Source: Methanocaldococcus lauensis
GTDB lineage: Archaea; AGJL01; Methanococci; Methanococcales; Methanocaldococcaceae
NCBI RefSeq assembly: GCF_902827225.1
Contig: NZ_LR792632.1
Coordinates: 1,135,030-1,199,029 of the forward strand
Reading direction: 5' to 3'
Length of the DNA stretch: 64,000 nucleotides
A program made the translations under genes and the position numbers. Shown here piece after piece: positions 1 to 64,000 of this stretch; positions within the stretch are counted from its first letter, which is position 1, and each line of letters starts with the position of its first letter. The notes below the pieces were generated by a model. The model did not search any database. It saw only the letters and a list, made by a program, of their open reading frames with translations, and was not told where the DNA came from.

Positions 1-121
1 TTTTATATGGAGGTTTTAAATTAAACATTAAGATAAGGAGAATCCCAAATAATATATACCAAATATGCCAATATAATTTATAATTCTGTTTTTTATTACC
101 CTTTAATTTTAATATATTCAT
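1..121 (-). CDS. N-terminal fragment of a small membrane protein (cut by window edge)
   Basis: An open frame starts with ATG at 121 after a good GGTGG ribosome binding site and runs off the left edge, giving 40 visible residues. The first 15 are basic and polar, followed by a hydrophobic stretch (WHIWYILFGILLILMF) that looks like one membrane segment. I do not recognise the family. Bases 122-247, between this gene and queE, hold only its AT-rich leader and no other feature that I can see. Confidence 0.5.
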   Translation of the reverse strand, partial: MNILKLKGNKKQNYKLYWHIWYILFGILLILMFNLKPPYK

Positions 122-247
122 ATTGCCACCTCGGTATCCACCATTAATATTTTTAATTTTTTATTTTTTATAAGTTTTCTTAAATTGTTGAATATCTTAT
201 TAGTCGTTTATAAAATCGTTTTTTGATAACTGTTCTTTGAAATACAG

Positions 248-979
248 CTATAATACACCCAAATACTTATGCATTTGTATTGTTAGCATAACATTGTCCT
301 TTAAATATTCCCCACACGCCTCCATAATTTCAAATAATTTTCTCTTAGAAGGAGATTTTATATTTCCATAGGGCGTTACTGGTTGAATACACAAAGTTAT
401 ATCACCAATATCGCTTAAATCTTTTGCTATTTCTTTTACAGTATTTATATTGGTATTTTCCATAATAACAATTTTAGCATAAACATCAGAATTCAAATTA
501 TAAAGATTTTTTATAGTCTTTATTTCATTTCTATATAATTTTTTATATTCATCCTCTTTTATATTATTAAAATGTTCTCTCAACTTTATGTCTATTGAGG
601 CAATATCAAAATAAAAAACTCTGTCTGGAAACATTCCATTACTTTCTAAGAATGTCTTATACCCTTTATCTTTTAAAATTTCAACAATTTCTTTCAATTC
701 TTTAAAATAAAGTAGTGGCTCTCCACCAGTAAAAGACACTGCAAACAAATCTGGAGTTTTTAACCTATCTATTATATTAACTATATCCTCAATATCCATA
801 TTTTTTAGTGTCTCAAATTCCCCACTTCCTGGAGCTTTTTCAACTCTATTTAAGTATTTTTTATGATTTTCATCGCAATAAATACATTTTAAAGGACATC
901 CAGCAAATCTTACAAATATAAATCTTCTTCCAATATACTTTCCTTCTCCCATTATTGAACTAAAAATTTCTCTTATCAT
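248..979 (-). CDS. queE: 7-carboxy-7-deazaguanine synthase (QueE), radical SAM
   Basis: Radical SAM enzyme that ring-contracts 6-carboxytetrahydropterin to 7-carboxy-7-deazaguanine, the precursor of preQ0 and so of archaeosine in tRNA. At 243 residues it has the family length. The 4Fe-4S motif is C28-x3-C32-x2-C35, the N-terminal FSSIMGEGKYIGRR matches the QueE 'QGEG...G' opening, and the SAM-binding GGEP is at 85-88. The start has a GGAGAGATAAGG leader. It lies 36 bases downstream of smc on the same strand, so the two may be cotranscribed. Identification rests on motifs; confidence is high for the family. Confidence 0.9.
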   Translation of the reverse strand: MIREIFSSIMGEGKYIGRRFIFVRFAGCPLKCIYCDENHKKYLNRVEKAPGSGEFETLKNMDIEDIVNIIDRLKTPDLFAVSFTGGEPLLYFKELKEIVEILKDKGYKTFLESNGMFPDRVFYFDIASIDIKLREHFNNIKEDEYKKLYRNEIKTIKNLYNLNSDVYAKIVIMENTNINTVKEIAKDLSDIGDITLCIQPVTPYGNIKSPSKRKLFEIMEACGEYLKDNVMLTIQMHKYLGVL

Positions 980-1015
980 CCTTATCTCTCCAATATTTTT
1001 ATTTATTTTGATTTA

Positions 1016-4000
1016 TTACAATTTTATTCCAACTACCTTACTCAAACCGTTTTTCATATAAACTCCATAAACTACATCTGCTTTACTAACCATCTGTTCC
1101 CTATGGCTTATAACTATAAACTGACTTTTTTTAGAGGCGTTTTTAATCATATCTGCAATTAAAGAGACGTTTTTTACATCTAAGGCGGCATCAATCTCAT
1201 CCAGTATATAAAATGGTGAAGGATTCAATCTTTGAATAGCAAATAAAAATGCTAAGGCAGTTAAACTCTTTTCTCCTCCACTCATGGCATCTAAACTTAA
1301 TAATTTTTTACCCCTTGGTGAGGCATCGATTAAAATACCTCCTTCAAATGGATTTTCTTCATTTTCTAAACTTAATTTCCCTATACCTCCAATTTCTTTA
1401 TAAACTTCCTCAAAATTTTTAGCCACTTTCTTAAATACTTCCATAAATACATCTTTCTTTTTATTTTCAAGTTCTTCCATTAATTGTAAATACTTTTTTT
1501 CATCTCTCTCATATTCTTTCCTTTTTTCTATAAGCTCATTATATCTGTTTAAAATATAGTTATAATCTTCAATAGCTCTCATATTTACTGGCTCTAATTT
1601 TTTTATTTCATTTTCTATTTCTCCTATGTATATTTCAAGCTCTTCAATGCTTTTATTATCTAATTCCTCATTTATATCTGTTTTTTCGCATAGATACAAT
1701 TTTTTCTCTTCTTCTTCCAATTTACTCTCATATTTTGCCTTTTCAACTATAAGCTCATTTATTCTATTTTCAATATCTCTAACTTTATTTATCAAATCTT
1801 TTTTACACTTTTCTAAGTTTTCTATCTCTTTTTCTATATGTTCTCTTTTTTCAGAAAGTGATTTTATATTTTTAGCTATTTCTTCATATCTTTTTTTCTT
1901 TTCTTCTAATATAGATGAGTTTTTTTCAATGCTGTCTTTATACAATTGTATATTTTTCTTTAGCATTTCTTTTTTATTTGTTAGTTCTGAAATTTTGTTA
2001 TTTAACTCTTCAATTTTTGGAATTAATATCTCTTTTACTAAACTAAGTTCTTTGTCAATCTCATTTTTTAACTTATCTTTTTCTTTTTCTAAGATTTTTA
2101 ATTCTTCGTCAATCTCTCTTAATCTTTTTAGATATTCGTTATTTTCATATTCTTTTAATTCACTAATAACTTTTTTTCTTTTTTCAATTAATTCATTTAT
2201 CTTATTCTCTAACTCTTCAATTTTACTTGATATTTCTTCTTTTTTAAGTTTTAAATTACCAATTTCTTCTAAAATTTCCTTATTTTTTAATTCCAACTCC
2301 TTTATTTTTAAATTGTTTTTTTCTATAATTTCTCTCCTTCTCATTTCATTTTTCTTAATTATTTCTAACTTGTTTTCAATTTCCATTTTTTTAGCAGAAC
2401 TATTTTTTATTATCTCATTTAATCTTTCAATTTCACCTTTTATATTTCTCAATTCACTCTCAACAACCTTGATATTATTGGCTATTTCATTTAACTTACT
2501 CAAATCAATATCTACTTTAATTTTTGCTCCACTTTTGAATGTTCCCCCTCTTAACACACCACTGGGCTCTATAACCTCCCCATCCAATGTTACAAATCTA
2601 ACTTTTCTATACTTCTCAGATAAAACTTTGGCAACATCAATATTTTCAACTATTACAGTGTTTCCAAACACATACTCGAAAATTTTTCTATATTTTTCAT
2701 CAAACTCTACTAAATCAATTGCCCTTCCTATGACACCATCTTCAACTATATAATCTGCCTCTCTACCTTCAATTCTATCCAACGGTAAAAATGTGGCTCT
2801 TCCAAGTTTTCTCTCTTTTAAATACTTTATAGCTCTTACAGCGTCATCTATTCTTTTAACAACTATGTAATTTAACCTATTTCCAGCCGCCACTTCAATG
2901 GCTGTCTTATATTCAACCTTGGTTTTTCCTAAATTTCCTACTATATCAATAACGCCCGGTAAATTGGCATTTAATATTTCTTTAATAGCTCTATCTAAAC
3001 AAAACTCTTCCATTTCTTTTAATGCCCTAATTCTTGCATTTTCTTTAACATATTGAGAATGCAATTCATCCAGTTTTATCTGTAAATCCTTCTTTTTTTC
3101 TTCAAGTTCTTTAATTTTCTTTTTTGAAAATTCTATCTCTACTTTTAAGTTTTCGAGTTCTAAATATAGGGGCTTAGTATCAATAACTTCAAAATTTTCA
3201 AGTTCTTCCTTTAATTTTATAATAATTTCGTTATTTTTTTCAATTTCAAAATATCTTTTATTTATTGTATTTTCTAAATCATTTAATTCTTTTTTTAATT
3301 TATAAAGTTCGTTCTGATTTTTTTCTATTTCATCAGTTAAATCTATTTCTAATTTCTTTAAATTTTTAATAATATTTTCACTTTCAGAAATTACATCCAT
3401 TAGTCTTTCTTTTTCATAATTTAAATCGTTAATCTTATTTTCAATCTCTTTAATCTTATTTTCTTTTTCAATTATTTTATTTCTATATTCAATTATCTTT
3501 TTTTGGGTATTTTCAATTTCATTCTTTTTAGTTTTAATTTCACTTTCAATTTTATTTAGTTCATTTATACTATTGTCCAAAACTTTTTTATCATTTTCAA
3601 TATCTAACTCCAATTCTTTTATTGACTTATGTAGTTCTAAAACTTCCTCATTGCCTTTTTCATTTAGTTCGTTTATTATATCATTTAATTTTAACTTTAA
3701 ATTTTCAATTTTAGCATTTATCTCTTTAATTTTTCCCATAAATTCATCTTTGAGACTTTCTAAACTTTTAATGTCGTTTTGGAGATTCTCTAAAATGATA
3801 TTTAGATAATTAACTCTTTTTAAAATTAAAAGATATTTTGCTGATTTTAACTCCTCATTTAACTTTATATATTTTTCAGCGTCTTCCTTTTCTTTTTTAA
3901 GTTTTTTTAAATTATTTTCTACTTCACTAATCCTTATGTCAATCATTTCAATTAATTCCCTTGCCTTTTTCAATTCTTCCTCTGCCTTTTTCTTCTTTTC

Positions 4001-4525
4001 GTCAAATTCTGCAATTCCACTAATTTCGTCAATAATTTTTCTTCTTTCAATTGGAGAAATATTTATAATTTTTAATAAATCTCCTTGCGATATTACCGTA
4101 TCCCCTAACAAACCTAACTTTCTAAATAAGTCAATAATTTCATACTTAGATAACTTTTTTCTTTTTTCTTTGTCATTCTCCTTCCAAACTAAAAAATAGT
4201 CAGTTTCTCCACTTTTCTTAATTCTTCTCAATATTCCTACGCTATCGGCGTTAACATTAAATATATTATTATCATTTGAAAAATATAAACAAACCTCTGA
4301 ATACTCTTCTCTCTTTCCGTTGTGATAAGTTATTAATTCTTTAAACCTGTTTGCTCTCAACTTTTTAGCAGAGGTTTTTCCTAAAACAAAAAGTATAGCA
4401 TCAACTATGTTGGATTTTCCACTACCATTTGGCCCTACAATGGCTGTAAATCCTTTTGGAATGTCTAATGATAATTTTTTAAATGATTTAAAGTTTTTTA
4501 ATTCTATTTTTTCTAAAGTAACCAT
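1016..4525 (-). CDS. smc: Chromosome segregation protein SMC
   Basis: Structural-maintenance-of-chromosomes ATPase of 1169 residues, acting as a dimer to organise and segregate DNA. Walker A is GPNGSGKS at 31-38; two long Lys/Glu-rich coiled coils flank a globular hinge at about 510-680 that contains glycine-rich turns. The C-terminal head carries the ABC signature SGGEKS at 1082-1087 and Walker B ILDEID at 1107-1112. The frame is open three codons upstream from a GTG, but GGTGATTATA is the ribosome binding site for the ATG at 4525. No scpA or scpB is next to it. The long open frames on the opposite strand here only reflect the biased coiled-coil coding sequence. Confidence 0.97.
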   Translation of the reverse strand: MVTLEKIELKNFKSFKKLSLDIPKGFTAIVGPNGSGKSNIVDAILFVLGKTSAKKLRANRFKELITYHNGKREEYSEVCLYFSNDNNIFNVNADSVGILRRIKKSGETDYFLVWKENDKEKRKKLSKYEIIDLFRKLGLLGDTVISQGDLLKIINISPIERRKIIDEISGIAEFDEKKKKAEEELKKARELIEMIDIRISEVENNLKKLKKEKEDAEKYIKLNEELKSAKYLLILKRVNYLNIILENLQNDIKSLESLKDEFMGKIKEINAKIENLKLKLNDIINELNEKGNEEVLELHKSIKELELDIENDKKVLDNSINELNKIESEIKTKKNEIENTQKKIIEYRNKIIEKENKIKEIENKINDLNYEKERLMDVISESENIIKNLKKLEIDLTDEIEKNQNELYKLKKELNDLENTINKRYFEIEKNNEIIIKLKEELENFEVIDTKPLYLELENLKVEIEFSKKKIKELEEKKKDLQIKLDELHSQYVKENARIRALKEMEEFCLDRAIKEILNANLPGVIDIVGNLGKTKVEYKTAIEVAAGNRLNYIVVKRIDDAVRAIKYLKERKLGRATFLPLDRIEGREADYIVEDGVIGRAIDLVEFDEKYRKIFEYVFGNTVIVENIDVAKVLSEKYRKVRFVTLDGEVIEPSGVLRGGTFKSGAKIKVDIDLSKLNEIANNIKVVESELRNIKGEIERLNEIIKNSSAKKMEIENKLEIIKKNEMRRREIIEKNNLKIKELELKNKEILEEIGNLKLKKEEISSKIEELENKINELIEKRKKVISELKEYENNEYLKRLREIDEELKILEKEKDKLKNEIDKELSLVKEILIPKIEELNNKISELTNKKEMLKKNIQLYKDSIEKNSSILEEKKKRYEEIAKNIKSLSEKREHIEKEIENLEKCKKDLINKVRDIENRINELIVEKAKYESKLEEEEKKLYLCEKTDINEELDNKSIEELEIYIGEIENEIKKLEPVNMRAIEDYNYILNRYNELIEKRKEYERDEKKYLQLMEELENKKKDVFMEVFKKVAKNFEEVYKEIGGIGKLSLENEENPFEGGILIDASPRGKKLLSLDAMSGGEKSLTALAFLFAIQRLNPSPFYILDEIDAALDVKNVSLIADMIKNASKKSQFIVISHREQMVSKADVVYGVYMKNGLSKVVGIKL

Positions 4526-4553
4526 TATAATCACCGACAGTTTTAATTACCGC

Positions 4554-6221
4554 TTAGCTAATAAATATCTCAACCAACTTCATATTTTTCACTAAACCTT
4601 TATCAGTTATTTTTAGTTCTGGGATTACTGGTAGTGTAAAAAAGCTCATACTTAAAAATGGATTGTCAAAGGAACTCCAATTTTCTATTTTTTTATAGAG
4701 AGTGTTAATTTTTTCAAATAAGTATTTTCCATTATCGCTCATTATTCCTCCTATTGGTAGAGATAAATATTCAATTTCTCCATTTTTAGCACATACAAAA
4801 CCTCCACCAATTTCTTTTAATTTATTTACTGCCAAAGCTAAATCTTTTTCATTATTTCCTATTGCAACTACATTATGAGAATCATGAGAATATGAAGAGG
4901 CTATAACTCCCTCATTTAAAAAATTGTATATTAATCCCCTCCCAATATTTCCAGTGTTTTTATGTCTCTCTATAACGAAAATTTTGTTTATTACATTTTC
5001 TTTTAATAATAATTTTACCTCTTCAGAATCAAATATTAATTCTTCAGTAATTAAACTATCTTTTAATGGTTTTATTACCCTAACAAGCCCAGATTTTTCA
5101 TTGTAGTCAATACCTTCAATTAAAAAATCATCTTTATCCTTTTTTGAGTATCTTAAAGTATTCATAAGATTTTTTGGAATTTTTTTATCTTTATTTTCAT
5201 TTAATTCTTTTAAGACATCATCTAAGAATTTTCCTTTTATAACTATATCATAAACTTTAAAATTCTCTAAATCATCAAAAATTATAAAACTTGCCTCATT
5301 ACCCGGTTTAATTCCTACATCAAAACCAAAATAATTTGATGGATTTATTGTAACCATTTGAATAGCCTCTATTGGAGAGACATATTTAGTAGCTTTTCTT
5401 AAAATATTCAACATATATCCATCTAAATCTTTAAGACAAACATCATCACTAACTAACATAATGTTTCTTAAATCTTTTATTTTTTTGCATATATTTAGTA
5501 AATAAATGTTTTTTGAAGCAGTTCCTTCTCTAATCATTAGTTTTATTCCCAATCTAAGTTTTTCTAAAGCCTCTTCTTCATCAACACATTCGTGGTCGCT
5601 CATAATTCCATAAAAGATATATTTATTTAAATCCAAACCTCTTAACTTTGGACAGTGTCCATCAATCAATTTTTTATATTTTTTAGCAACTTCTATCTTC
5701 TTTAATAACTCTTCATCTTCATTTATCACTCCAACATAATTCATAACCTCTCCTAATCCCAAGACATTGTTTAAATTGATTAATTCTTCAATATCTTTTT
5801 CTGTTATTTTAGATCCATTAGTTTCTAAGTTTGTAGCAGGCACACAAGAAGGAAGCATTACATAAACATCTAAAATTTTAGCATCGTTTAACATAAATAA
5901 TATTCCTTCTTTCCCAGATATGTTTGCTATTTCGTGAGGGTCTATAACAACTTTCGTTACTCCACTTTTTAAAGCAAACTTCTCAAACTCAGAGGGAATT
6001 AAATGGGATGATTCTATATGAATATGCCCATCTATAAAAGTTGGAGACAAATACTTTCCTTTTAAATCATAAATTTTTACATTTTTTTTATTTTCAATTA
6101 TTTTATCAATTTCATTATTTAAATCTACAAAATAAATTTTGTCCTTTTCATAAGCAACATTTCCATTAATAATCTCTCCCGTATATACATCTACAATATT
6201 AACATTTTTAAAAACTATCAT
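4554..6221 (-). CDS. ade: Adenine deaminase
   Basis: Amidohydrolase-superfamily enzyme that deaminates adenine to hypoxanthine in purine salvage; cytosolic and metal dependent. The 555-residue length fits the family. The first metal-binding motif is [10 protein letters not shown] (H66, H68), followed by VIDPHEIAN near 115-123, DGHCPKLRG near 200 and MSDHE near 220. The C-terminal third (about 400-555) contains [17 protein letters not shown] and the GGG segment typical of this family. The start has GGGAGAATCTT in front. It ends 28 bases upstream of smc on the same strand. Confidence 0.93.
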
Positions 6222-6279
6222 AAGATTCTCCCTTTAACCTTATTGCATGCCTTTTTTATTTATTATTAACTAACGGTTA

Positions 6280-6936
6280 TTATAAAACTCTACCCTTAAC
6301 CTTATTTATATCAAATTTAGCAGTTTCAGCTATTGCCATAACAGCCAATACACCAGCCTGTAAAGGATCTCCAACGACTAAATCAGCTACTTTTGGAACA
6401 GAACCAAACATTTTTAAACTAATTACAGGAATATTTGTTTTTTCTTTCAATTCTTTTACTGCTTCAGTAATTTTTCCACCCATTAAAGAACCTGCTAAAA
6501 CTAATATTCCTACTCGTGGTAGTGTTGCAACAGCCTTTACAGCTTCATATAAATTTTCTTCACCAACAATGGGTAAAGTATCAACGCTAATCCTTTCTCC
6601 TCTTATGTTATGTCTATCCGCCTCACTTATTGCTCCTCTTGCAACTTCTGCTACTTGAGCACCTCCACCAATAATAATAACTCTCTTTCCATAAATCTTT
6701 TTTAAAGAACTGTGAATTTCAAAGTTTTTTACATACTCACAATTTTCTATTCTTTTTTTTAATTCATCAATATTTTTAATTCCTTCAACTTCCATATAAA
6801 TAAATCCAATTTTGCCATCATCTTTAATAAATTGTTGAGTATAAGTTATATTACCCCCTAATTCAGAAAGAATTCCAGTAAGTTTGTGTAAAACTCCTAC
6901 TTTATTTTCAGCCTCTATGCTTATTCCAATTTCCAT
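6280..6936 (-). CDS. ACT-domain protein with C-terminal DUF5612-like domain
   Basis: 218 residues. Residues 1-75 have the pattern of an ACT ligand-binding domain (ISIEAENKVGVLHKLTGIL opening), which usually senses an amino acid or small ligand. Residues about 85-218 form a second alpha/beta domain with a glycine-rich VIIIGGGAQVAEVARGAI motif and further glycine turns, as in the methanogen proteins annotated DUF5612. The biochemical role is unknown to me; regulation of an amino-acid pathway is a guess supported only by the ACT domain and by hisD next to it (108 bases away, same strand). Confidence 0.75.
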   Translation of the reverse strand: MEIGISIEAENKVGVLHKLTGILSELGGNITYTQQFIKDDGKIGFIYMEVEGIKNIDELKKRIENCEYVKNFEIHSSLKKIYGKRVIIIGGGAQVAEVARGAISEADRHNIRGERISVDTLPIVGEENLYEAVKAVATLPRVGILVLAGSLMGGKITEAVKELKEKTNIPVISLKMFGSVPKVADLVVGDPLQAGVLAVMAIAETAKFDINKVKGRVL

Positions 6937-7044
6937 AATCTCACATTAATTCATACTATTTCCAAAATAAAATTAAGTTAAAAATTTTAAAATTTATTAG
7001 GTTTTATAATTTATTCAAATATTCTATTTATTTAATTTATATTT

Positions 7045-8325
7045 TTATTTATTTAATCTTCTTTTAACAGCTTCTGCATGCCCATATAATCCTTCAATTT
7101 CAGCCAATGTAATAACAGTATCAGCAATATTTTTTAAACTATCTTTATTTAGTTTTTGATAGGTTATTTTCTTTAAAAATGTCTCTACATTTAACCCAGA
7201 ACACATTCTTGCAAATCCTGATGTTGGCAAAACATGGTTAGTTCCTGAGGCATAGTCTCCAACTGGAACTGGGCTATATTCTCCTAAGAATACACTACCT
7301 GCATTATTTATTTTATCTAATATTTCCTCAGGGTTTTTTGTTAATATTTCAAGATGTTCAGGAGCATATTTATTTGAGAACTCTATACATTCATCTAAAT
7401 CTCCAATTAATATAGCCGAGTTTTGTAGTGCTTTTAAAATAATATCCTTCCTTTTAGATCTTTCAATCTCCTTAAATATTCTCTCTTTAAACTCTTTTGC
7501 TTTATCTTCTGATGTAGTTACTATTATGCAGGAAGCATTAGGGTCGTGTTCAGCCTGAGCAATAAAGTCCAAGGCAACATATTGAGGATTTGCTGTTTCA
7601 TCAGCAATTATTAAAACTTCAGAGGGTCCTGCTAAGAAATCTATTGCGACATCACCATAAACCATTTTTTTAGCGACAGTTACATAAATATTTCCTGGTC
7701 CTACGATAATATCAACTTTTGGAATAGTTTCTGTTCCATAAGCCAATGCTCCTATTGCCTGCACTCCTCCAACTTTGTATATAGCAGAAACTCCAACTAT
7801 GTCTCCAGCTACCAATGTAGCAGGATTACCTTTTCCTTCTCTTGTTGGAGGTGAAGTTATATATATTTCCTTACATCCAGCAACTTTTGCAGGGATTGTA
7901 GTCATTAAAACTGTTGAAGGATATAATGCCCTACCTCCAGGAACATAGCAACCTACTTTTTCTATTGCTCTAACAAACTGCCCTAATATTATTCCATTAT
8001 TTTCAACTTTTAAATCTTTTATATGCTCCATCTGTTTTTTATGGAAAAAGTAAATATTTTCCTTCGCTTTTTCAATTGCCTCAATAACTTTATAATTTAG
8101 TAAATTGTATGCCTCTTCAATCTCTTCTTCACTAACTTTAAAATTTTCTATATCAACACCATCAAACATTTTTGTGTAGTATCTTACAGCCTCATCCCCT
8201 TTCTCCCTAACATCTTTTAAAATCTCCATAACCTTTGGTAAAATTTCTTCAAAGTTTGCTTTATTCCTATTGATTATTTTTTCTTCCTCCTCTTTAGTTA
8301 ATTCTTTAATTTTTTTTATTATCAT
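7045..8325 (-). CDS. hisD: Histidinol dehydrogenase
   Basis: Catalyses the last two steps of histidine biosynthesis, oxidising L-histidinol to L-histidine with NAD. At 426 residues it is full length. The family signature with GPSEVLIIADETANP and the zinc-binding QAEHDP segment is in the middle, and the catalytic Glu-His pair appears as YAPEHLEI near residue 318. The C-terminal SGLNVETFLKKITYQ is also conserved. The start has an ideal GGTGATAGGTT. The other his genes are not in the window, which is usual for methanogens where his genes are scattered. Divergent from the next gene, sharing a 107-base gap. Confidence 0.97.
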   Translation of the reverse strand: MIIKKIKELTKEEEEKIINRNKANFEEILPKVMEILKDVREKGDEAVRYYTKMFDGVDIENFKVSEEEIEEAYNLLNYKVIEAIEKAKENIYFFHKKQMEHIKDLKVENNGIILGQFVRAIEKVGCYVPGGRALYPSTVLMTTIPAKVAGCKEIYITSPPTREGKGNPATLVAGDIVGVSAIYKVGGVQAIGALAYGTETIPKVDIIVGPGNIYVTVAKKMVYGDVAIDFLAGPSEVLIIADETANPQYVALDFIAQAEHDPNASCIIVTTSEDKAKEFKERIFKEIERSKRKDIILKALQNSAILIGDLDECIEFSNKYAPEHLEILTKNPEEILDKINNAGSVFLGEYSPVPVGDYASGTNHVLPTSGFARMCSGLNVETFLKKITYQKLNKDSLKNIADTVITLAEIEGLYGHAEAVKRRLNK

Positions 8326-8362
8326 AACCTATCACCAAAATTTTGATTAAATTTTAACAAAG

Positions 8363-8372
8363 TTTATATATA
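8363..8372 (+). promoter_or_regulatory. TATA box for the TIM-barrel gene at 8433
   Basis: TTTATATATA, an exact archaeal box A type sequence. Transcription would start about 25 bases downstream, near 8393, leaving a leader of about 40 bases that contains the GGTGAAAG ribosome binding site. Confidence 0.6.
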
Positions 8373-8432
8373 GCTAATCCCCAATATAAATAATGATTAT
8401 AGAATAAAAATAAAAGATAATAAGGTGAAAGA

Positions 8433-9347
8433 ATGATACTATTTGAGTGGGGGACTTATAATGCTTTATCAACATTAAAACAGGCGGCATTATTAGGAAC
8501 GAGGATTACAGAAATACCTCCAGCAGTTTTATCCAGAAGGTTACCAAGTGGTTATTATGAAAGCTACAAAAACTTAGGTAAGGAATACTTTACAGTGATA
8601 TTGGCTCACGGCCCTTATTATAATTTAGCATCTGAAAAAGGTTTAAAGGCTCATCTTTCAGCTATAGAAAAAGCTACCCTATGTGGAGCTGAGATATACA
8701 ACTATCACTTAGGAAAAAGGGTAGATGACGCATTAAATTATCACTTAGAAGTTTTGAAAAAATTTAATGAAGTTAATAGTGATATGATATATTCTCCAGA
8801 ACCAGCGACAAATATTGAAGAGTTTGGAACATTAGATGAAATCGAAGAACTTGTAAAAATGGCTAAAGAAGAGGATATAAAAATTATTCCATCATTACAG
8901 TTAGAAAATATATTCTTAAATGAATTGAATGTTTATGAAACAGACGATTTAGATGAGGCAAGTGAAAAGGCAGATGTTAATTGGTGGCTAAAAATTTTCA
9001 AAAGAATGGATAAAATCTCAGACTATATAATGCACTTTAGATTTTCACAGATAATTGGACTTAAATATGGAAAAAGATTTTACAAGAAGAGAGTGCCATT
9101 AGGTAAAGGATACCCACCAGTTGAGCCATTAGTAGAGGCTTTATCTATATACTTAGTAGATAACGCTACAAAGGGAGGATTTAAAAAAGTTTTATTTGTT
9201 TATACTGGATTACCAGAAGTTAAATATAGAGATTTAATTGATTTATATGCTATGATTATGAAGAAATCAATAGATAAGTTAATGAGTAAAGATAGCCAGA
9301 TTGAGTATGGTGACTTCTATAAATTTATGAACCCTGAGGAAGAATAA
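8433..9347 (+). CDS. Endonuclease IV-like TIM-barrel protein
   Basis: 304 residues, start ATG with GGTGAAAGA in front. Several segments resemble the endonuclease IV / xylose isomerase-like TIM-barrel superfamily: LAHGPYYNLAS at about 59-69 recalls the metal-site 'HAPY..NLA' of endonuclease IV, NYHLGKR follows at about 89-95, and YSPEPATNIEEFGTLDEIEEL resembles the family 'E....G....eel' strand. Whether it is an AP endonuclease or a sugar-phosphate isomerase cannot be told from sequence alone. It is followed 78 bases later by aroD, and has its own promoter. Confidence 0.7.
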   Translation: MILFEWGTYNALSTLKQAALLGTRITEIPPAVLSRRLPSGYYESYKNLGKEYFTVILAHGPYYNLASEKGLKAHLSAIEKATLCGAEIYNYHLGKRVDDALNYHLEVLKKFNEVNSDMIYSPEPATNIEEFGTLDEIEELVKMAKEEDIKIIPSLQLENIFLNELNVYETDDLDEASEKADVNWWLKIFKRMDKISDYIMHFRFSQIIGLKYGKRFYKKRVPLGKGYPPVEPLVEALSIYLVDNATKGGFKKVLFVYTGLPEVKYRDLIDLYAMIMKKSIDKLMSKDSQIEYGDFYKFMNPEEE

Positions 9348-9425
9348 CTTTTTATAACTAAATTTTTGTTAAATTTATTTTTTCATCATTTAAATTTATT
9401 AATGTAATGTATTGAGTTGGTAGTT

Positions 9426-10088
9426 ATGATATGCCTTCCAGTTGTTGAAAACAATATAACTGATGCTATAAAAAGAGCAGAGGAATATCTAAAAATTGCT
9501 GATTTAGTGGAGTTTAGAATAGATTTTATGGAAAATGTTAATGAAGAAGATATAAAGAAACTCGCTAAATATCCTTGCATAATAACAGTTAGACCAGACT
9601 GGGAGGGAGGATACTGGAAAGAAGATAATGAAAAAAGATTAAAACTGATAAAAAAAGCGATAGAATGCAATGCTAAATATGTTGATATTGAATTGAGAGA
9701 GCAAAAAAATAAAGAAATTGTAAATTTTAGAGATGAAATAAATTCAAAAACGAAAATAATTGTTTCATATCACGATTTTGATAAAACTCCCTCCAAAGAT
9801 AGATTAATCAATATTGTAGAGGAATCTTTAAGCATTGGAGATATAGCGAAGTTTGCAACAATGGTAAATAACAAAGAGGAAATTTTGAATATTTTAGAGG
9901 TTATAAATAGATATTCTGGGAGAGTTATAGGTATTGGAATGGGAGAAAAAGGAAAGATAACGAGAATATTAGGGGTTTATTTTGGTTCAATACTCACTTT
10001 TGCATCCTATAAGGGTAAAAGTTCAGCACCTGGACAAATAGATGTTTTCACCTTAAAAAAGATTTGGGAGTTAATGGATTTAAAATAA
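9426..10088 (+). CDS. aroD: 3-dehydroquinate dehydratase, type I
   Basis: Shikimate-pathway step 3, converting 3-dehydroquinate to 3-dehydroshikimate by Schiff-base chemistry. The general base is H116 in [10 protein letters not shown] and the Schiff-base lysine is K142 in GDIAKFATM; the EFRID motif is at 29-33. At 220 residues it is a standard monofunctional archaeal type I enzyme. The frame is open from a TTG at 9417, but ATG at 9426 fits the family N-terminus (MICLP) better. No other aro gene is adjacent. Converges on the DUF447 gene with 9 bases between stops. Confidence 0.95.
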
Positions 10089-10097
10089 TCTCAAATT

Positions 10098-10697
10098 TTA
10101 TTTTAAATTATAAATTTCTTTTAACATTACCTCAGCCAATTTTTTATGTTCTAAACTACCAACTTTTTTAATTATTGAAAAATATTTATTTAACTCACTT
10201 ATAAATTCTTTTTTATCTTTCTCGTTTAATTTTACATTTTTATTTGTTAATCTTGAGTATATAACAGCCATCTCTACTAATAAACCATCAGCCCTATTGT
10301 AAGGTTTTGGAAGATTCTTTAAATAAATTCTATCTATCTCCTCTCCCTCTACTATCATCATCTTACTTTTACCAAAAATATCATTTTTTTCAATAAACTT
10401 TCTACCAATCACTTTACAAAAAATTACATAGTATGAATTTTTCAGATAAGGAATTTTACTTTTGATTTTATTATAATATAAATAGTCATCTTCATCTTCT
10501 AAAACTGCCTTAACTAACTCAATAGGATGAACAACATTAACTGAAAAATAATCCTCAGTTAAAAGATTATAATATGTATGAGAACCATAAAAAAGATGCA
10601 TAATAATTTTATTATCTTTAAAATAAACTCCAATAGGGGCTTTATTATCTCTATCATCTTTTTTTGTGGCAATTACTACTTCATATATCATAAACAT
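10098..10697 (-). CDS. DUF447 flavin-reductase-like protein
   Basis: About 199 residues. The N-terminal half (YEVVIATKKDDRDNKAPIGVYFKDNKIIMHLFYGSHTYYNL, read in parts) has the layout of DUF447 proteins, which fold like FMN-binding flavin reductases (split barrel). The C-terminal half is a helical segment rich in Lys and Glu. Its substrate is unknown. The start overlaps the stop of the upstream methyltransferase as TGATG, so the pair is translationally coupled. A second ATG lies two codons further in (10691). Confidence is moderate for the family and nil for a specific function. Confidence 0.65.
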   Translation of the reverse strand: MFMIYEVVIATKKDDRDNKAPIGVYFKDNKIIMHLFYGSHTYYNLLTEDYFSVNVVHPIELVKAVLEDEDDYLYYNKIKSKIPYLKNSYYVIFCKVIGRKFIEKNDIFGKSKMMIVEGEEIDRIYLKNLPKPYNRADGLLVEMAVIYSRLTNKNVKLNEKDKKEFISELNKYFSIIKKVGSLEHKKLAEVMLKEIYNLK

Positions 10698-11476
10698 CAC
10701 AGTAATCTTACTTTTATACTCTCTAAGTCTCCTCCTCTTTTATACGATAAATTTATTTTTATAATTCCTTTATTTGCATTTTTATTTAGTGGAATTACTA
10801 ATGGAGGATTTAACATTGGTGTCTGTCCTCCTATATTTTCAGTATCTAATACAGTATAGGTTCTTAATTTTATTCCCAAATTTTTACAGTTTTTCTCTAA
10901 ATTTAATTTTAAAGTGTAATTTACTTTTATAGGATTTATTTTATAAAAATCTACTTCCTCATAAACAACTTCTTTAGAAACTTCTTCTGATTCAATTTCT
11001 TCATCATAATAAATGTGAGTCATTTTAGCCTCTACAAGTTGTATAGTATTGATAACCCCATTAGGAATTATTCTCCCATCTTTTTTTAATAAATCTCTCT
11101 CAATAATTGAGTTTATAACCTTAACCTGCGGTTCAGTGATTAAGGCAGTGTCTAAAAGTTCTGCAATAACTACATCCGCCTTTTCTTTAAAGTTGTATGT
11201 TATAGCATCTCCCTCAATAATATCTATATTTTCAAATTTATTAACATATATATTCTCTCTTGCATAATCATAAGTAAAGGGGTCGAGTTCAATAGCATAA
11301 ACCTTCCGAGCCCTTCTTGCCGCTATCATTGCCAGTATTCCGCTACCTGTCCCCAAGTCAAAAACTACATCATCTGAATCAACTGCCTTTTCTATTGCTT
11401 TTTTAAAAATAGACAATCTCTCATAATCAGTTATTAGTGAATAGTGCCATTGAGGGACTTTTAATTTTAACTTCAT
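10697..11476 (-). CDS. PRMT-like class I SAM-dependent methyltransferase
   Basis: About 259 residues. SAM-binding motif I is VFDLGTGSGILAM at 38-50, followed by the acidic post-I motif YAIELD and by VIAELLDTAL, which recalls the 'double-E' region of protein arginine methyltransferases. The C-terminal half is beta-rich, as in that family. Target unknown; it could methylate protein or a small molecule. The frame is open upstream from a TTG at 11491; ATG at 11476 has a GAGAGGG sequence before it. It lies 23 bases downstream of the ABC ATPase gene and is coupled to the DUF447 gene that follows. Confidence 0.72.
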   Translation of the reverse strand: MKLKLKVPQWHYSLITDYERLSIFKKAIEKAVDSDDVVFDLGTGSGILAMIAARRARKVYAIELDPFTYDYARENIYVNKFENIDIIEGDAITYNFKEKADVVIAELLDTALITEPQVKVINSIIERDLLKKDGRIIPNGVINTIQLVEAKMTHIYYDEEIESEEVSKEVVYEEVDFYKINPIKVNYTLKLNLEKNCKNLGIKLRTYTVLDTENIGGQTPMLNPPLVIPLNKNANKGIIKINLSYKRGGDLESIKVRLL

Positions 11477-11499
11477 AAGGAGCCCTCTCAATTTTTATT

Positions 11500-12258
11500 T
11501 TAAACATCGACTGGAATTACTACTGGAATTCCTCTTATATTTTCAACAAATGCATTAACGCCATAAACAGCCTTAATATTCTCTGGATTTATTATACTTC
11601 TATCTCCCTCAGCAAAAATCTTTCCATCTTTTAGCATAATAAATTTATCAGAATATCTCAAGGCAAGATTTAAATCATGCATAACAACAATTGATGCAAT
11701 GTTTTGGGATTTTGATATATCTCTTATAATCTTCATAACCTCTAATTGATTTTTTAAATCTAAATTATTAGTTGGCTCATCCAATAAAAGAATCTGTGGC
11801 TCTTGCACCAATGCCCGTGCTATTATAACTTTCTGTAACTCTCCACCACTTAGTTCATTTGTATATCTTAAGGCATAATCCTCTAAATTTAAAAGTTTTA
11901 AAACCTTATATGTTATTTCTATATCTCTATCTGTAATTTCCCATTTTATATGCGGTTTCCTACCTAACAAAACAGCATCAAATACTGTCATATAGTTACC
12001 TTCTGCCTTTTGAGGAACATAACCAACTTTTTTTGCTAATTCATGGTTATCTAATTTATTAATATCAAAATTGTCAATTAATATTGTCCCTCTTTTTGGT
12101 TTTAAAATTTTATTTATACATTTTAAGAGTGTTGATTTTCCAGCACCATTAACTCCTAAGATAGAAACTACTTCCCCCCTTTCAACCTCAAATTTTATAT
12201 TATTCAGGATTTTTCTACTTTTATATGAAAATTCAACTCCATCAATAGAGAGAATCAT
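11500..12258 (-). CDS. ABC transporter ATPase, FecE/BtuD type (iron or metal-chelate uptake)
   Basis: 252-residue ATP-binding subunit of a class II importer. Walker A is GVNGAGKS at 35-42, the signature is ELSGGELQ, Walker B is [12 protein letters not shown], and the switch histidine is in VVMHDLN. GGTGATTTA precedes the start. It follows the permease gene by 15 bases and works with it and with the binding protein encoded at the head of this operon to import a chelated metal or corrinoid. The exact substrate is not decidable from sequence. Confidence 0.93.
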
Positions 12259-12273
12259 TAAATCACCATATTT

Positions 12274-13320
12274 TTATTTCTTATACATTCTCAGCAACAA
12301 ATAGAGAAACATCGGAGCTCCAAGGAATGAAGTTAATATTCCAACTGGCAATACAATTGGAGCAATTATTGTCCTCGCAATTGTATCTGCAATTAACAAC
12401 AAAACCGCTCCGAATAAAGCAGAGATTGGAATTAAAAACCTATAATCCCCACCAATGCAAATTCTTACTATATGTGGACAGATTAAACCAACAAATCCTA
12501 TTATTCCCAAAAATGCAACATTTACAGATGTTAATAGTGAGGCAATTAGCATCCCAATTAATCTTGTTCTTTCTGTATTAACTCCTAATGATTTTGCCGT
12601 TTCTTCTCCACTTTCCAATGCGTTATAGTCCCATCTCTTATAGATGAAATAAATCAAAGAAGGTATCATAATTGCAGCCATAATATAAATCTCTGTCCAT
12701 AGAGGTCTGCCTAAATCACCAAAAGTCCAATAAACCATTGCCGCTAACTGTAATTCATCTGCAAAGTATTGTATTAATGTTGTTCCAGCTGTAAATAATG
12801 AACTCATTGCCACTCCTGCCAAAATCATTGCTTCAGGCGTTAATCCCCTTAACTTTGCAAGTAATAATATTATAACAACCCCAATTAAAGCTCCTAAGAA
12901 TGCAAAAACTGTTATTGAATATGGATTATTAACAAATATCTTTCCAGAGCTTTCTGCTCCTCCAAAACCAAGTAAATATATTGCTAATGCCGCTCCAAAC
13001 ATTGCTCCATGTGAAATTCCCATTGTAAATGGACTTGCTAACGGATTTCTTAAAATGCACTGCATAACTGCACCAGCAACAGATAAAGATGCTCCAGCAA
13101 TTATTGCGGCAAAAATTCTTGGTAACCTTATGTTCCAAATAACTAAATTTACATCCTTTGTTCCATTACCTATTAAAGCATCTACAACCTGATAAACAGT
13201 TAATCTATAATCCCCAACACATAAAGCATAAATTGCACTTAAAAATAGAATTATTAATAATATAATCCCAAAAGATATCTTTTTCTTTGTATATTGCCTA
13301 TATTTTTGTGGAATATCCAT
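12274..13320 (-). CDS. ABC transporter permease, FecCD/BtuC family
   Basis: About 348 residues with roughly ten hydrophobic membrane segments. The conserved AGASLSVAGAVMQCILRNPLA and MGISHGA segments of FecCD/BtuC permeases are at about 75-110, and GFVGLICPHIVRI plus the C-terminal GAPMFLYLL match the same family. The start ATG at 13320 follows GTGATTAAT; the frame is open three codons further up. It is the membrane channel of the metal-chelate importer in this operon, with the methyltransferase gene 19 bases upstream. Confidence 0.93.
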   Translation of the reverse strand: MDIPQKYRQYTKKKISFGIILLIILFLSAIYALCVGDYRLTVYQVVDALIGNGTKDVNLVIWNIRLPRIFAAIIAGASLSVAGAVMQCILRNPLASPFTMGISHGAMFGAALAIYLLGFGGAESSGKIFVNNPYSITVFAFLGALIGVVIILLLAKLRGLTPEAMILAGVAMSSLFTAGTTLIQYFADELQLAAMVYWTFGDLGRPLWTEIYIMAAIMIPSLIYFIYKRWDYNALESGEETAKSLGVNTERTRLIGMLIASLLTSVNVAFLGIIGFVGLICPHIVRICIGGDYRFLIPISALFGAVLLLIADTIARTIIAPIVLPVGILTSFLGAPMFLYLLLRMYKK

Positions 13321-13339
13321 ATTAATCACATTATAATTT

Positions 13340-14407
13340 TTATTTTACCTTTTTAGCAATAATCATCTTACTTTTTCCAAAACACTCAAATCCTAAAAGT
13401 TCTTGGATATTTATAACTTCTAAAATTTTAAAGCCCAAATTCTTTAAGTATTCCAAATAATCATCAAAATTCAAATCTCCCTTAAATGTAAATCTTATCC
13501 TGTCTTTTTCAAGTCCTGCAGGTTTGAAAAAGTTCCATTCCATATTGTTTAAATAATCCTCAATACTCTCTTCCTCTTCTGGAAAAAACTGCTTATTTAT
13601 AAACAATCCTCCTATATTTAGAGCATTATAAACTTTTTTTGCTATATGGGGATTTTTTCCTCCTGGATTGTAAGATGTGAAGATTATATCATAGTCCTTT
13701 CCAATGTCATCTTTATAAAAATCTCCTGCAATTGTAAAAACATTCTTCGCATTATACTTTTCAATGAATTTTTTTGTTACTTCAACAACCTTTGGTAAAT
13801 CAAAAACATAGCATTTTAAATTTTTATTTAACATACTAAATCCAATTGCGTACAATCCATGCCCTCCACCTAAATCAAGAAGTTTTTTGGCATTTTTAAA
13901 CTCTTCATATTTTGAAATATAATTTAAAACCTTTGGTAATTCCCAGCATTTGCATTCATCAGCCATTCTTATAACAACTTCTGGAAAAAAGTTATTACTA
14001 TCAGTTTTGGAAAAATTATATTTATTTTTTAAAATATCAATTAAATTTTCCCAATTTTTGATATTTTCAAAGTAGTATGATATTGGATTAACTAAACTAT
14101 AATTTGATTCCTTTTTTAGATAAATATTGGTTATATCAGTATTTTTATAACAAACCTTTCCATCTATAACTTTATTTTCAATTAAACCGAGATTATTTAA
14201 GATTTTTAACATATATTCTATTAAAATTAAATCACATTTTAAAATCTCAGCCAATTCCTCTACACTTTTAAAATCTTCCAAATAATCAAATAAATTCAAA
14301 TCTAATGCAGTTTTTAATAGATAAAAAATCCTCGTTTTTGAATAAATTTCATCAAAAAGTTTCAATATTTTTTCTGGACTTTCATTAGGACATTTTAAAA
14401 GAGACAT
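13340..14407 (-). CDS. O-methyltransferase family 2 protein inside the ABC transporter operon
   Basis: About 355 residues. Residues 1-90 resemble the winged-helix dimerisation domain of plant-type O-methyltransferases (LDLNLFDYL, then SVEELAEIL), followed by a Rossmann domain with the SAM motif KLLDLGGGHGLYAIGF near 175-190 and the FDLPKVVE segment that is characteristic of this family. The probable start at 14407 follows GGTGGTGAT. It lies between the binding-protein and permease genes on the same strand, so it is part of the transporter operon. A role in modifying the imported or exported chelator is a reasonable inference but unproven. Confidence 0.75.
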   Translation of the reverse strand: MSLLKCPNESPEKILKLFDEIYSKTRIFYLLKTALDLNLFDYLEDFKSVEELAEILKCDLILIEYMLKILNNLGLIENKVIDGKVCYKNTDITNIYLKKESNYSLVNPISYYFENIKNWENLIDILKNKYNFSKTDSNNFFPEVVIRMADECKCWELPKVLNYISKYEEFKNAKKLLDLGGGHGLYAIGFSMLNKNLKCYVFDLPKVVEVTKKFIEKYNAKNVFTIAGDFYKDDIGKDYDIIFTSYNPGGKNPHIAKKVYNALNIGGLFINKQFFPEEEESIEDYLNNMEWNFFKPAGLEKDRIRFTFKGDLNFDDYLEYLKNLGFKILEVINIQELLGFECFGKSKMIIAKKVK

Positions 14408-14450
14408 ATCTATCACCACCTAAAAGAAAAATAAAAATAGAAATAGTTAA

Positions 14451-15566
14451 TTATTCAAACTCCAATTTTTTAAATCCACCTAATATTTCTTTCATTACAT
14501 TATAAACTGGCTTTCCTACTAAGAAAGTGTATATTTCATCTGCCTTTTTCTCTGGATCTATATCCTTAAATCTTTCTGGATAGAGAACTTTTCCAATGTA
14601 ATATGCATCTGCAAGGGCTGTTCCAATGTTTGTTGTGTAATAATTATAAGGCAACAATCCATAAACATTTCCATTTTTAAATGCCTTTAATGAGTTGTAA
14701 AACTCTGGATTCTTCTTATAATCTTCAATAACTAACTTTAAGCCCCCTTCGTCAATAAATATATAGTCAGGATTCCATTTTAAAATTTGTTCTTTATTAA
14801 CAAATACATGCCCCTCTTTATTTAACTCATCAGCAACATTCTTTGCATTAACAGCCTCAAATGGTGGGTATTTGCATTGAGTACTATCAATTCCATGCAT
14901 TCCTTTAAATCCAATTCCACCAACATAGACAGTTGGTTTTTTGTCATCTGGAATTTCTTTTGTCCTATTTTTTAAATCATTTTCACAATCTTTTATAAAT
15001 TTAATAACTTCTTCAGCTCTTTCTTCTTTATCTAAAATCTTCCCTGCTATTCTTAATGATTTAAATATATCTTCATTGTTGAATGTAGCCAATTTTCCAT
15101 AACTTAAAACAACTACTGGAATTCCTGTTTTTTTCTGCAAATCATCTGCCTGTTCTTTTGTTATATAGCATGCGAATATTACATCTGGCTTAACCTTTAT
15201 AATTTCCTCTGGGTTTGGTTTTGGATTAGGGCCTCCCTGTCCAATAGTTGGAAGTTTTGCTAATTCTGGATGTGCTATTCTATAAGGTCTTCCGTATATC
15301 CTCCATTTTTTCTCTGCATCCTCTACACCAACAACTTTATCTGTTGCATTTAAATAAACTATCAACCTTAAACATCCTGGCCCTATACATACTATTCTAT
15401 TTACATCTTTTGGAACCTCAACTTCTCTCCCAAGCATGTCTATTATTTTTATTGTTGTGTTTTGGGCAGTTTCTTGTGATGTTTTTTCAGAGCATCCACA
15501 GAATGATATAGATAATGATAGAGATAGTATTAATATAGCAAATAATGCCACAAACTTTTTCATCAT
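14451..15566 (-). CDS. ABC transporter substrate-binding lipoprotein, FecB/BtuF type
   Basis: 371 residues. The N-terminus has a basic start, a hydrophobic core and a lipobox-like ISFCGCSE with C23/C25, so it is probably a membrane-anchored extracellular protein. A low-complexity Thr/Gln linker leads into [22 protein letters not shown], the typical opening of periplasmic-binding-protein family 2 domains. It delivers a metal chelate to the permease. GGTGATGTAG precedes two adjacent ATG codons. The upstream 224 bases to the TRAM gene are AT-rich with no other gene, and must contain the operon promoter. Confidence 0.9.
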
Positions 15567-15790
15567 CTACATCACCAAATGATGATATATTATTATAATG
15601 AGGGGATTTAATAATAATCTTATTTAAATCTTACGCATAAAAACATTGGTATTACTTAAAATTAAAAGATTTAAAACTTTAAATAAATTTTTATATAATA
15701 CAAACAAAAAAATCATACTTGATTTATTAATTTATTTTAAAGAAAATAGTAGTAAAAGAGTAGAAATTTAATTAAAAATTTTTTGAAATT

Positions 15791-16033
15791 TTAAATTTTT
15801 TCTGCAAATGCAAACTTACTCTTTACTGATGTAACTTTTATTTTAACAGTATCTCCTTTTTGGGTTTCAGGAACAAATACAACAAATCCTTCAACTCTTG
15901 CGATACCGTCTCCACCTTTACCCATATCTTCAATTGTAACCGTGTAGGTTTCTCCTTCTTTGACAGGAATATTTTTTCTAACTTCATTATTTCTATTATT
16001 TCTAAAATTTTTTCTACCTTTATTATTAAACAT
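15791..16033 (-). CDS. Small TRAM-domain RNA-binding protein
   Basis: 80 residues. A basic, Asn/Arg-rich tail ([20 protein letters not shown]) precedes a single TRAM domain at about 22-80, recognisable by [21 protein letters not shown] and [10 protein letters not shown]. Stand-alone TRAM proteins are abundant in methanogens and are reported to act as RNA chaperones similar to bacterial cold-shock proteins. The GGTGAATTAA before ATG is a good ribosome binding site. The leader of about 55 bases is longer than usual and could be regulatory. Confidence 0.9.
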
Positions 16034-16110
16034 TTAATTCACCAAACTTCAACAAAGTATTTATTTCAAACTTTCATCGCATTTCGCTCAAACATTCCTT
16101 TGTCAAAAGG

Positions 16111-16122
16111 GGTATAAATACT
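16111..16122 (-). promoter_or_regulatory. TATA box for the TRAM gene
   Basis: On the minus strand this reads TATTTATACC. Transcription would start near 16090, giving a leader of about 55 bases before the TRAM start codon. Confidence 0.5.
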
Positions 16123-16216
16123 TATGGATGTGCAAATATTTTCATATTTTTTCACAACTATTGAAAATCTATAACCTTATTAATACTAATAATGTTATTA
16201 TTTTTTGGGTGAAAGA

Positions 16217-17161
16217 ATGATAACAACAGTTGTTGGTAGTTATCCAGTTGTTAAAAAAGAAGAGACATTTTTTGATAAAGTAAAAAAAGTTTTTGGATTG
16301 TACGATGAATATAAATACGCTATTGAAAAGGCAGTTATAGATCAGGTTAATGCAGGAATAGATATTATAAGTGAGGGGCAAGTTAGGGGCGACATGATAG
16401 AAATTTTTACAAATAAAATGTATGGATTTGACGGAAAAAGAGTTATTGGTAAGATTGAATTTATTGAGCCAATTACTGTAAAAGATGTTTTATACGCTAA
16501 AAATATTGCTAAGAAATTAAATCCAAAGGTAGAAGTTAAAGGAATTATAACTGGGCCTTGCACAATATCTTCATCTGTTAGAGTTGAAAATTATTATACT
16601 GACAATAGAGATGAAAATTTAATTTACGATATTGCCAAAGCTTTAAGAAAAGAAGTTGAAGAATTAAAAAAATATGTTTCAATAATTCAGATTGATGAGC
16701 CAATATTATCAACAGGTTTATATGATTTTGATATAGCACGGAAGGCAATAGATATAATTGTTAAGGATTTAAATATAAAATTTGCCATGCATGTTTGTGG
16801 AAATGTTTATAACATTATAGAGGAGTTGAATAAATTTAATGTAGATATTTTAGACCACGAATTTGCTTCAAATAGAAAAAATTTGGATATATTGGAAAGT
16901 ATAAAAAAGAAAGTTGGCTTTGGTTGTGTAAATACTAAGGTTAAAAGTGTTGAAAGTGTAGATGAAATAAAAAGTCTAATAGAGGAAGGTTTAGAGATAT
17001 TAAAAAACAATGAAAATTTGAATAAAAATTTATTTGAGAATATTTTAATAGATCCAGATTGTGGGATGAGGCTATTACCAATAGATGTTGCATTTAATAA
17101 ATTAAAAAATATGGTAAAAGCCACTAAACTTATAAAAAGTGAATTCAGTTCTCTTCTATAA
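16217..17161 (+). CDS. metE: Core-type methionine synthase (MetE C-terminal domain family)
   Basis: 314 residues, equal only to the C-terminal catalytic half of the 750-residue bacterial MetE. Such archaeal 'core' enzymes methylate homocysteine using a methylated corrinoid protein rather than folate. The zinc ligands are all present: H192 and C194 in MHVCGN, E215 in DHEFAS and C282 in DPDCGM. VVGSYP at the start and IDEPIL near 160 are conserved. The frame opens at a TTG (16205), but GGTGAAAG places the start at ATG 16217. Its last 17 bases overlap the 3' end of the convergent DUF2341 gene. Confidence 0.9.
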   Translation: MITTVVGSYPVVKKEETFFDKVKKVFGLYDEYKYAIEKAVIDQVNAGIDIISEGQVRGDMIEIFTNKMYGFDGKRVIGKIEFIEPITVKDVLYAKNIAKKLNPKVEVKGIITGPCTISSSVRVENYYTDNRDENLIYDIAKALRKEVEELKKYVSIIQIDEPILSTGLYDFDIARKAIDIIVKDLNIKFAMHVCGNVYNIIEELNKFNVDILDHEFASNRKNLDILESIKKKVGFGCVNTKVKSVESVDEIKSLIEEGLEILKNNENLNKNLFENILIDPDCGMRLLPIDVAFNKLKNMVKATKLIKSEFSSLL

Positions 17162-18710
17162 GTGGTTTATATCCTACATTACCCCAACTATCTCTTTTAT
17201 TTGTATATAAGCCAATAATAGAATAAGAGCCATTATAAACGAATATGTATTCTCCATCTTCACCATAGTAGATAGTTCCGGTAAATGTTTTTGGCTTTTC
17301 TTCTTTATAGTCAGGATTTGTATATTCTTCATTACTAACAGTTGTTGTGATATCATTTACATCTTTTAGGAAAATCCAATCAATTGATACTTTTGCATTA
17401 CTATTTACTAAAGTATTTATTGAAATCGGATAATTATTACCATTATTTCCATTAGTAAATGCTCTCTGATACAATATATTTAAAGTATCATCAAGGATTG
17501 AAAATTGTAAATCTCTATTTGAGATTCTTTTTAAATCATAAATATAAAACCCATTTAAATATGTATTACCATTTGGAACATAATCTCCTCTATTACTACC
17601 TACTCTCATATATAACCAATTGGTACTCCAATTATAACAATCCCAACCTACTCCAATATAATCAGATAATGACTCAAAAAATCCAACAGCTTGGGCATGA
17701 ACTGGCGTAAAATTACCTCTAAACATTAATTCATATCCTGTTCCATAGATATTTTTAGTCCATACACTTGAACCAATACCTTGAACTGTTAAAATACCAT
17801 TATTTATATCCCATCCACCACTAACATTCCATTTATCATAATCCATATAATTAAAGTCATCAAATAGTATAAATGTATCATCTGGATTTTGCCTATCAAC
17901 GGTTGTTGTTGAATTGTATAGTAAATAAATTTGGTTGTTGTTTATTAATTGGCTTTTATTACATCTCACCCAAATAATTGAGATGTCATTAGGCCCTCTC
18001 CAAATTTGTACCCAATATGGTAATAGATCATTATTTTTTCCTACGATTCTAATTTCTCTTGGCGAAAATGGGTTATACATATGGTTATAATTAAAGTTAG
18101 TGTTATTTAATATTATACAAAATGTATGATTTTCATCATCATTTGGAAAGTTATTTACAGTTATTATTTTATAATAACTCCAATTGTAGTAAAATTTATT
18201 TAAATACACATAAGGGTCAGGAATCCTTGATAGTTTTATATCTCTATCTATTGGTAGTTGCTTAACTCCAACGACCTCTCCATTATTTAACTTCTTTTTA
18301 TAGTTAATAGTTACAGTTAATGATAGATGAACTATTTTAGGATTTCCAGTTGGAGTAATATTTACAAAAGAAACATTATAAGTTATATTTTCAGTTCCTT
18401 TTAAGCAACCTAAAGTTTTATTAGTCTCATTTTTTATTAAACTGTCTATATAATTAACCGCCTCATTAGATGTATCAAAGAATCTTCGTTCCTTCATTAT
18501 TTTATAACTTGTATTTACAAAGGCATCTTCAACAATTTTATCGATATTTCTCTCGATAGTATTTTTTAAGTTCTTTTCATATAAACTAAACTTTTTTATT
18601 TTTATTTCATCTTCAATAGATTTTGTCTTATAATCGATAGTAGCATAATATACCGTTGAAATTACAAACATTAACATAACCAATATCATGGCATTTTGTG
18701 AGAGATACAT
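17145..18710 (-). CDS. DUF2341-domain surface protein with pilin-like N-terminus
   Basis: About 521 residues if started at ATG 18710; the frame is open up to 18749. The N-terminus has one hydrophobic segment (NAMILVMLMFVISTVYYA) as in pilin-like proteins. Residues about 190-280 match the DUF2341 pattern of archaeal surface proteins (NWSYYKIITVNN ... LPYWVQIWRG ... IWVRCN), followed by a jelly-roll-like domain containing FILFDDFNYMDYDKWNV. Asn and Thr are abundant, as in glycosylated surface proteins. It is related to the protein at 20337-22178. The decayed IS element upstream separates it from the rest of the operon, and ribosome-binding signals are weak. Confidence 0.7.
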   Translation of the reverse strand: MYLSQNAMILVMLMFVISTVYYATIDYKTKSIEDEIKIKKFSLYEKNLKNTIERNIDKIVEDAFVNTSYKIMKERRFFDTSNEAVNYIDSLIKNETNKTLGCLKGTENITYNVSFVNITPTGNPKIVHLSLTVTINYKKKLNNGEVVGVKQLPIDRDIKLSRIPDPYVYLNKFYYNWSYYKIITVNNFPNDDENHTFCIILNNTNFNYNHMYNPFSPREIRIVGKNNDLLPYWVQIWRGPNDISIIWVRCNKSQLINNNQIYLLYNSTTTVDRQNPDDTFILFDDFNYMDYDKWNVSGGWDINNGILTVQGIGSSVWTKNIYGTGYELMFRGNFTPVHAQAVGFFESLSDYIGVGWDCYNWSTNWLYMRVGSNRGDYVPNGNTYLNGFYIYDLKRISNRDLQFSILDDTLNILYQRAFTNGNNGNNYPISINTLVNSNAKVSIDWIFLKDVNDITTTVSNEEYTNPDYKEEKPKTFTGTIYYGEDGEYIFVYNGSYSIIGLYTNKRDSWGNVGYKPLIEEN

Positions 18711-18775
18711 AATAATCCCGTTTCCCATTTTTATAGCATATAATAGCATTTAACAACTTAGCAATATAAGCTAAG

Positions 18776-19674
18776 TTATGGAAATGGGTTGTCCTCAGCC
18801 CACAGATTCATAGGGAATACCATTCCCTCTGCTGTAGGTTCATTGGACTTCGGGCTGAACGGAAACAGCCCCATAAACCTTTTTATCAAAGTTATGATGA
18901 CCTCAAAGGCAGAGCCCTCTCATCGGCTAATTTATATAGTTGAGATAATCTATTTCCACAGTTTGGGCATAATATAGAGGTGTAGGAAGGATTTACCTCA
19001 ACAACTTTAACACCGAATTCTAAGCACTTATTTTTGAGGATTTCTAAAAATTTTTTAGCCGAGATGTTGTGTAGTTTATGTTTTAGCTTTTTAAATGAGT
19101 TTTTAACAATATTTTGGTTAAAATAAGAGGACAAATCCTCAATAATTAAAACTGCATCTTTTTCTTTAAGTTCTTTAGATATTTTGTTAGTTATATGTGG
19201 TTTTAGAGGAATAACTATTCTACCATTCGGTGTAGATGCTCTTAAATGCATTGTTTTCTTTCCTTCTTTATCTATTGAATATAGTTTTTCTATATTAGTT
19301 TTAAAATCTTTGTAGTTGAATAAAATATCATCTAACCATAAAGAGACATTCCTAACTTCTGGTGTTTCCGTATATGCTTTTCTCCTCTTTTTCATGGATA
19401 TAAAACTTTTTATCCTCGTGGATGCATCTTGTGAGGCAGTGTAAATATAATGAGTCGGCATCTTCGGATATTTGTTTTTTATTTCTTCATATATTCCCTT
19501 CCTAATCTTTATATGTCCTTTTAATTTATTCTTTAATCCAAATTCTAAGGCAATTGATAAAATTTCTTTATAAACCTCTATAGTATTCTCTATGATTTTT
19601 ATTTTTGTTCTCGTTAATGGTTTGCTTTTCAATACCACTGTTTTAGATAATTTAATAATTTCTGTCATCTTCAT
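18776..19674 (-). pseudogene. tnpB: Degenerate tnpB (RNA-guided nuclease family), internally deleted
   Basis: An open frame at 18892-19674 (260 residues) starts MKMTEIIKLSKTVV and keeps the helical N-terminal region, the RIVIPL strand, the RuvC-II glutamate in LIIEDLSS, and the first zinc-finger half CPNCG. The stretch normally containing the RuvC-I aspartate (VIGID...) is missing between IVIPLKPH and ITNKISKEL. The second CxxC pair and the RuvC-III DRD are also missing, since the frame ends after ADERALPLRSS. The usual C-terminal tail survives in another frame at 18776-18883 (reading MGLFPFSPKSNEPTAEG). Full-length relatives are about 400 residues. It cannot be catalytically active as it stands. 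Confidence 0.8.
18781..18885 (-). ncRNA. Candidate omega-RNA (reRNA) scaffold at the element's right end
   Basis: On the minus strand this GC-rich block can form two clean hairpins. GGGCTG/CAGCCC pairs at 18852-18857 with 18866-18871, and a perfect 7-base stem AGGGAAT/ATTCCCT pairs at 18812-18818 with 18822-18828. A further GGGCTG at about 18796-18801 could pair alternatively with the CAGCCC, as in a pseudoknot. TnpB guide RNAs are known to come from exactly this overlap of the tnpB 3' end and the right end. Expression is not known. Confidence 0.5.
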
Positions 19675-19745
19675 TCACTAAATAGTTCTTTTGTTTATTC
19701 AATAATAATACATTATTTATAAGAATTACGATATAATAATTACGC

Positions 19746-19772
19746 TACCATAAGTATCTATATGTTATGGTA
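19746..19772. repeat. Left-end palindrome of the IS element
   Basis: TACCATAA at 19746-19753 is the reverse complement of TTATGGTA at 19765-19772, with an 11-base loop. Sub-terminal palindromes of this size are the recognition structures of IS200/IS605 transposases. It lies about 70 bases upstream of the tnpB start. Confidence 0.6.
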
Positions 19773-19804
19773 TCTACAGAAATTAAGAAACTGTCGCAAA
19801 CCTT

Positions 19805-20344
19805 TTAGTTTTCAAATAAATATAGTTCAACTCTTGATGAATTTATATTTCTTGATAAATAAACTGGCATATGTATTGGGTAATTTACATATCTTTGAAA
19901 GTTATATGCCTCATCGTAATCGAGGAATCTTTCATTTGAAATATTAATAAAATCATCACTTCCATATATTACATACCATCCCTCACTCCTATTTAATGTT
20001 AAAACTGCTAAAACATATATGCTGTTATTTTTGTTGTAGGTTCCATCAGTATGGTTAATCAGAAGATGTCCATCAATATATAACTGATAGTTTTTCAGAG
20101 GAATCTTTTCTTCTAAAAGTTTTTTAGATTCGTTAGTTTTGTTAAAATAATATAGTAAAACTGCATTTTGCAGAGTTCCATCTTCTGAAAGATGTTCCAT
20201 CGTTTTAATCCCTCTATCAAATATATAATCTGCTTTAACCATATCAACATAGTTGTTGTTATGGTCTGTAATAGATATGGTCCAATAAGCCATTCCTATA
20301 ATTAAGATAGTTGTTCCAATAGCTAAATCTATACTGTTAATCAT
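19805..20344 (-). CDS. Pilin-like membrane-anchored surface protein, unknown family
   Basis: 179 residues: [23 protein letters not shown] gives an N-terminal membrane helix right at the start, followed by an extracellular Asn-rich domain. No domain is recognised. The start overlaps the stop of the upstream DUF2341 gene (ATGATTAA), so it is translationally coupled to the surface operon and is probably a minor subunit of the same structure. The IS element begins shortly after its stop codon. Confidence 0.6.
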
Positions 20345-22178
20345 TTGGATTCACCATTATGGTAATATTTCTTGGAGATAATGTTAAATAGTAAAAGTCT
20401 GTATTATCATCAGTTTCTATTTTAAACTCTACTGGTAAAGGACTACTTAATATTTCAATTTTATTTATTCCAGATTTTATATTTGGTGTAATATCAATAG
20501 GTTGTAATACTGTAAGAAGTGGCTTTCTATATACATATCCATTCACTGTAAAAATAACCTCAGATGCAAGCCATCTAACATCTGGCTCAGGTTCATAATA
20601 TTTTCTAACAAACACCCAGTCAATACTTATATTTCCATTTTTTTCAGAATCAGGTGGATTATATCCTCCTCCCTGTGAAGTATCATATTCCCTTGCATAG
20701 AATGAAACTGGTAAATTACCATTATATACATAATTAGACAAACTCCAAAATTCATTATCGTTAATTAACAGATTTACATTGTTATTTTCATTTCTTTGTA
20801 TTTCGTAGGTGTTCCAATTATTGTATAGATTATCTGGTAGTATTCTATATTCTATATGATTTTCATCAGTTGTAGATGATTCAAATCTTAAAAACTCTCC
20901 TCCCCAATGATAGTTTGAGACCATTTGTCTATCATATATTGTATATCCATGGTAATATCCTCCCCATTCTTCATATCTTTTATGAAAATTCGCTCTAAAC
21001 CTTACTGCGGTGTGACTATCATAATTACCTGTAGTTATATATATCTCATTATCGTTAGTAAGATTATTCACATTATAATAGTTATAATCCAAGCTTAAAT
21101 ATGTAAAGTTTATCCCATTAGGGTAAGTATCATTTATAAATAGGGGATTTCTAAAATTATAAATCCATTTATTTAAGTTCTCTTCAGAGAAATTGTCAAA
21201 GAATACAAATGTATTTTCTCCATTACTCTTTGATTTTGCATTTGGATTTCCATAGAGCATATAAATTAATTTATGCTCATTTGGAGCTAAATTTACTTTT
21301 ACCCAGACAACTGTTCTTTGAGTATTAATTGTATTTGGTTCAATCCAGTAATTTAACTCGTTTCCATTACTATCTATAAATCTTATATCACCACAGTCAG
21401 GTTTCATCAATCCATCATTAATATAACTTCGAGAGTCAAATATTACTTTTATATCATAATCATTTAATGGTATATTTAATCTATTTATTACTAATATAGG
21501 AGCGGCATATCTCCAATCACTCCATGAACTAAATATATTTCTATTATCTGTAATAACTCTTGCAGAAGCACTTATTACATTTCCATCACATATTCTGAAA
21601 TAGATATGATCTCCATTACATCCATATAAATTTACTTCGCTTTTATTTTTAGTAATTCCAGTAATTTTTGGAATATAGGCATTTTCTTTAAAGTATATTA
21701 TTGTATTTGCATTTGAAATATTTGGTAAGGATATTAAAGATATGTTAGAAAATACATTTGAATATACTGTGAAATTATATCCATTAAAAGTAAATGTTAT
21801 TTTATTTAGGGAAATATTACTATTGTCCAACATGTCATCAAATTCATTTGGATAAATTACAAAACAAAATTTTCCTGAATCATTTGTAAAATTATTAATA
21901 GGGTCAAATGTTTTTTCATTCAAGTTTAATATGTCTGTAAAATTTTGAATATAATCCTCTTTATAATTTCCTGGAAATTCATATTTTTTTAGAAATAAAT
22001 CTTTTAATAACAATGCTTTGTGAAATTGTTCTGTATCTCTCTTTTCTTCAATACCTGTTAATAAATTATGGCTATATATACTATATCCTAAATAAAAAAT
22101 ACTTAAAAAGATAAATGCAACTATAACTGCCTCAAAAGTAAATATATAACCTTTATTTGATTTAATTTTTTTTATCAT
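20337..22178 (-). CDS. DUF2341-domain surface protein with class III-like signal peptide
   Basis: 613 residues. The N-terminus [19 protein letters not shown] resembles a prepilin with cleavage after G10, a glutamate at +6 and a membrane helix, although the usual Gln at +1 is Tyr. Residues about 210-300 form a DUF2341 domain ([12 protein letters not shown] ... YWIEPNT ... VVWVKVNL), followed by a jelly-roll-like region with [15 protein letters not shown] and a beta-rich C-terminal domain with [16 protein letters not shown]. It is paralogous to the protein at 17145-18710. AAAGGAGATTGTT precedes the start. Probably an accessory or tip subunit of the filament encoded here. Confidence 0.75.
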
Positions 22179-22196
22179 AACAATCTCCTTTAATAT

Positions 22197-22649
22197 TTAT
22201 TTTACTATTCCAATTTTTAATAATATTTTAACCCATATAAAATTTAAAAGTAACGCCACTGGGAAGATTATAAAACTCAATATATTATGCACAAAATTAT
22301 AATCTGAAATATATGAATTTTTTAAAATAAGGATTATCCTCAATATATTTGCAATATTTATAACAAAAATTCCAAAAATTGAATATAGAAATTTATATTT
22401 GATGGATACTTTTGGAGTAGCAAGAACATAACCTAAAAATAAAGACATCTCCAAAGAGCAAGTGCAGGCAGATATTATAGTATAAGCATCTCCGTTGTAT
22501 ATAATAACATTATCAAAATATTGCGTTTTTAGTAGATTTCCAATAATATATGCTAAAATTTTAGATATCTCATATTCAAAAGGTTTTATAAAGAAATATA
22601 TTAAAGGAAACAAAATCAAAAAATTAATTAAATATTTTTTATTTTCCAT
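22197..22649 (-). CDS. Archaeosortase (exosortase family), probably ArtE-like
   Basis: 150-residue integral membrane protein with about five hydrophobic segments. It has the catalytic signature of exosortases and archaeosortases: Cys in SACTCSLEM (C62, or C64), Arg in the NILRI motif (R104), and His in NFVHN (H121), on successive membrane segments. These cysteine transpeptidase-like enzymes cleave C-terminal sorting signals and attach the protein to lipid. The start overlaps the end of the pilin gene by 11 bases. The protein encoded two genes upstream ends in a matching PIP-type tail. ArtE is the type I recall pairing with PIP-CTERM proteins; that assignment is from memory. Confidence 0.8.
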   Translation of the reverse strand: MENKKYLINFLILFPLIYFFIKPFEYEISKILAYIIGNLLKTQYFDNVIIYNGDAYTIISACTCSLEMSLFLGYVLATPKVSIKYKFLYSIFGIFVINIANILRIILILKNSYISDYNFVHNILSFIIFPVALLLNFIWVKILLKIGIVK

Positions 22650-22863
22650 TTGTTGAAACCTCTTTAACTTTATCTACCTGACTTAAAACTTTATTACTTG
22701 CTCCAATTGTCGATTTTACACTTGTAGTTTTAGCAGTTGTTGAAGATTGTGATATAGATTTTAAATAATAGAATCCTGCAATAGATACTGCCGCTACAAT
22801 TGCGGCAAGTAGTAAAGCAAACTCTAAGGATATTTGCCCTCTATTAGATATTATTTTTTTCAT
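22639..22863 (-). CDS. Small type IV pilin with class III signal peptide
   Basis: 74 residues. [15 protein letters not shown] gives a textbook EppA-type (class III) processing site between G9 and Q10, with glutamate at +5. A 20-residue hydrophobic helix ([19 protein letters not shown]) and a short Ser/Thr/Lys-rich tail follow. After cleavage it would be about 65 residues, typical of a major methanococcal pilin. The ATGA overlap with the PKD gene and the 11-base overlap with the archaeosortase gene show tight coupling. Confidence 0.85.
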
Positions 22864-25800
22864 TTTAATCTCCTCATTATGTAGTTTATACTAAGTAAGG
22901 TTGTTATAAAGATAATTATTTCAATTGGTAGGGGTATTGGAATGCTCTTTCCAGTTCCTTTATTTACTGAAATTATTCTAACTGTAGAGCCATTAAGATT
23001 TTCATCATCAACTACGGTTAATTTAACAGTATATACTCCAGATTTGTTATAGATGTGGGTAATTATAGGATTGGTAGTAGTATTAGTATCGCCATCTCCA
23101 AAGTCCCAAATATATTTTACAATGACTCCATCAATATCATAGGATGAAGAGGCATCAAAGGTTACATTTAAGCCATTTACTGTAAAAGTAAATCTTGCAA
23201 CAGGAGGATAATGCCCGTTACCTATTACAAATATTCTTTTTGATATTGTATCCTTTACTCCATAACTATTAGTAACAGTTAGTGTTACTTCATAGATTCC
23301 TCCCTTTATATATTTATGTATTGGATTCTGTTTATTTGATGTAGTTCCATCTCCAAAATCCCAATACCATTTAACTATATTACCTGGAGTAGATGTAGAG
23401 TTATCTATGAAGTATATTGTTTGATTAATATGAATAATATTAGGAATCCATGTAAAGTTAGCTTTAATGTAAAATACATTTACAGGTTTTGTAATAGAAC
23501 TTGATGAATTTAGATTATCATAAACTGTAAGTGTTACATTGTATGTTCCTGGGTTAGTATAGATATGAGTAATTTTTGAAGAATTTGTTTCATTGATATT
23601 TCCATCTCCAAAATTCCAAACATATTTTACTATTTTTCCTTCTGGGTCGTAAGATAATGATGCATCAAAAGTTATAGTTTGATTAACCTTAGGGAGATTT
23701 GGATAGTAAGTAAATTCAGATACTGGAGGTTTATTTATAATGCTAAATTTAACACTTACTGAATCTGTCTTGCCCATTCCGTCCCAAACTGTTAATACTG
23801 CTGTGTAGTTTCCAGTTTCATTAAATTTGTGAGATACTATTTTTAATTCATTTGATGTATAATTCCACACTACATTTCCAGATGAGTTATATACTGTTAA
23901 ATTAAATCCATATATTTTTGCCATGGGAGAATTTGGTGGTATAGTATATTCACTTATTTTGTTTCCATTATAATCATACTCAGGAATATTTCTATTTGCA
24001 TCTGGATCATAACTATTTATTGAGTTAAAAAATACAGTTGTATTATAACTTGCAGGATTTGGATAGACGTATAATCTAGCTATAGGATCTCTATCATCAA
24101 TAATATATACAGTTTTTCCGTTTTCAACACTACGCACTTTCATATCTATATGATATACACCTTCTGATGTATAGGTATGAGTAAATGTATACGGAGAATA
24201 GTGAGGTAGTATCCATTGATAGTTTCCATCTCTAAAATATACTACATGCCAAAATCTTGTATAATATGCAGGTTCAACTATAGTAATATTTATTGGATAA
24301 TTCGTAGGAGCAATTGTAGGAGAAACATAAATTTGTGGGTATGAAGAATAGCCACCAACACCAATTGGTGGAGGAATTCCTACTTCAATGTTTCCATATT
24401 CATCAACAATAAATACATGAGGATAGTAAATTCCTGATTTACTATATCTATGAGTAGGTGATGTTTTAAACGAAATAGTCCCATCTCCAAAACTCCACAT
24501 AATAAATATTGGTTTAAATACTGGATTGCAGTGAAATTGAACATTTTGATTTACTCCAACTTCTACTGGATTAGCTGTAGCAGTTATATCAATATAGTAT
24601 CCATCTTTTATTTTCATATTTTGTTTAGGGGTAGGATTATCAGAATAGTAGTATAGATTAACTATATGTGCAGATGTATTATAAGTATATGAATATGTTG
24701 AGGGGTTATATGTTGATGATGGGTAAAAATTATATCTTGTATTTCCTACATCACCAACTACTATGAAGTTTAATGTATCTGATTTCCACCAACTACCTGC
24801 ACCATAACTCATCCAGAAGAATGGCCACATAAATGGGAATTTGTATACATGATATGAGGGTGTAAATAAATATTTATATGTATAGTCAGTTTCTGTACCA
24901 TCTCCAAAGTCCCATTTCCAGTAATACCCCCACGCCCCTGACATTTCAAATCTTATAGTATCATTTTCTTTATATGTCAATTTATATGGGTCAGTATATG
25001 CATTACCTCTATTGTCATTATCATCTCCTGAACTATTATATACATAAGTATATGCCTCTCCATTATAATGACTAGGACCCATAACCCAGTATATATATCC
25101 ACCTCTTGGCTTATTTACTTTAATTCCTTCATCTAAATACCCAACTAAAACCCTTCTATAGTCATCTACTAATAAAACTCTTGGATAGTAAATTCCAGGT
25201 TTTGTATAAGTATGTGTAGGAGATTTTTCAAAGGAAAATGTTCCATCTCCAAAACTCCACATAATAAATATAATATTTCTACTTATAGAGTAGTTGAATT
25301 TAACACTATCTCCTGCAACAATTTCATCCCTACTAACATTTACAGTAACTGGGGTAAGATCCACACTTAAACCATAAAATTCATAATTTTTAGGAGTTTC
25401 TGAGTAATATTTTATTATAACAGTATTGTTTGAACTGTTGTAAATTACATTCCACTGTTGTTTTGAGTTTGATGAACTACCATTAAAAATATACTTAGTA
25501 TTTCTTACATCTCCAACAACGAGCCAATTGTAAGTTAAAGCCTTAGAATAACCAGTATTGTTTAAATATCCACACCATGCAACTGGATATGGAAATGGAA
25601 AACTATACTTATGTGTGACAATATTGTTACTATTGTTGTAATCAGTTTCTGTTAAATCTCCAAAATCCCATTTTACTAATCCATTATTTAATATATCCTC
25701 TGTAACAGAATCTGGAGCTAAGGCTGTAAATGTTATAGTATCATTAACTTTATATGCAATAATGTTTTTATTATAGTTATTTGTATAACCACTACTGTTT

Positions 25801-25913
25801 GTTATATTCATTGTTCCATTATGAATTAGTATTATATATCCATTAGACATTGAGACATTTAAACCTAAAAATAATAAAAATGCTATAAAAATTAATAAAC
25901 GATTTACTTTCAT
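22860..25913 (-). CDS. PKD-repeat adhesin with C-terminal PIP-type archaeosortase signal
   Basis: 1017 residues with a signal peptide ([20 protein letters not shown]). Seven PKD-type motifs are visible: WDFGDLT, WSFGDGT, WDFGDGT, WSFGDGT, WNFGDGN, WDFGDGT and WDFGDGD. The first four sit in two long, mutually similar modules (about 30-270 and 275-530); the last three are standard PKD domains at about 740-980. The C-terminus is KSIPIPLP followed by a membrane helix and RRLK, the tripartite layout of an archaeosortase substrate. It is Asn/Thr/Tyr rich and probably glycosylated. It is the likely client of the archaeosortase at 22197 and a surface adhesin or stalk. GGTGAGAGT precedes the start. 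Confidence 0.88.
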
Positions 25914-25936
25914 ACTCTCACCAGAATAAAAACAAT

Positions 25937-26383
25937 TTAACTAAAACTAATATTTACATTTAATTTTTTAGAAACATTTAATATTTTCCCATCAACATTG
26001 GCACTTATAACTATGTTATTCCCTACATTTATAGGAGATTGTGTAAATCCACTTAATATAACGCCATTTTTATTAGGCGTAATTAAGATATATGTATCTC
26101 CAATAACATTTATAGTTTTATCTTTTATAGTTAAATTGTATCTTAATGTCCCAATAGGCTTTAATTTAATACTGATACTTACATTATTTGTATATGCTAA
26201 AATTGCATAGTTTTCAAGGGTATCGGCTATATCATATAATCTATTTACTATTAAGGCATCAGTAGTGCTATCCGTATAACTAAGTTCAGTATTATATATG
26301 AATAATGAAACAATGAGTAGAGAAAATATTGCCATAATAAGGTCAATAGATATTTGCCCTCTTTTTTTGATTAGTTTTATCAT
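25937..26383 (-). CDS. Pilin-like protein with class III signal peptide
   Basis: 148 residues. [16 protein letters not shown] has the class III cleavage site with an acidic residue (Asp) at +5, followed by a hydrophobic helix ([15 protein letters not shown]). The mature part is about 120 residues of beta-type pattern with no recognised domain. GGGGATTTAGT precedes the start. It is probably a minor pilin of the filament encoded by this operon. Confidence 0.75.
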
Positions 26384-26415
26384 ACTAAATCCCCAAATAA
26401 TAAAGATAAAATTAG

Positions 26416-28215
26416 TTAAATATTATGTATTCCGGAGTTATCCATTATAGCATGTTTGTAATATTTACCTTCAATATATGATTCTATTATTTCTATTTGA
26501 CTATGTTTGCCCCATTTATTCACAGAGATTTTATCAATTCTTGAATTTTTAATAAATAACTTATTATTATTTTTTGATTTATATTCATTAATTGTAATTT
26601 CTTTTACTATTGAATTATTTATAAGCCCATTATTGTTATATTTATTAATGTAAATTTTGTCTACACTACTATTATCTATTGTTAGATAATTATATTTATT
26701 ACATTTGTAGGTATTGTCAATGATAATCTCTTTTATTGTTGTGTTTTTAATTAATCCCATTTTATAAGAATAACTACCCATTTTAAGTGATGAAATACTT
26801 GAACTATCAATTACTATTTTATTATTTTTCATTGTATTAGCAGAGATAGTATCTATTATTGAATTATGTATATACACATTTGCATAAATCGTACCTGCTT
26901 CAATATTATTAATTTTTGAATTAATAATATCCATATTATATTTTATATTATGTTTAATTTTTATATTTTCAACAGTTGAATCTATGAACTTGAAATTGTT
27001 ATAAATATTATTTGCTTCTATATTACCACTAACATTAGTATTCTTAAATGTCATTTTAGCATTTATATTATTTTTAATTTTTATATTCTCAACTAATGAG
27101 TTACTAAACTCAACAAGCCCTTTAAAAGATCCACCAGTTTCAATATTATTAATTTTCGAGTTAATAATTTTCATATTTTCTGATTTTATATTTCCATCAG
27201 TTTTTATATTCTCTATATCTGAATTATTAAATATCATAAATTTATTGTTAATGCCTTTTTTTGCTTCGATATTATTAATTTTTGAATTGACTAATTTTAT
27301 GTCTCCTTTAATGTATCTATTTGTTTTTATATTCCCAACTGATGAATTTATAAATTCATAATTACCATAAATGTCTCTTGCTTCAATATTACCTTCTATT
27401 TTAGAATTAATAACTTCCATATTACATTTTATATCTTTATCAACCTTAATATTGTCTATCTCTGTTTTATATAGTTCTATATTAATGTAAGTGCCATATG
27501 ACTTTTCAATACTATATGCATAAAAATCATCAATATATGAATTAATAAATAATAATTTCTTCGTTTTTATACCCTCTTTTCCGGTTACTTCAAAGTTTCC
27601 AATGTATGAAGAAGATATATTTAGCAATCTACCTTCTAATGTATCAGCGGATATCTTATCAACTTTAGGAACATTAATATATGTCTCACCTGCATTATGG
27701 TCATCCATTTTTAAATATAATGAAGAAATCTCATATATATTACCAAATAACAATTCACCTCCTTTATTGATAGTAATATTACCACCAACTGTTCCATTTG
27801 CGTTATATTTTACAATCTCCTTATTATTTATTTTTTTATTAATTTCTCCAGAAACCCAATTCCCTCCGCTTATATAGTTTTTTGTTAGTAATGCATAACC
27901 TTTTACATGTAAAAATAAATCGTCAATTCTACCAGGAATATTAATGTTAGTATCAGTTTCATTATTATTTGTATTATTATTAGTAGTTGTATTATTGGTA
28001 GTGTTGTTTATGTGTGTAGTAGTAGCTGATAAGTTAAAATTAACATTTAATGTAGTATTACTTGGAGTAAACGAAACTATTGTTAATTTTTTAATATTTT
28101 CTACATCTTTACTATTAAAGTTTATACCACCAATTTGAGTGGCAATAATAGCTCCCCCAATAACAACAGCCAAAATAAGCATAAGAAATTCAAGAGTTAG
28201 TTGTCCTCTTTTCAT
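26416..28215 (-). CDS. Beta-helix-like repeat protein with class III signal peptide
   Basis: About 599 residues from ATG 28215 (GGTGAATAGT in front; the frame opens four codons higher). MKRG|QLTLEF is a class III prepilin site with Glu at +5. A Thr/Asn-only linker at about 55-90 leads to a body made of about twenty degenerate units of roughly 20 residues built around 'NSKINNIEA..' and 'NSxVENIKI..'. The alternation of short hydrophobic strands and Asn-rich turns suggests a right-handed beta-helix. Promoter-proximal gene of the surface operon; a filament-tip or matrix protein is plausible. No characterised homologue is recognised. Confidence 0.72.
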   Translation of the reverse strand: MKRGQLTLEFLMLILAVVIGGAIIATQIGGINFNSKDVENIKKLTIVSFTPSNTTLNVNFNLSATTTHINNTTNNTTTNNNTNNNETDTNINIPGRIDDLFLHVKGYALLTKNYISGGNWVSGEINKKINNKEIVKYNANGTVGGNITINKGGELLFGNIYEISSLYLKMDDHNAGETYINVPKVDKISADTLEGRLLNISSSYIGNFEVTGKEGIKTKKLLFINSYIDDFYAYSIEKSYGTYINIELYKTEIDNIKVDKDIKCNMEVINSKIEGNIEARDIYGNYEFINSSVGNIKTNRYIKGDIKLVNSKINNIEAKKGINNKFMIFNNSDIENIKTDGNIKSENMKIINSKINNIETGGSFKGLVEFSNSLVENIKIKNNINAKMTFKNTNVSGNIEANNIYNNFKFIDSTVENIKIKHNIKYNMDIINSKINNIEAGTIYANVYIHNSIIDTISANTMKNNKIVIDSSSISSLKMGSYSYKMGLIKNTTIKEIIIDNTYKCNKYNYLTIDNSSVDKIYINKYNNNGLINNSIVKEITINEYKSKNNNKLFIKNSRIDKISVNKWGKHSQIEIIESYIEGKYYKHAIMDNSGIHNI

Positions 28216-28241
28216 ACTATTCACCACAGTAATATAGTAAA

Positions 28242-28252
28242 GTTTATATAGT
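28242..28252 (-). promoter_or_regulatory. Possible TATA box of the surface-protein operon
   Basis: The minus strand reads ACTATATAAAC here, which would place the start of transcription just before the GGTG of the first operon gene. A second candidate (AATTATATATAG, about 28285-28297) would give a leader of about 50 bases. No other feature is seen between 28228 and 28379. Confidence 0.4.
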
Positions 28253-28379
28253 TTAACATTCTCTAATATTATTTTGTTATGTAGAGGGCTATATATAATT
28301 TCCGTATATAATTTTTTATAAATAAAATATAAAAGAAATTAATAATATCAAATTATTGGAATATATAAATTGAATTATA

Positions 28380-30275
28380 CTATTTTAGTTTTTCTAACTT
28401 TTTCCTTAAAATGTCATTTACTAACTTTCCATCAGCCTTTCCTCTCAACTTAGCCATACATCTACCCATTAAAAACCCATAAGCTTTTTCTCCTTTTTCT
28501 TTAACAACATCTATGTGTTCTTTAATAATATCATCTATAATTTCCTCAACTTCTTCTTTTGACAATCCTTTCAATCCTTTAATCTCTAATATCTCATCTA
28601 TACTTTTATCTGGATGCTCACAAAATCCTTTTAAAACTTCAATAATCCCTTCCTTAGCTATTTTTCCTTCAGATAAAGCTTTAAACGTCTCTTCAAAATG
28701 TCTATCTTCTAATTTGTCAATATTATATCCTTCTCTTCTAATCTCTTTTAATGTATTTTCTAATGTTGTAGCAATTAATGAAGGTTTAATATTTTTAAAT
28801 TTGTTACATAAGTATTCAAATAAATCAACATAATAGCTTAAAACCATTTTTTTTGCTAATTCATCATTTAATTTATATTCTCTCCTAAATCTCTCAAACT
28901 TCTCTTCTGGAAGCTCTGGCAAATTATTTTTAATCTCTTCTATAAACTCTTTCTTTATAATTATTGGTGGAATATCTGTTTCTGGATACATTCTTGCGGC
29001 TCCAGGTAGAGGTCTTAGATATGCAGTATTTCCATCACTTAACGCCTTTCTTGTCTCCTCTGGAACTCCGATTAATGCCTCCTTAGCCCTCTCTATTACC
29101 GCCTCTAATGCCTTATCAACTTTACTCTCTTCATCTGCAACTATAACTATGGCATCATCTTCCTTTGCATTTAAAAATTCTCTAAGTTTTTTAACGTCTT
29201 CTTCAGTAATTCCATATTTTGGTAATTCATCAGTGTGGAATATTCCTCCTACCCCGGCTATAACTTTTGCCCTATCAGAAAACTCAGTTCCCAATCTTCT
29301 TCCTGGTTGAATCTCTCTACCAACCAAACCAGCAAATCCTTTTAATAAAACTGCCTTAACCTTTCCATTCTTTTTCTTTAAAGCATTTTGTATAATTTTT
29401 GATTTGCAATCTTTAAATATTTCTGTAACATCAAATATCCTCTCAACAACTTCTGCATTTCTTTCTCTTAGTTCATCTCTAATCTTTAATAAGTTTAGTT
29501 GTCTTATAACTTCATTCTCTACAACCTTTTCAATTAAATCTAAGTCTTGAACACCTTTAACCTCTATTCTTGCTCCATCTTTAATTGATATATTTATATC
29601 TTGCCTTATAGTTCCTAAACCTCTCTTAACCTTTCCAGTAGCTCTCAATATCTCCCCAATTCTTCTTGCCGCTTCTTTAGCCATTTTTGGGGTTTTAATG
29701 TCTGGGGCCGTAGAAATTTCTACCAATGGAATTCCCAACCTGTCTAAGTTATAGACAACTATATCATCTCTCTCTTCTATCTTTCTTGCCGCATCTTCCT
29801 CTAAACATAAGCTTGTTATCCCTACTTTTCCTTCAGATGTTTCTATATATCCATCTCTTGCTAAAAATATAGTTCTTTGAAAACCAGATGTGTTAGAGCC
29901 GTCAATAACTATCTTTCTCATTGTGTATGCAACATCAACTATATTCATATTCATCAATAAAGCCACTTCTAACGCTATCTTTAAAGCCTCTTCACTTGGT
30001 AAATGTGGGGGCTCTTCATCTAACTCAACCAAACAAGTTGTGTCATTGTAATATTGATAAATGAATTTCTTCCCTTTCCTTGCCTCTATTAAAGCCGCTC
30101 TATCAACTTCTCCCATCTCACTCAACGAAGGTCTTAAAACTCTAACAATTTCTCCATCTGGCTCATCATCTCTTAAAATTGTAGGACAGTGGCAGAATAA
30201 CTTTCTCTTTGTATTTAACTGCTGATGTATTTCTAATCCAACCTTTAAACCAATTTTTTCATAATCAATATTCAT
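28380..30275 (-). CDS. gatE: Glu-tRNA(Gln) amidotransferase subunit E
   Basis: Archaeal-specific subunit that phosphorylates and amidates mis-charged Glu-tRNA(Gln) to Gln-tRNA(Gln), using ammonia from GatD. The 631-residue length is standard. The N-terminal GatB-like kinase domain has GLKVGLEIHQQLNTKRKLFCHC (split) and the zinc cysteines, an AspRS-like insertion holds FAGLVGREIQPGRRLG at about 315, and a helical YqeY-like tail ends with GFLMGRCMAKLRGKAD. GGTGATAAA precedes the start. It follows gatD by 32 bases. Confidence 0.97.
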   Translation of the reverse strand: MNIDYEKIGLKVGLEIHQQLNTKRKLFCHCPTILRDDEPDGEIVRVLRPSLSEMGEVDRAALIEARKGKKFIYQYYNDTTCLVELDEEPPHLPSEEALKIALEVALLMNMNIVDVAYTMRKIVIDGSNTSGFQRTIFLARDGYIETSEGKVGITSLCLEEDAARKIEERDDIVVYNLDRLGIPLVEISTAPDIKTPKMAKEAARRIGEILRATGKVKRGLGTIRQDINISIKDGARIEVKGVQDLDLIEKVVENEVIRQLNLLKIRDELRERNAEVVERIFDVTEIFKDCKSKIIQNALKKKNGKVKAVLLKGFAGLVGREIQPGRRLGTEFSDRAKVIAGVGGIFHTDELPKYGITEEDVKKLREFLNAKEDDAIVIVADEESKVDKALEAVIERAKEALIGVPEETRKALSDGNTAYLRPLPGAARMYPETDIPPIIIKKEFIEEIKNNLPELPEEKFERFRREYKLNDELAKKMVLSYYVDLFEYLCNKFKNIKPSLIATTLENTLKEIRREGYNIDKLEDRHFEETFKALSEGKIAKEGIIEVLKGFCEHPDKSIDEILEIKGLKGLSKEEVEEIIDDIIKEHIDVVKEKGEKAYGFLMGRCMAKLRGKADGKLVNDILRKKLEKLK

Positions 30276-30307
30276 TTTATCACCAAATTTGTTTTACTAT
30301 AATTAAA

Positions 30308-31561
30308 TTAATATGCATCAAACCTACTTCTATATTCAATTTCTCCAACTAAATTCTTATTAATTAATCTTTTAACTTCTTCTGGCTCATAATTTCCTAA
30401 GAGATACATTAATTTAACTAAAGCAACCTCTGGTAACATATCTTCACAACCAATAACCCCCAACTTTTGCAATTCTCTTCCATTTGAATAGACGTTCATA
30501 TTTACTCTTCCATTTATTGTTTGTGTTGTCATAATAACAACTACTCCTCTATCTATCGCATACTTTATGTCTTCAAATATATACTCTGGAGCATGTCCCA
30601 AACCAGTCCCTTCTAAAACAATTCCTTTATAGCCTTTATCAACATAGAATCTAATAATATCCCCATCCATACCCGGATAGATTTTTATTAATGCCACTTT
30701 TTCCTCTAAGTTAGTGTTTATTTCTACATTTTTTGTATTTTCTGATTTTTCCACTTCTTGTAAGTAAGTAATTTCCTTTGTGAATGGATTTATTTTTGCA
30801 ATAGGTATTGAATTTATAGATTTAAATGCATCTCTTCTTGAAGAATGACATTTTCTCACTTTAACTCCTTTATGTAAATAGCAGAATGTATCTCCACTCT
30901 CCCCATGCATAACAACATAAACTCCTTTAATATTTTTTGTAGCGGATAAAACAGCACTTATTAAATTTAAAGAAGCATCTGATGAAGGTCTATCACTACT
31001 CCTCTGAGCTCCAACTAAAACTATTGGAACATCCGCCTTAACCATAAATGAGAGAGCTGCAGCAGTATAACTCATAGTATCTGTTCCATGTGCTATAACA
31101 ATACCATCTGCTCCATCTTTAACTTCCTTTTTTATCTCTTCGGCAATCTTTTTCCAATACTCTGGCTTCATATTTTCGCTTAGTATGTTTAAAATAGCCC
31201 TTCCTTTTATATTAGCTATATCTAAAAGTTCTGGAACTGCCCTAATTAAATCATCTGCTGTAAAAGAGGGATGGACTGCTCCAGTTTTATAATCTACCTT
31301 TGATGCAACAGTTCCACCAGTGGATAAAATAGACACTGTTTTTAAATTTTCATTCTTTTTAATATTTAAAGGAGGAAGTTCATACTTTGGCTTTTCTCCC
31401 TTGGCTATGACTTCAATATTTTTTATGTTTTCTTTCAATATTCCAACGTTATAACCGTTTTTCATCTTTATTGTTATAATGTTCTCATCTATTGAAGGTA
31501 ACAAAATCCCTTCAAAAATTCCTTTATCTGTTTCTATTTTGACGATATCTCCAACCTCCAT
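30308..31561 (-). CDS. gatD: Glu-tRNA(Gln) amidotransferase subunit D
   Basis: Asparaginase-like subunit that releases ammonia from amide donors and channels it to GatE. 417 residues: an N-terminal beta-barrel (1-70), then the L-asparaginase fold with T81 and T84 in STGGTVASK and with [10 protein letters not shown] at 158-167 supplying the second catalytic Thr-Asp pair. A conserved lysine follows near 240. GGTGAAATA precedes the start. First gene of the gatD-gatE operon. Confidence 0.97.
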
Positions 31562-31607
31562 TATTTCACCATACTTAATGTGATTTTATTTTTAATAATA
31601 CCTCCTA

Positions 31608-31619
31608 CAATATATAACT
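31608..31619 (-). promoter_or_regulatory. TATA box for gatD-gatE
   Basis: The minus strand reads AGTTATATATTG. Transcription would start near 31588, about 27 bases before the gatD start codon. The gap 31562-31875 also contains the C/D box sRNA at 31771-31830; the remainder (31620-31770) is AT-rich and I see nothing else in it. Confidence 0.5.
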
Positions 31620-31770
31620 TTTTAGCATTAGTAAAAGTAAAAATAAAAATTTTGATAGAAAATTAAACAAAAATTAACTAAGAAAAGTAATAACTCAATA
31701 AATTATAAAAATTGGATTATTATTTAAAAAAGAATTCAATAATTACAATTAACGATATAAAAATAAAAAG

Positions 31771-31830
31771 TGGCGTCAGTTCGCCCATCATTCATCACAG
31801 TTCAGCAGCTACTCCGTTCATCATCCGCCA
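31771..31830 (-). ncRNA. C/D box small RNA (2'-O-methylation guide), candidate 1
   Basis: A 60-base GC-rich block that reads on the minus strand as a complete C/D box RNA. Box C ATGATGA is at 31818-31824, D' CTGA at 31802-31805, C' GTGATGA at 31792-31798 and D CTGA at 31776-31779, closed by a terminal TGGCG/CGCCA stem. Both guides are 12 bases, the standard spacing. The D guide (31780-31791) is complementary to UUCGCCCAU, which I recall from the A-loop region of archaeal 23S rRNA. A TATA-like TTATATACC lies about 25 bases upstream and a T-rich run (CTTTTTATTTTTATA) follows, so it is probably an independent gene. Confidence 0.88.
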
Positions 31831-31875
31831 TAGTATTATTTAAATTTAAGGTATATAATTCTAATGGTGGTTTGT

Positions 31876-33009
31876 ATGAATGTTGAGGAAATAGAGAAAT
31901 ACATAGAAAAAAATTACAATAAATTGCCAGAAGGTTGTAAGCAGTGTGTTAAGGGAGAGAAGTTAGTTTTATTTATCACTGGAATTTGTAATAATAATTG
32001 CTATTATTGCCCACTATCTGAAAAGAGAAAAAATAAAGATGTGATATATGCAAATGAAAGATTGATTACAACTGTTGAGGAGGCAATTGATGAGGCAAAG
32101 TTATGTAGCAGTAAAGGAGTAGGAATAACAGGAGGAGATCCTTTATTAAAAATAAATAGAACTGTAAAATTTTTAAAGGCTTTAAAAGATGAATTTAAAG
32201 AGTTCCACGCTCATCTATATACTACGCCAGAAAGTGTAAGTGAGGATAAATTAAAACTATTAAAAGATGCTGGCTTAGATGAAATAAGGTTGCATCCTAC
32301 AAAGATATTTAATGAAGGATATAATGAAGAGTATGTAAAATTTTTATGCGATAAGTTGAGTTTATGTAATAAATATATTGAAGATGTTGGAGTAGAAATT
32401 CCAGGGATTCCAAATATGGAAAATGAGATTTTAAAGTTGGCTGAATCTGTTGATGGATTAGCAAAATTTATGAATATTAACGAACTTGAATTTTCTGAAG
32501 AAAACTATTATGAATTAGAAAAGAGAGGGTTTTATCCAAAGAATGATGTTAGTAACGCTATAGCAGGAAGTGAAGAAACATCTTTAAAAGTTATTAATGA
32601 ATTTAAAGGAAATATGTTTATCCATTACTGTCCATCAGTTTTAAAGGATGCTATTCAAATGAAAAATAGACTTATAAATAGGGCTAAGAATGTTGCTAAA
32701 CCTTATGAAGTAATAACTGACGAGGGTTTATTATTAAGAGGAATCATGATTTTTGATAATGAAGAGGATTTAAAAGAAATTGCAAATATATTGGAAGAAA
32801 ATGAGATAGAGTTTGAAATTATTGACAATAAAATTTACTTAAATCCATTTATATTAGAGGATATTATAGATGAGATGAAAAGGCAAAGATATCCAATAAC
32901 CTTTTCAGCCTATATTTCAGAGGTTTATCCTACATCTGACGCTCTTGAAGTGGAAAGAATTCCCTTAATAACTAAAAAGTTGAGATTTAGAAGAAGGAGA
33001 AGAAGATAA
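31876..33009 (+). CDS. Radical SAM protein of unknown substrate, Arg-rich C-terminus
   Basis: 377 residues from ATG 31876 (GGTGGTTTGT in front). The 4Fe-4S motif is C38-x3-C42-x2-C45 in TGICNNNCYYCP, and GITGGDPLL is the SAM-binding GGE-like strand with Asp in place of Glu. A second cysteine pair, C21-x2-C24, precedes it. The barrel continues to about 260, followed by a domain of about 100 residues and a tail of eight arginines in nine residues (RFRRRRRR). It lies between gatD (divergent) and cbiD (21 bases downstream, same strand). The Arg tail and tRNA-amidation neighbours hint at an RNA substrate, but that is only inference. Confidence 0.8.
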   Translation: MNVEEIEKYIEKNYNKLPEGCKQCVKGEKLVLFITGICNNNCYYCPLSEKRKNKDVIYANERLITTVEEAIDEAKLCSSKGVGITGGDPLLKINRTVKFLKALKDEFKEFHAHLYTTPESVSEDKLKLLKDAGLDEIRLHPTKIFNEGYNEEYVKFLCDKLSLCNKYIEDVGVEIPGIPNMENEILKLAESVDGLAKFMNINELEFSEENYYELEKRGFYPKNDVSNAIAGSEETSLKVINEFKGNMFIHYCPSVLKDAIQMKNRLINRAKNVAKPYEVITDEGLLLRGIMIFDNEEDLKEIANILEENEIEFEIIDNKIYLNPFILEDIIDEMKRQRYPITFSAYISEVYPTSDALEVERIPLITKKLRFRRRRRR

Positions 33010-33029
33010 AGAAAAATAAGGGAAATAGT

Positions 33030-34133
33030 ATGATATATGATTTTAGAAAAAAATCAAAATTTGGTTACACAACTGGCTCTTGTGCCACTGCTGGGGCTTA
33101 TTCAGCATTGTATTATTTAAAATTTGGAAAAAAACTTGATTATGTTGAAATTGAAAATTTAAATGGAGATAAGTTAATCATTCCAATAAAAAAAATTGAA
33201 AAATTAGATGAGAATAGAGCGAGGGCAGTAGTTGTTAAAGACGCTGGAGAAGATATAGATATAACTAATGGCGTTGAGGTTATATCTGAAGTTGTATTAA
33301 AAAAAGGGAAAAGAGATGTTGTAATTAAAGGTGGGGAAGGAGTAGGAATAGTTACTAAGGATGGTTTGCAGGTAAAAAAAGGAGAGTATGCAATAAATCC
33401 AAAGCCAAGGGAGATGATTAAAACAAATCTATTAAAATTGCTAAATGATAATGAGATGGTTGAAGTTATAATATCAATACCAAAAGGTAAAGAGTTATCT
33501 AAAAAAACACTAAATCCAAAATTAGGAATTGTTGGTGGATTGTCAATATTAGGAACCACTGGAATAGTTAGACCTATGTCTAACGAGGCTTATATGAATT
33601 CTTTAGTTCCTCAAATAGATGTTGCCTTGGCAAATGGATTTAAAAGATTAATTTTTGTTCCTGGAAATATTGGAGTAAGATTTGCTAAACAAATATTAAA
33701 GGCAAAAGATGAGGAAATTATTGAAGTCTCAAACTTTTGGGGATTTATGCTCGATAAAGCAAAAGAGAAAGGTGTTAAGGAAATAATAATATTAGGACAT
33801 GCTGGAAAAATAATTAAGTTATCTGGTGGAATTTATAATACTCACTCAAAAGTTGCTGATTGCAGAAATGAGATTTTAACTGCCTATTCCTCTTTATTTA
33901 TTGATAATAAGGAGGAGTTAAAGAAAATTTTATATTCAAACACAACTGAGGAAGTTTTAAAAATTTTAGAGAAAAGAGGAGTTTTAAAAGATGTTTTTAA
34001 TCTTATAGCTAAAAGAGTTGTTGAAAGAGTTAGTGAAAGATGGAATGGAATTAAATTTGGATGTATAGTTGTAGATATGAAAGGGAACATATTAGGAAGT
34101 TATCTAACTGATTTAAACAATAAAAATAAATAA
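33030..34133 (+). CDS. cbiD: Cobalt-precorrin-5B C1-methyltransferase
   Basis: Methylates C1 of cobalt-precorrin-5B with SAM in anaerobic cobalamin (corrinoid) synthesis; methanogens need corrinoids for methyl transfer. 367 residues, family length, with the hallmark N-terminal FGYTTGSCATAGAYSAL. Further conserved segments are GIVTKDGLQVKKGEYAINP and LGTTGIVRPMSNEAYM. It starts 21 bases after the radical SAM gene and is followed by thiL after 11 bases, forming a co-directional run. Confidence 0.95.
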   Translation: MIYDFRKKSKFGYTTGSCATAGAYSALYYLKFGKKLDYVEIENLNGDKLIIPIKKIEKLDENRARAVVVKDAGEDIDITNGVEVISEVVLKKGKRDVVIKGGEGVGIVTKDGLQVKKGEYAINPKPREMIKTNLLKLLNDNEMVEVIISIPKGKELSKKTLNPKLGIVGGLSILGTTGIVRPMSNEAYMNSLVPQIDVALANGFKRLIFVPGNIGVRFAKQILKAKDEEIIEVSNFWGFMLDKAKEKGVKEIIILGHAGKIIKLSGGIYNTHSKVADCRNEILTAYSSLFIDNKEELKKILYSNTTEEVLKILEKRGVLKDVFNLIAKRVVERVSERWNGIKFGCIVVDMKGNILGSYLTDLNNKNK

Positions 34134-34144
34134 TAGAGGATAAA

Positions 34145-35075
34145 ATGGACGAAATAACAATAATTGAAATAATTAAAAAAACCTTAAAGTATTCTAATAA
34201 TTATATTACAAAAGGAATTGATGATGATTGTGCAGTTATAAAGATTAATGATAATCTTTATTTAGTTTTTACAACAGATATGATGATTAAAAAAACTCAC
34301 ATTCCTTCTATATTTAAACCCTACGAAATTGGAGGGAGAATTTTAACTGCAAATGTTTCTGATATCGCCTCTATGGGTGCTAAACCTTTAGCGTTTTTAT
34401 TGTCAATATCTTTATCTGAAAAAGAGGCAAATGAAAATTTTATTAAAGAACTCTACACGGGTTTAAATGATTTCTCTAAACTGTATGACTGTCCAATAGT
34501 TGGTGGAGATACAAATAAAGGAGATGAACTAATTTTATCAGGCTCTGCAATTGGGATAACAGATAATCCAATTTACAGGAAGGGAAATGTTGGAGATTGG
34601 ATATGTGTAACTAACGATTTAGGTAGGGTTTATTGTGCCTTAACCTTATACTATATGTTTAAAGATAAAAAAATTAGCAACAGTGAGTTTAAAAAACTCT
34701 GTGAGAAATATCCAAAAATTATAGAAAAATTAAGAAAACCTATCGCGAGAGTTAAAGAAGGAATTTTAATGAATAAATATATAAGTGGATGTTGCGATAT
34801 TTCAGATGGTTTGGGGAAAGAAATTAAATATTTTAAAAATTTTGAGTTATATGAGGATAAAATCTATAAATTAATTCCAGAAGATGTTATTGAATTTTGT
34901 GAAGAATTTAATCTTAACCCTATAAAAGTTGTTTTAAATAGTGGAGAAGAGTTTGAACTTTTATTTACAACATCAAAATATAATAAAGTTAAAGATATTG
35001 TAAAGGATTATTCAAAAATCTACAAAATTGGTAAAATTATAGAAAAAGGACAGTTTATAGACGGAGAGCAATTTT

Positions 35076-35104
<29 letters not shown>
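34145..35104 (+). CDS. thiL: Thiamine-monophosphate kinase
   Basis: Phosphorylates thiamine monophosphate to thiamine diphosphate. 319 residues, AIR synthase-like fold. The N-terminal DDDCAVIKI metal-binding motif is at about 25-33, TTDMMI follows near 44, NVSDIASMGAKPLAFL near 75, GGDTNKGDE near 122 and the C-terminal DISDGLGKEI near 220. All are typical of ThiL. It overlaps the downstream archaeosortase gene by 29 bases in another frame. Confidence 0.95.
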
Positions 35105-36381
<1,277 letters not shown>

Positions 36382-36410
36382 ATTTTATAAAGAATTATTA
36401 AGGTGATGCT

Positions 36411-37433
36411 TTGAGCGAGGATTTAATTGTTATTGATGGTAGCTATTTAGAAGGCGGAGGACAGATTGTTAGAACCTCTGTAAGTTTATCTGCATTAACG
36501 CAAAAACCAGTAAAAATAATAAACATTAGAAAAAAAAGAAAAAATAAAGGTTTATCTCATCAACATGTTGCATCTGTTAAGGCAGTAAAAAAACTTTGCA
36601 ATGCAGAAGTTTATGGGCTGTATGTTGGTTCTGAAGAGTTAATTTTTATACCTTCAAAATTAGCTCCAAAAGATTTTGAGATAAATATAGGAACTGCTGG
36701 TAGTATATCTTTAGTTATACAGACATTATTACCTTTATCCTTAGGGATTGATAAAAAATTTACAGTGAAAATTAAAGGAGGAACTGATGTTAAGAAATCT
36801 CCACCAATAGACTATGTGAAAAATGTAACCTTAAAAATACTTGAAAATTTTGGAATATTAACAGAATTGAAAGTATTAAAAAGAGGATTTTATCCAGAAG
36901 GTGGAGGAGAAGTTATTTTTACAGTTAAGCCATCAAAAATTAAAAAATTTAATTTAATAGAGCATACTAAATCTGATTTGGTTGAAGGAATTAGTTATGT
37001 GCAAAATTTAGATGTGAATATAGCGAGAAGAATGAGAAAAAAAGCTGTAGAATTATTAAATAAAGAAAAACTAAATCCAAATATAAAAATAGAAACTTCA
37101 AGAGGTTTATCCACTGGAGCAGGAATTGTTTTATGGAACGACACTATTGGAAGTAGTTGTTTGGGTGAAAAAGGATTGAGGGCAGAAATTGTTGCCGAAA
37201 GATCTGTAAAAGATTTATTAAATGAAAGAAAGACGGGAATGGCTTTAGACAAATATATGGGAGATCAAATAATACCATTTTTAGGATTTGGTAGAGGAAT
37301 AGTTGGAGTTTCAGAAATTACAAATCATACAAAAACTAACATTTGGGTGGTTAAGCACTTTTTAGATGTAGATTTTGAGATTAGAGAGTATAAGGAAAAT
37401 AGTTGTAGTGGTTATACTATTGAGGTGATTTAG
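36411..37433 (+). CDS. rtcA: RNA 3'-terminal phosphate cyclase
   Basis: Converts RNA 3'-phosphate ends to 2',3'-cyclic phosphates with ATP through a covalent His-AMP. 340 residues. The family opening [18 protein letters not shown] is at about 11-28, [15 protein letters not shown] near 44-58, [11 protein letters not shown] near 160 and the nucleophile histidine is in ITNHTKTN near the C-terminus. The start is TTG at 36411 with GGTGATGC directly in front; no ATG lies nearby. The stop abuts the ATG of the archease gene, so they are an operon. Confidence 0.95.
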
Positions 37434-37853
37434 ATGTTTGAATATTTTGAAACTACTGCGGATATGGGAATTATTGCTAAGGGGAAAAGTTTAGAAGATG
37501 CCTTCAAAGAAGCGGCTAAGGGACTTTTTCACATAATGGTGGATATAGACAAAGTTGATAAAAAAGAAAAAATAGAATTTGAAGTATCAGGAGAAAATTT
37601 AGAAGAACTTTTGTATAATTTTCTAAATGAGTTGATTTTTTATAGTGATGTAGAAAATTTAGTTTTTAGTGACTTTGACATAAAAATTGAAAAAGATAAT
37701 AATGGATATAAATTAAAATGCATAGCATATGGAGAAAAAATAAACAAAGAAAAACATAACATAAAAGAAGAAGTAAAAGCAGTAACTTACCATAAAATGG
37801 AAGTTAAAAAAGAAGGAGATATGTGGATAATAAAATATATAGTTGATTTATAA
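37434..37853 (+). CDS. Archease (RtcB ligase cofactor)
   Basis: 139 residues, the usual size. Archeases activate the RNA ligase RtcB by promoting its guanylylation and have conserved acidic calcium-binding residues: here D10 in ETTADMGI and the acidic C-terminal positions near [14 protein letters not shown] at about 115-125 is the other signature. It starts exactly where rtcA stops. rtcB itself is not in the window. The small RNA on the opposite strand begins just beyond its stop codon. Confidence 0.93.
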
Positions 37854-37854
37854 A

Positions 37855-37921
37855 AAATGGCATCAGTCGGCTTGCTACTCATCACCGCTCAGACGGGGAT
37901 AAACGTCATCATCTGCCATTT
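37855..37921 (-). ncRNA. C/D box small RNA (2'-O-methylation guide), candidate 2
   Basis: On the minus strand: box C ATGATGA at 37906-37912, D' CTGA at 37889-37892, C' GTGATGA at 37879-37885 and D CTGA at 37863-37866, closed by an 8-base stem (37855-37862 with 37914-37921). Guides are 13 and 12 bases. The D' guide (37893-37905) is complementary to CGGGGAUAA, a motif I recall from the peptidyl-transferase loop of 23S rRNA. I could not assign the D guide (complement UCGGCUUGCUAC). A TATA-like TCTATATTTG is about 25-30 bases upstream and six T residues follow the 3' stem. Confidence 0.9.
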
Positions 37922-38002
37922 AGAACTGTTTAATTTTTCATAGACAAATATAGACATTAATAGATTTTCATTATCTAAAGATTTAGATATAAGTATGTAT
38001 AA

Positions 38003-38233
38003 GAAATAAAAATTATATGCCCAGATGCGGGAGTGAAATGGAGTAGTGGGAAGATAATAAAAACCTCGACATGGGCGGAGATCAATGATATACTCTCAAT
38101 GAATCCAGAAAGATATAGAGTTGATAACTTCCAAGTCCAAAGACATCCATTAATAATATATTGTTATAAAAAATTATTTAAAATTTACTTTTATTCCCCA
38201 CTTTGTTCTAATCTCTTTAAATTTTTCTCTTAG
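38003..38233 (+). pseudogene. Possible decayed small zinc-ribbon protein gene
   Basis: An open frame from 38003 reads KIICPDAGVKWSSGKIIKTS and continues through TWAEINDILSMNPERYRVDN to LIIYC near 38163. It looks like a small cysteine-containing protein, but the only start codon is a GTG at 38033 after the first cysteine, and ATA stands where a start ATG would be expected. The second half of each CxxC pair is absent. After YC it runs into sequence antisense to the end of ilvE. The gap 37922-38002 holds only the sRNA promoter region. I do not recognise the family; it could be a short functional gene instead. Confidence 0.35.
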
Positions 38234-39040
38234 TTTTTTAGTTATTTCCCCTACTTTCCTGTTGTTTATAACTCTACCATCCACTTCAAACACTGGAACT
38301 ATTTCTGCGGCTGTTCCTGTAATGAAGAGTTCATCAGCAGTATATATATCATGTAAGGTTAATGGTTCTTCAACAACTTCAATTCCTTCCTCATTTGCCA
38401 ATTTTATAACCACATCTCTTGTTATTCCTTTTAATATACTTGAATAGACTGGAGGAGTTTTTAAAACGCCATTTTTAACAATGAAAATGTTATCTCCTGT
38501 TCCCTCAACTACAAATCCTTTATCATCTAATAAAAATGCTTCATCAACTCCAGCATAATTTGCCTGAATCTTTGCTAACACACTATTTAAATAATTTAAT
38601 GATTTAACTGCAGGATTTAAAACATCTACTGGCAGCCTTCTAACAGAAACTGTTATTGCTCTAATCCCATCTTCTCCTAATAATGGAGGCATAGGAATTG
38701 CTATACAGAAAATAGTTGGTTCTTTACACTTTCTTGGATCTAACCCTAAATCTCCAACTCCTCTTGTAACTACTAACCTTATATATGCATCTCTTAACTT
38801 ATTAACTCTCAAAGTTTCTAAAACTACACTAATCATCTCTTCTTTTGTTAGAGGGATGTCAAGGCAAATAGATTTTGCAGAATCATACAATCTGTCAATA
38901 TGTTCTTTTAACATAAAAACAACGCCATCATATGCCCTAATTCCTTCAAATACTCCATCTCCATACAACAAACCGTGGTCAAATACTGAAATTTTCGCAT
39001 CCTTTTCATCAACAAATTTTCCGTTTAAGTATATTTTCAT
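38174..39040 (-). CDS. ilvE: Branched-chain amino acid aminotransferase
   Basis: PLP enzyme of fold type IV that makes valine, leucine and isoleucine from their keto acids. 288 residues from ATG 39040; the frame is open three codons higher. YLNGKFV, DHGLLYGDGVFEGIRAYDG (in parts, 21-39), the PLP lysine K146 in NPAVKSLNYLN, and the EGTGDNIFIV and TGTAAEIVPV motifs are all present. Its 3' end overlaps the antisense open frame at 38003-38233. Divergent from the CRISPR operon, with 150 bases between the starts. Confidence 0.95.
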   Translation of the reverse strand: MKIYLNGKFVDEKDAKISVFDHGLLYGDGVFEGIRAYDGVVFMLKEHIDRLYDSAKSICLDIPLTKEEMISVVLETLRVNKLRDAYIRLVVTRGVGDLGLDPRKCKEPTIFCIAIPMPPLLGEDGIRAITVSVRRLPVDVLNPAVKSLNYLNSVLAKIQANYAGVDEAFLLDDKGFVVEGTGDNIFIVKNGVLKTPPVYSSILKGITRDVVIKLANEEGIEVVEEPLTLHDIYTADELFITGTAAEIVPVFEVDGRVINNRKVGEITKKLREKFKEIRTKWGIKVNFK

Positions 39041-39136
39041 TAACCTCACCTTTACACATTTTATACAAATTTTGTCTTATATTTTGTTATCTCTATATAA
39101 CACTATTTGTTTTATATATCTTCGCTAAAGTTTTTA

Positions 39137-39150
39137 TTTTATATAATTTT
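39137..39150 (+). promoter_or_regulatory. TATA box of the Csm CRISPR operon
   Basis: TTTTATATAATTTT. Transcription would start near 39168, giving a leader of about 23 bases with GGTGATG at 39180-39186 before the TTG start of csx1. A second TATA-like sequence lies at 39111-39118. Confidence 0.5.
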
Positions 39151-39190
39151 GTCTAACACTCATAAATATTGCAAAGTTAGGTGATGATAT

Positions 39191-41110
39191 TTGGCAAAAA
39201 TATTAATAGCCCCATTGGGTGTGGGAGATACTAACGAAGATATATACAAAAGGCAATATCGAACCGCAAAATACAGATTCGAAGGGGATAATAAAGAAAT
39301 AGAGAGTCCTTTTGTTTTATCAGTTTTAGTTGAAAAGTTAAAGATAGATAAAATTATAGTTGTTGGAACAAGTAAATCTATGTGGGAGGAACTCTATAAA
39401 CATTATGCTCAAAAAATTGGGAAATTTAATGAAAAATATTGGAAATATATCGGAGAAAAGGTTGGAAAATCTAATTATAAAAATCATGAATTGAAAGAAG
39501 AGGATTTAAAAGAACTATGTAATGTCTTAGATGAATATTTAAAAAAGATTAATCCTAATGCAAAAGGTGGCTCTAAGTGTTTGCTTATTAAGTATGGAAT
39601 AAATAAAGAAGAAATTTGGGAGAATTTCGATATTTTTATGTCTTTAACTAATGAAATAAATGATAATGATGAAATTTATTTAGATATTACTCATTCATTT
39701 AGATCTATCCCTCTATTTATGTATGTAATGTTAGAATTCCTTAGATACTTCAAAAATATTAAACTTGAAGGAATATACTATGGAATGTTAGATGTTTATA
39801 AAGAACTAAATTATGCTCCAATTGTTGATTTAAGCCCTATATTTGAAATTCTTGATTGGGTTAAAGGAATGTATGAATTTACAAAATATGGGAATAGTTA
39901 TTTAATTTCTGATTTGTTGGAAGAGGAAAACAAATTATTGGCTAATAATCTTAGAAAAATCTCAATTCATATAGATGCAAACTATTTAAGGGAAGTTAGG
40001 GAAGATATAAAGGAATTAAATAAAATATTGAACAACATCAATGAAGATTTTGGAAGATTTACAAAATATATTATTCCAAAGTTAAAGGAATTTAGTGAAA
40101 GATTTAATAATGTATCTTCATACTATGAGTTTCAAAAATTAATGGCAGAGTGGAATTTTGATAATAAAAAATACAGTTCTGGATATCTATGTTTAACTGA
40201 CTCTATATTTTGGATGCTATGTGAAAAATATGGATTAACTCCAACACACAAAAATAGGGACTTAATGAAAAGATTATCTTATGCCGTAGATTTATTGTTC
40301 TTTAAGGAAGTTAATGCAATTTATGAAAGGTTGAGAGATATAAGAAATACAATAGCACATGCTGATGTTGTCCATAAAGGTGTGGAATTTAATACTGAAA
40401 AAGATTTAGAAAGTATTGAAGAATTATATAAAAAGAATCCTCCAGATATAGAGGAAGTTATAGACAATTTAATAGAGAAAATTAACAATAATGAGAAAAA
40501 TAGAGAATATTATTTAAATCTACTAAATAGATTGTTTAGAACTTTGCTAATTCAAAAAGTTATTAATGCATATAAACTTGAAAATAATGAAATATATTGG
40601 AATTTTGTAGAGAAGAATTTGTTATCTCCTAAATGTAAAAATAGATGTACTAATGAAAAATTAAAGGATGTTATTGAAATTTTGGAAGAACTTGATAATA
40701 ACGAGAATGTAGTAGAGAAGGTTAATAAAGTGATGAATATAGTTAATAACTACAAAGATGAGGATTTCTATGATTTTAATGTCTTAGAATTTGCTTTATT
40801 AAATTATATCTCCTTCAATCTATCAAAAACATACAATGTTAGTAGTAAAGATTACTTCAAAGTATTTAAATGGCTCATATTGAATAGAAGATTATGCTCT
40901 AAAAATCAGATTATGAATTTTCTAAATAATAAATATTATAAAATTTTCAGCTATAAAAGAAATGGAAATAAAATAAATGATGAGATTCTTTCCCATGTGA
41001 AGGATATAATAAATCAATTGAATGAGGATTTATCGTCTATTAAAAAAGAGTTACCTCTTGATATGTTAAAAAAAGAATATGAAAGATTCTCAAATTCTAA
41101 AAATAGGTGA
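39191..41110 (+). CDS. csx1: Csx1-family CARF-HEPN ribonuclease (first copy)
   Basis: 639 residues. The N-terminal CARF (Rossmann-like) domain begins AKILIAPLGVGD and contains LDITHSFRSIPLF at about 164-176, the ligand-binding segment of Csx1/MJ1666-type proteins. The HEPN ribonuclease motif R-x4-H is R385-N-T-I-A-H390. A further helical domain of about 230 residues follows. Such proteins bind cyclic oligoadenylate made by Cas10 and then cut RNA non-specifically. The start is TTG with GGTGATG seven bases before it. It overlaps or abuts csx20 and is the first gene of the type III operon. Confidence 0.9.
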   Translation: MAKILIAPLGVGDTNEDIYKRQYRTAKYRFEGDNKEIESPFVLSVLVEKLKIDKIIVVGTSKSMWEELYKHYAQKIGKFNEKYWKYIGEKVGKSNYKNHELKEEDLKELCNVLDEYLKKINPNAKGGSKCLLIKYGINKEEIWENFDIFMSLTNEINDNDEIYLDITHSFRSIPLFMYVMLEFLRYFKNIKLEGIYYGMLDVYKELNYAPIVDLSPIFEILDWVKGMYEFTKYGNSYLISDLLEEENKLLANNLRKISIHIDANYLREVREDIKELNKILNNINEDFGRFTKYIIPKLKEFSERFNNVSSYYEFQKLMAEWNFDNKKYSSGYLCLTDSIFWMLCEKYGLTPTHKNRDLMKRLSYAVDLLFFKEVNAIYERLRDIRNTIAHADVVHKGVEFNTEKDLESIEELYKKNPPDIEEVIDNLIEKINNNEKNREYYLNLLNRLFRTLLIQKVINAYKLENNEIYWNFVEKNLLSPKCKNRCTNEKLKDVIEILEELDNNENVVEKVNKVMNIVNNYKDEDFYDFNVLEFALLNYISFNLSKTYNVSSKDYFKVFKWLILNRRLCSKNQIMNFLNNKYYKIFSYKRNGNKINDEILSHVKDIINQLNEDLSSIKKELPLDMLKKEYERFSNSKNR

Positions 41111-41115
41111 TAATT

Positions 41116-41499
41116 TTGCCAAAGATGTTTTTATTATTTTCTCATAATCTTACTGATGACCAAATAAAAGATGCAAAGGAAAATTTAAAGGTAGATAAAT
41201 TTATATATTTGCCAAAAGAATTACAAAATATTTGGAGTAATATTCCCCCAGAAGTTGAGGATATAACCGATTATCTAAAACCTATAAAAGAATTTCTAAA
41301 AAATAATGCAAATGATGGGGACTATGTATTAATACAGGGGGACTTTGGAGCAACATACAATATGGTTAGCTATGCCTTTGAGAATAATTTAATTCCTATT
41401 TATGCAACTACAAAAAGAGTGGTTAAAGAAGTTATAGAGAATGGTAAAGTGATAACAATTAGAGAATTTAAACATTGTAGATTCAGAAAATATAAATAG
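41116..41499 (+). CDS. csx20: Csx20-like CRISPR accessory protein, probable ring nuclease
   Basis: 127 residues from TTG 41116, or 124 from ATG 41125; GGTGAT at 41106-41111, overlapping the csx1 stop, is the ribosome binding site. MFLLFSHNLTDDQ, the central DGDYVLIQGDFGATYNMVSYA (in parts) and TTKRVVKEV fit the small CARF-like Csx20 family found beside type III systems. Family members are proposed or reported to be ring nucleases that degrade cyclic oligoadenylate and so switch off Csx1. Position between csx1 and cas10 fits that role. Family assignment is by memory of the pattern. Confidence 0.7.
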   Translation: MPKMFLLFSHNLTDDQIKDAKENLKVDKFIYLPKELQNIWSNIPPEVEDITDYLKPIKEFLKNNANDGDYVLIQGDFGATYNMVSYAFENNLIPIYATTKRVVKEVIENGKVITIREFKHCRFRKYK

Positions 41500-41537
41500 A
41501 CCTATTAACAAATATTATTTATTATTGGGGGATTGTT

Positions 41538-44270
41538 ATGGATAAAGATTATAAAGCGTTAATGATTGGAAGTTTATTGCACGATATTGGGAAGTTTATA
41601 CAGAGGGCTAAAAATCCAAGAAGTAAATCGCATGAGGAATTTGGTTATAAATATCTGAAAAACAAATTTGAAGAAGGATTTTTAACAAATTTAGATAAGG
41701 AAACAAAGAAAAAAATCTTAAACATTGTTAAAGAACATCATAATGATAAAATAAAGAGAGGTTTAGTGGGGATTGTTAGATTAGCCGATTGGTTGAGCAG
41801 TGGTGAAAGAGAATCTCCAAAAACATATGAAGAAATATATAAAGATAAGGATATTGAAATATTAAACAGTAATAAACAAAAATTAATGTCAATATTTGAA
41901 ATTCTTAGAATTAATGAAGAAGATTATATTGATGAAGCCCTTACAATTTATAATAACGAAATCACTTACAAGTATGAATGTATTCCCTTAAAAATACATG
42001 ATGAAGTAATTTTTGCACGTGAATCATCTTTTCATAGTGAAGATAATACATATTATAATCTTTTAACAAGATTTAATGAGGAATTAAAGGAATTTTCAGA
42101 ACCTACTTTTGAAGAACTTTACCAGTTAATACAAAAATATATGTGGTGTATTCCATCAGTAACATTATGGAAGAAAGGAAATAAAATTTTTGGAGGAATA
42201 CCAGATATCTCATTATTTGACCATTTAAAAACTACTTGTGCTATTGCATGTTGCTTATATAATTTATACAAAGATGGAAAACTAACAGATGATGATATCG
42301 AAAAACTACTGAAAAATAACAAAAAACTTTGGAATAAGCCAATATTTTCATTAATTCATGGAGATATATCTGGAATACAGAATTTTATTTTTACAATCTC
42401 TTCAAAATATGCTATAAAATCATTAAAAGGTAGAAGTTTTTACTTGGATTTCTTAACTGAATATTTAGCAAAATACATTTGTAAAGAGCTAAATTTACCA
42501 ATAGCTAATATACTATATTATGGAGGAGGTCATTTCTATATTTTGAGTTATCTTTTAGATGACAATAAAATTAATGAATTTGAAAAAAAGATAAATGACA
42601 CATTATACAATATGTTTAAAACAAAAATCTATGTTACTATTGAAAAATATGATGTAACCCCAAATAACTTCAAAATGAAAAATGATGAAAACTTTGCAAA
42701 AATTTGGCGATATGTTGCAGATGTTACTCTTAAAAAGAAGTTTAAAAAATTTAGTTATAAAATTAGTGAAATTTTTAAGCCTTATGGCTCTGAAAAAGAG
42801 GACAAATGTAAGATATGCAATAGAGATATTGAATTAAAGAAAGAAAATGAAAATAAAGAATACTTCTATTTATATGAAGAAAATAATAAAGAAATAATTT
42901 GTAAATATTGTGCATCTTTTATAATGCTTACAGAAATTTTGAAAAAGTTTGAAATTAATAAAAAAATTGAATTCAATAAAGAATTTGAAATAAAACATCT
43001 AAAAATAAAGACGAAATTTTCTAATATTCCCGCAATTAAAGAACTAATTGATAAGTTAGGTTTAGATTTTAATGACAACAATTATTGGCTTGACACATAC
43101 TATTTGCCTCATGATAGTGGAGAACTTATAATACCATATAAAATATGGAGTATTGCATTTCCATTAGAGAAAGTAGAAGAAGATGAAGACAGTAAGGAAT
43201 ATAAAATAAGAGATTTCGATACTTTAGCAAATTTAGCATATAAAAGAACAGGGACTAATAAAATAGCAATATTGAAGATGGATGTTGATTATCTTGGGAC
43301 TATATTTACTCAGGGTTTAGGTAAAGAATCTACTGAAAATAACAAAAAAATAAAAAGTAGAGCATCTATCTCAAGAATGAGCACATTAAGTTCCATGTTA
43401 ACTTTATTTTTTACAGGATACATTCCTCATTTAATAAACACTGGTAAAACTGAAACTGTAAAAATTAATGGAGAGCCTGTAAGATACAAAGATTATATAT
43501 ATTTAGTTTATTCTGGGGGTGATGATACCTTAATAGTTGGAAGTTGGGATGTTGTTATTGATTTAGCTAAAAGAATTAGAAAGAACTTTTCAAAATTTGT
43601 GTGCTATAATCCAGATATTACACTAAGTGCTGGAATTGTTTTAATTGATCCAAAGTTTGAATTTAAGAAGGCAGTTAATATAGCAGAGGAGGAATTAGAA
43701 ACTGCAAAAGGATATAGTATTTATGAAGATGATAATATGAAGATAGATAAAAATGCTTTATCTATCTTTGAAAGTCCTATGAACTGGTATGTAGAAGTTT
43801 ATTATAATAAAGAAATGTGGGAAAAATGGAAAAAATTACAAGAAATTGGAATCTTACCTAAAAGATACGAAATATTATTGAAATTTGAAAGTTTAGTTGA
43901 AAATATTAATGAGAATGAATTGGAAAAGAGGTTTGAAAATGCTCTAATTTCAAAAGATTCAAAGATTAGCAGAAGATTATTGCATATCTCTCAAAATGTG
44001 GCAGATAGATTAAATAAGGTCATTAATAAGAAAAATAATGGTGAGATTATATTAAATCTACCTTACTATTGGAGAATGCTCTACTACCTTTATAGAAACT
44101 ACAAAAATAACAATAAATTAGATAAGAATGTTAAATTTATTGAAGACTATCTTAAAAGTAAGGTTATGGGGCAAATAAAGTCCCCTAAAATTAAATTCAG
44201 TTGTAATGATTTGAAAGTTGCCGCCAAAATTGTTGAACTTAAAACGAGGGAGGGTGAGAAAAATGCATAA
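41538..44270 (+). CDS. csm1: Type III-A Cas10/Csm1 with HD and GGDD palm domains
   Basis: 910 residues, the large subunit of the Csm complex. The N-terminal HD nuclease motif is H15-D16 in LLHDIGKF, with EHHNDK near 75. A zinc-binding linker has C424-x2-C427 and C455-x2-C458. The active cyclase/polymerase palm motif GGDD is at 660-663 (YSGGDDTLIVG). So both the target-activated ssDNase and cyclic-oligoadenylate synthase activities look intact. The operon continues with csm2, whose ATG lies inside the last codons (8-base overlap). Confidence 0.96.
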   Translation: MDKDYKALMIGSLLHDIGKFIQRAKNPRSKSHEEFGYKYLKNKFEEGFLTNLDKETKKKILNIVKEHHNDKIKRGLVGIVRLADWLSSGERESPKTYEEIYKDKDIEILNSNKQKLMSIFEILRINEEDYIDEALTIYNNEITYKYECIPLKIHDEVIFARESSFHSEDNTYYNLLTRFNEELKEFSEPTFEELYQLIQKYMWCIPSVTLWKKGNKIFGGIPDISLFDHLKTTCAIACCLYNLYKDGKLTDDDIEKLLKNNKKLWNKPIFSLIHGDISGIQNFIFTISSKYAIKSLKGRSFYLDFLTEYLAKYICKELNLPIANILYYGGGHFYILSYLLDDNKINEFEKKINDTLYNMFKTKIYVTIEKYDVTPNNFKMKNDENFAKIWRYVADVTLKKKFKKFSYKISEIFKPYGSEKEDKCKICNRDIELKKENENKEYFYLYEENNKEIICKYCASFIMLTEILKKFEINKKIEFNKEFEIKHLKIKTKFSNIPAIKELIDKLGLDFNDNNYWLDTYYLPHDSGELIIPYKIWSIAFPLEKVEEDEDSKEYKIRDFDTLANLAYKRTGTNKIAILKMDVDYLGTIFTQGLGKESTENNKKIKSRASISRMSTLSSMLTLFFTGYIPHLINTGKTETVKINGEPVRYKDYIYLVYSGGDDTLIVGSWDVVIDLAKRIRKNFSKFVCYNPDITLSAGIVLIDPKFEFKKAVNIAEEELETAKGYSIYEDDNMKIDKNALSIFESPMNWYVEVYYNKEMWEKWKKLQEIGILPKRYEILLKFESLVENINENELEKRFENALISKDSKISRRLLHISQNVADRLNKVINKKNNGEIILNLPYYWRMLYYLYRNYKNNNKLDKNVKFIEDYLKSKVMGQIKSPKIKFSCNDLKVAAKIVELKTREGEKNA

Positions 44271-45066
44271 GCAAAGACATAATAGAAAACAATCTAATAC
44301 CTTAGAAGATAAATTAAAAAATAAGATTGAAAATAATACTAAAGACCCCAGAAATCGCTATTGTTTAGAATATAATGAGAAATACAGTCAGATTTTAAGT
44401 GATATTTGTAATATTATTGAGGTTCTAAAAACTCAGCCTTTAAAAGTTAATATTAAAAATAAAACTTATGATATACCTAAAAATGTCAAAAATGATATAT
44501 TAGATTTAATTATTATGCAAAAAGATATAGGGAATATAGATATAAAAAAATTCCAAAACTCTTTAAAAGGAGATTTAGAAAAAAATGTAGATACTATATT
44601 TCAAGAAATAGATTATGTAATTTTTTGTAAAATTATCGACAAGTATGTAAAGGATATATTAAATCTTCAAGAATTAGCAGATAAAATATGTGAAATAATA
44701 TTACTATCTGAATATCTTGCAGAAAAGCATTTTTCAGATTTACCCTCTACAAAATTTAGAGAGTTTTATGATTATGTATTAAGAATTTATGAGAATTATA
44801 AGAAAAATGATGGAGGAAAAAATATTAAATGGTTTATTGAGTTCTCATTGATAAAGCCAAAAATTGCATATTATTATGGAAAAGAAAAAAAAGATAGTAA
44901 TAAAAAATTAGCGTTAAAAAAATTAGAGTATCTTATTAATAGTGTAATTGATAATATAGATAATACATCCACTCCAAAAGAGAAATTTAAGAAATTTGAA
45001 AACTTCAAGACCTTTTATGAATCTGTTGTAGCATATCATAGAATCTATGCAAAATCAGAACATTAA
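44263..45066 (+). CDS. csm2: Type III-A Csm2 small subunit with N-terminal extension
   Basis: 267 residues from ATG 44263 (AGGGTGAG in front); about twice the usual Csm2 length of 120-150. The C-terminal half (about 150-267) carries the family features STKFREFYDYVLRIY and FSLIKPKIAYYYGKE. The N-terminal 130 residues are highly charged and have no recognised motif. Csm2 forms the minor backbone of the complex along the crRNA-target duplex. Placement between csm1 and csm3 supports the call. Confidence 0.88.
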   Translation: MHKQRHNRKQSNTLEDKLKNKIENNTKDPRNRYCLEYNEKYSQILSDICNIIEVLKTQPLKVNIKNKTYDIPKNVKNDILDLIIMQKDIGNIDIKKFQNSLKGDLEKNVDTIFQEIDYVIFCKIIDKYVKDILNLQELADKICEIILLSEYLAEKHFSDLPSTKFREFYDYVLRIYENYKKNDGGKNIKWFIEFSLIKPKIAYYYGKEKKDSNKKLALKKLEYLINSVIDNIDNTSTPKEKFKKFENFKTFYESVVAYHRIYAKSEH

Positions 45067-45078
45067 TTGGGGGATATT

Positions 45079-45948
45079 ATGGTTTTTGGAAATAATACAA
45101 ATAATATTCCAAAGGCTTCAAAAGATTCTCAAGATAATGGGATATTATTAAAAGGTAAGGTTATATTAGAGGGTATTATTGAACTACAAACTGGAATTCA
45201 TATTGGGGGTAATAAAGAGACATTAAAAATTGGAGGAACAGATAATTCAGTTATAAAAGATGCTAATGGTCTTGTGTATATTCCAGGTAGTTCTTTAAAA
45301 GGAAAAATAAGAAGTCTATTAGAAAAAGTATATGGGACTTACAAAATAGAAAATAATGAAAGAAAACCAAAAAATAATGGTGAGCCATGCGAATGCGGTC
45401 GTGTTGAATGTGTAATATGTCAGTTATTTGGTCCTCACAATTCAAACAATATTATAAAACCTCCAAGAGTCGTTGTAAGGGATGCCTATTTAGTTAAAAA
45501 AGATAACAATAAAAATGAATATGTTCCAGTTGATTTAAATGAAATTAATGATTACTTAGAAATTAAGCCAGAAAATATGATAGATAGATTAAAAGGAACT
45601 GCTAAACATCCAAGATTTACTGAAAGGGTTGTAAAAGGAAGTATGTTTAAGTTTGAGGTTGTGTTTAACATTTATGAAGAGAACGATAAAGAGTTAATAA
45701 AAAAATTTATTGAAGGATTGAAGTTGTTAGAAGATGATTATTTAGGAGGTTCTGGAAGTAGAGGATATGGTAAAATCAAATTTAGGGAGTTAAAGTTAAT
45801 TAATAGACCCAAAAAATATTATGAAGGAAAAGGTAAGGAAATTATAAAGCCTAACGAATCTACAAATAATTTAGATGAATTAATCAAAATTTTAGATAAA
45901 AAAAATGATGACAATAATTTTTGGATTTATGACCAAAATGATACCTAA
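45079..45948 (+). CDS. csm3: Type III-A Csm3, backbone and target-RNA cleaving subunit
   Basis: 289 residues from ATG 45079 (GGGGGAT in front). RAMP protein of the Csm complex. The catalytic aspartate that cuts target RNA every six bases is D55 in IGGTDNSVIKD, followed by YIPGSSLKGKIRSLL. A cysteine cluster CECGRVECVIC at about 105-115 probably binds zinc, and the glycine-rich loop GGSGSRGYGKIKF is near 225. Family length is 215-300. It follows csm2 by 12 bases. Confidence 0.96.
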   Translation: MVFGNNTNNIPKASKDSQDNGILLKGKVILEGIIELQTGIHIGGNKETLKIGGTDNSVIKDANGLVYIPGSSLKGKIRSLLEKVYGTYKIENNERKPKNNGEPCECGRVECVICQLFGPHNSNNIIKPPRVVVRDAYLVKKDNNKNEYVPVDLNEINDYLEIKPENMIDRLKGTAKHPRFTERVVKGSMFKFEVVFNIYEENDKELIKKFIEGLKLLEDDYLGGSGSRGYGKIKFRELKLINRPKKYYEGKGKEIIKPNESTNNLDELIKILDKKNDDNNFWIYDQNDT

Positions 45949-46001
45949 TAAATAACAAATTGTTTTTAATTCTTTATTTTCTATAATTTTTGGTGGATAC
46001 T

Positions 46002-47117
46002 ATGGAAGTTATTGAAAACATAAAGTTGGTAGAATTAAAACCAAAAATAAATAGTAAATATCACTTTGGAGAGGGTAGTTTAGAACATAGTGGCTATATT
46101 TTCCATTCAAACAGTTTATTTTCTGCAATATTTAATAATTATGTAAAGTTATATGGAAAAAATGATAAAAATCTTGAAGAATTAAAAAATATAAAAATTT
46201 CATCTTTATTTTTAAAAATTGATGGAAATAATGAAGATATTTATTTAATCCCTAAACCAGAACATCCCTACTTTTATATTTTAAAGGAAAATATTAAAGG
46301 TATTACTCCAAAAGATGTCAAAAAAATACAGTTTTTTTCTGTAAAGGCTTATATAGATTACTTAAATGGAAAAATAAAATGGGAAGGAGAAAATTTAAAA
46401 GAAATTATAAACAATCAGACAATAAATAAAAAGATAGTAATATCAAAGGACGAAATAGACGAAATAAAAAAAGTATTTAATATAACAGAAAATTCATTAA
46501 AAGATGTAAAAATTAAGTTAATATCCTCAATTCTTGAACAAAAAGTGGCAATAGATAGAATAAAAAATATTTCATTACAAATAGATAACAGAGGACAATT
46601 ATACACTGTTGAATTCATAAAACTACATAAAAATGTTGGCTATTACTTTTTAATTGATTATAATAGTGATGATGAAGAATTTATTAATAAATTAGAGGCA
46701 TCTATAAGGTTAATAGCCGATGAAGGTTTGGGAGGTGAAAGAAGTTCTGGGGCAGGATTTTTTGAAAGCGTAAAGATTTCTGAATTAAATAACGATTTTA
46801 AAAATTTATTCAAAATGTCTGATAATTTAGGATATAAAACTACATTGGGAATTGCTATTCCAAATAAAAACAATTACGATAAAATTATATACTACAAATT
46901 TATGGAATTTGGAGGTTACATATACTCACCATACAGTTTTTCATATCCAAAAAAAAGAGTTTTGGCTTTAACTGAGGGTTCTATCGTTAAATCAGATTTT
47001 AAAGGTTGCGTATTAGACAATATTGCTCCTGAAAACTTTAAATGTCATAATGTTTATCTCCATGGAAAGCCAATATTAATTCCATTTAAAGGGGATTATA
47101 ATGATAGTAAAGTGTAA
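46002..47117 (+). CDS. csm4: Type III-A Csm4, crRNA 5'-tag-binding RAMP
   Basis: 371 residues from ATG 46002 (GGTGGATAC in front). The N-terminus FGEGSLEHSGYIFHSNSLFSAI matches the Csm4/Cmr3-type opening (given in parts), and the glycine-rich RAMP loop is GLGGERSSGAGFF at about 245. Csm4 caps the crRNA 5' end and contacts Cas10. The last 17 bases overlap the csm5 start. Confidence 0.93.
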   Translation: MEVIENIKLVELKPKINSKYHFGEGSLEHSGYIFHSNSLFSAIFNNYVKLYGKNDKNLEELKNIKISSLFLKIDGNNEDIYLIPKPEHPYFYILKENIKGITPKDVKKIQFFSVKAYIDYLNGKIKWEGENLKEIINNQTINKKIVISKDEIDEIKKVFNITENSLKDVKIKLISSILEQKVAIDRIKNISLQIDNRGQLYTVEFIKLHKNVGYYFLIDYNSDDEEFINKLEASIRLIADEGLGGERSSGAGFFESVKISELNNDFKNLFKMSDNLGYKTTLGIAIPNKNNYDKIIYYKFMEFGGYIYSPYSFSYPKKRVLALTEGSIVKSDFKGCVLDNIAPENFKCHNVYLHGKPILIPFKGDYNDSKV

Positions 47118-48270
47118 AGTATTATCACCAGTTTTTATTGGTTGTGGGGACGAATATACTCCATTAGATTATTTTATAGAGAATGGTAAAGTGTATATTG
47201 TGGATTTCAATAAAGTTTTAGATAATATTAATGATATTAAGAAAATAAATGAAATAACCGATTATATAAAGCAAAATATTCACAATAATAGAATAGAGGT
47301 TAATGCTAAGGATATTCTAAGTAGATTGAAATTATGTCCTACTGATGATAACTATGTATCTAAGTCATTAGATTGTGAAATAAAAAATGATAGTAAAACA
47401 AGAGTTAAAAAGTTTATATCTCAAAATGGAGTTCCATATATTCCTGGAAGTTCTATTAAAGGGGCAATAAGAACTGCATATTTGTTTTATTATTATGATA
47501 AACATTTTACCAAATTACTAAAAATACTAAATCTAAATAACCATAAATCAGATTCTAAAAAAAGACATGTAAATGTGAATGATATAGAAAAAAAACTTAT
47601 TAAATATGCAATATCTGATAATGCTCAGAATGACTTTTTTAAATATCTTAAAATTTCAGATTCCTTAAATTTGAATGGAACATTTAAGTTTATAAATACT
47701 CAAAGATGGTATATAAAAAAGAGACATGGAAATCCTTTTGGAGTAAAAGAAGATGTAGAAGCTTTAGTAGATGGTAATTTTGATATAGATATAAAAATTG
47801 AGGATGAATTTATAAATGAAATATCTAAAAAACTAAAACTAAAAACTTCATATAATATAAGAAATGAAACAGATAAATTTGAAATCTTAAAGGATATTTG
47901 TAATAGTTTTGCTGAATGTATTGTAGAATTTGAATTAAAAAGAAATTATCCTATATATATCGAAGACTTTTATGAAAAACTTTTAAAGGATATAAAAAAT
48001 AACAACGCAATATACTTAAATTTAGGATTTGGTGGGGGCTTTTTCAGTAAAACGATATATCCCTTATTATGGAAGCACGATAAAGAAAATAAAAAATTTG
48101 ATGAGATTAAAGAATTATTCATAAAGATGGCTGGTAATAATGAAAAATTAATAAAAGCATGGCAATCTGCAGAAGAATATACTGATTTTCCTACGACAAA
48201 AACAGTATATGTAAAAAATGAATCTGCAGAATTACCAATGGGTTGGATAAAAATTGAGAGGGAGGTATAA
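47101..48270 (+). CDS. csm5: Type III-A Csm5, crRNA 3'-end RAMP
   Basis: 389 residues, start ATG inside the end of csm4 with AGGGGAT before it. LSPVFIGCGDEYTPLDYFIEN is the typical Csm5 opening (given as motif), YIPGSSIKGAIRTAYL at about 117-132 is the RAMP signature, and GFGGGFFSKT near 305 is the glycine-rich loop. Csm5 binds the 3' region of the crRNA and helps recruit maturation nucleases. It stops one base before the second csx1 start. Confidence 0.94.
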   Translation: MIVKCKVLSPVFIGCGDEYTPLDYFIENGKVYIVDFNKVLDNINDIKKINEITDYIKQNIHNNRIEVNAKDILSRLKLCPTDDNYVSKSLDCEIKNDSKTRVKKFISQNGVPYIPGSSIKGAIRTAYLFYYYDKHFTKLLKILNLNNHKSDSKKRHVNVNDIEKKLIKYAISDNAQNDFFKYLKISDSLNLNGTFKFINTQRWYIKKRHGNPFGVKEDVEALVDGNFDIDIKIEDEFINEISKKLKLKTSYNIRNETDKFEILKDICNSFAECIVEFELKRNYPIYIEDFYEKLLKDIKNNNAIYLNLGFGGGFFSKTIYPLLWKHDKENKKFDEIKELFIKMAGNNEKLIKAWQSAEEYTDFPTTKTVYVKNESAELPMGWIKIEREV

Positions 48271-48271
48271 T

Positions 48272-49660
48272 ATGAAAAATATATTAATAGCACCATGGGG
48301 AAATTTTAAAAGTTGGAGAGAAGTAGAATATACTCTTGGAGACATTAAAAAACCGTCAAAAACTTCTGTATCAGTCATTTCTGAAAAAATAAAACCAGAT
48401 AAAACTTATATCTTAGTATTAGATACTTTATCAAATCTAAATTCTGATAATTATAATGACATTGTTTATGAAGTAAAAAATGATGTAGAAAACTTTATAA
48501 AAAATGAAAATTTAGAGATTAAAAATTATGAAACAATTGTATGTCCCGGAGTAGGTTCATTCCCAAATGGTAAATTTTTAGGTAATCTAAGAGATTATTA
48601 TTCATTTATATTATACAAACTTGCCAAAAATATAAGTGGTAATGTTCATATACACTTAGATTTAACACATGGAATTAATTATATGCCAGTTCTAACATAT
48701 AAAGCAATTAGGGATATTTTAGAAATCTTAGCCATAAGAAATGATGCTAAATTAACAGTTTATAACTCAGATCCTTATGGTGGGGATCTGGCAGAGTTAA
48801 AGATACATATCGTTGAGGATTCAAAAATTATCCCAACATATCAATTTAGTGGAATTCAACAACATCCTTTAGATACTACTGAATATACTCCAAAAGAGAA
48901 AATTGGGGAGATTAAAAAGATAATAAACCAAAATAATGAGATAAAAACATTAAAATTATTGAAACAAAATATAAATGCTTTTTTAGCATCTATAAAATAT
49001 GCTCTACCTTTAGTTTATTCAACTTTCTATGTGGATTACAAAATTATAGAAAAAATAGCTGATGGTATTATAGATTCGTATTTTAAATACATCCAAATAG
49101 ATACAGATAATAAAACATTAAAAAGATACTTAAAACTAACAACAGATTTTGACTCTATAATAGTAGCATATAAGATTTCTAAAGAATGCAAATTAGAGAA
49201 ATATATTAAAAATGAGTTATCTTTAAAAGAGATTGATAACTTAAAAGAAGAACTATTCAAAAATAACCCATATATTAGTTTTATTGGAAGAGAACTATCT
49301 ACAATATATCGCATATTTAAAGAAAAATATAATGAAGAGGAAATTAACAAGATATCAAAATCTTGGATACCTATGTATAAATTTAGAAAAGAAGATAAAG
49401 ATAAATTTAATATTAGAAATTTTCTTGCTCATGGAGGGCTGGAAAAGAGTGTAACAGAGATTTATATAAACTTAGATACAAATAATGAAAAGGACCGTGA
49501 AAAAATATTTAATAACATAAAATTAAGATATTGCAAAGATTTTATTAAAAAAAATAATGATATTGTAAAATTTATATACTCTTATTTAGATAAAAAAACT
49601 AATAAAGAAGAAAAAACTAATATTTTAGAAAAACTCGAAAAAGTAATGCTTAATACATAA
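48272..49660 (+). CDS. csx1: Csx1-family CARF-HEPN ribonuclease (second copy)
   Basis: 462 residues from ATG 48272 (GGGAGGT in front). It starts MKNILIAPWGNFKSW, the Csx1 opening, with the CARF segment HLDLTHGINYMPV at about 128-140 and a HEPN motif R382-N-F-L-A-H387. It is shorter than the first Csx1 and lacks its C-terminal domain; the two differ widely in sequence, so it is not a recent duplicate. Last gene of the operon. A T-rich stretch follows the stop, and bases 49661-49780 contain nothing else that I can see. Confidence 0.9.
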   Translation: MKNILIAPWGNFKSWREVEYTLGDIKKPSKTSVSVISEKIKPDKTYILVLDTLSNLNSDNYNDIVYEVKNDVENFIKNENLEIKNYETIVCPGVGSFPNGKFLGNLRDYYSFILYKLAKNISGNVHIHLDLTHGINYMPVLTYKAIRDILEILAIRNDAKLTVYNSDPYGGDLAELKIHIVEDSKIIPTYQFSGIQQHPLDTTEYTPKEKIGEIKKIINQNNEIKTLKLLKQNINAFLASIKYALPLVYSTFYVDYKIIEKIADGIIDSYFKYIQIDTDNKTLKRYLKLTTDFDSIIVAYKISKECKLEKYIKNELSLKEIDNLKEELFKNNPYISFIGRELSTIYRIFKEKYNEEEINKISKSWIPMYKFRKEDKDKFNIRNFLAHGGLEKSVTEIYINLDTNNEKDREKIFNNIKLRYCKDFIKKNNDIVKFIYSYLDKKTNKEEKTNILEKLEKVMLNT

Positions 49661-49781
49661 AAAATAACTTTTAATTTACATTTTTATGAATTTTTCCAAT
49701 ATTTTTAATATTAAATACACATTTCTATTTTTACACCTATTATATTTATATATTTAAATATTTGATTTAATTTTTACATTA

Positions 49782-49793
49782 AATTTATATAAT
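49782..49793 (+). promoter_or_regulatory. TATA box upstream of the short secreted ORF
   Basis: AATTTATATAAT. Transcription would start near 49813, about 53 bases before the ATG at 49867. Confidence 0.45.
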
Positions 49794-49866
49794 ACCTGTA
49801 TTATCATTTATAGTAATTACCTATAATCCCAAAAGTTAACTAAATTTAATTAACTAAGGTGTTGTT

Positions 49867-49977
49867 ATGAAATATGCAAATGTATTGATTGGACTACTAC
49901 TAATCCTTAGTGTAGTTAGTGTAAGATGTATGTCTGAAAATACAATATTTATGCTCTATTTAAGGTATCAAAATTAA
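49867..49977 (+). CDS. 36-residue peptide with signal-peptide-like N-terminus
   Basis: ATG 49867 is preceded by an excellent AAGGTGTTGTT ribosome binding site and by a TATA box. The product starts with a basic residue and a hydrophobic core (VLIGLLLILSVVSV), then CMSE, and stops after only 16 more residues. It could be a secreted small peptide, but is more likely what remains of a longer exported protein. It converges on the transporter gene with three bases between stops. Confidence 0.45.
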   Translation: MKYANVLIGLLLILSVVSVRCMSENTIFMLYLRYQN

Positions 49978-49980
49978 AAA

Positions 49981-51057
49981 TTATAAAAATCTGTTTTTTA
50001 AATAAAGATAGATAACTAACAAAATTAAATGCAACATATAGATTATAAATCCATACTTCAAAAACTCAATTAAATATATATTTCCCTTTGACAATCTTAA
50101 AGTTATCAAATTAGCAAAAGAGGCTATTAATGTTCCATTTCCCCCTATATTTACTCCATAGGCGATTGGTAGCCAGTTGTTGTATATATTTGACATTAAA
50201 ATGGCTGTTGGAACATTTGAAAGAATTTGAGATAATATTGAGGAATAGACCATAACAAATATGTCATTCTCATAACTAATTTTAAAAAACTCTATAATAC
50301 CCAATCTTTTTAAACCCTCAATATCTATAAACAAGGCACAAAATGTTAAAATAAACAGATAGTCAATTTTTACTCTCTTAATTAATGAAATAAAGAGAAT
50401 TATTGGAAATAAATAAATATAGTTAAACATTCCCAAAATTGATGCAACAACTAAAATAAATATTAATAAGTAAATTAACCACTCTTTTTTAAATGTTTGA
50501 ATTTCTATTGATTCTATATTTATTTTTGCTCTTTTAAAATCTAAAAAAGGAATTAAAATTAAAAGTCCAAAAATCTCCAATGGCACCATATTTACTATGA
50601 AATTTATTGGATTTATATTGTAATGATGATATATGAACAAATTTTGCGGATTCCCAAAGGGTGTTAAAGAACTTCCAATATTTGCTGAAATTCCCTCCAA
50701 CATTAAAATTTTTCTTAAATTTATATTACAATATTCTGCAACTATTAAAGTTATTGGAATTACTACAAAGAGAGCAATATCGTTTGTTACAAACATAGAC
50801 ATTATTAAAGTCAATAAAATTAGAACAACAAAAACTCTATCAGTTTTTTTCAGTATTTTTAAAGAAATCCACTCCAAAAATCCACAGTCTTTTAAAATAT
50901 TAACAATTACTAATATGTAGAATAAACTAAAAATGGTTTTCCATTCGATAATATCTACTATTTCAGTTGGCTTTATTATGAATGTTAAAAATAATACAGA
51001 AAGAAGAATAAAGAATGTAAATATTAGCTCATCAATATCTTTTAGTTTATTTTTCAT
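49981..51057 (-). CDS. SLC13/ArsB/NhaD-type ion transporter
   Basis: 358 residues with about ten membrane segments. The conserved VTNDIALFVVIPITL (about 90-104) and GSSLTPFGNPQNLFIYHH (about 127-144) segments belong to the ion transporter superfamily of arsenite pumps, sodium/proton antiporters and dicarboxylate carriers. The ligand cannot be chosen from sequence. It is shorter than most family members (about 410-430), with the last third compressed. It stands alone between the CRISPR operon and metG. Confidence 0.82.
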   Translation of the reverse strand: MKNKLKDIDELIFTFFILLSVLFLTFIIKPTEIVDIIEWKTIFSLFYILVIVNILKDCGFLEWISLKILKKTDRVFVVLILLTLIMSMFVTNDIALFVVIPITLIVAEYCNINLRKILMLEGISANIGSSLTPFGNPQNLFIYHHYNINPINFIVNMVPLEIFGLLILIPFLDFKRAKINIESIEIQTFKKEWLIYLLIFILVVASILGMFNYIYLFPIILFISLIKRVKIDYLFILTFCALFIDIEGLKRLGIIEFFKISYENDIFVMVYSSILSQILSNVPTAILMSNIYNNWLPIAYGVNIGGNGTLIASFANLITLRLSKGNIYLIEFLKYGFIIYMLHLILLVIYLYLKNRFL

Positions 51058-51170
51058 ACATATCCTCTTAGAGTAATATGATTATAATCTCATAACATCC
51101 TTAAAAAATTTATATATCTTGATAACATATAAAAAATAAAAATTGCCCATTTTTTCTATGATATTATTTT

Positions 51171-53129
51171 TTATCTTACTTTACTCCCTACTTTTATATT
51201 CTTATCAACAGTTAATAGACAAACATTTCTTTCATCATCTTCAGCCGCTAATATCATTCCTTCAGATACAACTCCACACAACTTGGCAGGTTTTAAGTTA
51301 CAAACGACAATTACTTTTTTTCCAATTAATTCTTCAGGCTTATAATAATTTTTAATTCCTGAAACAATTTGTCTCTTTTCATCCCCTAAATCAACAACTA
51401 ATTTTAAAAGTTTTTTTGATTTAGGAATATCTTCAGCCTCAACAACTTCTCCTACTCTTAAATCAATTTTTTCTAAGTAATTTATATCTATTTGTTCCAT
51501 TTTTTCTCCTCCTTCATTTTCTTCTTTTTCTTTATTTTTATAGAGATTTTTCTTCATCTCTTCTATCTTTTTATCATCTATCTTTTTAAATATAATCTTT
51601 GGTTTTTTGAGTTCGTTTCCTTTTAAATTTAAATCAAGTTCTTCATTCATTAAATCCAATAAAGCAAGAGACTTTTTAGGCATATATGGATACAATAAAT
51701 ATGCTAAGGTTTTAACCACTTTGCAGCAGGTATATAATATTTCCTCCAATCTTTTTTCGTCCTCTACAGCCCATGGCTCCATCTTTTGGAAGTAACTATT
51801 CCCCTCAATAGCAAGATGCAATATATTAACTAAGGCATCTCTAAATTTGAAACTCCTTATATTTTTATCAACTAAATCAATAGTTTCTTCACATTTTTGT
51901 AATAATTTTTTATCTTCCTCTTTTAATCTCTCTTCATCTACTATTGGAACCTTTTTAAACTTTCTATGCGTAAATGTTAAAACTCTATGTGTAAAGTTTC
52001 CAATTATATTTATAAGTTCATTGTTTATCTTATTTTTAAATTCATCAAATGAGAAATCACAATCTTTAAATAAAGGGGCAGACATTATTAAGTAGTATCT
52101 CAAATAGTCTGCATCAAAATATTTAACGAAATCTTTAATCCAAATAACCCACTTTTTACTTGTACTCATCTTTTTTCCTTCTAAGGTTAGATAACCTCCA
52201 CTAATTACAGATGTTGGTAGATTATACTCTCCATGAGCTATTAACATTCCTACCCAAAATACTGCATGATGAACAGTGATATCTTTTCCAATAAAGTGAT
52301 AAATCTTTGTATCTTTTTCCAACCAATATTTTTTCCAAACATCCCCCAACATTTTTGTAAATGAGATATAACCAATAGGTGCCTCTAACCAAACATACAT
52401 TACTTGATTGGTTCCTGGAATTGGCACTCCCCAATTTAGATCCCTTGACACATCCCAATCGTGCAACTCTTTAATCCAATTTAACGCCATATTTTTAACG
52501 TGTTCAGGCATTTCTTCAGAATTTTTAATATATTCCTCTAACTCTTTTTTTAAAGCACTTAATTTAAAGAAATAATGTTTTGTCTTTTTAATAACTGGTT
52601 TTCCTTTACATATAACACAGTATGGATCCTTTAACTCATAAGGCTCCAAATGTCTCCCACAAACTTCACAATGGTCTCCTCTTGCCTCCCCTCCACAGTA
52701 TGGACAGATTCCTTCAACATATCTATCTGGCAGAAATTTTTTACAATTTTCACAGTAAAATTGCTCTATCTCTTTCTCATAAATATATCCATTCTCTTTT
52801 AACTTTAAAAAAAACTCTTGAGCAGTTTTTATATGTATCTCACTGTGTGTTTTTCCAAAAGCATCAAACTCAATTCCCAAAGAATCTAAATCCTCTTTAA
52901 TTTCTTTATGATATTTTTCAACAATCTTTTCAGGTGTTGTCCTTTCTCTTTCAGCAGTTAATACAATAGGAACTCCGTGATTGTCTGTCCCTCCTATATG
53001 TATAACATCCTCTCCTTTTAATTTTAAGTATTTATACATAATATCCGCTGGAATATAAGTACTTCTTGCATGACCTAAGTGTAAAGGCCCATTCGTATAT
53101 GCCAAGGCAGTTGTTATTAGATATCTCAT
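51171..53129 (-). CDS. metG: Methionyl-tRNA synthetase
   Basis: Class I synthetase of 652 residues. The frame opens higher, but GGAGGGATTT precedes ATG 53129, giving [14 protein letters not shown]. The HIGH motif is HLGH at 17-20, a zinc-knuckle insertion with four CxxC pairs lies at about 125-180, and the KMSKS loop is KMSTS near 330. The anticodon-binding helical domain follows, then a lysine/glutamate linker and an EMAPII-like tRNA-binding OB domain in the last 110 residues. Full length and typical of archaea. Confidence 0.97.
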
Positions 53130-53242
53130 ATTAAATCCCTCCAATAGAGTTTTTTAATTAAAATTCAAACAATTAAAAAGTTAAAAAGTCAATTTTAATA
53201 AATGAATTTTATGAGCTGAAAATAACAAAAGTAAAATTTAGA

Positions 53243-54478
53243 TTACCCTTCAATAGTTCCATATCCTATTAATCTCCATCTTGACCCTACTCTTCTACTT
53301 ATAGCCACTCTATCCCCAATATCTGCACATATTGGTATTTTTAATTTTATATCTGCTATATCTCCTCTTGCTGATGTTATAACCCCTGCAGTTGTAGCAG
53401 TTCCAATATTCAGCATTAAAACCTCTCCTGTTCTTAATGGCTCAATTTTTAACTCTTCCTTAGTACCAACGACTCTCTCTAATAAATTAGCCTTTATAGT
53501 AATTTTTTCCCTTATTGGAGGGAGTGTTCCTGGCAAGCCAACAACACTTCCAGTTAATGCGTCTGACTTTGTTAAGTATGGATCTAATGTTGTCCCAACC
53601 CCAATTAAACCTCCCGGATGTGCTTTTTTAAGTATTGTATTTCCAGCAGCTAATGAGACAATTTTAGTAGTTAATGGTTTCCAAAATGTTTTATTTCCTT
53701 CAGTTACCTTAATCCCTGGTCTAATTTCAATTTCATCTCCTACTTTGAAAGTACCCTGTATTATTGCTCCTCCCAATACTCCTCCTTTTAAATCTTTAAT
53801 TTCAGTTCCTGGCTTATTTATATCGAAACTTCTTGCAACATACATTCTTGGTGTAGCGTTAGGATCTCTTTCAGGCGTAGGAATAAAATCTTGTATTGCC
53901 TTTAATAAAACATCAATATTTGCTTCGTGGTGGGCAGAGATTGGGATTATTGGAGCATTTTCAGCAATAGTTCCCTTAACAAATTCCTTTATCTGTCTAT
54001 AATTTTCTTCTGCCTGTTTTTCATCAACTAAGTCAATTTTATTTTGAACGATAATAATTTTGTCAATTCCTAAGATTTCTAAAGCCATTAAATGCTCTTT
54101 TGTTTGAGGTTGTGGACATGGTTCATTGGCGGCTATAACTAATATAGCCCCATCCATCAGTGAAGCTCCTGATAACATCGTAGCCATTAATGTTTCATGC
54201 CCTGGAGAATCTACAAATGAAACTCTTCTTAAAAATTCAGTTTCAGCTAAACAGTTTGGACATCTTGGTTTAGTTGTATAAGTTCCACATTGTGGGCATT
54301 TTCTTATCTCACAATCTGCATATCCCAACCTAATTGATATACCTCTCCTCAACTCTTCACTATGTCTATCTGTCCAGATTCCAGTTAATGCCTTTGTTAA
54401 ACTTGTTTTTCCGTGATCAACATGACCAACCATTCCAATATTTACTTCTGCCTGTTTAGATTGTTTTTTCTTTGCCAT
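53243..54478 (-). CDS. eif2g: Translation initiation factor 2 subunit gamma
   Basis: GTPase core of archaeal eIF2 that brings initiator Met-tRNA to the ribosome. 411 residues. G1 is GHVDHGKT at 18-25, the zinc knuckle CPQCGTY...CPNC is at about 60-75, G3 is DSPGHE, G4 is NKID, and the beta-barrel domains II and III follow. GGGGATAATT precedes the start. S6e lies 256 bases upstream on the same strand; that gap is AT-rich and carries a possible terminator. Confidence 0.97.
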
Positions 54479-54649
54479 AATTATCCCCCATGTTAATTAA
54501 ATTAATTTATTGAAATAATCTTAACAACTAATAAAGATTAATAATGTGTAAATATTAAGTTTTATTTATGACTTTAACGATATTTTAAAACATTATAGTG
54601 TTTCCACATTATTTATATTTAATGTTGCAAAAAATAGTATTAAAGATAA

Positions 54650-54673
54650 AAATGAATTTACTGAGATTCATTT
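54650..54673 (-). terminator. Hairpin after the S6e gene, possible terminator
   Basis: AAATGAAT at 54650-54657 pairs with ATTCATTT at 54666-54673 around an 8-base loop. On the minus strand the stem is followed by a T-rich stretch. Archaeal termination relies mostly on T runs, so the hairpin may be incidental. Confidence 0.3.
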
Positions 54674-54734
54674 AAAAACTAACTATGAAAAATAAAAAAT
54701 AAATAAATTATGCTAATTTTAACATTTATTCACT

Positions 54735-55118
54735 TTACTCTCCACCTTCTAATCCTAACAATTCAGGAATTGATTTTTCACCATATTCAACAACTTTACA
54801 GTTGATTTGGACAATATCTGGAGCTATTGTATTTCCTCTTACTGTTTTTCTTCTTCTCTCTCCTTTTCTTTTTGGTCTAAATCCTGGTGGAGCACTTAGT
54901 AAAACTCTAACTTTTCTACTTCCGTGGATATCTGGTCTCATTGGAAATCCACTTGAATCAGAACCTCCAGTTATTTCTAATTTGTATCCTTCTAACCCTA
55001 AGATACTACCGTCAAATGTTTCTCCTATTCTTTTTCCAACTAATGGAGTGTTATCTGCCTCTATTTGATAGCATCTACCTGTTTTTGGATCTGCAACAAC
55101 AAACTTTGCTGTAGGCAT
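54735..55118 (-). CDS. rps6e: 30S ribosomal protein S6e
   Basis: 127 residues, the archaeal size. [19 protein letters not shown] at the start and [21 protein letters not shown] (split) in the middle are the family signature; the basic [13 protein letters not shown] segment follows. Component of the small ribosomal subunit, cytosolic. GGAGGTAATTAC precedes the start. The upstream 307-base gap holds the structured GC-rich island at 55262-55380, while 55119-55261 is AT-rich and probably carries its promoter. Confidence 0.97.
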
Positions 55119-55261
55119 TGTAATTACCTCCTTTATGTTGTTTTATTTAATTTTTTATTTTTGTAGTATATTGAATTATTCAGTTATTTAGTTTTTTAAA
55201 TTTAATTTTAATTTATCTTTTTAATTCTATAATAAAACAGTTTAAATTTTTAATTTTAATT

Positions 55262-55380
55262 AGTTATCCCCCTATGCCTCACCAGTTTCATCATTTAACT
55301 ACCCCTTTGGGGTTAAAGGGGTAGAATATCCACTGGATCATCGACGAGTCCCAACTCCTATATAGAGGAGTCAGGACAAT
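55262..55380. ncRNA. Structured GC-rich island, candidate non-coding RNA (strand uncertain)
   Basis: In an otherwise AT-rich gap this block is clearly GC-richer and folds well. Hairpin 1 has a perfect 10-base stem CTACCCCTTT/AAAGGGGTAG (55299-55308 with 55315-55324), flanked by CCAGT/ACTGG (55282-55286 with 55332-55336). Hairpin 2 has ACTCCT/AGGAGT (55354-55359 with 55366-55371), extended past a small loop by GTCC/GGAC (55348-55351 with 55374-55377). No open frame, tRNA, complete C/D box set or clear H/ACA arrangement is present. In such hyperthermophile genomes GC-rich islands usually mark functional RNAs. The strand cannot be decided from sequence. Confidence 0.5.
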
Positions 55381-55425
55381 AGACATAAGATTTATTGAAA
55401 TCATTGTTTTAAATAATTTTTGGTC

Positions 55426-55620
55426 TTAAACCTTAAATGCTATTGAAATTATATAGTATAAAGTTATGAGTATAGCAATTGCTAAAAACATATATTGAGA
55501 TCTTAACATTCTTTTTCTTTTTTGCATATATTCCATTCTACATTTTTCTGAACAAAAAACCTGATCTGGAGGAATTGAGATACCACAATTTAAACAGTGT
55601 CTATGCTTTGGAATTTCCAT
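55426..55620 (-). CDS. DUF2116 zinc-ribbon membrane protein
   Basis: 64 residues. An N-terminal treble-clef-like zinc ribbon uses C9-x2-C12 and C23-x3-C27, followed by a basic stretch (MQKRKRMLRSQ) and one C-terminal membrane helix (MFLAIAILITLYYIISIAF). This is the layout of the small archaeal DUF2116 family. The function is unknown. It begins two bases after the end of pyrH and so is in its operon. Confidence 0.82.
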   Translation of the reverse strand: MEIPKHRHCLNCGISIPPDQVFCSEKCRMEYMQKRKRMLRSQYMFLAIAILITLYYIISIAFKV

Positions 55621-55622
55621 AA

Positions 55623-56303
55623 TTATCCCTCTATTATTGTACCATTTATTATTCCTTTACTAACATTTAAAAGTTCTTCAGGTGTTCCTTTAACAACCAC
55701 TACTTTTAATTTAGCTCTTTCAATAATTTTAGCCGCTAATAAATCAATAACTGATGATGATCCTGCCTCTAATGAAAATGATAAAGCTAAATCAACGAGT
55801 TGTTTTGCAGAAATTTTATCAAATTTTTTTGCATCTTTATATTTGTTAGGATCTTTATTATAGACACCATCTACATTTGTTCCTATAACTAATAGATCAG
55901 CGTTTATAAACTCTGCCAATGAGGCAGAAACAGCATCAGTAGTATGACCCGGATGAGTTCCACCCATAACTGGAATCTTTCCTAAACTTAAAATTAATTC
56001 TGCCTCTTCAAAAGATGTTGGAACTTTTTTTATACTATAGTCTCCTAATGCTGAAATTAAAATCATTGCGTTCATTCTCGTAGCCATTATTCCAATTTCA
56101 TCGCAAAAACTATTATTAGCTTTAAGTTCTCTTGCTATACTTATATATTCTCTTGCTGTCTTTCCTCCTCCAACAACTATCGCTATTTCATGCCCTTCAT
56201 CTTTTATCTTTTTAAAAACATCTGCATATTCTTTAATCTTTTTAGCATTCGCTCCTTCCTTTGGCATTATAACTGAACCACCCAAATCAAAAACTATCCT
56301 CAT
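55623..56303 (-). CDS. pyrH: UMP kinase
   Basis: Phosphorylates UMP to UDP in pyrimidine synthesis. 226 residues, archaeal type of the amino-acid kinase fold. RIVFDLGGSVI at the start, VVGGGKTAREYI near 52, GGTHPGHTTDAV near 127 and NVDGVYNKDP near 155 are conserved. Two ATG codons are adjacent; spacing from GGTGAT favours the second (56303). The upstream gap to 56698 contains its promoter region and the histone remnant. Confidence 0.95.
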   Translation of the reverse strand: MRIVFDLGGSVIMPKEGANAKKIKEYADVFKKIKDEGHEIAIVVGGGKTAREYISIARELKANNSFCDEIGIMATRMNAMILISALGDYSIKKVPTSFEEAELILSLGKIPVMGGTHPGHTTDAVSASLAEFINADLLVIGTNVDGVYNKDPNKYKDAKKFDKISAKQLVDLALSFSLEAGSSSVIDLLAAKIIERAKLKVVVVKGTPEELLNVSKGIINGTIIEG

Positions 56304-56500
56304 CATATCACCAAAAGTATATAATGAGTATTTTTGCTAATAAAAACAAAACATACTTGGTATATAAAATTAATCTTACCAAACTTTTTATTTCTACCTT
56401 CTACTAATTATTTCATAATATATTTAAATATTTGGATTAATATCCACAAAAAATAAAAAGGTGTAATATAATTATAATATTACTGTAAAGTTACCACATA

Positions 56501-56637
56501 CTAACTTAGAGTCAACTTGATATCCGAGCCAAACTCTTTAGCAACCTTCTCATACATTTAGCAATAGCTCTACTTACTCTCTCTGCTCCTGCCTTCTTCA
56601 ATATTCTTTCAAATGGTGCTACTGGTAGCTCTCCCAT
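56501..56637 (-). pseudogene. Remnant of an archaeal histone gene
   Basis: From ATG 56637 the minus strand reads [20 protein letters not shown] and then VSRAIAKC, which is plainly the first half of an archaeal histone ([20 protein letters not shown]). The frame then ends at 56512, 41 codons from the start. A +1 shift restores a histone-like end, with SDIKLTLS and a stop at 56501, matching the usual EDIKLAL terminus. The central alpha-2 helix is missing, so this is not a functional 67-residue histone. The position between pyrH and the THUMP gene is where I recall a histone gene (MJ1258) in M. jannaschii. The rest of the gap 56307-56698 is AT-rich with nothing else seen. Confidence 0.75.
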
Positions 56638-56698
56638 TAATCTCTTTTTAGGCTTTTACATTTTTAGTTTTTATAATAGGAGTATATATATTTTTCTC

Positions 56699-57748
56699 TT
56701 AAGTTTTTTTAAGAATTATAGTGAGTTCGTTTTTAGTATTTGCCTTTAGATTAATTATTTTATATATTTTTATATTATTATGTTTATTTAAAATACTTAT
56801 AACTTTTTCTAAATCTTCTTTAATTGTTCTATATTTTCTTGCCTTTAATGTATGAATTATATATTTATCTTTTTTTAAGTATTTTGCAAATTTTAAAGTA
56901 AGTAATATAGATTCCTCTGGATATAAGTTAGTGTCATTGGTAATTAAATCAATTTCTTTATCAATTTCTTTTTTAAAATCTACATATTCAGCTTTCTTTT
57001 TTATATGAACTATGTTTTTAGCATTTACTTTTAAATCTCCAGGATCAATTGCATAAACTATTTTAGCCTTTTTCGATAAAACCTTGACCCATCCTCCAGG
57101 AGATGAGCCAATATCAACGACACAATTTAAATTTTCAAAAATATCTGGATATATTTTCATTAACTCTAAAATCTTTCTTTCTGACCTATTTAATGGTCGT
57201 TCATTATATCTTTTTAATTTTTTTAATCTCTCTATATTTTCTTTAATAACGAATTCATTAAAATCATTATTAAAAATAGATATATAGGTTTTATCTTGTA
57301 AAATTTCAATATTCACTTTAAAATCCCAATCTTTTAAATTAACTTTTAAATTTAAATTTTTAAAATTGTCTAATATATACTTTCCAATAATTTTTTCCAA
57401 CTCTTCGCTTGTAAAATTATGCTGTCCTCTTCTATTACATCTAACCACGAAGGATTTGCCTTTTATATATTCTTTCTTTTCATTTATTAATAAAGATACA
57501 TTCTTTTTTATTTCCTCGATATCTGTTTGGCATTTTAGTTCTAAAGGAATTAACCTAAGTAAAAATTTTAAATTGTCTTTATTTTCTTTAATATAATTTA
57601 AAAATTCGTAAGGATTATTAGAATAAGCTATTAATATCCCTCTAAATGGTGTCCAAGATATTTTCTTTTTTATTGGTAATTTCTCTAATTCTTCCTTTAA
57701 TTTTGGCTCAAATCCAGGCTTTGTTGTTATTAAAGCAACGGGTTTCAT
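56699..57748 (-). CDS. THUMP-domain FtsJ-like RNA methyltransferase
   Basis: 349 residues. An N-terminal region of about 190 residues contains a THUMP-like RNA-binding domain (GKSFVVRCNRRGQHNFTSEEL at about 97-117, in parts), followed by an RrmJ/FtsJ Rossmann domain with VVDIGSSPGGWVKVLSKKAK near 212-231, the catalytic-type ITNDTNLYPEE and HTLKARK. FtsJ enzymes methylate ribose 2'-OH of RNA; THUMP domains bind tRNA. A tRNA 2'-O-methyltransferase is likely but the site is unknown. Its start overlaps the cofD stop by four bases (ATGA). Confidence 0.82.
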   Translation of the reverse strand: MKPVALITTKPGFEPKLKEELEKLPIKKKISWTPFRGILIAYSNNPYEFLNYIKENKDNLKFLLRLIPLELKCQTDIEEIKKNVSLLINEKKEYIKGKSFVVRCNRRGQHNFTSEELEKIIGKYILDNFKNLNLKVNLKDWDFKVNIEILQDKTYISIFNNDFNEFVIKENIERLKKLKRYNERPLNRSERKILELMKIYPDIFENLNCVVDIGSSPGGWVKVLSKKAKIVYAIDPGDLKVNAKNIVHIKKKAEYVDFKKEIDKEIDLITNDTNLYPEESILLTLKFAKYLKKDKYIIHTLKARKYRTIKEDLEKVISILNKHNNIKIYKIINLKANTKNELTIILKKT

Positions 57749-58671
57749 AGATTTCCACTAAACTCTATAATATTTTTTGCTAATCTAACTTTGTCCTCTA
57801 ATGTTTTCATAATTGTATTTGTTATTAAAACTTCACAAGGTAGTTCTTTAGCTAACTCTTTATCAGTTTTATCTACAACTAATATATCTACTATATCCTT
57901 ATAAAATTCATAAACTCCTCTAATTGACACTTCATAACCTTTAACCTTCATCAACTTTCCTGCAGGTCCAGAGACAGCAAAATTTCCAACAATAGGAGAG
58001 ACAACGACAACTTTTTTATCTTTCAATATTTCTCTAATTCCCTTTAAACTTAAAATAGGTCCTATGGATGTTATTGGATTAGAGGGACCAATAATAACAA
58101 GGTCACTTTTTTCCAAAGATTCTAAAGATTTTTCGCAAGGTTTGGCATATAGACAATTTTCATAAATAACATCTAAGACATTAACATCTCCCTTTCTCTT
58201 AACCCAAAAGTCGTGAAATTTTAATAAGTCAATCTTACCATCAACATTGGCCAAAATTTTTGTCTCAACTCTATCGTCTGTCATAGGAATAACTTTTGCT
58301 TTAATTTTTAACGCCTCTCTTTCCATCTCAACGATTTCAGAGAGTTTATAACCTCTTCTTAAATAATAACTTTTGTGCATTTTTAATGCCCTATCTTTGT
58401 CCCCAATTTTTAAAACTTCATCAAATCCCAAATTTTTAAGTTGTTCGTGAGTATAAAATGTATCTCCTTTAACTCCATACCAAGTATCTTCGTTAATTAA
58501 ATCAGCAAGTGTATATAGAACGGTATCAACATCTGGAGATAAATATAGATCTCCTATCCAAGTATCTTCACCAGTATTAACAATAACAGATAATTTCTCA
58601 TTATCAACAACTCTTTTTAAACCCTGTAATAGTTTTGGAGTTCCAGTTCCACCAGATAAGACAGTAATCAC
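57745..58671 (-). CDS. cofD: 2-phospho-L-lactate transferase (coenzyme F420 synthesis)
   Basis: Transfers the phospholactyl (or phosphoenolpyruvyl) group from its guanosine carrier to the deazaflavin Fo, making F420-0. F420 is the hydride carrier of methanogenesis. 308 residues with the opening VLSGGTGTPKLLQGL and NTGEDTW near 37; LVIGPSNPITSIGPIL near 195 matches the family. The start is most likely GTG at 58671, placed five bases after GGTGGTC; the frame is open three codons further up. Coupled to the THUMP gene. Confidence 0.95.
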   Translation of the reverse strand: MITVLSGGTGTPKLLQGLKRVVDNEKLSVIVNTGEDTWIGDLYLSPDVDTVLYTLADLINEDTWYGVKGDTFYTHEQLKNLGFDEVLKIGDKDRALKMHKSYYLRRGYKLSEIVEMEREALKIKAKVIPMTDDRVETKILANVDGKIDLLKFHDFWVKRKGDVNVLDVIYENCLYAKPCEKSLESLEKSDLVIIGPSNPITSIGPILSLKGIREILKDKKVVVVSPIVGNFAVSGPAGKLMKVKGYEVSIRGVYEFYKDIVDILVVDKTDKELAKELPCEVLITNTIMKTLEDKVRLAKNIIEFSGNL

Positions 58672-58696
58672 AATGACCACCTAATTTAGTTAAACT

Positions 58697-59878
58697 TTAT
58701 CTTATAGGAAATTTCCACTTTAATTTTGTAATTATTTTGTGAGATATTTTATCAGTTAAATAGTATTTGTTTATTTTAGATTTATTTTCTAATATCTCAT
58801 CTATTATTTTTTTAATATTTTTTTTACCATTGTATTTTTTTGCTAACTCTTTCATTTTTAAGGCATTTCTTTTATAAACTTTAATATCTCTTATATCAAA
58901 AATTGCCTCTTCCAATCTATACAATTCTTTATATGATAAAGAGATTCCACAGCATAGTTCATGAACTTTTTTAGCATTGTTACATTGCTCTGGATGATCT
59001 AAATCAGGAATAACTATTAATGGTTTTCCAAAAGATAAAGATTCCATAATTGTTGAATGTCCTCCGTGAGATATAACAAGTTCAGAATTTTTTATTAAAT
59101 CTTTCATATTTGTTGTTATAGGAATTATCTCTATATTTTTATAATTGTAAGATGGCAAATTTAAGTCATCCTTTAACTTTTTAGCAACAGTGTAACTACC
59201 ACAAACAAGTTTAACATTGAAATCATTTTTTAAAGCAATTTTTCCAAGTTCTTCAAGTATTTTGTATCTATACTCAAATCCTCCAATAACGCTAAGTATA
59301 TAATCCTCATTTCCATCTTCAACATCGTATCTTATTAAAGGTCCAATAAATTCCATATTTTTTAAAATCTTTAAGTTGTATTCACATACAGTATATGGTG
59401 GAGGAAAATCAGGAACTATAAATTTTTCACATCTTCTATTTATCATATTTAATGCCTTCATTGTAGGATAAACTATTAAATCTGTCTTTAATTTATATTT
59501 GGTATAATTTTGATTACTTATGCAAATAACAGGCTTTTTTAAAAGTTTTGCTGCAACAACTGTGCTATACTTACAATCAGAGATTATTAAATCTGGGTTG
59601 TATTCCTTTATAATTTCATATTCTTTTTTAATTGCTTTTTTTGGACTATATTCTTTATTGAATATTGTTGAAGTTATGTCAAATTTTCCATCTTTTCCTT
59701 TAAGTTTTATCTCTGGAAAAGTTTCAAAAACTTTAAAATTGTATTTTTCTATGAAATCTTTACTTTTACCATAGGCAATGTATGCAATTTCATAACTATC
59801 TTTTAAACTCTCCCCAATAGCCAAACATCTGGTTGTATGACCAAAACCTTCCCCACAAACTGAGATTAAAATTCTCAT
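58697..59878 (-). CDS. Glycosyltransferase family 28-like protein
   Basis: 393 residues with a two-domain GT-B layout. [21 protein letters not shown] at the start is the glycine-rich N-terminal loop (quoted as motif), and [22 protein letters not shown] near 270-290 is the nucleotide-sugar-binding loop of MurG/UGT-type enzymes. The same type of gene sits in the same place in M. jannaschii as I recall it. Donor and acceptor are unknown; surface glycoconjugates are a reasonable guess. It lies 25 bases upstream of cofD on the same strand. Confidence 0.83.
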
Positions 59879-59896
59879 AATCTCCCCAATAAGTTT

Positions 59897-61207
59897 TTAT
59901 AGTAATTTTTTACTCTCTTCTGTAAGTGTTAATTTATTAATTCTTCCTATTTTTTCTTTTTTTATTATTTTTCTATCTTCTAATTCAGATACAATTCTTG
60001 AAACTTTAGGCTTACTCATTTTAGTAATTTCTACTAACTCTTTTTGTGTAATATGTCCATATTTTTTTATTAAGTCAATTATTATTTTCTCATCCTCAGT
60101 TAAAAAATCCCATAAAACTCCTTTTTTTAGATTTTGATATTCTTCTACAACCTTATTTAATTCTTCTACCTTTTCTTTCAATTTTTTATTTTCATTTTTC
60201 AATTTTTTCACAAGTTCATTTAAGTAATTAATCTCTTCCAGATATTTTTGATTTTCGTTGATAAGTTTGTCTAACTCACTTTTATACTCTGAAACCTTAT
60301 CATTTAAAACACTAATAATTTCATCTTTACTTAATATGTTTCTATTAGCCCTATTTAATTCTTCTTTTAATTCATTAATCATATTATTTAATTTTAAGAT
60401 TTCTTCATCTTTATTTTTCAATAATTTTTTTAATTTTTCCAACTCATTTATTATACTGATATTTTTTTCCAAAATTTTTTTCTTAGACCTATTTTCTCTA
60501 ATAAATAAGCCCCCAAATATTAAAATACTCAACATTAGTAATATTAAAGTATATTTTAGGTTACTATTGGTTAGTATATTGTTAGTTTCTATAATATTTT
60601 GAGTAGGAAATTTTACAAAGGTATATTTAACTGCAATAGTAAATGTTATCTCTTTATTTAAGTTGAGATTCCAAACAATTATCTGATGTTTTCCGTCAGT
60701 TGTTATCTTATAACCTGATGGGGTCACAAATAAATTTCCTTGATATGACGATATTACAGCTCCTGGTGGTAGGATAACTTCTATTGTAGCATTCTTTGAA
60801 GATATTGGAAAACTCATTATAAGTTGGTATATATCATTTTTTATCCATACGGCATCTGAAACTAAGAGATTAAATGTAATATTAGTATATTTTCTTGGCG
60901 GAACTGGTTTATCAAACTCTAAACCAAATGTGGTAGCTCCCTCTTCATATAGTATTGAATAACCTTTAATGCCATTTGGTGAGTATATGGTATAATTTTT
61001 AACATTCTGTGGAATTGTAAATGTAATACTACTAAGATTTTCATCTTTATCATTATAAATCAACAGTGTTATTGTTTCATTTATAGTATTATCGGGATTA
61101 ACAATACATTCAATATTTGTCTCTTTAATTACATATCCTAAAGATACATCTACAAGCAAAAGTAATAAAAATAAAGACATAATAAGTTTTGTCTTAATAG
61201 TCACCAC
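59897..61207 (-). CDS. Membrane-spanning transcription regulator: external sensor, coiled coil, wHTH
   Basis: About 436 residues. A signal peptide (LIMSLFLLLLLVDVSLGYV) is followed by an extracellular beta-rich domain to about 215, one membrane helix (YTLILLMLSILIFGGLFI, about 220-238), a long coiled coil to about 365, and a C-terminal winged helix with HITQKELVEITKMSKPKVSRIVSELEDR (in parts). This order places a DNA-binding domain in the cytosol and a sensor outside, a one-component membrane regulator. The start is uncertain: GTG at 61207 or 61204, or a later codon, because GGTGGTGA overlaps both. The glycosyltransferase gene follows 18 bases later, so envelope stress or envelope synthesis may be its theme. 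Confidence 0.75.
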   Translation of the reverse strand: MVTIKTKLIMSLFLLLLLVDVSLGYVIKETNIECIVNPDNTINETITLLIYNDKDENLSSITFTIPQNVKNYTIYSPNGIKGYSILYEEGATTFGLEFDKPVPPRKYTNITFNLLVSDAVWIKNDIYQLIMSFPISSKNATIEVILPPGAVISSYQGNLFVTPSGYKITTDGKHQIIVWNLNLNKEITFTIAVKYTFVKFPTQNIIETNNILTNSNLKYTLILLMLSILIFGGLFIRENRSKKKILEKNISIINELEKLKKLLKNKDEEILKLNNMINELKEELNRANRNILSKDEIISVLNDKVSEYKSELDKLINENQKYLEEINYLNELVKKLKNENKKLKEKVEELNKVVEEYQNLKKGVLWDFLTEDEKIIIDLIKKYGHITQKELVEITKMSKPKVSRIVSELEDRKIIKKEKIGRINKLTLTEESKKLL

Positions 61208-61330
61208 CTTAGTATATAAAATATTATAATAAAATAAACTTTATTCATTAATAAAATTTACTAATATTACACATTCAAAAAATTTAAGTTTAAGGTTTGT
61301 ATCAGCAACAATAAATAGAGGTTGAGACTT

Positions 61331-62179
61331 ATGTTCATAAAAGATTATAGGGTATCTATTGCAATTCCAATAATACTTTTAATTTCGTCAATATTTTTAA
61401 TCTTTTATGAAGGTATTCCCAAAAGTATAGACATTACAGGTGGAACTGAAATAACAATTAAAGTAGATAAAGATATTGATATATCCCCTCTAAAAGAATC
61501 ACTCGATGGAATAGCAGAAGTAAAAAAATTAAAATCTGCAGATGGATATTACATTGTTATTAGAGTAAGCGAGGATAAAGTAGATATAGCCAAAGAAAAA
61601 ATTAAAGAATTTTTCCACGTTGATAGTTTAGATGAATTAAATTATTCTGAAAAAACTGTTGGAGCTATATTAAGTTCCAAATTCTTTGAAGAAGGTTTTA
61701 AGGCAATTTTATTTGCTTTTATATTTATGGCTATAGCTGTTTATGTTGCATTTAGAAATCCAGTGGCGAGTGGAGTTATAATACTCTCCGCAATTTCAGA
61801 TTTAATTATGGCATTGGGTGGAATGAGCTTATTTAAAATAGAGATATCATCAGCAACTATAGCGGCTTTATTAATGGTTATTGGTTATAGTGTAGATTCA
61901 AACATATTACTAACTACGAGAGTGTTAAAAAGATTATCAAAAGAGTTTGATGAGGTTGTAAAAGATGCTATGAAAACTGGATTGACTATGACTTTAACTA
62001 CAATCAGTGCTATGACTGTTTTATTGATAGTTGTAAAACTTTTTATTCCAGTTGCTGAGATTTTATCAAACATTGCTACAGTTTTAATTTTAGCCTTAAT
62101 TGCTGATATTATAAACACATGGTTTTTGAATGCTGGGATATTAAAATACTATATAACTCAATATAAAGGCAAAAATTAA
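61331..62179 (+). CDS. secF: Protein translocase subunit SecF
   Basis: 282 residues with about six membrane segments. The SecD/SecF opening after the first helix is SIDITGGTEITIKV, the periplasmic-side domain runs to about 110, and MVIGYSVDSNILLTTRV near 185-201 is the family's membrane signature. SecDF uses the proton gradient to help proteins leave the Sec channel. GAGGTTGAG precedes ATG 61331; the frame opens three codons higher. secD is not next to it. Converges on the UPF0254 gene with a 4-base overlap. Confidence 0.93.
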   Translation: MFIKDYRVSIAIPIILLISSIFLIFYEGIPKSIDITGGTEITIKVDKDIDISPLKESLDGIAEVKKLKSADGYYIVIRVSEDKVDIAKEKIKEFFHVDSLDELNYSEKTVGAILSSKFFEEGFKAILFAFIFMAIAVYVAFRNPVASGVIILSAISDLIMALGGMSLFKIEISSATIAALLMVIGYSVDSNILLTTRVLKRLSKEFDEVVKDAMKTGLTMTLTTISAMTVLLIVVKLFIPVAEILSNIATVLILALIADIINTWFLNAGILKYYITQYKGKN

Positions 62180-62679
62180 AAATATTCTTTTTTTAAGATT
62201 TCTAAAAATTTTTTAATACCCTTTTCTATTCCACTTTTTTGCCTTTCTTTAACATTTTCAAAAGTTAATAAGTTTGCATAAACATCAGATGTAAATAAAT
62301 ATATATTATAATCTGTAACTATACAAATAGCCCCTCTTCCAATTCCAGCAGTAGTTCCAATACCTATATTGGCATTTAATTTTTTCTTTAAACTGTTAGC
62401 CATTAACTTTGCCACTTCTAAATCTTTCTCTTCGCTGTATGCCTTTGCATATTTATAATTATAATCTGGCTCTGGAAGTTTTACATCTAACAATTTCTCA
62501 GCCCCATATATTGATGGAACAAACATAGATACTAAAACTTTAACATTTTTTATTAATCTTAAATCTTCATCAGAAAATAAATATTTATATTTAAAATTTT
62601 CATAGCCAGATGAAGCTTTGTGTATGGTTAAACCAATATTTGCATGGGTAAAGCATTCAGCAGTGGCAACTGTAATCAT
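62176..62679 (-). CDS. UPF0254 family protein
   Basis: 167 residues. ITVATAECFTHANIGLTIHK at the start and GIGTTAGIGRGAICIVTDYN near 106-125 match the methanogen protein family UPF0254 as I remember it (MJ1251), and resemble the adenosylcobinamide amidohydrolase CbiZ superfamily. A corrinoid-salvage role is possible but not shown. Its start is divergent from, and only 20 bases away from, the methyltransferase gene at 62700. Confidence 0.78.
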   Translation of the reverse strand: MITVATAECFTHANIGLTIHKASSGYENFKYKYLFSDEDLRLIKNVKVLVSMFVPSIYGAEKLLDVKLPEPDYNYKYAKAYSEEKDLEVAKLMANSLKKKLNANIGIGTTAGIGRGAICIVTDYNIYLFTSDVYANLLTFENVKERQKSGIEKGIKKFLEILKKEYF

Positions 62680-62699
62680 ATTATCACTTCGTGGTATTT

Positions 62700-63401
62700 A
62701 TGGGAATTAAAGATTACTATGATAAATTGGCAAAAAACTATGATAAATTATATAAAAACAAGTATATGAGAATTGTGGAAAAGGAGATTATAAAAAAAGA
62801 AATTAAGGATAATGATTTTGTTTTAGACATTGGTTGTGGAACTGGGGAACAGTTAAAAATTTTAAATAAAGCAATTGGTTTAGATATATCAATAGAAATG
62901 GCTAAAATAGCAAATAAAAAAACTAATAAACCTGTTGTTGTAGCAAATGCTGAATTTATACCCTTTAAAAATAGGAGTTTTGATAAGGTTATATCATTTT
63001 TTGGAGCTTTAAATCATTGTAATATAAAGAAAGTTTTTAAAGAAGTTAGAAGAGTTTTAAAAGATGATGGAGTTTTTATTTTTACTGTGGCAAATATCTA
63101 TGATATAAAATGGATATTAAAGAATATTATAAAAGGTAACTTTAAAAAAATAAGAAAATCATTAAAGAAAAGAAAAGGGACTATAATAAAAGTAGTTGAT
63201 GGAGAAAAAATAAAAGTAAAAACAAGATTTTATAGCATTAAAGAAATTGAGGAACTCCTAAAAAAAGAAGGTTTTGAAATATTATATACCTTTGGAGCAA
63301 ATATTACAAACTCTCCATTGGATATGTTTATTTATAAAAGCTTTTTAAAGCATTTTGCCTCCTATATTGGCTTTGTTGTTAAAAAGAAGAATAAACGCTA
63401 A
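62700..63401 (+). CDS. Class I SAM-dependent methyltransferase (UbiE/BioC-like)
   Basis: 233 residues from ATG 62700; the frame opens three codons higher at a GTG. DYYDKLAKNYDKLYKNKY leads into motif I VLDIGCGTGEQLKIL near 44-58, motif post-I GLDIS and motif II SFFGALNHC, followed by a basic insertion (KKIRKSLKKRKG). This is the small-molecule methyltransferase layout; the substrate is unknown. Any promoter must lie inside the divergent UPF0254 gene. Confidence 0.82.
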   Translation: MGIKDYYDKLAKNYDKLYKNKYMRIVEKEIIKKEIKDNDFVLDIGCGTGEQLKILNKAIGLDISIEMAKIANKKTNKPVVVANAEFIPFKNRSFDKVISFFGALNHCNIKKVFKEVRRVLKDDGVFIFTVANIYDIKWILKNIIKGNFKKIRKSLKKRKGTIIKVVDGEKIKVKTRFYSIKEIEELLKKEGFEILYTFGANITNSPLDMFIYKSFLKHFASYIGFVVKKKNKR

Positions 63402-63412
63402 TCTTATTATTT

Positions 63413-64000
63413 TTATTTAACCTTATTTTTTAATTTTTCTTTTCCTGCCCTTTTTATTGCGTCATACATCATCTCAACAGCATTAGGATTTTTCTCCAAC
63501 AGATTACCAGTAACTATCGCATCAGCTCCTGCTAAAACTTTTTCATAAGCAATTTCTGGCTTTCTAATTCCTCCACCAACTATTATATTGATATTAGATA
63601 GTTTTTTTGATAAAGCAATTGTTTCATTATTCACTGGATACTCTGCCCCACTACCCGCCTCTAAGTATGCCCATCTCATTCCAAAGAACTTTGCTGATAA
63701 ACAATACATGGCTGTAATATTTGGTTTATTCTGTGGGATTTCTCTAATTTCCCCAATGTAACCAACAGCTGTTTTTCTTGCTGGCTCTATACAGAGATAA
63801 GCCATAGGGATTGGCTCTAACTTGTATTTTAAAATTGTTATCGCCCCTAAAGTTGGAGCAGTTACAACCCAGTAAGTATTTGTTGAATTCATTAAGCTCA
63901 TGTAAAAAACAGCATCAGCATATTTTGATAATCCATCTACATTCCCAGGAAATAAAATTATAGGAAGTTTAGTTATCTTTTTTATAGTTTTCACTTTCTC
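63413..64000 (-). CDS. Geranylgeranylglyceryl phosphate synthase, C-terminal part (cut by window edge)
   Basis: The frame enters at the right edge; 196 residues are visible of about 250. It makes the first ether bond of archaeal membrane lipids, joining geranylgeranyl diphosphate to sn-glycerol-1-phosphate. LPIILFPGNVDGLSKYADAV near the visible start, MAYLCIEPARKTAVGYIGE, RWAYLEAGSGAEYPV and NIIVGGGIRKPEIAYEKVLAGADAIVTGN (quoted in parts) are the phosphate-binding and active-site loops of the family. The N-terminal roughly 55 residues lie beyond the window. Confidence 0.9.
   Translation of the reverse strand, partial: EKVKTIKKITKLPIILFPGNVDGLSKYADAVFYMSLMNSTNTYWVVTAPTLGAITILKYKLEPIPMAYLCIEPARKTAVGYIGEIREIPQNKPNITAMYCLSAKFFGMRWAYLEAGSGAEYPVNNETIALSKKLSNINIIVGGGIRKPEIAYEKVLAGADAIVTGNLLEKNPNAVEMMYDAIKRAGKEKLKNKVK

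Follow-up and report, generated by a model that had tools for sequence, protein, structure and literature searches.

A probable detached half of the Epd-type pilus operon, carrying an archaeosortase D cassette, in Methanocaldococcus lauensis

We analysed a 64,000-nucleotide stretch of the Methanocaldococcus lauensis genome (the window) and found a minus-strand gene run that is probably not a new stalk machine but the second, detached half of a type IV pilus operon of the Epd type (clade 1), in which a three-gene anchoring cassette would serve the function of the pilus. The original prediction had described this run as a self-contained filament operon of a composition not described before. Neither part of that description stood. 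NCBIfam already catalogues archaeosortase D (ArtD), the PIP-CTERM protein and the 74-aa class III protein as a trio (TIGR04175, TIGR04173 and TIGR04205), and the four remaining core genes have their counterparts in the epd pilus locus of Methanococcus maripaludis, which has been studied experimentally (PMC10133366; PMC4187195). What did stand was the association of pilin-type proteins with an archaeosortase and its own single target in one conserved operon, the pilus motor and platform being supplied from elsewhere.

The run extends from 28227 to 17145 and is tightly spaced, with gene overlaps as had been predicted, but it comprises eight pilus or sorting genes and a TnpB remnant instead of seven genes. 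The gaps or overlaps along the run are 32, 23, −4, −11, 18 and −8 bp. The features of the run, and the second archaeosortase gene of the window, are the following (slashes mark class III processing sites).

26416..28227, minus strand: 603-aa class III protein (RG/QLTLEF), its body long and repetitive; Class_IIIsignal 19.5 bits (protein scan) and 24.2 bits (genome scan)
25937..26383, minus strand: EpdC-like minor pilin, 148 aa (RG/QISIDL); direct phmmer to M. maripaludis EpdC 3.7e-21, matching operon position
22860..25913, minus strand: secreted PKD protein of 1017 aa, with a signal peptide and a PIP-CTERM sorting signal at its C-terminus, predicted ArtD substrate; PKD_4 2.8e-87, PIP_CTERM 34.4 bits
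22639..22863, minus strand: 74-aa class III pilin; TIGR04205, 104 bits (cut-off 65)
22197..22649, minus strand: archaeosortase D (ArtD); TIGR04175, 198 bits (cut-off 125), triad C62/R104/H121
20337..22178, minus strand: DUF2341 pilin-like protein, 613 aa, leader KG/YIFTFE, counterpart of MMJJ_08210 / MMP0239; DUF2341 93.7 bits
19805..20344, minus strand: EpdH-like protein, 179 aa, with an N-terminal hydrophobic helix and no class III leader; direct phmmer to M. maripaludis EpdH 5e-23
18892..19674, minus strand: TnpB remnant between the epdH-like and epdI-like genes, outside the system; TIGR01766 58.7 bits
17145..18710, minus strand: EpdI-like DUF2341 protein, 521 aa; direct phmmer to M. maripaludis EpdI 4.5e-14
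35076..35621, plus strand: archaeosortase E (ArtE), second archaeosortase of the genome, from a partner system outside the operon; TIGR04124 186 bits (cut-off 95)

Four class III sites had been proposed. Three of them are canonical, those of the 603-, 148- and 74-aa proteins (the last being RG/QISLEF), whereas the fourth, KG/YIFTFE of the 613-aa protein, is conserved yet atypical; its homologues carry Tyr, Ile or Phe at +1, and Glu at +6 instead of +5. The 1017-aa PKD protein with its PIP-type tail and the archaeosortase with the C/R/H triad, encoded two genes after it, were both confirmed. The gene for the 603-aa protein is a variable upstream gene outside the conserved core, and in relatives it is present, shortened, inverted or absent. 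The core itself was found again in almost all relatives, far above chance. The TnpB remnant parts the run by ∼1.1 kb, and this insert is absent from a relative (G009, locus L033). The probable start of the EpdI-like ORF is the conserved one at 18710 (MYLSQ...), not that at 18749, which would give 534 aa.

Direct phmmer comparisons and gene neighbourhoods paired four proteins of the run with members of the M. maripaludis epd operon (mmp0231-mmp0241; MMJJ_08190-08290), in identical gene order: the 148-aa protein with EpdC, the 613-aa protein with the DUF2341 protein, the 179-aa protein with EpdH and the 521-aa protein with EpdI. The 613-aa protein gave 1.7e-27 to its homologue in G017 and 7.1e-16 to an N-terminal piece in M. 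maripaludis JJ. The remaining parts of the pilus system, eppA, epdA, epdF, epdB, the ATPase and two TadC proteins, exist elsewhere in this genome. The two operons differ in that the Methanocaldococcus one is in two parts, and in that the slot of MMP0238 holds the PKD/PIP protein, the small class III pilin and ArtD.

The eppA, epdA, epdF and epdB genes are absent from the run; they lie at 289167-293275, in the order eppA, epdA, epdF, a 309-aa protein gene and epdB, and for this reason we classify the locus as half of an Epd operon and not as a complete one. In G035 the halves are joined in an intact operon that reads eppA-epdA-epdF-...-epdB-epdC, followed by the cassette (777-aa PIP protein, 75 aa, ArtD) and by genes for proteins of 272, 177 and 518 aa. 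The search for pilB/tadC that had been suggested together with eppA located an ATPase with two TadC proteins at 226451-230020 of contig 1, in agreement with the prediction that motor and platform come from elsewhere; the ATPase may be assigned to clade 1 on the strength of its two TadC partners.

These data bear on the view first put forward, in which the locus would build a separate filament or stalk, distinct from Epd pili, with a borrowed motor. In Methanocaldococcus the locus lies apart from both eppA and the motor genes, which fits this view, and the small class III pilin of the cassette could be a major subunit. However, the four core genes are epd counterparts of which no second copy was seen, the only two strong DUF2341 matches in the genome are both in this operon, the sole other non-archaellum ATPase locus has its own pilins and peptidase, and the operon is single and joined in G035. 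We consider a separate filament quite improbable.

Of two genomes of one genus, G022 lacks the cassette and G023 has it, with epdC immediately on one side and the DUF2341 gene on the other. Its linkage to the pilus genes recurs in two families and in two arrangements, gene overlaps included, and the pilin-like genes are conserved beside ArtD in the neighbourhood comparison that had been proposed as a check. This recurrence, and the single target of ArtD, argue against the cassette sharing the operon by chance while serving general envelope anchoring. In G008 the ArtD pair, the PIP protein and epdI are on separate contigs, the ArtD locus of G003 lacks both EpdC and the DUF2341 gene, and the ArtE gene is itself located among housekeeping genes; the first and the last of these observations speak for such a chance neighbourhood, which is nevertheless the least probable of the readings that we weighed.

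The pairing of enzyme and target is one to one. The PIP tail of the 1017-aa protein scored 27.7 bits against TIGR04173 in the protein scan, just below the cut-off of 30, and 34.4 bits in the genome search, where this adjacent protein was the sole convincing PIP_CTERM match; as far as could be tested, ArtD has no unrelated target in this genome. Each of the 15 genomes with ArtD carries a single PIP tail, recognised by search in 14 and by eye in G012, compared with 0/21 of the genomes without ArtD. C62, R104 and H121 are invariant in 15 ArtD homologues. A scan of genome contigs with ArtD gave four loci only; this contig set may not include near relatives. ArtE as the enzyme for the PKD protein was rejected as a main reading, given the one-to-one pairing of ArtD with the PIP tail, and as ArtE commonly occurs where there is no PIP tail. 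ArtE is a related enzyme in the same window and tracks the MMP0238 family, but it is a separate gene and its predicted tail motif is roughly xP[IV][SPT], not PIPxP.

All three families of the ArtD/PIP-CTERM system are here over or at their cut-offs; what differs is the linkage to the epd operon and the single target per genome. We found no described link between this system and the epd operon, and the literature collection searched gave no published text on PIP-CTERM. Archaeosortase A of Haloferax, with its PGF-CTERM targets, shares the enzyme superfamily and the tripartite C-terminal signal; it has many targets, to which it attaches lipid, whereas ArtD has one. Against the archaeosortase A model TIGR04125, ArtD scored 21.4 bits, below the cut-off of 75.

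The gene for the 74-aa pilin adjoins artD in 15/15 ArtD loci read, even in G008, whose PKD gene lies on a different contig. This constancy would suit ArtD acting as a linking transpeptidase between the PKD protein and the 74-aa pilin; the result would be a covalently decorated pilus, with a sortase-like decoration that would be a new mode of pilus building. In the alignment, however, no conserved acceptor residue is evident at the variable C-terminus of the pilin, and to our knowledge no archaeosortase uses a protein acceptor. We give this reading a very slim chance.

The observed gene content, orthology, order and enzyme-target pairing suggest how the half-operon with its anchoring cassette would work. 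EppA, encoded elsewhere, would cut the class III prepilins, and the ATPase with its two TadC proteins would assemble them, EpdC, the DUF2341 protein, EpdH and EpdI being putative minor or tip subunits. From the cassette, placed between epdC and the DUF2341 gene, the PKD protein would be exported by its signal peptide and halted by its C-terminal helix; ArtD, through Cys62, Arg104 and His121, would cut at the PIP motif and attach the resulting C-terminus to the membrane, leaving ∼1000 residues of beta-sandwich domains to project beside the pilus base. There the protein probably bridges to the S-layer, or acts as an adhesin or pilus guide. We infer this cleavage, anchoring, location and role, as well as a part in DNA uptake in Methanocaldococcus. 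Because the enzyme and its target are encoded inside a pilus half-operon, the archaeosortase and pilus systems probably work together.

The large protein could, instead, be a tip or shaft adhesin that is borne outward by the DUF2341 pilins, ArtD trimming its helix to free it for loading on the pilus. Clade 1 DUF2341 proteins have been likened to PilY tip adhesins (PMC4858521), MMP0235 or MMP0238 has been proposed in that role (PMC4187195), and a DUF2341 protein is also found in a phage tail gene cluster. PilY1 and the minor pilins of Pseudomonas likewise pair a large surface protein with neighbouring minor pilin genes. In contrast, Pfam showed no PilY1-type domain in the operon proteins (DUF2341, PKD and class III signal were accepted), the tail of the PKD protein is of the archaeosortase type, and archaeosortases studied so far were reported as anchoring their targets. 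We consider a tip adhesin unlikely, and membrane anchoring beside the pilus remains our preferred reading.

In M. maripaludis, deletion of artE (MMJJ_17200) abolishes DNA uptake and complementation restores it; the epd genes are needed as well (PMC10133366). As both ArtE and epd genes are required for DNA uptake in Methanococcus, a function of the anchored protein in pilus activity (attachment, DNA capture) appears more likely than one in assembly. Pili of M. maripaludis require mmp0239-0241, mmp0238 being dispensable (PMC4187195). In Methanococcus the small MMP0238 protein occupies the operon slot of the PKD/PIP cassette. An alignment of 25 members of its family showed a signal peptide, a Pro-containing motif with the Pro invariant, a hydrophobic helix and, in most, a basic end; this tail resembles a sorting signal, and MMP0238 is a predicted ArtE substrate. 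Among genomes at least 90% complete, the MMP0238 family and ArtE agree perfectly (both in 22, neither in 5), an agreement that amounts to about two independent losses, so that p = 1.2e-5 overstates it. G018-G020 have a full epd operon with neither ArtE nor MMP0238, the slot is empty in G022, G029 and G033, and MMP0238-family genes are mostly unlinked to pilus genes. Common ancestry of MMP0238 and the PKD proteins was rejected: in a profile comparison only the tails aligned, and weakly (E 0.018, probability 2.6%).

These observations offer a candidate answer to why ArtE matters for DNA uptake, namely that archaeosortase-processed proteins may be part of the Epd pilus system; by virtue of the shared operon slot, the PKD/PIP protein of Methanocaldococcus would correspond to MMP0238. 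The ArtD/PIP-CTERM trio, until now a bioinformatic association only, would thereby gain a likely biological setting.

AlphaFold models of the 613- and 521-aa proteins had mean pLDDT of 37 and 45.6, low probably since only four sequences were usable; residues 1-160 of the 521-aa protein reached mostly 65-80 and formed a long helix and a beta-sheet. Foldseek with this model of the first ∼160 residues gave no match at E ≤ 0.001, and sequence searches found no solved structures matching ArtD, the DUF2341 proteins or the 74-aa pilin.

Published insertion positions (PMC10133366) compared in genome G014 land in the expected ORFs for epdI, epdH, MMJJ_08210, 08230, epdC, epdF, epdA, eppA and artE, which supports its identity as M. 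maripaludis JJ. Given the single transcript, the MMJJ_08230 insertions could have polar effects on genes further downstream, and the published position 753,363 for one in 08230 looks like a misprint.

The ORF description of the original prediction was correct in general, except for the gene count, the start of the last gene and one class III site. Instead of seven genes, the run contains eight plus the following element:

18892-19674, minus strand: TnpB remnant with no TnpA, lying within the pilus operon

A longer TnpB copy is present in the sister strain SG1 (locus L119:12983-13930). For the last gene, a conserved MYLSQ makes 18710 the probable start. Among the four class III sites claimed, three are canonical, while KG|YIFTFE is atypical, though conserved: its +1 position holds Tyr, Ile or Phe, and the Glu is found at +6. 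The 603-aa protein encoded upstream varies among relatives and lies outside the conserved core. With Pfam, we found no PilY1 domain in the proteins of this operon. Structure prediction was informative solely for the EpdI-like protein, and there only over its N-terminal region.

The enzyme with the proposed C/R/H triad is archaeosortase D (ArtD; 198 bits against a cut-off of 125), in which Cys62, Arg104 and His121 are invariant across 15 homologues. The PIP-type end of the PKD protein is indeed a PIP-CTERM signal; against a cut-off of 30, it scores 27.7 bits in the protein scan and 34.4 in that of the genome. The 74-aa protein belongs to TIGR04205, named 'archaeosortase D/PIP-CTERM system-associated' in NCBIfam. 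As NCBIfam families already cover its members, the ArtD/PIP-CTERM/TIGR04205 trio is already known, and its setting is the part needing work. A genome-wide search for other PIP tails left the adjoining PKD protein as the only convincing ArtD target. Each ArtD genome has one such tail (14 found by the search, that of the relative G012 by inspection), and none occurs in the 21 genomes without ArtD.

ArtD is present in 13 of the 14 Methanocaldococcaceae genomes and also in two Methanococcaceae. Comparison of neighbourhoods across the family showed that the pilin-like genes are kept beside ArtD in most loci; the order epdC-like, PKD/PIP, 74 aa, ArtD, DUF2341, 179 aa, DUF2341 is found in 9 of 13, the window among them. 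In G012 the seven core genes are all present but rearranged, with the DUF2341-EpdH-EpdI trio upstream of epdC-PKD-pilin-ArtD (L035, L114); its ArtE (archaeosortase E) gene matches in pieces only. The contig of G007 begins within the PKD gene, the G003 locus lacks two core genes, and ArtD of G008 retains the small pilin alone as neighbour. In this last genome, the pilin-ArtD pair is intact and the PIP protein and EpdI-like gene are on other contigs (L034:10663-11337; L151:7052-10105; L115:8707-9750). The counterpart of the 613-aa protein is shorter in G002 and G009 (about 295 aa).

A DUF2341 search across the class led to the epd type IV pilus operon of M. maripaludis, where EpdC, MMJJ_08210, EpdH and EpdI are in the same order as their window counterparts. 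In direct phmmer comparisons, the 148-aa protein matched EpdC (3.7e-21), the 179-aa protein EpdH (5e-23), the 521-aa protein EpdI (4.5e-14) and the 613-aa protein MMJJ_08210 (7.1e-16, N-terminal piece only) as well as its intact homologue in G017 (1.7e-27); profile-based E-values for these matches are not independent, because the profiles include the matches themselves. The JJ DUF2341 gene (L096, G014, contig 1, 756048-757918) appears as two pieces of 58 and 561 aa, perhaps through a frameshift or an assembly error. G014 corresponds to strain JJ: the transposon insertion positions compared (PMC10133366) fall within its ORFs, that in artE inside its ArtE gene, the exception being the listed MMJJ_08230 insertion at 753,363, outside the expected ORF and apparently a misprint. 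Drawing an analogy to PilY, Makarova et al. assigned the DUF2341 proteins of such loci to the tip of the pilus (PMC4858521). In G013, a DUF2341 protein lies within a phage tail gene cluster, adjoining a tape-measure protein (L103:4729-5925), which hints at a surface-binding function for the DUF2341 module.

The relative G035 has a contiguous full operon, eppA-epdA-epdF-220-264-epdB-epdC-(777-aa PIP protein, 75-aa pilin, ArtD)-272-177-518. In G023 the cassette is situated between epdC and the DUF2341 gene, and G022, of the same genus, has the same pilus genes without it. The eppA gene and pilB/tadC candidates, sought across the window genome, both lie away from the window operon: eppA, epdA, epdF, a 309-aa gene and epdB form the first operon half at 289167-293275, and 226451-230020 encodes an ATPase together with two TadC proteins. 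Of two more ATPase loci, one is part of the archaellum system and the other of a different pilus, which has pilins and a peptidase of its own.

In G014-G017, a 165-176-aa secreted protein (MMP0238/MMJJ_08230), whose C-terminus resembles a sorting signal (e.g. KLPINLPMNILPAILILFILKKFKG), is encoded between epdC and the DUF2341 gene; G018-G020 have neither this protein nor ArtE. In most other genomes its homologues stand alone, as in the window genome, where ArtE is a second archaeosortase:

contig 1, 1502458-1502940: MMP0238 homologue, stand-alone gene
window 35076-35621, plus strand: ArtE, flanked by thiamine-phosphate-kinase-like and RNA methyltransferase-like genes

Presence of the MMP0238 family and of ArtE agrees in 32 of 36 genomes, and perfectly in the 27 that are at least 90% complete (22 both, 5 neither); the p of 1.2e-5 from the Fisher test takes no account of relatedness, independent losses being about two. 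The tail Pro is among six invariant residues in 25 aligned family members, and in profile comparison with the PKD family the tails alone align, weakly. An earlier report of an ArtD-epd or ArtE-MMP0238 link could exist, the literature searched being open-licence.

Archaeosortase A anchors its targets. By analogy, ArtD would anchor the PKD protein, which would stand beside the base of a pilus whose class III prepilins would be cut by EppA and assembled by the ATPase and TadC proteins. A single transcript spans mmp0231-0241 in M. maripaludis; mmp0234 and mmp0239-0241 are required for pili, and mmp0235 and mmp0238 are dispensable (PMC4187195; S2 locus numbers equated with JJ genes through gene order and sizes). 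Deletion of artE abolished DNA uptake and was complemented, and the same screens also struck epd genes and MMJJ_08230 (PMC10133366), where insertions may be polar. As MMP0238 is dispensable for pili and ArtE is needed for DNA uptake, we expect that the anchored protein would serve attachment or DNA capture, not assembly.

The window also carries type III CRISPR genes at 39191-44270 (plus strand), which encode a CARF protein of the Csx1 type and a Csm1/Cas10 that has both HD and palm domains.
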